40,687 nt of DNA, taken from an uncultured Geobacteraceae bacterium. GTDB lineage: Bacteria; Desulfobacterota; Desulfuromonadia; Geobacterales; CAIOGM01. Shown in pieces: positions 1 through 40,687 of this stretch. Numbering within the stretch: the stretch's first letter is position 1; the number at the start of each line of letters is the position of its first letter. Location: assembly GCA_903902345.1 (NCBI GenBank), contig CAIUUR010000360.1:1-40687 (forward strand), written 5' to 3'. A program made the translations under genes and the position numbers. The notes below the pieces were generated by a model. The model saw only the letters and a list, made by a program, of their open reading frames with translations. It had not been told where the DNA came from and made no database searches.

Positions 1-119
1 ACTTTGAAGACGCCCTGGTGGAACTTCTCTCCCACAAAGGTTGGGAAAAGAATGTCCTCATGTATCCCACGGAAAAGGTTTTGCTGGCCAACTGGGCGTC
101 CATTCTGTATGACAACAAC
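1..119 (+). pseudogene. HsdR-like (type I restriction R subunit) N-terminal fragment
   Basis: An open frame enters from the left edge (codons from base 3). It encodes FEDALVELLSHKGWEKNVL and continues PTEKVLLANWASILYDNN. This resembles the extreme N-terminus of one HsdR subfamily, where the R subunit opens with a 'FEKALIELL..GW....L..PTE.DL..NWA.IL..NN' pattern (recalled family pattern, not searched). Similarity stops after the Asn-Asn near base 119. There the sequence becomes the 3' end of a small gene on the other strand, so only about 39 codons remain and no nuclease or helicase motor is present. It is most simply a leftover of a restriction locus whose body was deleted. The start codon lies outside the window or is lost. 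Confidence 0.5.
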
Positions 120-122
120 CCC

Positions 123-284
123 TCAATAGATGACGATGTAGTCGTGCTCCTGGGCGATTTTCGAAATCTGGAGGGTGTCGGTGATGAGGTAGCTTTTGCC
201 CTCCAGAGTAAATGTCCAGGTGTTATCGCCGTTGTCCACAGCGCTCTCCAGCAGGGTTTCGAACAAAGCGGTCTTGACCATCAT
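123..284 (-). CDS. Small hypothetical protein, 53 aa
   Basis: A short reverse-strand frame starts at a double ATG (284 or 281), preceded six bases upstream by GGGAGA, a good ribosome binding site. It ends at a TGA at 123-125. The product is acidic and soluble, with a central NGDNTWTFTLEGKSYLI stretch that looks like a short beta-hairpin; there is no signal peptide or membrane segment. The frame stays open upstream to base 584, but that extension runs antisense through the DCC gene and has no ribosome binding site, so the short form is preferred. I do not recognise the family. It sits between an HsdR remnant and a divergent DCC-family gene, in a region rich in broken genes, so it may itself be a remnant. 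Confidence 0.4.
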   Translation of the reverse strand: MMVKTALFETLLESAVDNGDNTWTFTLEGKSYLITDTLQISKIAQEHDYIVIY

Positions 285-398
285 AGGATCTCCCTCCGGT
301 AACTGACAGATTTCTGCCACTCTAGCGGTCGCGATGGTTCCGGTCAAGGCATAATGCCGTAGCGTACTGTAGTAGGTTTCAGCAGAGAAAGGTGCGTT

Positions 399-812
399 AT
401 GAAGCAGCCTGAATTTCCCATACGGATATTTTACGACGGTAATTGCGTCGTTTGCGCCACCGAAATCGAGCACTACCTGCGCCATGAACGGGACGGTAAA
501 CTTGCAGCCATTGATATCAGCACCCCGGATTTCTGCCCGGACGAATATCATATCTCCCTGGCGGATTTCATGTACGAACTGCATGTCATTGATCGTAACG
601 GCAACATCTACCGTGGCGTAGAAGCATTCTGGGCGATCTGGCAGGCATTCCCGGCCTCAACGGTGTACGGACTCATGGGCGCGATTGTCACCGCTCCGTT
701 GCTGAACAGGATAGCTCGCCTGCTGTACCAGGGGTTCGCACGCATCAGACCGTATCTGCCCAAAAGAGATAACTGTGCCAGCGGCAGCTGCAATATCCGC
801 AGGAGGCGTTAA
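399..812 (+). CDS. DCC-family (DUF393) thiol-disulfide oxidoreductase-like protein
   Basis: A 137-residue protein whose N-terminus carries the family signature FYDGNCVVC (Asp13, Cys16, Cys19), the D-x-x-C-x-x-C motif that names the DCC family. The family length is about 110-140 residues, so the gene looks complete. The middle (GNIYRGVEAFWAIWQAFP) and the hydrophobic VYGLMGAIVTAPLLNRIA segment match the usual pattern of these thioredoxin-like proteins. Their exact substrate is not established. Start ATG 399 follows GAGAAAGG about eight bases upstream. The C-terminus ends in a run of four arginines. It stands alone, and the next frame downstream is a broken glycosyltransferase. Confidence 0.85.
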   Translation: MKQPEFPIRIFYDGNCVVCATEIEHYLRHERDGKLAAIDISTPDFCPDEYHISLADFMYELHVIDRNGNIYRGVEAFWAIWQAFPASTVYGLMGAIVTAPLLNRIARLLYQGFARIRPYLPKRDNCASGSCNIRRRR

Positions 813-886
813 ACCGCCGGAAGCTGTGACCAGCGGCGTTAACGCCGAGATCAAGGGATCGTCGTCCGAGAGAAGATCGGGAAAAC

Positions 887-1235
887 ATGAGAGCCGACTC
901 CTGCAAAACCAACCGGGCTATCACGCACGATGCCGTATCCTTTGTTTCCGTAATAATCCCGGTTTTTAATGATGTTGAGTCATTGCTGACGTGCCTACGA
1001 GCTCTGGAGTGTCAGACTTATCCAAAACATGCTGTTCTTTCGTAGTGTTCTCACCGATTGTATGCCTCCGTTGCGGTTTGCAGCTCATGCCTGTTTCGAT
1101 TCTCGACTGCGTGGGGGAAATCAAAAATTGAAAGTTTGCTTCATCATGTTTTTTGTGAGATATGTGAGCCTCTGGGAAAAGCTGAGGCTCAAATCGGGCA
1201 TTGGTGGCGCAGAATACAAGCAAATCAGATACTAG
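887..1235 (+). pseudogene. Family 2 glycosyltransferase, internally deleted remnant
   Basis: ATG 887 opens a 52-codon frame containing SFVSVIIPVFNDVESLL, then LRALECQTYPK. This is the classic beginning of a GT-A (family 2) glycosyltransferase, where the nucleotide-sugar fold starts. It stops at TAG 1043-1045, exactly where the family would continue with 'EIIVVDNGS'. In a different frame, about 1110-1235, the DNA encodes KLKVCFIMFFVRYVSLWEKL followed by a short tail ending at TAG 1233. This looks like the hydrophobic C-terminal segment of such enzymes. Roughly 600-700 bases of catalytic core, including the DxD region, are missing. The stop lies two bases before the next gene's ATG, the spacing expected of a former operon member, so the gene was probably the first enzyme of the polysaccharide cassette that follows. 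Confidence 0.65.
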
Positions 1236-1237
1236 CC

Positions 1238-2125
1238 ATGATGACCTGTCCCACATTCAGAGGAGTTCTCAACCGGATCTCCTGGCGTCTCGGGGACCCC
1301 GTTTGGTGGATTCAATGCATGATCGGCGCTCGTGACGGGGACTTTGCCGCACGGGTGCGGAGACGCATATTGTTTGACCGAAATCCCCTGTTCATTACTC
1401 TCGTTGACAAATATGCGGTGAGTGCCGTTGCTGCGGCAAAGGGTATAGCCACGTCCAAACTGCTGCATATTACGGATTCGGCCGAATCGCTGCTGGAGCT
1501 TGATCTTCCCGACAACTGTTTCATCAAGGCCAACCATGGCAGCGGGTGGAACATACGACGTTCGGAGGGGCGCTTTGTTCTCTTTGCCGATGGGAGTCGA
1601 ATACAACATGCGGGAACAGTGGTTGGTGAATTGACCCGAGAACAAACCGTTGATTGCTGTCGGGCATGGCTCGGACGCAAATGGCATCGCCGCGAATGGG
1701 CTTACCAGCAGGTACGACCACGCATACTTGTTGAGGAAACGCTCAAACCTTCTGATGATGGCGAACTGAGAGACTTCCGGTTCTATACCTTCAACGGTTC
1801 AGTAAAAGCCATCAGCATCGGTTCTCCCACCTACAGAAGCCAGGGGCTTAATGTTTTTTTCTACCCCGATTGGCACGTCATCCCCCTGGAGTCAGGTTCA
1901 ATTACCTTACCCGATCCGCTGCCGGTAAGACCCGCCTTGCTGGATGACATGATTGCCGCAGCGGAAGCCCTCGGCGCCGGAATCGATTTTGTGCGAGTTG
2001 ACCTGTACGACACGGATCAGGGGATACGATTGGGTGAGATCACCATCTATCCCGAATCCGGCTATCGGGATACTCCAACAAAGAGCCGTCTGTTCAACCG
2101 ATGGCTGGGAAACCAATGGAAATAA
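1238..2125 (+). CDS. TupA-like ATP-grasp protein
   Basis: A 295-residue protein with the landmarks of the TupA-like ATP-grasp family: LFDRNPLFITLVDKYAV (the 'YDRNPLYTKLVDKYAVR' box), FIKANHGSGWN (nucleotide-binding strand and loop), REWAYQQVRPRILVEE, DFRFYTFNG, and a C-terminal GEITIYPESGY that supplies acidic metal ligands. TupA was named from teichuronopeptide synthesis, and relatives occur in capsule and LPS clusters, where ATP-grasp chemistry would form an amide or similar bond; the substrate here is unknown. Start ATG 1238 (or 1241) is chosen because family similarity begins just after it and a broken glycosyltransferase ends at 1235. A longer frame back to 1058 is pseudogene sequence. 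The stop overlaps the next gene by ten bases, which suggests coupling. Confidence 0.8.
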   Translation: MMTCPTFRGVLNRISWRLGDPVWWIQCMIGARDGDFAARVRRRILFDRNPLFITLVDKYAVSAVAAAKGIATSKLLHITDSAESLLELDLPDNCFIKANHGSGWNIRRSEGRFVLFADGSRIQHAGTVVGELTREQTVDCCRAWLGRKWHRREWAYQQVRPRILVEETLKPSDDGELRDFRFYTFNGSVKAISIGSPTYRSQGLNVFFYPDWHVIPLESGSITLPDPLPVRPALLDDMIAAAEALGAGIDFVRVDLYDTDQGIRLGEITIYPESGYRDTPTKSRLFNRWLGNQWK

Positions 2126-2820
2126 CTGCCAACGCCAATCATCTCCCCGGAACCGCTGTGCAATCATTCATAAAAACCGTTCTCCAACGACTGTTTCCTC
2201 TGCCTTGCCTTCATTACAGGGCATATGTCAATCTTGTTAAAAACAGGAATTCATATCTGTATTCAACAGGATGGATGCGAAGTCTTAAAGAACGAAAGCC
2301 GATAGACAATAACGGGTTGGCGATACCATGGATGAACTATGCCGTTATCAGCTTCCTTGAAGAGAGACTCTCGGTAAAAATGAATATTTTTGAGTTCGGA
2401 AGCGGCTACTCCACTTTTTTTTACGCCAGAAAAGCAAAACACGTAACATCAGTGGAATGTAATGCCGAATGGTTTAATTTTGTGCAGTCACATGTTCCGG
2501 AGAACGTACTCCTTCTTTTTCAAAAGAGAGATATCGACGGAGAGTACTGTCGTCTGATCGGTTCAACGGGATATTTATATGATATCGTCGTCGTTGATGG
2601 CGTAGATCGAGTGAATTGCGTAAAACAGAGCATTTCGGCGTTAACACCGGAAGGGTGCATACTCATTGATGATTCGCACATGGATAATCATCAGGAAGGG
2701 ATTGACTTCGCCAAAATGCATGGATTCAGGGCGTTGCATTACGAAGGGTTGAAAGCTACCGGAGAGGGTGTCGACAGAACCACGATTCTCTATCGCGACG
2801 GAAATTGCCTTGAAATTTAA
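2116..2820 (+). CDS. Class I SAM-dependent methyltransferase
   Basis: A protein of about 234 residues with a Rossmann methyltransferase core. Motif I is IFEFGSGYSTFFYARKA, with the glycine-rich SAM loop FGSGYST. An acidic end of strand beta-2 follows (VTSVECNAEW), then YDIVVVDGVDR (strand beta-4, DG pair) and GCILIDDSHMDN (strand beta-5). It resembles small O-methyltransferases of polysaccharide clusters; the acceptor cannot be read from sequence. The ATG at 2116 sits in an ATGGAAATAA overlap with the ATP-grasp stop and has TGGGA upstream, so it is preferred over the in-frame ATG 2101. The gene is visibly more AT-rich than its neighbours (many AAA, AAT and ATA codons), which suggests acquisition separate from the core genome. 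Confidence 0.8.
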   Translation: MEITANANHLPGTAVQSFIKTVLQRLFPLPCLHYRAYVNLVKNRNSYLYSTGWMRSLKERKPIDNNGLAIPWMNYAVISFLEERLSVKMNIFEFGSGYSTFFYARKAKHVTSVECNAEWFNFVQSHVPENVLLLFQKRDIDGEYCRLIGSTGYLYDIVVVDGVDRVNCVKQSISALTPEGCILIDDSHMDNHQEGIDFAKMHGFRALHYEGLKATGEGVDRTTILYRDGNCLEI

Positions 2821-2829
2821 GGGTCCGGA

Positions 2830-4203
2830 ATGTCGCATTCATTGCCGACTGGATACGTTGCGGCCAATTTAATGAGTATAAACATGGGTTTAAAGATCGT
2901 ACACCGGTATTATCTTTTTGAGTACAAGGTGAAAAAAGCCTGGTGGGCGTTTTCCCGGTCGTCGGCGGATCGAGCCGATCTGTGGGCAAAAATACTTCTT
3001 CGCCAGTGGCCAAAGGCGCGACGCTTGTCACGTATGTACCGGATCACCTTGGCGCGATCCCCCCGGGTGGTGACGGTAATAGGTTCCTTGGGAAAAACAA
3101 CCACCGCGCGGGCAGTTTCCGCCGCTCTGGGACTCCCCGCGGAGACGATCAACGGAAACAATGAGTACACCTATGTCGCGTTAGCCCTGCTGAGAATCCT
3201 TCCGTGGCAAAGGCACGGTGTCATTGAGGTCGGCATCGGGGGAAAGGGGCAGATGGTTCAGTACAGTTCTGCCCTGCGTCCCGATATTGTCGTGGTAACA
3301 TCCATCGCCAGTGAACATATTCTCTCCCTGGGGAGTCTGGAAGAAATTCGCGAAGAAAAATCAGTAATGGTTCGCGGTCTCTCTCCGTCGGGAGTGGCGG
3401 TATTGAATGGTGACGATCCTCATGTGGTGTGGATGAAGAACTCCACCATGGCGCGGGTCATTACCTTCGGCTTCGGAGATGCCAATGATGTTCGCGCAAG
3501 TGATCTCAGGTTCGATTGGCCGTTTGGCATGCGATTCCGGATACATGCAACTGGAACGACGAGAGAGGCGCGAACGCGGTTCATAGGCCGTACCTTCGTA
3601 TATTCGACCCTGGCCGCGGTGGCTGTCGCCCTTGCGGAAGGATGTCCTCTTGATTTGATCCTTGCTCGGCTGGAGGGGCTCCAGCCTACACCTGAACGGC
3701 TTCAGCCTCTCCTGCTGGATAACGGGGCATGGTTGCTTCGTGATGATTTTAAATCAACCCTGGAAACAGTGGATGTGGCTCTTGATGTGTTGGAACAGAT
3801 TCCGGCGCGACGCAAGTTCGTGATCCTCGGAGGTGTGACTGAACTTATGGAAAACCAGGGGCCGGTCTATCGCCGTCTGGGCGCTCGGGTCGCAGGAATT
3901 GCCGATAGCGCCATTTTTTGGGGCACCAAATGTCAGCCTTACGCATCCGGAGCGGCAAGAGCCGGACTACCCCGCAGCGCCATAACGAAAGCCGACCTGA
4001 ACTTCGATAAGGCTCTGGCCGCAATTCCCCTGGATCTTGGACAGGGAGATGTGGTTCTCATAAAGGGGAAACCGGCTCAGCGTTTGGGGCGATTCGCATT
4101 GGTTCTCATGGGGCGAAAGGTAACGTGCAAAATTTCTTCTTGTACCTTGTTTGACTCCATACGCTGTGACAGGTGCGATTTACTGGAACGGGGCGAACAT
4201 TAA
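2830..4203 (+). CDS. MurF-like Mur ligase family protein
   Basis: 457 residues. Mur ligase landmarks appear in MurF order: the P-loop GSLGKTTTAR (85-94), IEVGIGGKGQM (132-142, in place of 'EMGM...GEI'), TSIASEHI (157-164), EEKSVMVRG (175-183, where the carbamylated lysine lies in MurF, here Lys177), VLNGDDPHV (191-199), DDFKSTLETVDVAL (305-318, replacing 'DAYNANP'), VILGGVTEL, and GDVVLIKGKPAQRLG near the C-terminus. Mur ligases use ATP to join an amino acid or peptide to a carboxylate through an acyl phosphate. The first 80 residues are not the usual MurF UDP-binding domain but a basic, aromatic helical segment. The extreme C-terminus is cysteine-rich. Beside a TupA-type ATP-grasp gene and a methyltransferase, a role in peptide or amino-acid decoration of a surface polymer is more likely than core peptidoglycan synthesis (inference). 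The 3' end overlaps the convergent kinase gene by 24 bases. ATG 2872 or 2884 is an alternative start. Confidence 0.8.
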   Translation: MSHSLPTGYVAANLMSINMGLKIVHRYYLFEYKVKKAWWAFSRSSADRADLWAKILLRQWPKARRLSRMYRITLARSPRVVTVIGSLGKTTTARAVSAALGLPAETINGNNEYTYVALALLRILPWQRHGVIEVGIGGKGQMVQYSSALRPDIVVVTSIASEHILSLGSLEEIREEKSVMVRGLSPSGVAVLNGDDPHVVWMKNSTMARVITFGFGDANDVRASDLRFDWPFGMRFRIHATGTTREARTRFIGRTFVYSTLAAVAVALAEGCPLDLILARLEGLQPTPERLQPLLLDNGAWLLRDDFKSTLETVDVALDVLEQIPARRKFVILGGVTELMENQGPVYRRLGARVAGIADSAIFWGTKCQPYASGAARAGLPRSAITKADLNFDKALAAIPLDLGQGDVVLIKGKPAQRLGRFALVLMGRKVTCKISSCTLFDSIRCDRCDLLERGEH

Positions 4204-7200
4204 GTTTATCTGGATGAGAGCCCCACCAAAATCCAAGTTATCAATACATCCGGTGAGTTTTTTCAAGGATTCCGGCGAGTGGCTCTCCGTCAGATACGGC
4301 TGCAGTCGAGCATAGATCTCCAGCGCTCCCAGGTCACGGTCCATCAAAAGCCGGGAGAATTCCGATACTAGTTCAGCTACTGCAGTTGGGGCGACCGCCG
4401 GGTCGGCGCCCGCTACTGACGCGGACTGTTTCTCTTCCAGGATGCTTGCCCCCGCCAAGAGCGCACAGAGGTGGGCGTCTGCCGATGGCAGATGGAGGAG
4501 TGCCGCGGCAGTATCTCCCTGTTTGAGCGCCACCTCCAGGTTGTCGGCAATGGTCGACAACGCCGTTGCACCCAGATTCCCTGCAACACCTTTCAAGGTA
4601 TGGGCCACCCTTCGGGCTCCCTCCACGTCCCCCGTGGCAACACGCTCCCGGATCAGATCTACATCGCCTTTATGCTCCCGGCCGAATACGATAATGAATT
4701 CCCGGTAGGAGTCCCAGGAAATATTCAACCGGGTCAGCGCCGATTCCACATCAAGACCGGGAAGTGTCGTTGACGCATCTTTTGACTCTGCCGCTAACCC
4801 GGTCTCGGCAGAGAATTTCTGAGGAGCGTGTTCCGATGCCGGTGGCGTAACCCAGCGGATCAGGACTTCATGCAACCGGGCAATATCAATTGGTTTGGTC
4901 AGGTGATCGTTCATACCGATACTTTGACATCGGTGGCGCTCCTCCGCAAACGCGTGTGCGGTCATGGCAATGATCGGCAACTCTTTGGCAGTGAGACGTT
5001 CCCGGATTTTTTGGGTCGCTTCGTAACCATCCATCTCCGGCATCTGAAGATCCATGAGGACCGCGGCAAACGGTTCTTTGGCCGCCAGCACTGCTGCCAC
5101 CGCCTCGACACCGTTAGCCGTTATCGTTACCGCGACACCGACCTGTGTCAGGACGGTTGTAATGATTTGCTGGTTGACGCTGTTGTCTTCAACCACCAGC
5201 AGACGCGCCCCTTTGATCCTCTGGAGGGCTTCGGTTGAGATGGTCCCCTCCGGATCTTTGCCGGTCATTCGGGACTCATCGCCAATCTCGAAGGGGATCG
5301 TCACCTGGAACGTGCTCCCCACGTCCGGCGTGCCATGGGCGCTGATTTTCCCACCCATCAGTTCGGTCAACTGCTTGCAGATGGAGAGACCCAGGCCACT
5401 CCCGCCATAGCGCCGGGTAGTGGAACTGTCCTGCTGGGTAAACGGCTCGAAGAGTCGTTGGATGTGATCAGGGGACAAGCCGATGCCGCTGTCCTTGACG
5501 ATAAAGGTAATGAGCGCCGTCTCGCTCTGTTCACCTCCTCCCCGTTCCTCCGGGGCTACCGTTACGTCAACGGCGCCGCGCTCCGTGAACTTTATTGCAT
5601 TTCCCACCAGGTTGATGAGAATCTGTTCCAGGCGGTGCGAATCACCCCTCAACCAGTCCGGTGTGTTTGGGCTTATTTCGGTCCGCAGCAGGATACCCTT
5701 GGTGGCAGCCAATCCGGTGGTCAGGTTTACTACCTGATCAAGAGTGCGGCGAAGTGAAAAGTCCGACTCTTCCAGTTCCAGTTGTCCTGATTCGACCCGT
5801 GACAGGTCGAGGATATCATCAATGAGTCGAAGGAGAGAACGGGACGACCGGTTCAGCGTGGTCAGATACTCCTCCTGTGTACCCGATAATTCCGTCTGCG
5901 CAAGTAACCGCCCCAAACCCATGATGGCGTTCATGGGAGTCCGGATCTCGTGACTCATGTTGGCCAAAAACTCACTCTTGGCCCGATTGGCCATTTCGGC
6001 CGCTTCACGGGAGTCGATCAATTCCCGCTCAACGTTGATGCGCTGCGTGATATCGCGAAAACTCCAGACCCGACCGACGATTTCGTCTCCAAGTTGTTGC
6101 GGCTGGGAATACCGTTCAAAGACCCGGCCATCCTTGAAGTAGATGGTGTCCAGGGAAATCGTCTCCGGTTGGTGATAGAGTTCCCTAACCTTTGCGGTGA
6201 ATGACTCGGGGTCGATCAGTTGCGGCAAGGCATGGGCCTGTAGCAGGGTTAAATCGTCATTGCCGATATCCTTATCAACTATCTGCCAGAGATCGAGAAA
6301 TTTTTGGTTGCAGGTCGTGATGCGACTGCTTCGGTCAACCACGAGAATACCGTCAGCAGTGGATTCAAGAGTTGCAATCTGGAGTGACAGTGATTTGAGT
6401 GTGGTCGCTTCCGCCTGTTTCCGTTCGGTGATGTCGGTTTGCGTCCCGATGACGCGCATAATCCTGCCATCTTCCCCATGGCTGACCATAACACTCCGGT
6501 CAAGGATCCACTTCCAGCTGCCGTCCCCGCAGAGGAAGCGATGTTCGTGGACGTAATCGGGGCGTACGCCATGGAGAAAAGCCTCCATGACAGCCAGCAT
6601 TCCCGACAACTCTTCCGGATGCACCCGTTCCCGACCGGTCGCCACCGTACTTTCGACACCCTCGGCGGCCATGCCGAAAATCTCCCGGCGCTGCGCCGAA
6701 TATTCAATGTTATCCGTCGGTACGTCCCAGTCCCACACGCAAACGCCGGTGCCGTCCAGGGCAATTTTCCAGTTTTCGACGCTTTCCCGCAGTTTTGTGT
6801 CCAGTAATTGCTGTCGTTGCTGCTCCAGCAGTTCGCGTAGCCTGATGTTCTCGAGGGCGACACTTGCCGCGGGAGAGAGTCCGTTACCGAAAACCAGTAC
6901 GGAGACCACGGCGTTGTTGTGGGTGACGGTACCGTTATCCGTCAGCCCCTGTTCGCCAAAGCTGAAAAAACCGGTCAATTGTCCGTCAAGCATTTCGGCC
7001 ATGAGTTCAAGTTCACGGGTCACGTTGCCGGCGCCGATGACTCTGGGGCGGAGTGCGCAATAGGCAGTGATTGCGCAGACCGGGGTGGTAATGCCTCCCC
7101 GCATGACCGCTTTGCGGATCGCATTCTGCCCGGCACAGACCATGTCGCCGGTCACTGAGCTCATGAGGATCAGGACAGTACCCGGAACCACCGGCCTAGT

Positions 7201-8109
7201 GACGGCTATCCCGCCTCGCGGAGTGAAATAGCTGGCAACATTGATGCTGAACTGACCCAGCGGATCGGCCCTCCCCATGGTGAAGCCTGTCGTCATGGTC
7301 AGGTGTTTGCCTGCCAACTCAGCTTGTGAACAACCGGTGATCCGGGCATATACCGTAGCCGCCGGCTGGTCATCCAACTCCAGGATTTCATGCCCATCGG
7401 CACGGGTGACCGTGGCCCGCAGTCCGGTGGGGACAAAGCCATGGTCCATGGCGATACCATACTGCAGTTGAGTCTCAAAAATGGCCAGGACCATGCTGTC
7501 GGCATGGGCTTCCTCGTCCAGCAGGACCCAGTTCTCCGTCATGCGCCAGTCGTCGGCGGTTGATCCGCCGAACAGTGGCAAGCGACCCAGAGACCTCTGG
7601 GTGATCGCTTCGAGGATTTCGTAGCTTTTCGAAGTCTGGGAGCGGGTATTGCCCGGCGAGAAGAGCACGGCAAAGACCGACGTTCCCGTGAGGGTCAAGT
7701 CGTTCCAGAAAGTCGGGTCGGTAAAATAGGGAGCCAGGGCCGGAGTTTCAAGAGCCTGGTCCACCGCCTTTTGCCAATCTGCGGAAACATTTCGACCCAC
7801 CCCACATGACACCTTCAGGTATGCCGAGGCCAGAATTGTCACAACAACACTCTGCTGAAGTGACGTGACGCAAATCTCGCCGGCAGTGGTGGCCCCAAAC
7901 AGCGGGACTCCGGGGAGTACTGCCCGGATCCCCCGCAGCACGGCAGGGAGATCATAGCTCGCGGCGGCAAACACCATGACTGCCGCCACCGGGCAGGTAG
8001 AGATGGCGGCGAGAGCCTGACGGGCTGCCGCCATGCCGGCGGCTGCAGAATCGTCACCATCTGCCGAACCTTGTCCGCTTTCAAATAGTAGGGGAGGATA
8101 AATTATCAT
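4180..8109 (-). CDS. Hybrid sensor histidine kinase: FIST-PAS-PAS-HisKA-HATPase-REC-Hpt
   Basis: 1309 residues with no clear membrane span, so probably cytoplasmic. FIST N and C domains cover about 35-390 (LFGATTAGEI, LPLFGGSTADDW, GQFSINVAS, FFSFGEQG); FIST is a predicted small-ligand sensor. A short coiled linker (420-445) leads to PAS 1 (about 447-565, ending ITERKQAE) and PAS 2 (about 575-690). HisKA carries SHEIRTPMNA with the phospho-acceptor His720. The ATPase has N-box NLVGNAIKFTE, DSGIGL, and YGGSGLGLSI. The receiver spans about 968-1088 with Asp1020 (VLMDLQMP) and the TKP lysine. A C-terminal Hpt has AHTLKG with His1170, followed by about 90 residues of helical tail. A complete internal relay therefore exists, but no partner regulator lies next to it. 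The ATG at 8109 has only a weak ribosome binding site. The stop overlaps the convergent Mur-ligase gene. Confidence 0.93.
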   Translation of the reverse strand: MIIYPPLLFESGQGSADGDDSAAAGMAAARQALAAISTCPVAAVMVFAAASYDLPAVLRGIRAVLPGVPLFGATTAGEICVTSLQQSVVVTILASAYLKVSCGVGRNVSADWQKAVDQALETPALAPYFTDPTFWNDLTLTGTSVFAVLFSPGNTRSQTSKSYEILEAITQRSLGRLPLFGGSTADDWRMTENWVLLDEEAHADSMVLAIFETQLQYGIAMDHGFVPTGLRATVTRADGHEILELDDQPAATVYARITGCSQAELAGKHLTMTTGFTMGRADPLGQFSINVASYFTPRGGIAVTRPVVPGTVLILMSSVTGDMVCAGQNAIRKAVMRGGITTPVCAITAYCALRPRVIGAGNVTRELELMAEMLDGQLTGFFSFGEQGLTDNGTVTHNNAVVSVLVFGNGLSPAASVALENIRLRELLEQQRQQLLDTKLRESVENWKIALDGTGVCVWDWDVPTDNIEYSAQRREIFGMAAEGVESTVATGRERVHPEELSGMLAVMEAFLHGVRPDYVHEHRFLCGDGSWKWILDRSVMVSHGEDGRIMRVIGTQTDITERKQAEATTLKSLSLQIATLESTADGILVVDRSSRITTCNQKFLDLWQIVDKDIGNDDLTLLQAHALPQLIDPESFTAKVRELYHQPETISLDTIYFKDGRVFERYSQPQQLGDEIVGRVWSFRDITQRINVERELIDSREAAEMANRAKSEFLANMSHEIRTPMNAIMGLGRLLAQTELSGTQEEYLTTLNRSSRSLLRLIDDILDLSRVESGQLELEESDFSLRRTLDQVVNLTTGLAATKGILLRTEISPNTPDWLRGDSHRLEQILINLVGNAIKFTERGAVDVTVAPEERGGGEQSETALITFIVKDSGIGLSPDHIQRLFEPFTQQDSSTTRRYGGSGLGLSICKQLTELMGGKISAHGTPDVGSTFQVTIPFEIGDESRMTGKDPEGTISTEALQRIKGARLLVVEDNSVNQQIITTVLTQVGVAVTITANGVEAVAAVLAAKEPFAAVLMDLQMPEMDGYEATQKIRERLTAKELPIIAMTAHAFAEERHRCQSIGMNDHLTKPIDIARLHEVLIRWVTPPASEHAPQKFSAETGLAAESKDASTTLPGLDVESALTRLNISWDSYREFIIVFGREHKGDVDLIRERVATGDVEGARRVAHTLKGVAGNLGATALSTIADNLEVALKQGDTAAALLHLPSADAHLCALLAGASILEEKQSASVAGADPAVAPTAVAELVSEFSRLLMDRDLGALEIYARLQPYLTESHSPESLKKLTGCIDNLDFGGALIQINLMFAPFQ

Positions 8110-8358
8110 AATGTGAAGACCCCGGTGACATCTCCTGGCCGATTCTCAAAACCATACGGTTGGTGGTTCATCTTGACAATTCTCCTGGACAGCTTCCGGG
8201 CGACATTGGACTGAGGGTCGAGGATATATACCGTTGATGCCGTAGTGGTGGACAACAACGGTTCGTTGTTCCGGGTGCTGTAGCGTCAGAATTAACCCGT
8301 TTTTCATCCTCCATTTTGCCCTACGATTCGGCAGGGTACAAGAGAATATATCCGTTTT

Positions 8359-8760
8359 TTGGAAAACAGAGAGATTAAGGGGTGTGCCCTCGTTAAGCTG
8401 CTGACCCTGGTCGGCAACGCCAAAATCTTCGGTGGTACCATCCGGAACTACAGCGCTAATCCGTTCCGGAGGGTCGAGCTGAAATACCAGTTGGCCGGCA
8501 GCGCCGATCACGTGGCTGCCATGCAGCTCCTCAAGGAGCGCGTGGCGACAGTGGTTAATGTGGTGGCGCAACCGGCCGTGGAGGTCGAGATCCTTGAATT
8601 CACCTTGGTTGGGCCGGTCCTTGCGGTTCGTCCCTATTGTCATACCGATCACTACTGGCAGGTCTATTTTGACGGAAATCGGATCATTCGCGAGTCCCTC
8701 AACGCCGCCGGTTTCCCGGCGCCGATGCCGGCGCAGGTGGTGCTCGTGCAGAACCGGTAG
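8359..8760 (+). pseudogene. MscS-type channel, C-terminal domain remnant
   Basis: The frame encodes TLVGNAKIFGGTIRNYSANP, then RRVELKYQLAGSAD, VRPYCHTDHYWQVYFD and a final GFPAPMPAQ. This is the end of the beta domain and the alpha/beta C-terminal domain of small MscS mechanosensitive channels ('IPNSKIFGGTIVNYS.P.RRVD', 'VRPW....DYW.VYFD', 'IPFPQ'). All three transmembrane helices and most of the beta domain are absent. The first possible start is a TTG at 8359 without a convincing ribosome binding site, and the about 250 bases upstream hold no membrane-helix frame. It is therefore best read as the surviving 3' third of a deleted channel gene. Production of a free soluble C-domain is possible but unsupported. 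Confidence 0.7.
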
Positions 8761-8959
8761 AGTGACCACAATGCAGAGCAACAGAGGCGAGGGAGTGCTG
8801 CGGGTTATCACCGCAGGTTAGGTGATTCGCGACAATATCTATACCACTCGTGCCCACCCGCTACAAACTGGGGGTGGAAGGACCAATAACAGAGGCCGAT
8901 ACCCCTCTTCGCTACACCCGTTGGCATATCGCCCCTGTCGTTAATGATGATAACCTCAG

Positions 8960-8987
8960 TTGACAACCATGGTGTATGCTGTATTTT
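8960..8987 (+). promoter_or_regulatory. Sigma-70-like promoter ahead of the quinone-oxidoreductase remnant
   Basis: TTGACA (8960-8965), a 16-base spacer and TATTTT (8982-8987) lie 32 bases before the ATG of the broken oxidoreductase. That ATG also keeps a strong GGGAGGAG ribosome binding site. Preserved expression signals in front of a destroyed coding region suggest recent decay. Confidence 0.45.
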
Positions 8988-9019
8988 GAAAAAAACAGGG
9001 CGGTAACGGGAGGAGTAGC

Positions 9020-9240
9020 ATGGCCAAGGCTCTACGGTTTCACGAATTCGGCGGCGCCGATGTCCAGCGCTGGGAAGATGTTGACGTGGTTGATCCGGGG
9101 CCGGGGTTGTGGAGATGGTGGGGGAGGGGGTCACCTTCGAGCAGGGGGCGGCAATGATGCTCAAGGGGTTGACGGTTCACTACCTCATCCGGAGAACCTA
9201 TCGGGTGAAGAAGGGGGATACGGTACTGCTGCAGGACGCG
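9020..9240 (+). pseudogene. NADPH:quinone oxidoreductase (zeta-crystallin type), deleted remnant
   Basis: ATG 9020, with GGGAGGAG just upstream, opens MAKALRFHEFGGADVQRWED and VDVVDPGPG. This is the typical start of quinone oxidoreductase (Qor) in the MDR superfamily. Right after PGPG the frame breaks. In the next frame FEQGAAMMLKGLTVHYLIRR, then TYRVKKGDTVLLQDAA follows, which matches Qor residues around 105-145 just before the AAGGVG nucleotide-binding loop. About 75 codons are therefore missing between the halves, and everything after the dinucleotide-binding loop (over half the protein) is gone. The original frame meets TGA at about 9152. Confidence 0.75.
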
Positions 9241-9363
9241 GCGCAAGCTCAGCGTGATCCGGAGTCGCGGGCAATCACCGGTTCCGGCATACTCCTCCCG
9301 CAGTAGTTTTCGGTTGTTGTCATCCGGATGCAAGGCTGCTTCTTCAGGGAGACGGGAGAATAT

Positions 9364-11619
9364 ATGGCTATGGTAACATCGTTTTTTGTAAGGTCCGGCA
9401 TCGGAGCCCTTTCCCTCGTTTTCATGCTGCTTCTTTTCTGCCGGTCGGCTGAGGCCACACCCCGGATTCCCGCTCTCAAATGGGAAAAAAGGTCCGACTG
9501 GGTCAGTGTCAAGAGTGATATTTCTCCCGCCGCCGTTGGCGACGGCAGGGCGGATGACACCGTAGCGCTCCAGAAGGGGCTGGACCGGATGACTCATGGG
9601 TCGGTGCTCTACCTCCCTCCCGGGACGTACCGAATCACGAAGACACTGGTTAATCGTCATGCCGCCCGCCTGTCCGGTCTCCTGCTGGTTGGTCATGGCC
9701 GTGATACCAGAATCATCTGGGACGGCAAAGCCGGCGGCCGAATGCTCCACGATGCCGGCGCCACTCACAGTCGTTATGTCGGTTTCGTCCTTGACGGCCG
9801 GGGCAAAGCCTCGGTGGGACTATACCATCAGAACGAAGCGAGCTTTTTCGAGACGGAGGTCCGGCATCAGCACCTGGCATTCCTGAATTTTACCACTGCC
9901 GGAATTCTGGCGGAGGGTGATCCGGCGACGGCGGAGGTGATCATCGAAAACTCTCTTTTCGAGAACTGTCGCCGCGGCATCGCCTGTCTCTCCTTCAACG
10001 ATTACGACTATACCATCGACGGGTGTGAATTCCGGCAGTGCGGTAGCGCCGTGGAGTGCGTTCATGGCAATGTGTATCTGCGAAACTGCCATTTTCAGGG
10101 GAGCAGCGGCGCGGATCTCATTCTCAAGCCCGAACATGGTTCATCGGTGCGGCGCTGCAGTTCGGTGGGCTCCCATTCGTTTATCTCCTTTGCCAATGCC
10201 GTTTCGCCCCTCACCATTCAGGATTGCCATGTCGAGGGATGGACCGATCCGGACGGGGCCATCTCCCTTTCCGGAGCGCCGGTCCTGCTGTTCGACTCCG
10301 TCTTCACCAAGCCGCCGGGGGGGAGGCCTCCCGTGAAACTCCATGGTCTGGGGGGAAAGCTATTCATCTCGGGGAACAGCTTCCCCACCACCGCTGGACT
10401 CCTCCAGTTCGGTCTGCCCCGGAAGGTCTATGAAATTCCAACCGGACGACGCAGTGGCGCCGTTGTCTCGGCGTCGCAGCATTTCCTGCAGGAGAAGGTG
10501 AGCGTGCCGTCGGCGATCTTCGATGTGAAACGGGATTTCGGGGCGCGGGGAGATGGCGTGTCGGACGATACTACCGCCATTCAGAGAGCCATTGATGCCG
10601 CACGAATGCATGGCAAGGGGGGGATGGCCTATCTTCCCTCCGGTGTGTACGTCGTCAGGAAGACGCTGAACATTACGGGAGGGAACTACACCGTGGGGGG
10701 GAGCGGTTTCAGGAGCGGTCTGCTCTGGAAAGGGGGAGAGGGGGGAACCATCATTTCGGTGCATGACCCGCAGAATCTGGTTCTGGAAAACATGGCCATC
10801 GGCAACCATGATACCGGTCTCTCCATGAATAACGGTATCGATATCCTGCAGAGCGGCAGCGGCAAAGGATCAGCCATGACCTATGATAACGTTACGGTTT
10901 TCGGGATGTATCAGAATAAGCCGTATCTGAAGGGGCTCTGGCTCAAGGGGTTGGGCAAGGAGTCGACGGTTCTCATTCGCCAGATGGAGGGGAATATTCA
11001 TCTGGTGGATTCGGCTCAGGCGACGATTCTGCTGAACAATACCTACGAAGGATCTTTGGTGGTGGAAGGAAAGGATAAGCGTCGGGGGGGCTTTCTGGGG
11101 GTGCTGACTCATCTGAGTACCTCCAGCGACTACGCTCTGTATGTCAGGGACAACCATTCTCTGGTCGCCAGTGATTTCTTCATCGAGCAGACGGAGCATG
11201 GTTTCCTCCTTGAAGGGAAAGGGGATGATCCTCCCGGACGGATTACCATTCAGTGCGCCAAGATGCACCTGAGACCGGCTGCAGGGGGTAATCCGGCCTG
11301 TGATATTCGGGAGTACGCCGGCGCCGTTTTTCTCGGCTCACCGCAGTTCTACGTGGAGCCGAAAAGGGTGCTCCTCCGTCACCAGGGGGGGCGCCCTCTG
11401 GATCTCTTCCTCTTCGCCGGAAGTTTTTATCAATCGGAACTGGCGGTGCAGAAGGGAGAGTCGGCGCGGGTGCGGCTGGTGGGTAATAACTCCGTCACCG
11501 GGGCACTTCTGGGGAGCCAGGTGACGGATGAGATGGGTGGGGATACCCTGCAGCGTTTGGCTGAGGCGCTGGATGATCTGCGATTGCTTGGGGAGCTGGA
11601 CCTGCGCCTCAATCATTAA
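9364..11619 (+). CDS. Exported tandem pectate-lyase-like (right-handed beta-helix) protein
   Basis: 751 residues from the preferred ATG 9364, which has GGGAGA five bases upstream; an in-frame ATG at 9328 is less likely. A signal peptide is clear: a short basic stretch, then IGALSLVFMLLLFCRSAEA. The protein then carries two copies of the pectate-lyase-3 / GH55-type N-terminal motif, each opening a beta-helix: VGDGRADDTVALQKGLDRM with LYLPPGTYRITKTL, and ARGDGVSDDTTAIQRAIDAA with AYLPSGVYVVRKTL. Between and after them are many short beta-strand and Asn/Gly turn repeats (IENSLFENC, TIDGCEFRQC, YLRNCHFQG). The family includes polysaccharide lyases, GH55 glucanases and phage-tail-spike-like proteins. 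Catalytic residues cannot be assigned, so the activity and substrate are unknown. It stands alone. Confidence 0.8.
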   Translation: MAMVTSFFVRSGIGALSLVFMLLLFCRSAEATPRIPALKWEKRSDWVSVKSDISPAAVGDGRADDTVALQKGLDRMTHGSVLYLPPGTYRITKTLVNRHAARLSGLLLVGHGRDTRIIWDGKAGGRMLHDAGATHSRYVGFVLDGRGKASVGLYHQNEASFFETEVRHQHLAFLNFTTAGILAEGDPATAEVIIENSLFENCRRGIACLSFNDYDYTIDGCEFRQCGSAVECVHGNVYLRNCHFQGSSGADLILKPEHGSSVRRCSSVGSHSFISFANAVSPLTIQDCHVEGWTDPDGAISLSGAPVLLFDSVFTKPPGGRPPVKLHGLGGKLFISGNSFPTTAGLLQFGLPRKVYEIPTGRRSGAVVSASQHFLQEKVSVPSAIFDVKRDFGARGDGVSDDTTAIQRAIDAARMHGKGGMAYLPSGVYVVRKTLNITGGNYTVGGSGFRSGLLWKGGEGGTIISVHDPQNLVLENMAIGNHDTGLSMNNGIDILQSGSGKGSAMTYDNVTVFGMYQNKPYLKGLWLKGLGKESTVLIRQMEGNIHLVDSAQATILLNNTYEGSLVVEGKDKRRGGFLGVLTHLSTSSDYALYVRDNHSLVASDFFIEQTEHGFLLEGKGDDPPGRITIQCAKMHLRPAAGGNPACDIREYAGAVFLGSPQFYVEPKRVLLRHQGGRPLDLFLFAGSFYQSELAVQKGESARVRLVGNNSVTGALLGSQVTDEMGGDTLQRLAEALDDLRLLGELDLRLNH

Positions 11620-11643
11620 TTCGGAGTATCCGCATCTTTTGAA

Positions 11644-11671
11644 TTGAGTAATTGCCTCGACTGGGTATAGT
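11644..11671 (+). promoter_or_regulatory. Putative sigma-70 promoter
   Basis: TTGAGT (11644-11649), a 16-base spacer and TATAGT (11666-11671) precede the membrane-protein gene starting at 11714, in an otherwise empty 94-base gap. Confidence 0.4.
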
Positions 11672-11713
11672 ATCCGCCACTCTCTTTTTTGATATCGTCG
11701 TACCGGGAATCCC

Positions 11714-12307
11714 ATGCCCTTTTTTTCATTGTCCGCGCAAACTCCTCACCTGCTTCTCTCTCCAACCGGCATGCTTCCCGTCCTGAAGCTCTTCCTTCTT
11801 CCCGTGGGGGGGGGAATCCCTGCCGGTGTTCTCCTTGCCCGCGCCAATGGCCTGGCTTGGCCCTTCACCGCGGGGCTCTATCTGGTCTCGGATCTGGTTC
11901 TTGCCCTTGTTTTTGAACCGATCCTCCGGTTTCTGGCGCTGTTGGCGGGAAAGGTTCCCCTTCTCACTCGTTTCAGCACGGCTCTTAAGGGGGTAACGGC
12001 GCGTAGCGTGACGCATTTCGGTGGCACCAGCGCCGGTCCCCTGGCGCTGGTCATGATTGCCTTTGGCGTGGACCCCATGACAGGACGCGCCACTGCGCTT
12101 GCCGCGGGACACGGATTCATTGCGGGATGGGCTTTCGCCATTGCCGGAGACATGCTCTATTTCGCGGTCATCGCGCTGACCACGTTGCGTCTGAACTCCT
12201 ACTTTCGAGACCCCAACAGCACGTCGCTGGTCGTCCTGGGGCTGATGTTTTTCGTCCCTCTGCTGGTACGTTATTTCCGATCCGGTCAGCTTCTTCCGAA
12301 ACAGTGA
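11714..12307 (+). CDS. Multi-spanning membrane protein of unknown function
   Basis: A 197-residue hydrophobic protein with four or five likely membrane helices: MLPVLKLFLLPVGGGIPAGV, LYLVSDLVLALVFEPILRFL, PLALVMIAFGVD, AFAIAGDMLYFAVIALTTL and LVVLGLMFFVPLLVRYF. A glycine-rich loop (PVGGGIPAG) near the start and a central THFGGTSAGPLA segment are the most distinctive parts. I do not recognise a named family; it could be a small transporter or an envelope scaffold. ATG 11714 follows GGGAA. ATG 11771, nearer the first helix, is an alternative start. No operon partner is evident. Confidence 0.65.
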   Translation: MPFFSLSAQTPHLLLSPTGMLPVLKLFLLPVGGGIPAGVLLARANGLAWPFTAGLYLVSDLVLALVFEPILRFLALLAGKVPLLTRFSTALKGVTARSVTHFGGTSAGPLALVMIAFGVDPMTGRATALAAGHGFIAGWAFAIAGDMLYFAVIALTTLRLNSYFRDPNSTSLVVLGLMFFVPLLVRYFRSGQLLPKQ

Positions 12308-12389
12308 GCCGGAGGGTAGATGGCCCGCTGCTGTCCATAAAAAGAGTTGGCGGTAATGTAGCGTACTCCGATCATTGACCGCATAATGC

Positions 12390-12507
12390 TTGACAAACTG
12401 CCCCCGGTGAGGCTACTTTTCTGTGCGTAGCAACCTCGTCATTGACACTCTGCATCGATAACCTCAAGGCTTAGGCCCCGCATTGGTGCGCGGAGTGGGC
12501 GGCCTTG
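12390..12507 (+). ncRNA. Possible structured leader or small RNA (weak)
   Basis: The 213-base gap 12308-12520 holds no gene. It contains a TTGACA (12390-12395) with a poor -10 (CTACTT at 12413). One imperfect hairpin pairs GAGGCTAC 12409-12416 with GTAG 12427-12430 plus CCTC 12434-12437. A second nested hairpin pairs CAAGGC 12465-12470 with GCCTTG 12502-12507, with GC-rich inner pairing. It does not fit the c-di-GMP, cobalamin or other riboswitch consensus I know. It may be a leader for the small membrane protein at 12521 or may mean nothing. Confidence 0.2.
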
Positions 12508-12520
12508 CAACGCATTTCTC

Positions 12521-12745
12521 ATGGGTACGACAATGGTCAAGAACGAAGAGAGTTCAAACTCCGGTGAGGCAAAGAGCGAGCCCCGTAGAAGGAAGCATCG
12601 TTCGGAAACGATGAAGAAGTTTTCCCGGATGACCCGTGATCGCCAAAGGGTGATGACCGCTCTCTTTTATCTGGCGCTTGTTGTCGTCTTCCTTATTGCC
12701 GGGTATACGTTCCTGTTTACACCCGGCAGCTTCAGCACCGAGTAG
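12521..12745 (+). CDS. Small single-span membrane protein, 74 aa
   Basis: A 74-residue protein. Its strongly charged N-terminal half is rich in Lys, Arg and Glu (SEPRRRKHRSETMKKF). One membrane helix follows (MTALFYLALVVVFLIAGYTF) and a short polar tail. By the positive-inside rule the basic half should stay in the cytoplasm. I do not recognise the family. The start is uncertain (ATG 12521 or 12533), because neither has a strong ribosome binding site. It lies 33 bases upstream of the hemerythrin gene on the same strand, so the two may be co-transcribed. Confidence 0.5.
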   Translation: MGTTMVKNEESSNSGEAKSEPRRRKHRSETMKKFSRMTRDRQRVMTALFYLALVVVFLIAGYTFLFTPGSFSTE

Positions 12746-12778
12746 CTCACAGTTCATATCTTCTTTGAGAGATACCTT

Positions 12779-13204
12779 ATGGCCATTACCTGGCAGACCA
12801 GTCTGTTCACGGGGATAGAAATAGTTGATGAGCAACATAAGCGGATATTCGCCAAATTTGACGAGTTTTTCGAGGCCTGCGACCATGGCGCCGCCGGTCA
12901 GGATCTGGAATGCCTGCTGACCTATCTCAAGGATTACACGCAGGTGCATTTCCATGATGAAGAGGATTACATGGCTGGCGCACTCTATCCGGAGTTCGGG
13001 CGCCACAGGGAATTACATCGTAAATTCATAACGGATTTGTCGGTGCTGGACAAGGAGATCGGCCAGGAGGGTGAGGTTCGCCAGATACACATTCTGACGA
13101 CCAAGCGCCTGTTGATTCGATGGTTCATTCAGCATATACGTCTTGAAGACCGGAATTTTGCAGCATATCTTGTGGAACAAAATTCGTTTCCCACCTCCCC
13201 CTGA
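12779..13204 (+). CDS. Bacteriohemerythrin
   Basis: 141 residues with the hemerythrin diiron ligand pattern in order: His20 (VDEQHKRIF), His57 and Glu61 (VHFHDEEDYM), His76 and His80 (GRHRELHRKF), then His119 and Asp124 (QHIRLEDRNF). The N-terminal ITWQTSLFTGIEIVDEQH is typical of the TIGR02481 bacteriohemerythrins, which bind O2 (or NO) reversibly at a non-haem diiron site in the cytoplasm. In anaerobes they are thought to buffer or sense oxygen. Length fits the family. GAGAGA precedes the ATG. Its TGA directly abuts the stop of the convergent acyl-ligase gene with no intergenic base. Confidence 0.93.
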   Translation: MAITWQTSLFTGIEIVDEQHKRIFAKFDEFFEACDHGAAGQDLECLLTYLKDYTQVHFHDEEDYMAGALYPEFGRHRELHRKFITDLSVLDKEIGQEGEVRQIHILTTKRLLIRWFIQHIRLEDRNFAAYLVEQNSFPTSP

Positions 13205-15688
13205 TCAGAGAAGTCGCCCCACCGCTTCCTCTGTACGCCGGATGATCTCCTCCGGGCTCTCGGAGGTGAAGCGGAGTGGGGGGCCAAAGGTCACCGTCAC
13301 CTTCCCCCGCCGGGGAAAAGCGCTCCCCCTGGGGAGCACCGTCTCCATCCCCCGGATCCCCACCGGTATCACCGGTATTCCCAGTTCCCGCGCCATGAGT
13401 CCCATCCCCGGACGGAAGGGGAGCATCTTTCCGGAGCTGCTCCGTTCTCCCTCGGGGAAGAGGAGGATGCTGATGCCGGCGTCAGCCAGTTTTCCCATGA
13501 ACGCCACCGTGGGGCGAAAACCGCTATCCTGGGGCAGGGGGAAAAGGTTGAGCGCCAGGGTGCCGTAGTCGTAGGTGAATCGTTTCCAGGCACGCTGCCA
13601 GGGATTGCGGAAGTTCCGGAAGAAGAACTCGGCCCAGGCGGCAGTGGCGGTGCGGTAGCGCCGGGAGGGAGGGAGAGCGAACATGACGGCGGGTTGATCC
13701 AGGTAGCTCAGGTGGTTGGCGATGAAAAAAAGCGGGCCATCCAGTTCCGCCAGTGTTTCCCGACCCCGGACCTCCAGCGTGACGAAGAGTCGGAGTAGGG
13801 GAGCGTTGAGGCAGAGGTCGCAGAGTCGCCGGAGGGTGCGGACCGGTGCGCTGTTGGTCCAGAAGCGGAACCGGTGGCGGGGGGGGGGGATTGGCCCCCG
13901 TTTCCGGATCAGCTCCCGCAGGTCGCCGAGTCGGCTCCGGGGGCCGATGAGAGTCTCTTCCAGGTCCAGCCGGAATTCCTGTTCCAGGGCGGTTACCAGC
14001 TCCAGCCGGGCGATGGAGGTGAGTCCCAGGTCGGCCACCAGGAGTGACTCTTCCCGGACGGCATGAACGGGTGAGCCGGTGATCCGGGCCACCAGCCCCG
14101 TGAGCCTGTCAGTGGTACTCCCCCCGTCTCCTTCCTTCGTAGCTTTCAGCAGTTCTCGTACCTTGAATTTCTGCACCTTGAGGGTGGTGGTCTTGGGGAA
14201 CTCTCCTTCCCGCCAGAGGGAGATGCCGGTGATGGCATGGAGCGGATCAAGCTTCAGGTTGGCCTCGGCCATGATCTCGTCCACCCTTCTCCCGCTGTCG
14301 TCGGGGATGATGACCGCGTGAACAGTTTCCCCTTCTTCCCGGTTCAGGCCGATGACGCACGCTTCCCGGACTCCGGGTAGTCCGGCCAGGAGCGCCTCGA
14401 TCTCGTCTGGGTAGACGTTGACTCCGGCGCCGGTGACGATGAGCTCCTTGCTCCGGCCCTTGATCCTGAGCCAGCCGTCGGGGAGGAGTTCTCCCCGGTC
14501 GCCGGTATGGAACCAGCCGTCGGAGGTGAAGGCCTCCCTGGTGGCTGCAGGGTTTTGAAAATAGCCGCCGAAGATGTTGGGACCCCGGGCCTGGATTTCC
14601 CCACCCACCAGCCGGATCTCCACCCCGGGGAGGGGGAGCCCCACGGCGCCGGGGAGTTGTCGGGTGAACGTGGCGGCGGTGAGGACCGGCGAACACTCGG
14701 TAAGGCCGTACCCTTCCAGTACCCGGAACCCCATCCCCCCCCAGAAACGGGCCAAGCCGGCGTCCAGCGGCGCCCCACCGGAGACGAAGAGGGTGAACTT
14801 TTTCCCGAAGGAGCGGTGGATGGGGTAAAAGAGAAGCCGACGGAGCGGCAACGGGAGCCCGGCGGTGGCGGTCCGGATTCGGGCGAAAAGGCGCTCCAGA
14901 CCGTGGGCCGCCAGTTTTCGCTCCAGGGAACTCTTCAGCATGAGGAGGAGACGGGGAACCAGGATCATGGCACGGATATCCTCTTCCCGGAACGCCTCCA
15001 TGAGTGCCGACGGTTTGATGGTCCGGAGATGGACGATGCACCCCCCCCGGGAAAGGGGAACCAGGAGTCCGCCGATCTGCTCGAACATATGGGAGAGGGG
15101 GAGGACGGAAAGGAAGACGTACTGGGGACCCACCACCGGGATATGCTCGTTTACCTGCCGGAGGTTGGCCGCCAGGTTGCCGTGGGAGAGCATGACCCCC
15201 TTGGGGTTGCCGGTGGTGCCGGAGGTGTAGACCAGCTGGGCCAGGGTGGCCGGCGTGGCGGGGAAAGGAGTCGCCGACGGGTGATGGCTGGGGAGCCTGA
15301 AGAGGAGCTCTTCCAGGAAGATCGTCACCGGCGCCGCTGCCAGCCCTTCCCCCTTGGCCTCCCCCTGGAAGGCCAGGGTCGAACTCGTCAGGGAGGCAAT
15401 GGTCTCGGCCCGTTCCCGGCCGGAGGTGAAATCCACCGGAACGGCCACCCCTCCCCGGGCGAGAATTCCCCAGAAGGCGATCACCCAGGCCGGGGAGTTG
15501 GCCCCCCAGAGAAGCACTCGGTCACCAGGCCTAACTCCCTGCTGTTCCAGGAGGGAGGCGCAGCGCAGCGCCCCCTGGTACAGCTCTTCATAGGTCGTGA
15601 TGAACCGCCTGACTCCGGTTCGGTGAATCATGGCGACGCGCTTCCCGTGGCGGGGGAAGCTTTCCAGGAGATCGATGAGGGTTTCCAT
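13205..15688 (-). CDS. AMP-dependent acyl ligase / acyl carrier / 1-acylglycerol-3-phosphate acyltransferase fusion
   Basis: 827 residues in three modules. Residues 1 to about 515 are an ANL adenylating domain: QLVYTSGTTGNPKGV (152-165), EGYGLTECSP, WFHTGDRGEL, IKGRSKELIV and the C-terminal lysine region PKTTTLKVQKFKV. Residues about 525-600 are an acyl-carrier domain with the phosphopantetheine site DLGLTSIARLEL (Ser558). Residues about 635-827 are a PlsC acyltransferase with NHLSYLD (His659, Asp664) and FPEGERSSSG (746-752). The fusion could activate a free fatty acid, load it on its own carrier and pass it to a lysophospholipid, comparable to E. coli Aas but with the opposite domain order plus an internal ACP (inference). 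It lies five bases downstream of the cytochrome P460 gene in the same direction. Confidence 0.9.
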   Translation of the reverse strand: METLIDLLESFPRHGKRVAMIHRTGVRRFITTYEELYQGALRCASLLEQQGVRPGDRVLLWGANSPAWVIAFWGILARGGVAVPVDFTSGRERAETIASLTSSTLAFQGEAKGEGLAAAPVTIFLEELLFRLPSHHPSATPFPATPATLAQLVYTSGTTGNPKGVMLSHGNLAANLRQVNEHIPVVGPQYVFLSVLPLSHMFEQIGGLLVPLSRGGCIVHLRTIKPSALMEAFREEDIRAMILVPRLLLMLKSSLERKLAAHGLERLFARIRTATAGLPLPLRRLLFYPIHRSFGKKFTLFVSGGAPLDAGLARFWGGMGFRVLEGYGLTECSPVLTAATFTRQLPGAVGLPLPGVEIRLVGGEIQARGPNIFGGYFQNPAATREAFTSDGWFHTGDRGELLPDGWLRIKGRSKELIVTGAGVNVYPDEIEALLAGLPGVREACVIGLNREEGETVHAVIIPDDSGRRVDEIMAEANLKLDPLHAITGISLWREGEFPKTTTLKVQKFKVRELLKATKEGDGGSTTDRLTGLVARITGSPVHAVREESLLVADLGLTSIARLELVTALEQEFRLDLEETLIGPRSRLGDLRELIRKRGPIPPPRHRFRFWTNSAPVRTLRRLCDLCLNAPLLRLFVTLEVRGRETLAELDGPLFFIANHLSYLDQPAVMFALPPSRRYRTATAAWAEFFFRNFRNPWQRAWKRFTYDYGTLALNLFPLPQDSGFRPTVAFMGKLADAGISILLFPEGERSSSGKMLPFRPGMGLMARELGIPVIPVGIRGMETVLPRGSAFPRRGKVTVTFGPPLRFTSESPEEIIRRTEEAVGRLL

Positions 15689-15693
15689 CTTCC

Positions 15694-16188
15694 CTACTCG
15701 GGGTACGCCGGTCGATGGGTGAAGACGTAGTCATTCCCTTTCACCGGGGTATGGCAGCCGAAGCACTCCTGAACGAAACCGGCATCCTTGCCGTAGGGTT
15801 TTAGTTCGGGCCCCACAAAACGGGCGAACCCCCAACCTCCGGTGGCGGCGTATTTCTTCGCGTCCTTGATCATGAATTCCACCTGGACGAATTTGTCCGG
15901 CTCCACGGCCACGGGAAAGCTGGGATGCTTCCGCACTGTCCAGGCAACCTTGGCCATGACGGCGCCGTCGGGGAAGGGACGGGTTCCCCTGGTCATGGCC
16001 TGTACCGCGACGTCGTTCCCCAGTACTACCCGTAGATGGTCCTTGTCGGGGCGATAGGAGGGAGCGATAATCTGCCAGCTGGCATACCCTTTGATCAGGG
16101 AGATGCCGTTGGGGGTTGTGGGGAGTTCCGTTGCGGTGGCAATGCCGGCCAGGAGGGTAAGGGAGATCAGCGTGAGATACCGTTTCAT
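15694..16188 (-). CDS. Cytochrome P460 family protein
   Basis: 164 residues. ATG 16188 is chosen because AAAGGAA lies eight bases upstream and the product then starts with a clean signal peptide (MKRYLTLISLTLLAGIATAT). A longer frame to 16260 runs into the control region. The mature protein is a lipocalin-like P460 domain ending in a single haem c site CFGCH, followed by TPVKGNDYVFTHRPAYPE, the typical P460 C-terminus. Family members are periplasmic mono-haem cytochromes; some oxidise hydroxylamine or NO, and others are uncharacterised. It is divergent from the 12-haem cytochrome gene, and its stop is five bases before the acyl-ligase fusion. Confidence 0.9.
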   Translation of the reverse strand: MKRYLTLISLTLLAGIATATELPTTPNGISLIKGYASWQIIAPSYRPDKDHLRVVLGNDVAVQAMTRGTRPFPDGAVMAKVAWTVRKHPSFPVAVEPDKFVQVEFMIKDAKKYAATGGWGFARFVGPELKPYGKDAGFVQECFGCHTPVKGNDYVFTHRPAYPE

Positions 16189-16255
16189 GGCAGTTCCTTT
16201 CCGATGGATGGTTTGTGGAGCGTGAGCCCCATCATAGCAAATTTTAAACAAAGTA

Positions 16256-16302
16256 AACAATAGAACCTTTATTGTTGACAGGTGGAATGTTCCCGATATA
16301 TG
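16256..16302 (+). promoter_or_regulatory. Cytochrome promoter with inverted repeat over the -35 box
   Basis: TTGACA (16275-16280) and TATATG (16297-16302), spaced by 16 bases, lie about 65 bases before the cytochrome start. The perfect inverted repeat AACAATA-N7-TATTGTT (16256-16276) overlaps the first bases of the -35 box. This is the position expected for a repressor, or for a regulator shared with the divergent P460 gene. Confidence 0.55.
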
Positions 16303-16366
16303 TAATCACGTCCGAAGGGGTTTTTACTCACTCGGCTCACTATCCCACAGTATGGAGGAAAAACGG

Positions 16367-17242
16367 ATGACAACAAGGAACGTACTGAAAACGGGTCTGC
16401 TCGCTGTCGCCCTGCTGGTGGCGGCGTTGGCTACGACGCTGTCGGTTTACGCCGGCGAGGGGAGGCCGATTGCCACGGTGACCATCCCCCCGGCGCCGGA
16501 ACTCTTTGCATCGACTCCCCCGCCGCTGACGGTGACCCAGTGTGGTCAGTGTCATCCCGGAGTTTTCGCCGGACTCAAGGATGAGGGGGGGCGTCACCGT
16601 TTCGATTGTCAGAAGTGTCACGCCACATTCCACTCCTTCAGTCCCAAGAAGATGAACTGGGACGGAATCATGCCCAAGTGCTCTTCCTGTCATGCGGAAC
16701 CCCATGGCAAGGGGATCACTGACTGTGCTTCCTGCCACGTCAACCCTCACACCCCCAAGAAGGTCGCCATGGAGACACGGTTGCTGAACGCCTGTCCCCA
16801 GTGCCATGTTTCACCCAAGGAGCAGCTCGTCAAGTTCCCCAGCAAACATTCTCAGCTTGCCTGCCAGACTTGCCATACCATTCATGGCTATAAGCCCAAC
16901 TGTATCTCCTGCCATACGAAGCCGCACCACGGAGGAGAGGTTGTGGGGCTCTGCACGTCCTGTCATCAGGTGCACAAGCCACGGCAGATCACCTACGGAA
17001 AAGATGCCTCCGCGGCCACCTGCGGTTCCTGTCACGGCAAGGTCTACGCTACCTGGCAGAACAGCCCCAGCAAACACGCCAAGGTCAATTGCGCCGCCTG
17101 CCATCACCTGAAGCATGGGTATGTGCCGCAATGCACCGAGTGTCATGCGGCGCCGCACAAGAAGGAGTTCCTGAGCCGCTACCCCAGATGCCTGACCTGT
17201 CATCTGGATCCCCACAACCCCCCGGCCAAGCAGGTGAAGTAA
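16367..17242 (+). CDS. Secreted 12-haem c-type cytochrome
   Basis: 291 residues from ATG 16367, chosen because GGAGG lies just upstream inside the longer frame. A signal peptide (VLKTGLLAVALLVAALATTL, then SVYAGEG) precedes twelve CxxCH haem sites: CGQCH, CQKCH, CSSCH, CASCH, CPQCH, CQTCH, CISCH, CTSCH, CGSCH, CAACH, CTECH and CLTCH. Additional His residues (HPH, HKP, PHHG) can serve as distal ligands. The spacing, one haem per about 20-24 residues, is that of extended 'wire' cytochromes moving electrons through the periplasm or to the outside in metal reducers. There is no lipobox. It is followed by a strong terminator, so it is probably monocistronic. Its exact partner is unknown. Confidence 0.95.
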   Translation: MTTRNVLKTGLLAVALLVAALATTLSVYAGEGRPIATVTIPPAPELFASTPPPLTVTQCGQCHPGVFAGLKDEGGRHRFDCQKCHATFHSFSPKKMNWDGIMPKCSSCHAEPHGKGITDCASCHVNPHTPKKVAMETRLLNACPQCHVSPKEQLVKFPSKHSQLACQTCHTIHGYKPNCISCHTKPHHGGEVVGLCTSCHQVHKPRQITYGKDASAATCGSCHGKVYATWQNSPSKHAKVNCAACHHLKHGYVPQCTECHAAPHKKEFLSRYPRCLTCHLDPHNPPAKQVK

Positions 17243-17272
17243 CGGTCTCTACGTAGTACGGACGCGGATGAA

Positions 17273-17309
17273 CTGAGACAGCCCGCGAAAGCGGGCTGTC
17301 TCAGCTTTT
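17273..17309 (+). terminator. Rho-independent terminator of the cytochrome gene
   Basis: A perfect 14-bp stem, CTGAGACAGCCCGC with its complement, closes on a GAAA tetraloop and is followed by CTTTT. It lies 31 bases after the cytochrome stop. Confidence 0.9.
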
Positions 17310-17341
17310 GGGTAACGGTTGACGATTAACGGAACTATCCC

Positions 17342-18667
17342 ATGACCGAACTCCTTGTCATCATGACCCTCATTCTCGTCGCCGTGGCGGTGGCGCTCCT
17401 GCTGCTCCTCCTGACCAGGAGCGGTCGGCCCGCCGCCCCCCTGGAGGCCCGTCTGGATACCCTCGCCCGGGGACAGGAACTGCTGGAGCGGACCCTGCGG
17501 GAGGAGTTGGCGCGAAATAGGGAAGAGTCCTCGGCAGGAAGCCGCCAGGGGCGGGAAGAGCTGTCGACCTCCTTCAAGGAGTTCGGTGAGGCGCTGCAGA
17601 AGCGGAGCATCGAGATCGCCCAGTTCCAGAAGGCCCAGCTGGATACCTTTGCCGATCAACTGAAGAACCTCACCGGAAGCACGGAGCAGCGGCTGGAGAA
17701 GCTCAGGGATACGGTGGAGAGCCAACTCCGCCTCATCCAGGAAGATACTGCCGGGAAGTTGGAACTGATGCGGGCCACGGTGGATGAGAAACTGCACCAT
17801 ACCCTGGAGAAACGGCTGGGTGACTCCTTCAAACTGGTGAGCGAACGGCTGGAACTGGTTCAGAAGGGACTGGGGGAGATGCACTCCCTGGCCAGCGGGG
17901 TGGGAGACCTGAAAAAGGTGCTGACCAATGTGAAATGCCGGGGTACGCTGGGGGAGATCCAGTTGGGGAGCCTGCTGGAACAGATTCTTGCCCCGGAACA
18001 GTATGAGACCAATGTGGCCACGAAGAAGGGGAGCGCGGGGCGGGTGGAGTTTGCCGTGAAGCTCCCCGGACGGGACGCCGTCCAGGGGCACACGGTCTGG
18101 CTCCCCCTGGACGCCAAATTTCCCCAGGAAGATTACCTCCGGCTGCTGGAGGCCCAGGAGGAGGGGGATGCGCTGCTGGTGGCCCAGGTGGGGAAGGAGC
18201 TGGAAAGGTCGGTGCGGGAGTCAGCACGATCCATCCGGGACAAATACCTGGCTCCCCCCGACACCACCGACTTCGGCATCATGTTTCTTCCCACCGAAGG
18301 GCTCTACGCCGAGCTCCTCCGCCGTCCCGGACTCTTCGAGAATCTCCAGCGGGAGTACAAGACCATCCTCACCGGTCCCACCACCCTGGCTGCGCTTCTC
18401 AACAGTCTCCAGATGGGGTTTCGTACCCTGGCCATCGAGAAGCGTTCCAGCGAGGTCTGGACCATCCTGGGGGAGGTGAAGAGCGAATTCGCTCTATTTG
18501 GGAGTATCCTGGACAAGACCTCCAAGAAGCTTCAGGAGGCGAGCAACAGTATCGACAGTGCCGCGGTCCGCTCCCGGGCCATCGAGCGAAAACTGCGGGA
18601 GGTTCAGGCGCTCCCCTGCGCTGAAGCTGTTGCGCCGTCAGAGAGCCCGGCTCTTCCCCATGAGTAA
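17342..18667 (+). CDS. rmuC: DNA recombination protein RmuC
   Basis: 441 residues. An N-terminal membrane anchor (LLVIMTLILVAVAVALLLLL) is followed by a long coiled coil (about 35-185) and the RmuC nuclease-like core: LTNVKCRGTLGEIQLGSLLE, LPLDAKFPQEDYLRL, IRDKYLAPPDTTDFGIMFLP and LTGPTTLAALLNSLQMGF. RmuC limits inversions between inverted repeats in E. coli and belongs to the PD-(D/E)xK-like group. Length fits the family. The gene stands alone after the cytochrome terminator and is not linked to other repair genes here. Confidence 0.93.
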   Translation: MTELLVIMTLILVAVAVALLLLLLTRSGRPAAPLEARLDTLARGQELLERTLREELARNREESSAGSRQGREELSTSFKEFGEALQKRSIEIAQFQKAQLDTFADQLKNLTGSTEQRLEKLRDTVESQLRLIQEDTAGKLELMRATVDEKLHHTLEKRLGDSFKLVSERLELVQKGLGEMHSLASGVGDLKKVLTNVKCRGTLGEIQLGSLLEQILAPEQYETNVATKKGSAGRVEFAVKLPGRDAVQGHTVWLPLDAKFPQEDYLRLLEAQEEGDALLVAQVGKELERSVRESARSIRDKYLAPPDTTDFGIMFLPTEGLYAELLRRPGLFENLQREYKTILTGPTTLAALLNSLQMGFRTLAIEKRSSEVWTILGEVKSEFALFGSILDKTSKKLQEASNSIDSAAVRSRAIERKLREVQALPCAEAVAPSESPALPHE

Positions 18668-18817
18668 CGGGGTGAGCCGGTAGTGGGGATCTTTTCCGCT
18701 CAGGCGGGAAGGAAAAAGGATGTCAATAGTTTTGATGAGAGGGTATGCTTGTGCGAAATTCATGGCGGTATCTGCGTTCTTGTGGAGCAGCGGCTGCACC
18801 TTCAGAGGAGATGACCA

Positions 18818-19483
18818 ATGAAATCAGTAGCTGGAATTACCGGACGAGCCATGGCATCGGTCCGATTACTGCGGTTCGTTCCGGTTGCCGTGGCGGCGTT
18901 TCTGCTGACGGCCTGCGCCACCACTTCCATGGTGGACAGCTGGCGTGATCCCAACTACAGTGGGAAGGGGTTCCACAACTTTCTCGTGGTGGGGATTACC
19001 AAAGATCCGGGAGTCAGGCGGGTCTTTGAGGACATCTTTACCGCCGAGCTGAGAAGCCGCGGTCTGCAGGCCACCGCCAGTTATTCAGTCACCCCCCAGG
19101 AAGAGCCGGTTACCAGGGAACTCCTGGCACAGGCGGTGAAGAAGACCGGGGCCGACGCCGTTATCACGACTCGGGTTGTGGATATCCAGCAGCGGGCGAC
19201 GGTAACACCCGGCTACGTGGAAACGTACGGTCCCGGTTCCTATTCCCATCGCTATCCCCAGCGGGATCTCTACTCCTACTATGGTGCTTCCCAGATCATC
19301 CAACCCCCCACCGTCCAGAGTTACGAGGTGGCGACCCTGGAGACCGTCCTCTTCCAGGTCGTGGATAGCGCCATGATCTGGTCGGGGACCTCCACGACCT
19401 TCGAGACGAAGCAGGCCGTTACCGTCAGCAAGGATCTTTCAAGACTCATCATCCAGAGCCTGATGAAGGCGGGGCTGATCTGA
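18818..19483 (+). CDS. DUF4136 family lipoprotein
   Basis: 221 residues. A basic start and hydrophobic stretch end in the lipobox LLTAC (FLLTACATTSMVDSW), so the mature protein is lipid-anchored at the Cys. The following FHNFLVVGITKDPGVRRVFE, DIFTAELRSRG, then AVKKTGADAVITTRVVD and a late MIWSGTSTTFE fit the DUF4136 pattern, in which a beta-rich periplasmic domain follows the lipid anchor. The function of the family is unknown. A tyrosine/serine-rich YGPGSYSHRYPQRDLYSYYG insertion sits in the middle. The ATG is preceded by GAGGAG. The neighbour downstream is convergent. Confidence 0.82.
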   Translation: MKSVAGITGRAMASVRLLRFVPVAVAAFLLTACATTSMVDSWRDPNYSGKGFHNFLVVGITKDPGVRRVFEDIFTAELRSRGLQATASYSVTPQEEPVTRELLAQAVKKTGADAVITTRVVDIQQRATVTPGYVETYGPGSYSHRYPQRDLYSYYGASQIIQPPTVQSYEVATLETVLFQVVDSAMIWSGTSTTFETKQAVTVSKDLSRLIIQSLMKAGLI

Positions 19484-19509
19484 AAAAGGAGCAGGAACAA
19501 CCGGGGGGG

Positions 19510-19959
19510 TCAGAGGTCGAGGATCATGGCGTTTTCGTCGCAGTCGGGAAACTTGACGCACTTGACGCAATCCCCCCAGACCTTGTGGGGGAGTTCGGAT
19601 TTGTCCACCAACCGGAAACCGAATCGGGCGAAGAACTCCGGTTTATAGGTGAGACAGAAGATTCGTTTCAACCCCAGTTCGCGGGCCTCATTGATGCACG
19701 CATACACGACCTGGCTCCCGATCCCTTTTCTCCCCGCATTCTCCGAAACCGCCACGGAGCGGACCTCCGCCAGGTCGTCCCAGACGATATGGAGAGCCGA
19801 TACCCCCAGGATGGCGCCATCCTCCTCGACAACGTAGAAGTCGCGGAGCGCTTCATACAGTTCCGACAGGGAGCGGGAGAGCATATCCCCCCGGGAGGCG
19901 AAGTGGGTGAGGAGTTTCTGGATGGGCTTGACGTCGGCGATGCGGGCCTTGCGGATCAT
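19510..19959 (-). CDS. GNAT N-acetyltransferase (short ArgA-like)
   Basis: 149 residues of a GNAT fold: RKARIADVKPIQKLL at the start, the acetyl-CoA binding loop VAVSENAGRKGIGSQVV, and FARFGFRLVDKSELPHKVW near the end. The C-terminal VWGDCVKCVKFPDCDENAM resembles the single-domain N-acetylglutamate synthases (short ArgA) known in some bacteria, so a role in arginine synthesis is plausible but not proven from sequence. The ATG overlaps the recN stop in an ATGA, so the two are translationally coupled, and it is the last gene of nadK-recN-GNAT. Only 26 bases separate it from the convergent lipoprotein gene. Confidence 0.8.
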   Translation of the reverse strand: MIRKARIADVKPIQKLLTHFASRGDMLSRSLSELYEALRDFYVVEEDGAILGVSALHIVWDDLAEVRSVAVSENAGRKGIGSQVVYACINEARELGLKRIFCLTYKPEFFARFGFRLVDKSELPHKVWGDCVKCVKFPDCDENAMILDL

Positions 19960-21632
19960 GCTGCTCTCCCTTTACTCGTTACATTTTCTATCATTTCCCG
20001 TGCATGGTTTCGGGTGGTCTCGGTGATGGTGATTCCCCCCAGCATCCGGGCCAGTTCCTCGATGCGGGCGGCGTCATCCAGGGGAACCACCGTGGTGGAG
20101 CTCCGTCCACCCTCCACCTTTTTCCTGACCCGGAAGTGGTGCTCTGCGTAGACCGCCACCTGGGGGAGGTGGGTAATGCAGAGGACCTGCTGTCCCCCGG
20201 CGACCTTCCGTAGTTTTTCTCCCACCAGGGCCGAAACGGCGCCGCCGATGCCGGTATCCACTTCGTCGAAGATGAGGGTGGGGACATCGCTCTCGGGATG
20301 GAGCTGTTTCAACGCCAGCATGAGACGGGAGAGTTCGCCGCCGGAGGCGATGCGAGCCAGTGGGCGGGGCGGCTCTCCCGGGTTGGGGGCGAAGAGGAAT
20401 TCCACCCGGTCCAGACCGGTGGGACCCGGTTCGTCAAGAGGGGTAAGGTCGGGGAGGAAGAGGGCGTTTTTCATGGCTAGGTCGTGGAGTTGACCGGTCA
20501 TTGCTGCCGAAAGCCTGACGGCTGCTTCCCGACGGCGAGCCGTAAGTTCCTCTCCCTGACGTCGCAGTTCAACTGCCAGTTCGTCCCGCCGTCCTTCCAA
20601 CTCCTCCCGGTTTTCCCCCCCATGGAGGAGCTCCTCCCGCTCTTCGTCGATTTTTACCTTGAGGGTCAGGATCTCCTCTACCGTCGCCCCATACTTTCGT
20701 TTCAGGGTTCGGATACTGTTGAGTCGGTCATCAACACTCTGGAGGCGAAGCGGGTCGGCCTCCACCCGTGTCGCATAATCCCGCAACGCCAGGGCGGTAT
20801 CCTCAAGGAGGAGCGCGGCTTCGGCCAGGGAGGCGTCCAGGGGGAGGAGTCGCGGGTCCACTCCGGCGCAGTCGGTCAGATTACGGCGGATCTCACCAAG
20901 GCGGGCGAGGAGAGCGCCATCATCGCCGTAGAGGCGGGCAAAGGCGCCGTTGGTCCCCTGGAGGAGCCGCTCGGCATGGGCCAGAAGCTCCCGTTCCTGT
21001 TCCAGCTCTTCCTCCTCTCCCGCCAGAGGGGCCACCGCGGCGATCTCCTGGGACTGAAAGGTGAGAAGGTCCAGCCGCCGGGCCGATGCCTGACCGTCCT
21101 TTTCCCGGGAGCGGAGTTCGGTGACGATCAGCTGGTATCGGGTATAGAGCCCGGTGTAGCTGCTCAGGAGCGGAGCCAGACGCCCGAAACCGTCCAGTAA
21201 TTCCTGATGGTTTCCCAGACGAAGGAGGGTTTGGGACTCGTGCTGGCCGTAGATGTTGATGAGTCGGGGGGCCACTGCCGCCAGTTGGGCCGTGGTGGCC
21301 AGCGAGCCGTTCAAATAGACCCGGTTTCTGCCGGCGCGGCTCACGATCCTCTTGACGATGAGCTCTCCTTCCGTCTCGATCCCCGATTCCGCCAGCTCCG
21401 CAGCCACTTGGGGAGCCTCCGCCAGACTGAAGAGCGCCTCCACCTGGGCCTCGTCCTCACCGCTCCGGATCAGTTCCGTGGAGGCGCGTCCCCCCAGAAT
21501 CAGGTTCACCGCGTCGATGATGATGGACTTCCCCGCTCCGGTCTCCCCGGTGAGGATGTTCAGCCCCGGCTGGAAGGTCACCTGGAGGGTGTCGATGATG
21601 GCGATATTCTTGATGGCAAGGTCTATAAGCAT
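19956..21632 (-). CDS. recN: DNA repair protein RecN
   Basis: 558 residues from ATG 21632. Walker A is GETGAGKS (29-36). A long coiled-coil middle (ESQTLLRLGNHQELLDGFG onward) separates it from the signature IASGGELSRLMLALK and Walker B TLIFDEVDTGIGG, in the SMC-like order of RecN. RecN organises broken DNA ends during recombination repair. Length matches the family (about 553-560). Start: ATG 21632 directly precedes the conserved LIDLAIKNIAIID; an extension to a TTG at 21647 would be encoded by repeat sequence. There is no good ribosome binding site, because the mRNA just upstream is the heptamer array. It is downstream of nadK, a common bacterial arrangement. Confidence 0.95.
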   Translation of the reverse strand: MLIDLAIKNIAIIDTLQVTFQPGLNILTGETGAGKSIIIDAVNLILGGRASTELIRSGEDEAQVEALFSLAEAPQVAAELAESGIETEGELIVKRIVSRAGRNRVYLNGSLATTAQLAAVAPRLINIYGQHESQTLLRLGNHQELLDGFGRLAPLLSSYTGLYTRYQLIVTELRSREKDGQASARRLDLLTFQSQEIAAVAPLAGEEEELEQERELLAHAERLLQGTNGAFARLYGDDGALLARLGEIRRNLTDCAGVDPRLLPLDASLAEAALLLEDTALALRDYATRVEADPLRLQSVDDRLNSIRTLKRKYGATVEEILTLKVKIDEEREELLHGGENREELEGRRDELAVELRRQGEELTARRREAAVRLSAAMTGQLHDLAMKNALFLPDLTPLDEPGPTGLDRVEFLFAPNPGEPPRPLARIASGGELSRLMLALKQLHPESDVPTLIFDEVDTGIGGAVSALVGEKLRKVAGGQQVLCITHLPQVAVYAEHHFRVRKKVEGGRSSTTVVPLDDAARIEELARMLGGITITETTRNHAREMIENVTSKGRAA

Positions 21633-21640
21633 GAAGGCTC

Positions 21641-21791
21641 GGTTCAAGGTTCAAGGTTCAAGGTTCAAGGTTCAAGGTTCAAGGTTCAAGGTTCAAGGTT
21701 CAAGGTTCAAGGTTCACAGGTTCAGGGTTCACAGGTTCAAGGTTCCAGGGGGCAGAGTTTGCTCGTAACCTTGAACCTATGAACCTTGAAC
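21641..21791. repeat. GGTTCAA heptanucleotide tandem array
   Basis: Ten perfect copies of GGTTCAA run from 21641 to 21710. Degenerate 7/8-base units (GGTTCAC, AGGTTCAG, GGTTCCA) continue to about 21747. At 21766-21791 the same word returns in inverted orientation (AACCTTGAACC, GAACCTTGAA), so the transcript could fold back on itself. The array fills most of the 164-base gap between nadK and recN, inside a probable operon. Confidence 0.95.
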
Positions 21792-21796
21792 AGTAT

Positions 21797-22651
21797 TTAA
21801 CGTTCTCCCCACTTCAGCTTGGCCCGGAGGACCTGGAAGAAGTCGCGGTTGACGGAGGTGACCAGACGAGTCTTGCTCACTGCCTTCATGATCCGAACGA
21901 CATCCCCCATCTTCATCTCCACTCCCACCTGGCCGTCCAGGGTGAGGTAGACATCCTCATGCTGGGATCTGAGGATCAGGGTGACCTCGGCGTTCCGGTC
22001 GACGACGATGGGGCGGTTGGTCAGGGTATGAGGACAGATGGGGGTAATGACGATGCAATCCAGGGAGGGGTGGATGATCGGGCCGTTGGCGGAGAGGCAG
22101 TACCCGGTGGAACCGGTGGGACTGGAGATGATGAGACCGTCGGCCTTGAAGGTGGTGAGGTAGTGGCCGTTGACGGTGGCTTCCAGGTCGATGATCCGGG
22201 CCAGAGCCCCCTTGTTGATGACCGCGTCATTGAGCACCCGGTGTTCGGCGACGACCTGGCCTCCCCGCTCTATGGTCACGTGGAGCATCATCCGCTCGGT
22301 GGTCTGGTATGCTCCGGCTAGGCAGGCCTCCAGGGCGGGATAAAGTTCGTCCACGGTGATCTCGGTGAGAAACCCCAGACTCCCCAGGTTAATCCCCAGA
22401 ATGGGAACTCGCCGGTCCCCCACCAGGCGGGCGACGGAGATGAGGGTGCCATCCCCTCCCAGGACCACCACCAAGTCGGCTTCCCCCGGAATATCCTCGT
22501 CCGCAATGCCGCTGGGCCACGCCAGATGACGGGCCAGGTGCGCTTCCACCAGCGGTTCGCACCCCCGGGCCACCAGCCACGGAATCAGTTCGCCGGCCAC
22601 CACTTGGCAGCGGGGATCGTGAACCTTGGCGAAGAGCGCAATTTTTTTCAT
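21797..22651 (-). CDS. nadK: NAD kinase
   Basis: 284 residues with the NAD kinase signature [16 protein letters not shown] (GGDGT at 65-69), followed by [17 protein letters not shown], then [15 protein letters not shown], and the NAD-binding [17 protein letters not shown]. It transfers phosphate from ATP to NAD to make NADP in the cytoplasm. Length and order are normal. It is divergent from glgP across about 107 bases and is the first gene of nadK-recN-GNAT. Confidence 0.96.
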
Positions 22652-22758
22652 CGTTTATCCCCGAATTGTGCTATAAAGTCCCCGTTTATTATCATACCCG
22701 CGGCGGCATGTCCAATGGATTTGCAGCCGGACCAGCCCTGCCGCGCCCTGAGGAGAAC

Positions 22759-25290
22759 ATGAGTACTGAACCCCTGGACATGATCAACGAAGCCGCCGAG
22801 CTTGACGATTTCATGAATATCATCAAGAAGTTCCTGGAACACCTGGAGTACTCTCTGGGGAAGGACAAGTACTCCGCCTCCAATTTCGACTTCTATAACT
22901 CCCTTGCCTATGCCGTGCGGGACCGGATGGTGGAGCGGTGGTTGGACACCCAGCAAACCTATCACAGCGAAAATCCCAAGCGGGTTTATTATCTCTCTAT
23001 GGAATTTCTCATGGGGCGAACTCTGGTAAATTCTCTCATCAACCTGGATCTCTTCCATCAGTTTCGCGAAGCGTTGGAGTCTCTGGGTTACAATTTTGAT
23101 GAACTGGTGGATGAGGAGCATGACGCCGGTTTGGGGAACGGCGGTCTCGGCCGACTGGCGGCCTGCTTCCTTGATTCCATGGCGACTCTGGCACTCCCGG
23201 CCTACGGCTACGGTATCCGCTACGAATACGGCATCTTTGCCCAGAAGATCGTGGATGGCGCCCAGGTGGAGGTGCCGGACAACTGGCTCCGCTATCGTAA
23301 TCCATGGGAATTCGACCGGCAACGTCACTGCCATCCCATCCGTTTCTTCGGCCGGGTGGTGACCTGCGTGGATGCGGGGGGCGTCATTCGCCATGACTGG
23401 GTGGACACCGAGGAGGTTGTTGCTCTCGCCTATGATACTCCGGTCCCCGGTTACGGCACCAGCACCGTTAATACCCTCCGTCTCTGGAGCGCCAAGGCAT
23501 CCCGTGAGTTCGATCTCCAGTTCTTCAATCGGGGAGATTATATCCGGGCCGTGGAGGAGAAAGCGGCTACGGAGAACATCTCCAAGGTTCTCTATCCGGC
23601 GGATGATGTCCGGGAAGGGAAAGAGCTCCGGCTGAAGCAGGAATATTTCCTCTCCGCCGCCACCCTGGCTGATATCATGGATCGGTTCCGAAAACATTGC
23701 GGCGACTGGCGGCAGCTTCCCGATCAGGCGGCCATTCAGTTGAACGATACCCATCCGGCTCTGGCCATTCCCGAGATGATGCGGGTCCTCCTGGATCTGG
23801 AGCATCTGGATTGGGATACGGCCTGGGATATCACCGTCAAGACGTTCGCCTACACCAACCATACGGTACTCCCCGAGGCGTTGGAGCGATGGCCGGTCTG
23901 GATGGTGGGGAATCTTCTCCCCCGGCATCTGCAGATCATCTTCGATATCAACGAGAAGTTTCTGGCCGCGGTGCGGCTCCGCTTTCCCGGCGACCTGGGA
24001 AGGCTGGCCCGGATGTCCATCATCGAGGAGCATGGTGAGAAGAAGGTGTGCATGGCCCACCTGGCCATCGTGGGGAGTCACTCGGTGAACGGAGTCTCGG
24101 CTCTCCATTCCGATATCATCAAGAGGGATGTGTTTCGGGAATTCTACGAGATGTTTCCCGAGAGGTTCAACAACAAGACCAACGGTATAACCCCCCGGCG
24201 CTGGCTCATGGCCTGTAACCCGACCCTGGCGGCGCTGGTGTCGGATACCGTCGGCTCCAACTGGGTGACCAATCTGGACCTGCTGCGCGGCCTGGAGGTG
24301 GAGCTGGATAATCCCGCCTTCATCGCCCGGTGGCGCAAGGTGAAGCGGGACAACAAGCTCCTGTTGGCAGCCTATATCAAGGAGCATAACGGGGTGGAGG
24401 TGGACCCCGACTCTCTCTTCGACTGTCAGGTGAAGCGGCTTCACGAATACAAGCGGCAGCTTCTCAACGTACTGCACGTCATCACCCTCTACAATCGGAT
24501 CAAGGCGGATCCTCAAGCTGTGGTGACTCCCCGTACGATCATTTTTGGCGGCAAGGCGGCGCCGGCCTATCAGATGGCCAAACTGATCATCCGGCTCATC
24601 AGCGCCGTGGGGGATCTGGTGAACAACGACCCCGATGTGGCGGGGCGGATCAAGGTCGTTTTTCTGGCCAACTACAGCGTCTCCCTGGCGGAGAAGATCT
24701 TTCCCGCTTCCGACCTTTCCGAGCAGATCTCCACTGCGGGGACCGAGGCCTCGGGCACCGGAAACATGAAGTTTGCTCTCAACGGGGCGCTCACCATCGG
24801 CACTCTGGACGGGGCCAACGTGGAGATGCGGGAGGAGGTGGGTGACGAGAATTTCTTCATCTTCGGCCTCACCACCGACGAGGTTAACGAACTGAAGAAA
24901 CAGGGATACCGCCCGCGGGAATATTACGAGAAGTATCCGGAGCTGAAGCAGGTCCTGGATATGATCGGCGGCGGCGCCTTTTCTCCCCAGCAGCGGGACC
25001 TCTTCGCCCCCATCGTCAACTCGCTGTTAAACAACGACCAGTATCTCCTCTGCGCCGATTATACCTCCTATGTCGCCTGTCAGGAGCGGGTGGCCGAACT
25101 CTACCGGGATCAGGAAGCCTGGATCAGGATGGCGATTCTCAACACCGCACGCATGGGAAAATTCTCCAGCGACCGGAGCATTGCCGAATATGCCGCGGAG
25201 ATCTGGGACGTCAAGCCGGTTCAGGTGAACGAATTCCAGGGGTATCATAAGAAAGGGCAGGAGATCCCCCACCTTCCCGGGCACACCTAA
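22759..25290 (+). CDS. glgP: Glycogen/starch/alpha-glucan phosphorylase
   Basis: 843 residues from ATG 22759, chosen because GAGGAG lies just upstream; in-frame codons before it read through leader sequence. Phosphorylase hallmarks: [17 protein letters not shown] near the start, [64 protein letters not shown], and the pyridoxal-phosphate site [14 protein letters not shown] with Lys671. It releases glucose-1-phosphate from storage glucan. Length is normal. It stands alone upstream of a long-loop terminator. Confidence 0.96.
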
Positions 25291-25305
25291 TCGAATGATC
25301 ATTTG

Positions 25306-25323
25306 ACAGGATGTACAGGATGT
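25306..25323. repeat. Direct 9-base repeat ACAGGATGT x2
   Basis: Two abutting copies of ACAGGATGT sit just after glgP, followed by related words (GATGAACAGGA). Similar 'ACAGGAT' strings are common intergenic clutter in environmental bacterial genomes. Confidence 0.6.
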
Positions 25324-25331
25324 ATGAAGAT

Positions 25332-25384
25332 GAACAGGAATCGAGCTTCACAATTTTGTGGCGTTTGATTCCTGTTCGTTTTTT
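25332..25384 (+). terminator. glgP terminator
   Basis: The perfect 11-bp stem GAACAGGAATC / GATTCCTGTTC (25332-25342 and 25367-25377) encloses a 24-base loop that itself contains a CACAA/TTGTG hairpin. GTTTTTT follows. It ends 12 bases before rarA. Confidence 0.75.
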
Positions 25385-25396
25385 GGAGTTTTGCCC

Positions 25397-26728
25397 ATGA
25401 GAGACCTGTTCGATGTAGGTGGGGGAGGGGAGCCGACCAAGGGAAAATCCCCTCTGGCCGACCGGATGCGCCCCCGGTCGCTGGAAGAGTTTGTGGGACA
25501 GAAGCATATCCTGGGAGAAGGAAAGCTTCTGCGCAAACTCATTGAGACCGATTCCCTGGGGTCACTCATCCTCTGGGGCCCCCCCGGTTCCGGCAAGACG
25601 ACCCTGGGAAAGGTCATCGCCGGCGCCACCCGTGCCCGCTTCGTCTTCTTTTCCGCCATTCTCTCGGGGGTGAAAGAGATTCGCGAGATTGTCCGGGAGG
25701 CGGAGGAGGAGTGGAAATACCGCAAGGCGCGGACGCTCCTCTTTGTGGACGAGATCCACCGGTTCAGCAAATCCCAGCAGGACGCCTTTCTCCCCTACGT
25801 GGAGAGCGGCCTTCTCACCGTCGTCGGCGCCACCACCGAAAATCCCTCCTTCGAGGTCATCGCACCCCTCCTCTCCCGCTGCACGGTCCTGACCCTCTTT
25901 CCTCTTGCCCGCGACGAGCTCCAGGAGATCCTCTCCCGGGCGCTGGTGGACCAGGCCAGGGGGTTGGGGAGAGGTCGGCTCTCCATCGCCCCCGAGGCCC
26001 TTGCCTTCATTGCCGAGCACTCCGCCGGTGACGCGCGGGTGGCGCTGAATACCCTGGAGACGGCGTCCCATCTGGCAGGAGAGCATCCCATCGACCTGGT
26101 CACGGCCCGGGAGGCGCTGCAGAAAAAACCGCTCCTCTACGACAAGGGGGGGGAAGAGCACTACAACGTCATCTCCGCCTTTATCAAGTCGCTGCGGGGG
26201 AGCGATCCGGACGGGGCTCTCTATTGGTTGGCCCGGATGCTGGAGGGGGGAGAGGACCCCATCTTCATCATCCGGCGGATGGTGATCATGGCCAGCGAGG
26301 ATATCGGCAACGCCGATCCCCGGGGGCTCCAGATGGCTCTGGCGGCGCTGCAGGGGTTCCAACTGGTGGGTATGCCCGAAGGACGGATCATCCTGGCCCA
26401 GGCGGTGGTTTACCTGGCCACAGCCCCCAAGTCCAACGCCTCCTATGTGGGGATCGACGCGGCCCTGGCGGAGGTTCGGCATAGTGGTCCGCTCCCCGTG
26501 CCGTTGCATGTCCGGAATGCCCCGACCAAGCTCATGAAGGAGCTGGGGTACGGCAAGGGGTACAAGTACGCCCACAGCTTCACGGGGGGGTATGTCCCCC
26601 AGGACTATCTCCCCGAGGCGCTGGCTGGAAAACAGTTTTACAAACCAACGAAGCATGGTTATGAAAAATCCATCGGGGAGCGGATGGAGCTGCTGAAGCG
26701 CCCCCCCGCAGAGGGGGATGAGGGGTAG
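25397..26728 (+). CDS. rarA: Replication-associated recombination protein RarA (MgsA) AAA ATPase
   Basis: 443 residues from ATG 25397. Clamp-loader-like AAA+ core: PLADRMRPRSLEEFVGQKH, Walker A GPPGSGKTT (61-69), Walker B LLFVDEIHRFSKSQQDAFL, sensor 1 VGATTENPSFEV and arginine finger LLSRC. The C-terminal tetramerisation region follows: HYNVISAFIKSLRGSDPDGA, YWLARMLEGGEDP, and GYKYAHSFTGGYVPQDYLP. RarA acts at stalled forks and single-strand gaps. Length fits the family. It is convergent with the HAD gene, with one base between the stops. Confidence 0.95.
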   Translation: MRDLFDVGGGGEPTKGKSPLADRMRPRSLEEFVGQKHILGEGKLLRKLIETDSLGSLILWGPPGSGKTTLGKVIAGATRARFVFFSAILSGVKEIREIVREAEEEWKYRKARTLLFVDEIHRFSKSQQDAFLPYVESGLLTVVGATTENPSFEVIAPLLSRCTVLTLFPLARDELQEILSRALVDQARGLGRGRLSIAPEALAFIAEHSAGDARVALNTLETASHLAGEHPIDLVTAREALQKKPLLYDKGGEEHYNVISAFIKSLRGSDPDGALYWLARMLEGGEDPIFIIRRMVIMASEDIGNADPRGLQMALAALQGFQLVGMPEGRIILAQAVVYLATAPKSNASYVGIDAALAEVRHSGPLPVPLHVRNAPTKLMKELGYGKGYKYAHSFTGGYVPQDYLPEALAGKQFYKPTKHGYEKSIGERMELLKRPPAEGDEG

Positions 26729-26729
26729 C

Positions 26730-27347
26730 TTAGCTGGCCAGGAGGGAAAGAATCTCGCGGTGGTGGTCTATCCGGGCGAAGCCCGGCAGATCGGCCTTGT
26801 AGGCGACGAAAGGGACGCCGGCAGCGGCGGCGGCCCGGCAGTCCACCTCGGAATCTCCCACGAAGAGGGCTTCGTGGGGAGCTATGCCGTAGTGTTGAAG
26901 AATCCGGTGGAGCGGTTCGGGGTGGGGTTTGGGATTTGCAACCTGGGAGGCGGTCATGACGTAGCCGAAGTAGCGGGCCAGGTCAAACGTCAGGAGGACG
27001 TCCTCCATGGTGGTGGAGCGGTTGGTGCAGACGGCCAGATGATACCTCGGCTGAAGGGTCTCCAGGGTCTCCACGAACCCCTGCTCCATCACCATGAGCG
27101 GGATAAGTTCCCGGTAATCCATGGCCGCCGCCATTTCCAGCGCCCGGCTTTTCTGGGGCTCCTGGGGAAATAAATATGCCAGGACGTCACGGTTGGCGTA
27201 GGTATGCAGCACCCGCATGGTCGTATCGTCCCGGCGGTCCAGGGTTCGTCCCAGGGGGGTCATGATCCGCTCGTAGAAGGTGATATTCGCCTCCAGGGAG
27301 TCGAACATGACACCGTCGCAGTCGTAGATGATCGTCTTGAATGGCAT
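26730..27347 (-). CDS. HAD-superfamily hydrolase (phosphoglycolate-phosphatase-like)
   Basis: 205 residues. Motif I is IIYDCDGVMFDS (nucleophile Asp9, acid Asp11), motif II LAVCTNRSTT, the motif III lysine lies in VANPKPHPEPL, and motif IV is ALFVGDSEVDCRAAAAAGV. An alpha-helical cap lies between motifs I and II, as in the Gph/beta-phosphoglucomutase group. The substrate is a small phosphate ester that cannot be named from sequence. It follows the HNH gene by three bases on the same strand. Confidence 0.88.
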   Translation of the reverse strand: MPFKTIIYDCDGVMFDSLEANITFYERIMTPLGRTLDRRDDTTMRVLHTYANRDVLAYLFPQEPQKSRALEMAAAMDYRELIPLMVMEQGFVETLETLQPRYHLAVCTNRSTTMEDVLLTFDLARYFGYVMTASQVANPKPHPEPLHRILQHYGIAPHEALFVGDSEVDCRAAAAAGVPFVAYKADLPGFARIDHHREILSLLAS

Positions 27348-27350
27348 TCT

Positions 27351-27656
27351 TTATCTTTCACCTTCTTTCATTTTTTCCAGGTACTCATCCCACTCCATGG
27401 GGAGGAGGTATTTTTTTCGGCTGTTGCAGCCGCGGCAGGCCGGGACCACATTGCCGGGGGTACTTTTCCCCCCCCGGGCCACCGGCAGGAGGTGGTCCAT
27501 GGTCAACTCGTCCGGCGGAAAGGTCTCGCCGCAATAATGACAGATCCCCCGGGCAAGGCGGTTCTGCCACCATCGGGTGCGGCGGAGATCCCGCCCCTTG
27601 TCTCGCTCCCGGCGGACGTCCTGCTCGGTGATGTCGGTGATGAAATAGTCGGACAT
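27351..27656 (-). CDS. HNH endonuclease family protein
   Basis: 101 residues. The HNH core is visible: the first CxxC (CHYCGETFP), TMDHLLPVARGGK with the general-base His, NVVPACRGCNSRK with the Asn and second CxxC, and a closing K. Zinc-stabilised HNH domains cleave DNA, in defence, mobile-element or repair roles. A stand-alone 100-residue form such as this is common and usually uncharacterised. It lies between the repeat tract after rnhA and the HAD gene. Confidence 0.88.
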   Translation of the reverse strand: MSDYFITDITEQDVRRERDKGRDLRRTRWWQNRLARGICHYCGETFPPDELTMDHLLPVARGGKSTPGNVVPACRGCNSRKKYLLPMEWDEYLEKMKEGER

Positions 27657-27693
27657 AGGTAAAACCGGTGACTCGTGATTGGTGACTGGAAAA

Positions 27694-27746
27694 ACCTAGA
27701 ACCTAGAACCTAGAACCTAGAACCCAGAACCTAGAACCTAGAACCC
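27694..27746. repeat. CTAGAAC heptanucleotide tandem array
   Basis: About seven copies of a CTAGAAC unit (GGTTCTA on the other strand), one with a substitution giving CCAGAAC, fill the gap between rnhA and the HNH gene. The array reaches inside rnhA: the last codons and the TAG stop (27731-27733) are repeat sequence. The word differs by one base from the GGTTCAA array near recN. Confidence 0.92.
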
Positions 27747-28189
27747 CGCTGCTCCCGCCAGGCGGTGATGGCGTCTCGGGCCAGTTGGTCGCACCGCTCG
27801 TTCTCCGCGTGACCGTCATGCCCCCGGACCCAGCTCCAGGTGACCTCGTGAATCTTTGCCATCTCCAGCAGCCGTTCCCAGAGGTCACGGTTGAGGACCG
27901 GCTCCTTCTTACTGTTGATCCAGCCCCGCTTGATCCACCCTTTGATCCATTCGGTCATCCCCTTGACCAGGTACTGGGAGTCGGTGGTGACGGTGACGCT
28001 GCAGGGGCGCTTCAAGAGTGTCAGCGCCTGTATGGCGGCGGTCATCTCCATCCGATTGTTGGTGGTTTCCCCCTCGGCGCCGGAGAGCTCTTTTTCCACG
28101 TTGCCGCAGCGAAGGATGGCGCCGTATCCCCCCACACCGGGGTTGCCGCTGCAGGCGCCGTCGCAGAAGATCTCAACTGGGGTTGACAT
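27731..28189 (-). CDS. rnhA: Ribonuclease HI
   Basis: 152 residues. The catalytic set is at the same numbers as in E. coli RNase HI: Asp10 ([11 protein letters not shown]), Glu48 (NNRMEMTAA), Asp70 ([15 protein letters not shown]), His124 (WVRGHDGH) and Asp134 (NERCDQLA). The basic handle [18 protein letters not shown] is present. It removes RNA from RNA:DNA hybrids. The C-terminus GSRF-stop is encoded by the heptamer array, so the original end may have been altered. Its start overlaps the acyltransferase 3' end by 17 bases. Confidence 0.96.
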
Positions 28190-28847
28190 AGGCCCCCTCT
28201 TTCCGGAGTAATCCGGCGATGGCGTCCATGACCCGGTCGACGATCTGCTGGTGGGTATCCTTGCAGTCATCCAGGGTGAGCAGGTCGGAGAAATCCACCG
28301 GGGAGCCGAAGACAATTGCTCCCTGATGGCCGAAGTCGGGAAACTTCCAGTGATTCAATCCGATAAGCGCAGTGGGGATAACCGTCGGCCGGGTGTCGTA
28401 GATGATCTTTCCCACTCCGCGGTTCCCCTTCCCCAGAATGCCATCTTTGTGACGGGTTCCTTCGGGAAAGAGCATGACCTTCTGGTTGGCCAGCAGGTCG
28501 TTGATGATCTTGCCGGCCCGTACGTCGCGTCCCCGCCTTACCGGGAATGCTCCCCAGGAACGGTAGAGCCAGCCGGGAAACCCCTTGAAGAGTTCCTCCT
28601 TGGCCGGCGCCCAGAGCATCTGGAGCCGGTTGGTCCGGATCACCGCCCAGGGGAGGAAGATGGTGTCGTAGGCGGAGATATGGTTGGAGGCGATAAGCAC
28701 CCCCCCCTCATGGGGGATCTGCTCCGCTCCGAGAATCCGGACATGGTTGAGCGTCGCGGCGTAAAAACCGAAGACATGACAGGAGAAGGTGATCCAGCAG
28801 CGGCGAAAGAAAGAGACCTGCACTGTTACCTCGAATGGCGGAAGCAC
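28173..28847 (-). CDS. Lysophospholipid (1-acyl-sn-glycerol-3-phosphate) acyltransferase, PlsC-like
   Basis: 224 residues from GTG 28847, chosen because it follows the prepilin-peptidase TAA by one base with CTGGAG upstream; a longer frame to 28958 runs antisense-like through that gene. A hydrophobic N-terminus ([19 protein letters not shown]) is followed by the acyltransferase boxes: [14 protein letters not shown] (HxxxxD), [23 protein letters not shown] (EGTR) and [12 protein letters not shown]. It should acylate lysophosphatidic acid at the membrane in phospholipid synthesis. It is the middle gene of pilD-plsC-rnhA. Confidence 0.88.
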
Positions 28848-28848
28848 G

Positions 28849-29835
28849 TTAGTGACTCCAGGTACTGAAATACCATCCCACGATCTGCGGCCCATAGAAG
28901 ATATGGAGCAGGGCGCCGATGACCAGGAACGGGCCGAAGGGGATGGCGAGTTTGCCATCTTCTTTCTTGACCAGCATGACGGTCAGGCCGATGATCGAGC
29001 CGGCCAGAGAGCTGACGAAGATGATGAAGGGGATGGCCTGCCACCCGAAAAAGGCCCCCAGCATGGCCAGGAGCTTGATGTCTCCCCCCCCCATCCCCTC
29101 CGCCCTCCGGAGGAGGTAATAGAGAAGTATGGAGAGAACAATGACGTCGGTTCCCACCAGTATCCCCAGGAGTGAGTCGGCCCAATTCTGACCGGGGAAA
29201 TGGAGCAGGGCATAGACGCAGCAGACTATCCCCGGGATTGTTACCGCAAGAATCTTGACATACTCCCCTAATCTGAATTCGGACTCTTCACACGGTTCCG
29301 CCGCTTCTTTCCTGAAGACGCCCATGACCACGGAGCATAGCTGAGGCCCGAAGAGAAGCAGCAAGGTGCCCAATGATATCGTCAGACCGACAGCCGTGGC
29401 GGGGAGCAGGTACTTCGTGGAAAACAGGGAGTAGCTGAAGCCGACGAAGATTCCGGTTACCGAGATCTCATCGGGGATGATCTGATGTTTCAGGTCGATG
29501 AAAGCAACGACAATCAGGGCCGCGCAGAGTAACGCCAGGATGAAAAAGTGGGGGGTGAGGCCGTACCGGAGGTGCAGGGCGAGCCCGAGGGACGCGGTGA
29601 GGAGTTCAACGATCGGGTAGATCGGGGAAATGGTGGCCGAACAGGAGCTGCAGCGCCCCCGGAGCATGAGGTAGCTTGCCACGGGGATGTTGAGCCAGGG
29701 GGGAATGGCCTTGGCGCATACCGGGCAGTGCGACCCCGGAAAGGCCAGAGATTCGTTGCGGGGTAAACGGTGTATGCAGACATTGAGAAATGACCCGACC
29801 AGCAGGCCGAAGATGAAGACGATGACGGCGACCAT
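28849..29835 (-). CDS. pilD: Prepilin peptidase (A24 family), extended form
   Basis: 328 residues, mostly membrane helices. The N-terminal methyltransferase/zinc region has the paired cysteines SHCPVCAKAIPPW and GRCSSCSATISPIYP. The aspartyl protease residues are Asp114 (FIDLKHQIIPDE) and Asp252 (GMGGGDIKLLAMLGAFFG). It cleaves and N-methylates type IV pilins and type II secretion pseudopilins at the inner membrane. The catalytic aspartates are 138 residues apart, about 70 more than in shorter relatives, because of an insertion (about 150-220) with an acidic loop and extra helices. It heads the pilD-acyltransferase-rnhA operon. The symbol is used by role; no pilus genes are adjacent. Confidence 0.93.
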   Translation of the reverse strand: MVAVIVFIFGLLVGSFLNVCIHRLPRNESLAFPGSHCPVCAKAIPPWLNIPVASYLMLRGRCSSCSATISPIYPIVELLTASLGLALHLRYGLTPHFFILALLCAALIVVAFIDLKHQIIPDEISVTGIFVGFSYSLFSTKYLLPATAVGLTISLGTLLLLFGPQLCSVVMGVFRKEAAEPCEESEFRLGEYVKILAVTIPGIVCCVYALLHFPGQNWADSLLGILVGTDVIVLSILLYYLLRRAEGMGGGDIKLLAMLGAFFGWQAIPFIIFVSSLAGSIIGLTVMLVKKEDGKLAIPFGPFLVIGALLHIFYGPQIVGWYFSTWSH

Positions 29836-29930
29836 GTACAGAAAAACCTCATGTTGAGCTCAAATAAAAAAGAATAATAGAGGTAAACGCCGGTTCACGC
29901 AAGGGCATTTTGACGGGAGGCTGTTTAAAT

Positions 29931-30260
29931 CTAATCGTCCCGGGTTACGGTACGCTCCCGTTTTCTGGCCGAGCGGTGTTTCTTGGCTTCGATCCTTCGT
30001 TCCCGCTCACCATGGGGGACATTGGTGGCGTGCCGTTTTTTCTGAACACGGTTGCGCCGCTCCAGAATATCGGCCAGACGTTGCAGCGCCGACTCCCGGT
30101 TGCGCAGTTGGGACCGGCTCTCCGTTGCCTGGGCGACGATTCCGGTGGGGAGGTGTCGGACCCGGACTCCCGAATCGGTGGTGTTGCGATGCTGTCCCCC
30201 CGGTCCCGAACCACGGAAAAATTCGAATTCCAGTTCTGATGGGTCGAAATCTGTTTTCAT
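29931..30260 (-). CDS. Peptide chain release factor-like protein (GGQ domain only)
   Basis: 109 residues. A lone GGQ domain, FFRGSGPGGQHRNTTDSGVR (GGQ at 21-23), then VRHLPTGIVAQATESRSQ. It has no codon-recognition domain and ends in a strongly basic tail (RRIEAKKHRSARKRERT). Stand-alone GGQ proteins such as ArfB rescue stalled ribosomes by hydrolysing peptidyl-tRNA, with the basic tail probing an empty mRNA channel. Similarity of this tail suggests the same task, though some related proteins are uncharacterised. It is divergent from the HD gene, with about 35 bases between the starts. Confidence 0.85.
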   Translation of the reverse strand: MKTDFDPSELEFEFFRGSGPGGQHRNTTDSGVRVRHLPTGIVAQATESRSQLRNRESALQRLADILERRNRVQKKRHATNVPHGERERRIEAKKHRSARKRERTVTRDD

Positions 30261-30295
30261 GGCGCCCTTTTGACGATATATTCCACCTTAAGGAG

Positions 30296-30910
30296 ATGGC
30301 GAGAACGTCTCCGTATGCTCATACTACCGCTCTTCGTCCGTGGGGTAAACTGTTGAATCCTCTAAATCTTCTAAAAAAATATTTTGACGGCAACGAAAAG
30401 GGGTTCGACATCGTGTACGAACATAGCCGTCTTGTGGCCGGTAAGGCGCTGACCGTGGCGCTTTCCCAGGGATTGGAGGGGAGCGTGCTGAAGTTTATCG
30501 AAGAGGCTGCCCTCCTCCATGACATTGGTGTTGTGGGGACCAACACGCCACGACTGGGGTGCCGGGGAACCGCTTCCTACCTCTGCCATGGCATTCTGGG
30601 ACGGGGTATTCTGGAGCGGGAAGGATACCCGGAGCATGGACTGGTCTGCGAGCGGCACATTGGCGTGGGGTTGACGCTGGAGGACATCATCAGCCAGGAT
30701 CTTCCCTTGCCGCTACGGGAGATGACACCGGTCACCATTTCCCAGCGGATCATCTGTTTTGCCGATCTTTTTTATACCAAGAAGCCCGATCGTATCGACC
30801 GGGAATTGACTCCGGATGAGGTGCGCAGGGGACTGGCCCGCTTCGGAGAAAAAAAAGTCGAGACCTTCGATGCCTGGCTCCGGGAGTTTCTCCCCTCATC
30901 AGGGGGATGA
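30296..30910 (+). CDS. HD-domain phosphohydrolase
   Basis: About 204 residues from ATG 30296. HD-fold features: a metal-ligand histidine in DIVYEHSRLVAGKALTVAL, the HD pair in EEAALLHDIGVVGTNTP, the later CHGILGRGILEREGYPEHGL with CERHIGVGLT, and ITISQRIICFADLFYTK-like Asp near the end (written in the sequence as VTISQRIICFADLFYTK). HD enzymes hydrolyse nucleotides or other phosphates, and the substrate here is unknown. The start is uncertain because a perfect TTAAGGAG touches ATG 30296 with no spacer. Initiation may instead be at TTG 30353 or at an upstream ATG 30239. Confidence 0.8.
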   Translation: MARTSPYAHTTALRPWGKLLNPLNLLKKYFDGNEKGFDIVYEHSRLVAGKALTVALSQGLEGSVLKFIEEAALLHDIGVVGTNTPRLGCRGTASYLCHGILGRGILEREGYPEHGLVCERHIGVGLTLEDIISQDLPLPLREMTPVTISQRIICFADLFYTKKPDRIDRELTPDEVRRGLARFGEKKVETFDAWLREFLPSSGG

Positions 30911-30931
30911 CGCGTCTCTTTTCGTAATGCC

Positions 30932-30961
30932 TTGACAAACCATGGGGAAGATCCTTATATT
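30932..30961 (+). promoter_or_regulatory. Sigma-70 promoter of the FmdB-family gene
   Basis: TTGACA (30932-30937), an 18-base spacer and TATATT (30956-30961) lie 35 bases before the ATG at 30997, which also has a GGGAGG ribosome binding site. Confidence 0.7.
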
Positions 30962-30996
30962 CATTATGAAGACTATGAACGGGAGGTGTAACAACT

Positions 30997-31254
30997 ATGC
31001 CTGTATACGAGTACCGCTGTACGAGCTGTGAAGAGCAATTCGAACTTCGTCAGAAGTTTTCCGATCCCCCTGCCACGTCCTGTCCGGAATGTGGCGGTGT
31101 TGTTGAGAAAATGATTTCGCAGACTGCCTTCACCCTGAAGGGGGGAGGGTGGTATAATGAAGGGTACGGAGCTAAGAAAGAAGCGGCAGCTGCCCCCTGC
31201 TCCGGAGCCGGCGGTGGCGGTTGTGCCGGTTGTCCCTCTTCGTCCGCATCCTGA
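30997..31254 (+). CDS. FmdB-family zinc ribbon protein
   Basis: 85 residues. The N-terminal zinc ribbon MPVYEYRCTSCEEQFEL with a second CPECGG pair is the FmdB (CxxC_CxxC_SSSS) domain, and SQTAFTLKGGGWYNEGY closes it. A Gly/Ala/Cys-rich tail (CSGAGGGGCAGC) adds four cysteines. Members are small putative regulators with no proven target. It has its own promoter and a perfect hairpin downstream, so it is a stand-alone unit. Confidence 0.92.
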   Translation: MPVYEYRCTSCEEQFELRQKFSDPPATSCPECGGVVEKMISQTAFTLKGGGWYNEGYGAKKEAAAAPCSGAGGGGCAGCPSSSAS

Positions 31255-31285
31255 ACGTCCAAAACTTCACTTTCCCTTCAACCTG

Positions 31286-31328
31286 CCGAACAAAGAAATC
31301 CTCCCAGCCGGAGGATTTCTTTGTTCGG
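31286..31328 (+). terminator. Perfect 19-bp stem terminator after the FmdB gene
   Basis: CCGAACAAAGAAATCCTCC (31286-31304), a CAGCC loop and its exact complement (31310-31328). The T-rich TTTCTTTG lies within the right arm rather than after it, so termination may be less efficient than the stem suggests. Confidence 0.7.
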
Positions 31329-31401
31329 GAAAGGAAGAACTCTTTACAAGGGTAGGGTTGTCTTTTATATTCTGTCATACATTTTCAGGGAGGTTTGATT
31401 C

Positions 31402-32256
31402 ATGGCGACGATCATCGACGGCAAGGCCATTGCCGCGAAACTACGAACGGAAATAGCCGCCGACGCCGCAGCGCTGTCGGCGCAGGGGATTCAGCCGGGG
31501 CTGGCGGTGGTGCTGGTGGGAGAGGATCCGGCCAGTGCGGTCTATGTGAGCATGAAGGAGAAGGCCTGTGCCGCGGCCGGGATTTTTTCCGATGAACATA
31601 AACTTCCTCCGGAGACTTCCGAGGCCGAGTTGCTGGCGCTCATTGGCAAGCTCAATGACGATTCCCGCATTCATGGCATCCTCGTCCAGCTCCCCCTGCC
31701 GGGGCATATCGATACGGACAAGGTTCTGGAGGCCATTTCACCATTGAAGGATGTGGACGGATTTCACCCCTACAATGTGGGGCGGCTGGTGGTGGGAAAA
31801 CCGCTCTTTCAACCCTGTACCCCCTACGGGGTGATGGTGATGCTGAAGGAGAGCGGCGTCTCCCTGGCGGGGAAGGAGGTCGTGGTGGTGGGGCGGTCCA
31901 ACATCGTGGGGAAGCCGGTGGCGTTTATGTGTCTCCAGGAGCATGCCACCGTTACCCTCTGTCACTCCCGGAGTCGCGATCTGGCGGCCCATGTGGGACG
32001 GGCCGATGTGGTCATTGCCGCGGTGGGGAAACCGGAGATGATCCGGGGGGAGTGGATCAAACCGGGGGCGGTGGTCATTGACGTTGGGGTGAACCGGGTG
32101 GGAGAGAAGAAGCTGGTGGGGGATGTGGAGTTTGCCGCAGCTTCGGAGCGGGCCTCGGCCATCACGCCGGTTCCCGGCGGGGTCGGTCCCATGACCATCA
32201 CCATGCTTCTCTACAATACCGTCCAGTCGGCTAAAAGGCAAAAAGTTCAAGGTTAA
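31402..32256 (+). CDS. folD: FolD: methylenetetrahydrofolate dehydrogenase/cyclohydrolase
   Basis: 284 residues with the FolD pattern: [17 protein letters not shown] (catalytic Lys in the YVxxKxK motif, 48-54), [45 protein letters not shown] (NADP loop) and [16 protein letters not shown]. It interconverts methylene-, methenyl- and formyl-tetrahydrofolate. GGGAGG precedes the ATG. The C-terminal tail KRQKVQG-stop is read from a GTTCAAGGTTAAAG-type repeat word, as at rnhA. Confidence 0.96.
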
Positions 32257-32322
32257 AGGCTGAAGGCTGACAGTTGATAAAGGATAAATTGAACTTTGAA
32301 CCTTGAACCTTGAACCTTTCAC
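32243..32322. repeat. TTGAACC-type repeat region between folD and galU
   Basis: Starting inside the folD 3' end, GTTCAAGGTTAAAGGCTGAAGG is followed by TTGAACTTTGAACC and TTGAACCTTGAACC. The two parts are inverted relatives of the GGTTCAA unit seen at recN, with A-rich DNA between them. The region can fold back on itself. Confidence 0.85.
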
Positions 32323-32341
32323 ATGTTTTAGGGAGATTCCC

Positions 32342-33211
32342 ATGCAGGTTAAAAAAGCGGTATTCCCTGTCGCCGGTCTCGGCACCCGGTTTCTTCCCGC
32401 CACCAAGGCGTCTCCCAAGGAGATGCTCAACCTCATCGACAAACCTTTGGTCCAGTACGTGGTGGAGGAGGCGGTGAACGCCGGTATCGAGCAGATTCTC
32501 TTCGTGACGGGGCGGAACAAACGCTCCATCGAGGATCACTTCGACATCGCCTTCGAGCTGGAGGCGCTCCTTCACGAAAAGGGGAAGCAGGATGAGGCGA
32601 TGGCGGTCCGCTCTCTGGCTGACCTGGTGAATATCTTCTATGTCCGGCAGAAACAGGCTCTCGGGTTGGGACATGCCATTCTCTGTGCCCGGGAATTCAT
32701 CAATAACGAGCCCTTCGCCGTCCTCCTGGGGGATGACATCATCGATTCGGAGAGGCCCTGCCTGGCTCAGCTCCTGGATGTTTACCGTCACTGGCGGGGG
32801 CCCGTGCTGGCTCTGGAACAGGTTCCCATGGAAGCCATCTCCTCCTATGGCTGTGTGAAGGCCAAGACCATCGCTCCCCGGACCTACGAGGTCCTGGACA
32901 TGGTGGAGAAGCCGAAACTGGAGGACGCCCCTTCGGATCTGGCCATCATCGGCCGCTATATCCTGACTCCGGATATCTTTCCCATCTTGGAACGGCAGCA
33001 ACCGGGAAAAGGGGGGGAGATTCAGCTCACCGACGCCATCCTGGAACTTTCCAAGAGCCGCACCATCTACGGCTGTCATTTCGAGGGAAACCGGCACGAC
33101 TGCGGCGATAAACTCGGCTTCCTCAAGGCCACCGTGGATCTGGCGCTGAAGCGGGAGGAGTTCCGGGAAGATTTCACCGCCTTTCTCCAGACGAAGGTCT
33201 GCCGGATATAG
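32342..33211 (+). CDS. galU: UTP--glucose-1-phosphate uridylyltransferase
   Basis: 289 residues from ATG 32342, with AGGGAGA upstream. Signature nucleotidyltransferase motif AVFPVAGLGTRFLPATKASP at the N-terminus, then KEMLNLIDKPLVQYVVEEA, LGLGHAILCAREFI, VLLGDDIIDS, IGRYILTPDIFPIL and GGEIQLTDAI. It makes UDP-glucose for surface polysaccharides and glycogen-related metabolism. Length fits the family. It ends at a terminator shared with the convergent tonB gene. Confidence 0.96.
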   Translation: MQVKKAVFPVAGLGTRFLPATKASPKEMLNLIDKPLVQYVVEEAVNAGIEQILFVTGRNKRSIEDHFDIAFELEALLHEKGKQDEAMAVRSLADLVNIFYVRQKQALGLGHAILCAREFINNEPFAVLLGDDIIDSERPCLAQLLDVYRHWRGPVLALEQVPMEAISSYGCVKAKTIAPRTYEVLDMVEKPKLEDAPSDLAIIGRYILTPDIFPILERQQPGKGGEIQLTDAILELSKSRTIYGCHFEGNRHDCGDKLGFLKATVDLALKREEFREDFTAFLQTKVCRI

Positions 33212-33232
33212 GTGAACGATCCTTAAGGTGGA

Positions 33233-33273
33233 CGAAGAAGGGCGACCCCACCAGGGCCGCCCTTCTTCGTTTA
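33233..33273. terminator. Bidirectional terminator between galU and tonB
   Basis: A perfect 12-bp stem CGAAGAAGGGCG with its complement, a 12-base loop, then GTTTAC on the galU side. It lies 21 bases after the galU stop and six bases before the tonB stop. Confidence 0.75.
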
Positions 33274-33279
33274 CTATCC

Positions 33280-34170
33280 TTACCGGAGCCTCCCGGTCAT
33301 TCCTCCCCGGCCGATGGTGTACTGGAAGAAGGCGATGAGGTGAAACTCCTCCTTGGTATAGTTGCGGGGGAAACCGCCGATGGGACCCAGGGCATGGATG
33401 GTTCGGATGACTTCGTCATCCAGTATCCGACTGTGGGACGATTCCAGGAGCTCCACCTTTTCCACCCCCCCTTTCCGGTTGAAGGTGATCCGCACCGGGA
33501 CAACCCCTTCCACCCCCAGTCGGGCCGCCTCCGGCGGATAGCGCCAGACGCCGTAGATGGCCGATTCGAAACGGCGGAGGAAGGAACCGAACTGGATGTC
33601 GTCGGTGTTGAGGAAGTTGGTGTCCCCCTCGGCCACGTCGGCCTCGAACCTTTTTCGATAGCTCTCTTCCAGGCGGGCCATCTTGCCGGCGCTGGGGAAG
33701 AGCTTGGCCAGGGACGGCTCTTTTCGCTCCTTTTTGAAGAAATCCTGGGCCGGTGGTTCTTCGGCGCCGGGGAGATCTCCCGGTTCCGGACGGGGTCTAT
33801 TCTGCTGCGGCATCGGCTTGGCGACGGGGTTATCCTGCCGTACCGTTGCTGTCGCCGGTTGGCGGGTGGGAGCAGCGATTAGCCGAGGTTTGGGCGCCGG
33901 CGGTTTGGGCCGCTCCACCTCCCTGGTTCCCTTGGGGGCCACCTCCCGTTTCACCCGCTGCCGCTTATCGGAAATCCGTTTAACCTCATCCTTTGGCGGG
34001 GGAGTCGGCGGCGTCACCGGCATCTCCCGGAGATCCACCAGGTACGGTTCCGGTTTCAGGGGAGGTTTTTCATCGGGAAGATAGTAAAACAGGGCGGATA
34101 CGGCGACATGGAGGAGAAGGGAGAGTCCGACCAGGTAGAGGAATATTTTTTCGACGGAAGAGTCGGCCAT
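33280..34170 (-). CDS. TonB-family energy-transducer protein
   Basis: 296 residues. One N-terminal membrane helix (KIFLYLVGLSLLLHVAVSAL) anchors a long Pro/Lys-rich periplasmic linker (PPTPPPKDEVKRISDK and following, to about 150). A folded C-terminal domain follows: YGVWRYPPEAARLGVEG, VVPVRITFNRKGGVEKVEL, SSHSRILDDEVIRTIH and FPRNY. It would pass proton-motive force to an outer-membrane receptor. No ExbB, ExbD or receptor gene is adjacent. It lies 13 bases after the GDT1-type gene and is probably co-transcribed with it. Confidence 0.88.
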   Translation of the reverse strand: MADSSVEKIFLYLVGLSLLLHVAVSALFYYLPDEKPPLKPEPYLVDLREMPVTPPTPPPKDEVKRISDKRQRVKREVAPKGTREVERPKPPAPKPRLIAAPTRQPATATVRQDNPVAKPMPQQNRPRPEPGDLPGAEEPPAQDFFKKERKEPSLAKLFPSAGKMARLEESYRKRFEADVAEGDTNFLNTDDIQFGSFLRRFESAIYGVWRYPPEAARLGVEGVVPVRITFNRKGGVEKVELLESSHSRILDDEVIRTIHALGPIGGFPRNYTKEEFHLIAFFQYTIGRGGMTGRLR

Positions 34171-34183
34171 GGGGATTATCGTT

Positions 34184-34765
34184 TCATCCGGAAAACGCTT
34201 GCCAGAGATTATGTCCGGCGAAGATCAGGAAGAGTATTCCCGCGGCCCGGTGGATCCAGAAGAGGGGGATGAAGCGGGTGAGCTGGCGCCCCAGAAAAAT
34301 CCCGATGAGTGAGCAGGACCAGAGGGCCGTAGTGGAACCGAGAAAGACCGCCAGGAGAGGCTTCTGCGCCGCCAGACTTGCCGTGACCAGTTGGGTCTTG
34401 TCCCCCAGTTCCGCCAGCAGGATCATGAAAAACGCGGTGGCGATGGGTCCCTTGCGGGCAAAGCGTTTTTCTTCATCTTCCTCTTCATGCTCGTCAAAAC
34501 TTTTTTCCAGCAGGGAATTGACGCCGAAGAAGAGGAAGAGTCCCGCCGAGAGGAGCTGGATCCAGAAGGGGGATAGAAAGACGAAGAGGATTTTCCCCAC
34601 AAAGACCGCCCCCAGGTTGAGGAGCGCAAAGGCGGCGGCGATCCCCGTGAAGACCTTTCTCCAGGGGTAATGGGTGGCCAGGGTCATGGCGGTGAGCTGG
34701 GTCTTGTCCCCCAGTTCCGCCAGAAACACCATGCCGAAAACAGATACGAATTGAGCCAGGGTCAT
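34184..34765 (-). CDS. GDT1/TMEM165 (UPF0016) family membrane transporter
   Basis: 193 residues of six predicted helices. Two copies of the family motif ELGDKTQ occur (16-22 and about 116-122), in opposing halves separated by an acidic loop (SFDEHEEEDEEKRF). Family members in bacteria and eukaryotes export or exchange Ca/Mn, and manganese efflux is the likeliest role in bacteria. No manganese riboswitch is recognisable upstream, where the DNA is a repeat-rich 190-base gap. Confidence 0.92.
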   Translation of the reverse strand: MTLAQFVSVFGMVFLAELGDKTQLTAMTLATHYPWRKVFTGIAAAFALLNLGAVFVGKILFVFLSPFWIQLLSAGLFLFFGVNSLLEKSFDEHEEEDEEKRFARKGPIATAFFMILLAELGDKTQLVTASLAAQKPLLAVFLGSTTALWSCSLIGIFLGRQLTRFIPLFWIHRAAGILFLIFAGHNLWQAFSG

Positions 34766-34790
34766 GAATATGCCTAGAAAAAGCGGTTTA

Positions 34791-34936
34791 CCACAGAGTC
34801 ACAGAGGTCACAGAGAAAAAACTCATGCAAATCCTGCGGTTATGGACTCTTCGCTCTTGATCTTGGATTCACCCATACGGTGAAAGGTTGTCCGACGTTT
34901 CTTCAATGATTTCTCTGTGTTCTCAGTGGCTCTGTG
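34791..34936. repeat. Dispersed repeat with CACAGAG arms and CCATACGG core
   Basis: The gap 34766-34954 holds no gene. It contains three CACAGAG words (34792-34798, 34800-34806, 34809-34815) and, inverted, two CTCTGTG words (34913-34919, 34930-34936), flanking the core CCATACGGTGAAAGGTTGT (34873-34891). The core recurs with one mismatch at 39074-39092. Confidence 0.8.
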
Positions 34937-34954
34937 TTGCCAATGCCGTTTATC

Positions 34955-35806
34955 TCAGTTTTTTACCGGGAACGGCAGGTAGACCGGGTTATCGCCGATG
35001 ATCTCCACGACGGGTCCTTCTTCCAGTTCTTCCTGTTCTCCGATGTCATCCTCATACTCTTCTTCCCCCACGGCCCATTCATAGAGCTTTTCCGAGTCCA
35101 GGAGGACCGGGGCGGTGGGAACCCCGTAGACCCGCTTCTGCATCGCCTCGTCAAAGAGCCCCACGCAGCCGTGGGAGGCCGGTCGGCCGGGGAGATCCCG
35201 GGCATGGATCCAGTAGGCAATCGCATTTTCGTCAATATGGAACCGGACTGCGTTGTCCATGGGATACTGCTCTTCGCCGGAGTCGGTCTGGTACAGGGAC
35301 GAGGTATGATTCCGGTGCCGGGCGCTGACGCGGTAGCTGCCGGCGGGAGTTTCTTTCCCCTTTTTCCCCGTGGCCGCCGGCATGGAAAACTGTAACTCGC
35401 CGAATTCGTAGGCTCCCAGCCACTGTTCGGTGATATTGATGAGGATATACTTTTCGTGCCCCTTGGCCGGCTCATAAAAGGCGGGCAGGGGAGTGTACTC
35501 TCGCGCCGCGGCCATATCCACCGGTTCCTTGATGGTCATGCCAGGGTAGACGTGGCGGCGGTCGACCCGGTTGTAGCGGGCCACGGTGACCCAGTCGTCG
35601 CCGTAGAGAGATTCCAGCGTTTCCTGGGGGAGGATGAAGCGGGGAACCCACCCACCCTGGGCCAGACTGGGGTACTCCACCCGGGTCAGATCCTCCCGCG
35701 CGGGGTCCTTGGGGTTTGCTCCGGGCTCGGAAACGACCAGAGGGGAGTTGACGACGATGGCGCTGAAGAGTGACAGGGCGATGATGGCGGACAGGATCTG
35801 ATGCAT
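34955..35806 (-). CDS. L,D-transpeptidase (YkuD family)
   Basis: 283 residues from ATG 35806, with GAGGAA upstream. A signal-like hydrophobic start (LSAIIALSLFSAIVV) is followed by a region with a possible LysM-like segment (DDWVTVARYNRVDRRHVYPG). The YkuD domain begins at YILINITEQWLGAYEFG and has ATGKKGKETPAG. The active site is YWIHARDLPGRPASHGCVGL with His201, Ser211, His212 and Cys214. It would make 3-3 crosslinks or anchor proteins to peptidoglycan. The Arg that usually follows SHGC-hydrophobic is Gly here. An acidic tail (EEEYEDDIGEQEELEEG) precedes the end. Confidence 0.9.
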   Translation of the reverse strand: MHQILSAIIALSLFSAIVVNSPLVVSEPGANPKDPAREDLTRVEYPSLAQGGWVPRFILPQETLESLYGDDWVTVARYNRVDRRHVYPGMTIKEPVDMAAAREYTPLPAFYEPAKGHEKYILINITEQWLGAYEFGELQFSMPAATGKKGKETPAGSYRVSARHRNHTSSLYQTDSGEEQYPMDNAVRFHIDENAIAYWIHARDLPGRPASHGCVGLFDEAMQKRVYGVPTAPVLLDSEKLYEWAVGEEEYEDDIGEQEELEEGPVVEIIGDNPVYLPFPVKN

Positions 35807-35830
35807 ACCGTTCCTCTGCGGTTGAACGAC

Positions 35831-35854
35831 AAAATGGGGCGCGTGCCCCATTTT
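35831..35854. terminator. Ten-bp hairpin upstream of the L,D-transpeptidase
   Basis: AAAATGGGGC, a GCGT tetraloop and GCCCCATTTT form a perfect stem. On the plus strand a T-run follows. On the minus strand it lies between the meaB stop and the transpeptidase ribosome binding site, so it may end meaB transcripts or act as a leader hairpin. Confidence 0.5.
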
Positions 35855-35918
35855 TCTTTCATTCATACCACAGGTGGATGAGCGTGGTCAAGCCGCTCAT
35901 TAACTGGGGTTTTTTTCC

Positions 35919-36863
35919 TCAGGGGGAGAGCCGCTCCGCCAGAATCTGCTCCACGGCGGAGTAGGGGTCCTGCTCCCGGGAAAGCATCCCTTCCAGAATC
36001 TCCGAGAGCTTGCCGCTCCTTGCAACTCCTCCGTACACCTCGGCAAAGAGTCGTTCCTTCAGGAGGGTCTGGAACAGGGAGGTGTTCTTTTCCTGAAGGA
36101 GTTGATTAATCTCACCGGACTCCAGAAGCCACCGGTGATGCTCATCCATCTTACCCACCAGTTCCTCAACCCCCACATTACGCTGGGCTTCGGTCCGCAG
36201 CACGGGCGGTCGCCAGGCCCCCGGGGCGTACCGGTTCATCTCCAGCATGAGGTTAAGTTCCCGGGCGGTCTTGTCGGCGCCATCCCGGTCGGCCTTGTTC
36301 ACCACGAAGAGGTCGCCGATCTCCAGAATCCCCGCCTTGATGGCCTGGATGTCGTCACCCATCCCGGGCACCATTACCACCAGGGTGGTGTGCGCCAGAC
36401 GGACGATATCCACCTCATCCTGACCCACTCCCACGGTCTCGATGATGACCACGTCCATCCCCATGGCGTCCATGACGTTGGCCACGTCCGCCGTGGAGCG
36501 GGAGAGTCCCCCCATATGGCCGCGGGTGGCCAGGCTCCGGATGAAGACCCCTTCGTCCTCGGCGTGACGGTTCATCCGGATCCGGTCTCCCAGGATCGCG
36601 CCGCCGGTGAAGGGGCTGGTGGGGTCGATGGCCACTACTCCCACCCGTTTTCCCTGCTTCCGGTAGGCGGCGGTGATCTGATCCACCAGGGTGGACTTGC
36701 CGGCGCCGGGGGGGCCGGTGACGCCGATGAGGAAGGCTCTGCCGGTGTGGGAGTAGAGCTCCTGCAACTCCCCACGGGAGCTGGGGAGGTTGTCGTCGAT
36801 GTTGCGCATGAGGCGCGCGGCGGCGCGGATATCGCCGTCCAGTATCCGTTCAGCAAGTGCCAT
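35919..36863 (-). CDS. meaB: Methylmalonyl-CoA mutase-associated GTPase MeaB
   Basis: 314 residues of the G3E P-loop family. Walker A is FLIGVTGPPGAGKSTLVDQ (GPPGAGKST at 50-58), VVAIDPTSPFTGGAILGDRI, IRSLATRGHMGGLS (switch regions), VIIETVGVGQDEVD and the base-specificity NKAD. MeaB guards adenosylcobalamin loading into methylmalonyl-CoA mutase and ejects damaged cofactor. Length fits the family. It lies 19 bases downstream of the B12-binding domain gene. Confidence 0.95.
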   Translation of the reverse strand: MALAERILDGDIRAAARLMRNIDDNLPSSRGELQELYSHTGRAFLIGVTGPPGAGKSTLVDQITAAYRKQGKRVGVVAIDPTSPFTGGAILGDRIRMNRHAEDEGVFIRSLATRGHMGGLSRSTADVANVMDAMGMDVVIIETVGVGQDEVDIVRLAHTTLVVMVPGMGDDIQAIKAGILEIGDLFVVNKADRDGADKTARELNLMLEMNRYAPGAWRPPVLRTEAQRNVGVEELVGKMDEHHRWLLESGEINQLLQEKNTSLFQTLLKERLFAEVYGGVARSGKLSEILEGMLSREQDPYSAVEQILAERLSP

Positions 36864-36882
36864 GGGGCGGTGTCCTCTGGAA

Positions 36883-37284
36883 TCAGCGAGGGATAATGTT
36901 GTTCTTCACCCAGGTGACGATCTGATCCGTGGAGGCGCCGGGGGTAAAGACCTCCTTGATCCCGGCTGCTTTCAGCCCGGGGATATCGTCTTCAGGGATG
37001 ACTCCGCCGCAGAAGAGGATGATATCCTCAGCCTTCTTCTCCTTGAGGAGCTGGCAGACCCGGGGGAGGAGGGTATTGTGAGCGCCGGAGAGGATGGAGA
37101 GACCGATGCAGTCCACATCCTCCTGGATGGCGGCGGAGACGATCTGGTCGGGGGTTTGGTGGAGGCCGGTGTAGATGACCTCGAATCCGGCGTCGCGAAA
37201 GGCCCGGGCGATGATCTTGGCTCCGCGGTCATGGCCGTCCAGGCCCGGCTTACCGACTAATATGCGCAATTTTCTTTCTGACAT
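36883..37284 (-). CDS. Methylmalonyl-CoA mutase B12-binding (C-terminal) subunit/domain
   Basis: 133 residues forming a stand-alone cobalamin-binding domain: [20 protein letters not shown] with the D-x-H-x-x-G lower-ligand motif (DGHDRG at 16-21, His18), [15 protein letters not shown] and [19 protein letters not shown]. In this group of bacteria the mutase is often split into a catalytic large chain and this small B12 chain. The large chain is not in the window. It interconverts methylmalonyl- and succinyl-CoA. It is the central gene of cobO-MCM-meaB. Confidence 0.94.
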
Positions 37285-37335
37285 GGGCTACTCCCTCCGG
37301 GTGTGTGGATACAAAGAAAACGTCGTGTTCTGCCG

Positions 37336-37866
37336 CTACTTTTCAATCCCCTCGCGGGAAGGGATTCCAGCCTTATAGTAATGTTTGATCTCTTTCATCT
37401 CGGTCACCAGGTCGGCTGCGGCCATGACTCCGTCGGTGGCGTCGCGACCGGTGAGGATCAGTTCCACCGAACCCGGTTTGAGCTTCATGAGGGCCAGAAG
37501 TTCTTCCTCCGGGATCAGGTTGAAGGAGAGTGCTCCGTTGATCTCATCGAGAATTACCAGATCGTACTCTCCGCCGGTGACGGCCGCCGTTGCTGCAGCG
37601 AAGGCTTTCCGGGCCAGTTCTACGTCCTCGGGATCGGGAACCGGGCGTTTCACCCAGCCGGGGCGACCGGAGGGGATGATGGTGAGGAGCGGCGCCAGTT
37701 TCTGGGCGGCAAGGTGTTCGCCGTAGGGTCCTCCACCTTTCATGAACTGAATCATGAGGACTCGGAGACCCCGCCCGCAGGCGCGGAACGCCAGTCCCAG
37801 GGCCGCCGTAGTTTTTCCCTTGCCGTTACCGGTATAAACCTGAATCTGTCCCTGTTCCAGCGGCAT
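37336..37866 (-). CDS. cobO: Cob(I)yrinic acid a,c-diamide adenosyltransferase
   Basis: 176 residues with IQVYTGNGKGKTTAALGLAF (P-loop GNGKGKTT at 13-20), RVLMIQFMKGGGPYGE, YDLVILDEINGALSF and ELILTGRDA, the CobO/BtuR/CobA-type signature. It adds the 5'-deoxyadenosyl group to the corrin cobalt, giving the cofactor used by the mutase encoded next to it. Length is normal. It lies 51 bases upstream of the B12-binding gene and probably heads the cluster. Confidence 0.95.
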   Translation of the reverse strand: MPLEQGQIQVYTGNGKGKTTAALGLAFRACGRGLRVLMIQFMKGGGPYGEHLAAQKLAPLLTIIPSGRPGWVKRPVPDPEDVELARKAFAAATAAVTGGEYDLVILDEINGALSFNLIPEEELLALMKLKPGSVELILTGRDATDGVMAAADLVTEMKEIKHYYKAGIPSREGIEK

Positions 37867-38048
37867 ATTTATGAACTCCCTGGAGAAAAAAACCTATAAA
37901 TTAACGGGGGAACTATAACAAGGGGGGCTTTCCGGTGTCAAGGTGAATTGCTGTTAAAAAAGAGAAATATCACGGTTGATTCCGTGGATGACTGATTGTT
38001 CACGAACATTTTTGTGGTCGTCTTTTTTGGGTCCCCCATGAAACAGGC

Positions 38049-38077
38049 TTGACAGCATGGACGGGTTCTGTTATTCA
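38049..38077 (+). promoter_or_regulatory. tRNA-Val promoter
   Basis: TTGACA (38049-38054), a 17-base spacer and TATTCA (38072-38077) end 15 bases before the tRNA. The rest of the gap 37867-38092 shows no gene. Confidence 0.6.
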
Positions 38078-38092
38078 GGTGACACAAGTTAC

Positions 38093-38167
38093 GGGCGATT
38101 AGCTCAGCGGGAGAGCACTGCCTTCACACGGCAGGGGTCGCTGGTTCGAACCCAGCATCGCCCACCA
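38093..38167 (+). tRNA. tRNA-Val (anticodon CAC)
   Basis: 75 bases including the encoded CCA. The acceptor stem GGGCGAT pairs with ATCGCCC. The D arm is GCTC/GAGC, the anticodon stem CTGCC/GGCAG has loop TTCACAC, and the T arm is CTGG-TTCGAAC-CCAG. The anticodon CAC reads GUG valine codons. It has its own promoter and terminator. Confidence 0.97.
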
Positions 38168-38175
38168 ATAAAAAC

Positions 38176-38208
38176 AAGGGGTTACGTCTAAAGCGTGACC
38201 CTTTTTTT
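38176..38208 (+). terminator. tRNA-Val terminator
   Basis: AAGGGGTTACG pairs with CGTGACCCTT with one bulge, followed by a run of seven T (the last in the stem), nine bases after the tRNA CCA end. Confidence 0.85.
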
Positions 38209-38241
38209 CTTCCTTGTGTCCATTCCGTGCCCAATAACTTC

Positions 38242-38295
38242 TTGACCTGAATTGAATATTCGCTTAAGATTGCTAATATCTAATCTTTATATTAG
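38242..38295 (+). promoter_or_regulatory. Promoter and operator-like inverted repeat of the antitoxin-like/GNAT pair
   Basis: TTGACC (38242-38247), 17 bases, TAAGAT (38265-38270). Immediately downstream, CTAATAT-N9-ATATTAG (38273-38279 and 38289-38295) is a perfect inverted repeat over the expected transcription start, typical of autoregulated small repressors. Confidence 0.6.
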
Positions 38296-38312
38296 GTATG
38301 GAGGTTATTGAA

Positions 38313-38504
38313 GTGACTGCCACTAAGGCTGACCCTAAAAAACAGCGTACGAATAGATATAATCCAGCGGCGAGACCACCGGTGAGACTTTCCAAGGAAG
38401 ACAGGGAGTTACTGGAAAATTTGAAACCTGGCAACGATTTGATGGAGTATGTGTCTACTCTTGCAAAGCTCAAAATAATTGATGGGTCGACATGTGGCTT
38501 ATAA
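38313..38504 (+). CDS. Small antitoxin-like protein (RHH-like)
   Basis: 63 residues from GTG 38313. GGAGG at 38300-38304 is eight bases upstream, whereas ATG 38298 (68 residues) has no ribosome binding site. After a basic leader (KADPKKQRTNRY) comes RPPVRLSKEDRELLENLKP and a helix EYVSTLAKLK. The 'R..VRLSKEDRELLE' strand-helix pattern is reminiscent of ribbon-helix-helix antitoxins paired with GNAT toxins, but the match is weak. The stop overlaps the GNAT gene by 23 bases, and its promoter carries an inverted repeat, both usual in toxin-antitoxin operons. It is AT-richer than the core region. Confidence 0.55.
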   Translation: MTATKADPKKQRTNRYNPAARPPVRLSKEDRELLENLKPGNDLMEYVSTLAKLKIIDGSTCGL

Positions 38505-38955
38505 CCTTGTCACTCCTTCCAGGGCATTCCTGTCACCGCAGACATTTTTAGGGCAGTTTCAGTTCAGTAATGACCATGAACGCCAATATGTGAAATACGT
38601 GGCTAAGCTTGCGGTTAATAACAAGGTTCGCATTCATCTCCTTACGAACGATGAAAATAAGCCGGTTGCCTTTATGGCGCTTTCATTCGATAAAATAGCC
38701 ACGAGTTCATGTCTTGTCATTAACTATCTGTTTTGCTCAGTGCCGTACCGAAGATTGATTGTTGCAGAGTTGCAAATGAGGAGAATATCGCATCATCTTG
38801 TTGCCAGAGCCATACAGCTTGTACAGGAGATATTACCCTATGTTCCTGTTCACTTCTTGGCTTTACAGCCTGCACACGAAAAACTTGAACAATTTTATGC
38901 TGATCTTGGCTTCACGCGCCTGCACCATAAAGAGTGGATGTTTCTGAAGATCTAA
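38482..38955 (+). CDS. GNAT-fold acetyltransferase, possible toxin
   Basis: 157 residues from ATG 38482. The C-terminal half has the GNAT end pattern FLALQPAHEKLEQFYADLGF, then TRLHHKEWMFLKI, and a central strand VAFMALSFDKIATSS with YLFCSVPYRR. The clear Q/R-x-x-G-x-G/A acetyl-CoA loop is not obvious, so the protein is divergent. Together with the overlapping small gene upstream it has the layout of a TacAT-type toxin-antitoxin unit, in which the GNAT blocks aminoacyl-tRNA. The alternative is a stray metabolic acetyltransferase. Confidence 0.65.
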   Translation: MGRHVAYNLVTPSRAFLSPQTFLGQFQFSNDHERQYVKYVAKLAVNNKVRIHLLTNDENKPVAFMALSFDKIATSSCLVINYLFCSVPYRRLIVAELQMRRISHHLVARAIQLVQEILPYVPVHFLALQPAHEKLEQFYADLGFTRLHHKEWMFLKI

Positions 38956-39073
38956 GATGGCCCACCCAGGTTTTTCTGCTTCCCCTTTAATCTTCAACTG
39001 AATAGCGTTCTGTAAAATGCCAAGGCACCCGCCGCACATTTCTGGGGAGGGAAGGCCGTCGTCTTCCACGATT

Positions 39074-39140
39074 CCATACGGCGAAAGGTTGTATTTCTCC
39101 TTTTGTTCTCACTGATTTCCACCGTGTCTCCGTGCCTGGT
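39074..39140. repeat. Second copy of the CCATACGG dispersed repeat
   Basis: CCATACGGCGAAAGGTTGT (39074-39092) matches 18 of 19 bases of the copy at 34873-34891. It is followed by a degenerate CTCTGTG-like arm (CACCGTGTCTCCGTG). The stretch 38956-39270 otherwise shows no gene I can support. Confidence 0.8.
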
Positions 39141-39279
39141 TCAACTTTCTTTTTTCGGATAATAATTCCAAACACATTCTAAAACTGCATTCGCCGGTAT
39201 ACGTACGGAATATTTGCGTGTATACTTTTGTCCGTCTTTAATCTTAATGAGAACGTAACAGGCAGGGTGTGCGGGAGCA

Positions 39280-39408
39280 GCTGTTCTGGAGCGGTATATC
39301 ATGAGGTCAGGGACGTCCATTGGTGCAAATGTTGAAGAAGGTCAGGGAAGTCAGATTCGGGCTGATTTCGTTGCCAAGTATTCCATTGTCTGCAAAGAGG
39401 CCCGGGAA
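39280..39408 (+). pseudogene. Four-helix-bundle (23S rRNA intervening-sequence protein family) fragment
   Basis: An open frame encodes AAVLERYIMRSGTSIGANVE and continues EGQGSQIRADFVAKYSIVCK, then EARE. This is the core of the S23/IVP four-helix-bundle family ('LLRSGTSIGANYEEA..A.S..DFI.K.SIALKEARE'). The first helix and start region are missing, and after EARE the frame runs into repeat sequence to a TAA at 39478-39480. These genes are often found singly in accessory DNA, and their function is not known. Confidence 0.65.
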
Positions 39409-39413
39409 CCAAC

Positions 39414-39447
39414 CACCCTTGCTTCTCACCCTTCACCCTTGCTTCTC
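39414..39447. repeat. Direct repeat CACCCTTGCTTCTC x2
   Basis: The 14-mer occurs at 39414-39427 and 39434-39447 (20-base period), joining the IVP fragment to the broken regulator. A related CGCCCTTCACCATT word occurs at about 40017. Confidence 0.85.
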
Positions 39448-39478
39448 TCCTGTATGCTCTTGACCGATTTTAACCTTT

Positions 39479-39971
39479 AATGCGAGCGTAACGCTGTGAA
39501 CTACTCTGCCTCCTTGGTTCGGCTGAAGAGATACATCCATCGGAGATTGCCCGGAAGACCGGATACTTCCCACGGACAGTGCAAAACGCCCTGGTGGAAA
39601 TGGCCCGTTCCGGTGTGATAGAGATGCGCTGCAGCAATCGAGAAAAGATGTATTGGCTACGGCCCGGTTTGCTGGATAACCTGCTTCGATTCGATGGTCT
39701 GCCCACTGTCTGGACAAACTGGACGCCGCTGTTCCGAGCCTTGGAAATCTTCTGGCTGGGATTGACTGATCCGAAGCTACAGGAAGTTGATCCTTTGTTG
39801 TTGGCATCGGAATTTCGGCGACTGACCATGAAAATGAGGCCTCTGTTGGGAGAAGCGGGGTGGGGAAAGTTTTTGCGGAATGAGAAGGAATACCGGGGTG
39901 AAGAGTACGGGCCGGTATTCATGCAAGACATGGCTGCTCTCTTGACGGATCTGAACGGCACTTCTAGCTGA
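39479..39971 (+). pseudogene. Winged-helix regulator, 5'-damaged
   Basis: From 39492 a frame encodes LLGSAEEIHPSEIARKTGYF, then PRTVQNALVEMARSGVIEMR, REKMYWL and a further 100 residues ending at TAG 39969-39971. The first part is a clear winged-helix DNA-binding domain (helix-turn-helix IHPSEIARKTGYFPRTVQ, then the wing). Directly upstream the frame has a TAA (39489-39491). The likely preceding residues NASVTL lie in another frame, so one or two frameshifts separate the domain from any start codon. A GTG at 39579 would begin inside the recognition helix. It is best read as a decayed transcription regulator. Confidence 0.6.
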
Positions 39972-40092
39972 GTATGGTTTGAGGTGCAGTAAGGCTTTTT
40001 TCACTTTTTATCCTTCGCCCTTCACCATTCCTTTTCAGTCTTTGAGTAGGGAAGGGATGATTGGAGTGATGACGATCAACATTAATAAGTTG

Positions 40093-40144
40093 CATAAGTT
40101 ACCAGCGTCCCTCCCGGTCATAAGTTACCAGCGTCCCTGCCGGT
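40093..40144. repeat. 26-bp tandem duplication
   Basis: CATAAGTTACCAGCGTCCCT plus CCCGGT (40093-40118) is repeated at 40119-40144 with a single C-to-G change. It lies about 100 bases upstream of the coupled gene pair at the right edge. The rest of the gap 39972-40245 shows no gene. Confidence 0.95.
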
Positions 40145-40245
40145 CAGAATAATAAAGGTGAAAACTGATGATAATTTGTGATATGTTTCTAAAAATATCC
40201 ATACCCAGAGTATGTTAGCCATACGTTGTTTCTCGAAAGTTAAAA

Positions 40246-40668
40246 ATGACCAAACGTCAATCAAATAACCCCAAGCGGCGAGTCGCACCTCCCGGCGAGC
40301 TAGATCTGCTGGAGGTCGAACGTCTTGTTGCCGAAACACGTTATGTCGGGAGTGCATTGCATAAACAATATCCCGGCAATTATGGTTTTCATCCTCCTGT
40401 TAACCCTCGCCCTCACAAATCGCTCTGCGACGACGTGAGATCGATACCACTGGAGGAAGCCCGTCGCCTCTTTGAGTCCGGGATAAGACGAGGGATGGTC
40501 AGTACCTGCAGGCAAGGAGATTTGCCGAAATATATCTGGTGCGTTGACGATAACGGTGAAGTGTATGAGGCGAAGATAGGCATTGACGGGTATCATGGCT
40601 ATCGGTTAAACGATGAAAACGAATCTGCCATGCGGAAAATAATAGTGCGGGAATGGAATGCAAGATGA
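40246..40668 (+). CDS. Conserved-looking hypothetical protein, 140 aa
   Basis: 140 residues, soluble. A basic start (MTKRQSNNPKRRVAPPGE) is followed by LHKQYPGNYGFHPPVNPRPH, VRSIPLEEARRLFESGIRRG, LPKYIWCVDDNGEVYEAKIG and YHGYRLNDEN, ending IVREWNAR. The segment 'LPKYIWCVDDNGEVYEAK' looks like a two-strand beta-hairpin, and 'EARRLFESGIRRGM' like a helix. I do not recognise a named family. The TGA overlaps the ATG of the following frame (ATGA at 40665), so the two are translationally coupled. Paired small genes like this in accessory DNA are often toxin/antitoxin or effector/immunity units, but no motif here proves it. The DNA is AT-richer than the core region. Confidence 0.7.
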   Translation: MTKRQSNNPKRRVAPPGELDLLEVERLVAETRYVGSALHKQYPGNYGFHPPVNPRPHKSLCDDVRSIPLEEARRLFESGIRRGMVSTCRQGDLPKYIWCVDDNGEVYEAKIGIDGYHGYRLNDENESAMRKIIVREWNAR

Positions 40669-40687
40669 GTGACCTGAATTTCTCTAT
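40665..40687 (+). CDS. Start of a coupled gene, truncated by the window
   Basis: ATG 40665, in an ATGA overlap with the previous stop, opens MSDLNFS before the window ends. Only the first seven complete codons are visible, so nothing can be said about function beyond the operon link. Confidence 0.45.

Follow-up and report, generated by a model that had tools for sequence, protein, structure and literature searches.

The two overlapping genes at the far end of the analysed stretch of DNA (40,687 nucleotides, referred to here as the window) are, in our judgement, best explained as a mobile two-gene toxin–antitoxin module of a toxin–immunity-like kind. The first gene, A, would encode a toxin, probably an RNase, and the second, B, an antitoxin built on an ImmA-type domain whose protease site is dead. 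We consider this reading fairly probable; both the toxicity and the RNase activity of A are properties that we infer. A module of the toxin type had been suggested in the original prediction, and this agrees with the predicted folds, the charges and the distribution of the two proteins. The features on which the argument turns are collected in Table 1.

Table 1. Positions of the module and of the repeat that borders it in the window.
Feature	Position	Strand	Basis
26-bp tandem duplication, copy 1 (dispersed repeat of the genus, outside the shared block)	40093..40118	+	
26-bp tandem duplication, copy 2 (25/26 identical)	40119..40144	+	
Block common to the window and L014 (96.3% identical): module and about 98 bp of leader of A	40148..40687	+	blastn
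Gene A (140 aa; toxin by prediction, probably of an RNase fold class)	40246..40668	+	Open frame, pairing, conserved residues, model
Gene B, start (about 7 codons), truncated where the contig stops; antitoxin by prediction, with protease-dead ImmA/IrrE domain	40665..40687	+	ATGA overlap; full length in G002/L004; fold; no HExxH

Gene A encodes a small basic protein outside known families

The ATGA overlap that had been described between the 140-residue gene and its neighbour can be read directly: the TGA of gene A (40666-40668) shares these letters with the start ATG of gene B at 40665. A chance reading frame was ruled out by the codon differences from the 99% identical copy of the same genus (four synonymous and one non-synonymous) and by the conservation of A across phyla seen in the A alignment.

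That A belongs to no known family was borne out by searches of Pfam, PADLOC and NCBIfam, which returned zero matches at E<=1; for the window protein, Pfam stayed empty even at E<=10, as did the PHROGs for the 99% identical copy (G002) at E<=0.1. None of 60 members of the A family matched a Pfam toxin family, even at E<=10. The matches that other members gave at this threshold were scattered, with no family in common, and no helix-turn-helix (HTH) family was found in the same scan of the 60 members. PDB sequence searches with the profiles of A and of its counterpart in a sister family (see below) gave weak, unrelated rows or nothing.

All 80 aligned rows (a 60-row alignment and 20 further rows, with L039 and L044 in both and L104 repeating L058) have Y33, H39, C61 and P94, and at position 117 there is His in 69 rows and Lys in nine. 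The protein is positively charged in 58 of the 60 rows.

The model of A (mean pLDDT 89.1) has helices at residues 21-30, 69-81 and 123-139 and strands at 96-100, 106-111 and 116-120. Foldseek searches found nothing at E<=0.001, either in the PDB (best E 0.61) or among viral models. The top row of VIA-align is a MafB2-CT/MafI2 entry (Z 4.5, 81 aligned) and the second a C. taiwanensis CDI entry (Z 4.1, 65 aligned), both weak; RelE, HigB2, HigBA and a Serratia CDI entry follow at Z 2.0-2.4, together with HP0892 (Z 2.5), which we take to be RelE-like. All Z values for A lie below 5, and a Z of less than 8 does not prove kinship. By our reading, toxin systems account for nine of the 13 entries listed, counted as whole entries. 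MafB2-CT is described in PMC9970974 as a ribonuclease dependent on three histidines, and the C. taiwanensis CdiA-CT serves as a toxin template in PMC9111745.

Judged from these models, A is weakly similar in structure to the MafB, CdiA-CT and RelE/HigB toxins, and it would most likely be an RNase of the CdiA-CT/MafB/RelE structural class. Candidate active-site residues are H39 and position 117 (His, sometimes Lys), together with C61, E108, Y116 and Y119, which are conserved.

Gene B carries an ImmA/IrrE fold that lacks the protease motif

The window and its contig stop at the same base (40,687), and the frame of gene B is open over the 23 nt available; a second in-frame ATG, at 40653, could also serve as its start. 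The full-length protein was obtained from a genome of the same genus (G002, locus L004), where B has 454 residues and adjoins the 99% identical copy of A; L014, from an uncultured Desulfuromonadales bin, is the same contig as L004. A search of the source assembly with B found a single further copy, a distant one on contig C23 (L005), where frames of 169 and 445 residues overlap.

The model of B (mean pLDDT 93.1) falls into two parts. Residues 273-442 align with CapP (7t5t) at Z 12.3 (rmsd 3.1, 160 aligned), and the same C-terminal domain matches PprI/IrrE at Z 8.9-9.3, while a mycobacterial transcriptional regulator matches B at Z 8.0-8.2 over a wider range. Residues 6-154 align with the CdiI protein of Burkholderia dolosa (5ffp) at Z 6.2 (rmsd 3.7, 121 aligned); the lower rows for this domain, at Z 4.6-5.5, comprise PURA, WHY2, MRP1/2 and the Enterobacter cloacae CdiI (4ntq, Z 4.8). 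Foldseek placed CapP at the top (E 1.1e-3, probability 1.00) and had 5ffp in sixth place (E 0.61). At the level of sequence, the Pfam family Peptidase_M78 matches 42 of 71 members of the B family at E<=1 (best 1e-5), two members scanned singly falling below or outside the Pfam cut-off, and the PADLOC model for RmrA matches 37 of the 71 at E<=0.01. PDB sequence searches with B gave weak, unrelated rows or nothing. The models indicate that the C-terminal domain of B has the ImmA/IrrE/CapP fold. This fold rules out an ordinary metabolic gene as the partner of A, one of the two outcomes that would have told against the original prediction; the other, a pair that does not stay together across genomes, is contradicted by the distribution given below.

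The zinc-binding motif of this fold, HExxH, is present in none of the 71 members. Its position is occupied by RxxGD in 48 of them and RxxAD in 13, and the canonical ImmA motifs HEIAH and HELGH align onto the R-x-x-G-D of B. Nine weak ImmA matches were fetched for comparison and left five frames after filtering; one of these was spurious and the other four have HExxH. Invariant in B are R342, F343, R347, R371, Q372, Q375 and R376, along with most of the AFA-E-L-P run that follows. Zinc-protease activity is not to be expected of this site, although it is strongly conserved.

B is negatively charged in 71 of 71 members, and its N-terminal domain is likewise negative in all 71. Opposite charges are frequent in toxin/immunity partners. 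Neither an HTH nor an operator was identified for the A/B pair.

A and B form a conserved, coupled and patchily distributed pair

A one-genome-per-species scan yielded at least 593 stretches with the pattern sought. At least 414 of them were confirmed to encode B relatives, and the analysis covered the best 80 of the 414. By their record titles these 80 loci come from Pseudomonadota, desulfobacteria, Verrucomicrobia, Cyanobacteria, Acidobacteria, Planctomycetes, Chloroflexi (Dehalococcoidia), Chlorobi and other phyla. The two genes are kept together: A lies directly upstream of B in 74 of these 80 loci. They overlap in 65 of the 74, with an ATGA-type offset in 36 and one of seven bases in 12, the 65 being an upper-end figure since start codons were chosen in favour of a short overlap. 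The A frame measures 110-240 residues in 65 of the 74. At L020 the contig start cuts A, and at L056 A lies within a long frame. Two loci, L046 and L047, are near-duplicates, and L104 is the same contig as L058.

In seven of the 74 loci (L017, L018, L034, L037, L067, L080 and L083) A is short or split beside a long B frame. These may be decaying toxins, for which assembly errors could also account. Six loci are without a full A. One of these, L059, still has the end of A where its contig begins; in the other five of the best 80 of 414 (L036, L049, L053, L074 and L093) B stands alone, with the B of L036 frame-broken and only about 630 bp present before B in L074. No A was found at L102, but a run of N lies upstream there, and the locus was left out of the B-alone count. 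At L053 (6213-10697) three B genes stand in tandem with no detectable A, an arrangement like that of an immunity-gene array.

Searches of larger genome sets gave a similar picture. Among 297 genomes of the source phylum, A was found in four and full-length B in the same four, with only weak C-terminal matches in four others. Among 369 gammaproteobacterial genomes there were three strong matches to A, each adjoining a full-length B. The set also gave a full-length B with an upstream run of N (L102), a fragment of B where a contig breaks off (G570) and 12 C-terminal matches that are weak. In the same set, G705 (L103) holds a weak, unconfirmed A-like match (E 0.0074 on refetch) with no B nearby; among the copies of A that were followed up, no confirmed A occurred without B. 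Five diverged copies of the pair, each with A beside B, are present in one member of the Pseudomonadales (G351; L031 and L109-L112). At L044 (7532-10015) a full-length A is followed by a first B that lacks its middle and, directly after it, a second B that runs off the contig.

Among 58 relatives searched, A occurs in two, both of the same genus, and among the matches listed the nearest relative outside the genus is from the gammaproteobacterium Contendobacter (59% identity for B and 62% for A), which points to horizontal transfer.

A sister family retains the protease site

Behind two weak matches to B lie proteins, each about 475 residues long, that are laid out like B and have an intact HEICH or HELCH motif. 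Each follows a small overlapping protein with GKC, YxA and HGYP stretches that resemble those of A, and two sister pairs on plasmids were identified besides. The loci of this two-gene family (L155, L156, L158, L159 and L162) share the gene order and the overlap of A and B. Compared with the window type by hhalign, the small partners gave a probability of 97.5 and the B proteins one of 98.8 over nearly their full length (E-values here are for single comparisons). The motif HE(I/L)CH is kept in four of four aligned sister proteins (L162 not among them), and of four sister small partners just two are basic.

The two branches meet in Lamprocystis purpurea (G357, L162), where a fragment of A and a partial B are followed in tandem by a sister pair, whose small partner is matched by the A profile at E 2.7e-4. 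Upstream of a sister-like protein on a further plasmid (L160) lies a gene of 262 residues that is matched by neither A profile. On the basis of sequence comparison, the window branch appears to be a protease-dead relative of a branch with an intact site.

Neighbouring genes and fusions

No constant third gene was found beside the pair in the 80 loci (the best of 414), and the commonest neighbour family occurs in seven of them and is not effector-like. In individual genomes additional domains are attached to B. At L016 (9330-10313) its C-terminal end is fused to a PD-(D/E)XK nuclease domain (PDDEXK_4, E 3.2e-15), and at L109 (3243-3995) to DUF7002 (E 4e-26). In L046 and its near-duplicate L047, B has a 4-nt overlap with an AAA_15/AAA_21 gene, a relative of which lies behind B in L018.

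These additions would suit a sensor-effector arrangement, with B as the central sensor or platform, A as a non-toxic processing partner or co-factor, and nuclease, DUF7002 or AAA ATPase effectors added in some genomes. CapP, the nearest solved structure to B, is itself the regulator of a defence operon, which may be counted in the same direction. Against such an arrangement stand the lack of a constant third gene, the existence of B without A, and the fact that the toxin-like charge and the hints from folding belong to A rather than to B; we regard it as unlikely.

The surroundings of the pair do not establish a defence-island setting, which the original prediction had put up for testing. Restriction-type genes lie near three of six plasmid pairs, and the other three are without them: the Massilia plasmid pair adjoins dptFGH, the pair on Agrobacterium pAt2 sits between two restriction endonuclease genes, and the pair on the Rhizobium Pop5 plasmid is near a methyltransferase and a RecB-like nuclease. 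PADLOC returned 386 model matches for 136 neighbouring ORFs and 84 for 122 control ORFs, figures that include many models per gene and are not gene counts; L047, ORFs of more than 700 residues and two ORFs that are B itself were omitted from the neighbour scan. A role in phage defence is possible for the pair.

Two Acidithiobacillus plasmids carry just a partial B, and in one of them (L013) there is also a fragment of A. B gave no match to phage records, and among viral contigs (IMG/VR) one of 39 stretches with the pattern encodes B, with A before it (L161, pair at 3459-5224). This pair adjoins frames that we take to resemble transposases and a serine recombinase, so the contig may represent a mobile element of a different kind. 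In L030, the frames that come directly behind the pair (9526-12500) presumably resemble the type III CRISPR proteins Cmr1 and Cas10/Cmr2. The same-genus pair in L004 is flanked by what appear to us to be a RelE/ParE-like pair (543-1008) and conjugation genes of the TraF and TrbI types (4949-5753).

Comparison with known systems

Among the closest known systems is RosmerTA, which likewise consists of two genes, one with an ImmA/IrrE-fold domain, and whose RmrA models match B as described above. RmrA is described in PMC10440598 as an antitoxin to varied toxins. The A/B pair differs in that A is one conserved family, that B has a CdiI-like N-terminal domain in place of an HTH, and that HExxH is absent. 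The pair would work in a similar way to RosmerTA, but it was not filed there because this motif was looked for in B and found to be missing.

As in type II toxin–antitoxin systems, A and B are two coupled, co-directional genes that are kept together. The CDI and Maf pairs (CdiA-CT/CdiI and MafB/MafI) are the source of the best structural rows for A and for the N-terminal domain of B, and in MafB2/MafI2 in particular the RNase toxin is basic and its cap acidic (PMC9970974). They differ from the present pair, in which A is free-standing without a delivery domain and precedes its partner by an overlap, and in which the partner carries an ImmA-fold domain.

The ImmA/IrrE fold itself is common to B and to CapH/CapP, IrrE/DdrO and COG2856-Xre (CapP Z 12.3, PprI Z 9.3). 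CapP is an HExxH zinc peptidase that cuts an HTH repressor, and the IrrE/DdrO and COG2856-Xre systems act in the same way (PMC2701414). B differs from all of these in lacking both HExxH and a constant repressor partner. With Peptidase_M78 it shares the fold and the sequence of the domain but not the HExxH zinc site. Among the open-licence papers listed, we found no description of the A/B pair itself, unlike RosmerTA and COG2856-Xre (PMC10440598, PMC2701414).

Another reading is a non-toxic regulatory pair, in which B would be a degenerate anti-repressor of the ImmA type that controls a mobile element together with its small partner. ImmA and IrrE cleave repressors (PMC10440598, PMC2701414), and both the plasmid pairs and the viral-contig pair next to its presumed recombinase and transposase frames would suit such a function. 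The protease site is absent from the window branch, however, no constant repressor gene accompanies the pair and A matches no HTH family, which makes this account improbable. Least probable of all is a reversal of roles, with B as toxin and A as antitoxin, since B occurs alone and even in three tandem copies, hardly tolerable for a free toxin, and since A is basic and toxin-like while B is acidic with an immunity-like domain, even though many antitoxins are small and translated first, as A is, and B bears extra effector-like domains in two loci.

Proposed mode of action

Under the preferred reading, that of a toxin–antitoxin module, A would be a small basic toxin, with RNase activity as its putative mode of attack, and B an acidic antitoxin whose translation is coupled and follows directly upon that of A. 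The CdiI-like N-terminal domain of B would probably cap A. Its ImmA/IrrE domain, in which HExxH is replaced by R-x-x-G/A-D, would probably bind or sense something, and a trigger would make this C-terminal domain let A go.

Several observations count against this reading. The structural likeness of A to toxins is weak, the histidine at position 117 is not universal and there is no Pfam toxin match; the sister small partner is basic in two of four; L044 has a full-length A with a broken first B; and B is fused in places to PDDEXK_4 or DUF7002, which a plain antitoxin need not carry.

More tentatively, and with less confidence than in the module as such, the pair might represent an unnamed, cross-phylum class of toxin–antitoxin system, whose antitoxin would share its ancestry with a live ImmA protease. 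The zinc site would have been given up for a pocket made of a strongly conserved R-x-x-G/A-D and RQxxQRAFAxE. On sensing a ligand or a factor from a phage, this pocket would set free a toxin with RNase activity, from a family that has no Pfam entry. As the sister branch retains its protease site, the two branches, found once in tandem, would offer a natural comparison of a protease with a sensor-like relative.

If the toxin–antitoxin reading is correct, a two-gene system with at least 414 relatives of B is common and yet unannotated, the A of the window being without a match in Pfam, PADLOC and NCBIfam. It would join a CDI-type immunity domain and an ImmA-type regulator in one protein, and it raises the question of how an ImmA-type antitoxin acts without its protease site while the sister family keeps that site.

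The upstream duplication and the tRNA-Val region

The original prediction drew attention to a near-perfect 26-base duplication about 100 bp upstream of A and proposed it as a regulator site of the pair. The duplication is real, with copies that are 96% identical, and goes beyond chance (none of 200 shuffled 20-kb stretches holds such a tandem pair). Its proposed function did not hold up: the block shared with the same-genus locus begins at 40148, past copy 2, and the repeat is dispersed. Extended and allowing up to three mismatches, it occurs in three places in the source genome, five in G002 and one in G001, and is absent from the other 16 of the 19 genomes searched. The 26-mers represent a repeat scattered across the genus, which at this locus lies next to the module, rather than a shared operator for the pair.

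The dispersed repeat, TTAATAAGTNGCATAAGTTNCCAGCGTCCC, is located at 40082-40144 in the window, at 261-360 in L136, on contigs C152, C2, C69, C194 and C196 of G002 and on C73 of G001. Further short repeats follow the copy on C491 (L136), and this copy itself follows the end of a frame that we take to resemble a transposase with a DnaA-like tail.

The placing of the pair after tRNA-Val was likewise correct, as a tRNA-Val (CAC) lies at 38093-38167, about 2.1 kb before A. Right after this tRNA, at 38298-38955 on the forward strand, a frame of 68 residues overlaps one of 158 residues. The longer frame has an acetyltransferase match in PHROG (E 3.2e-5), and the two presumably resemble a GNAT-type toxin–antitoxin pair.
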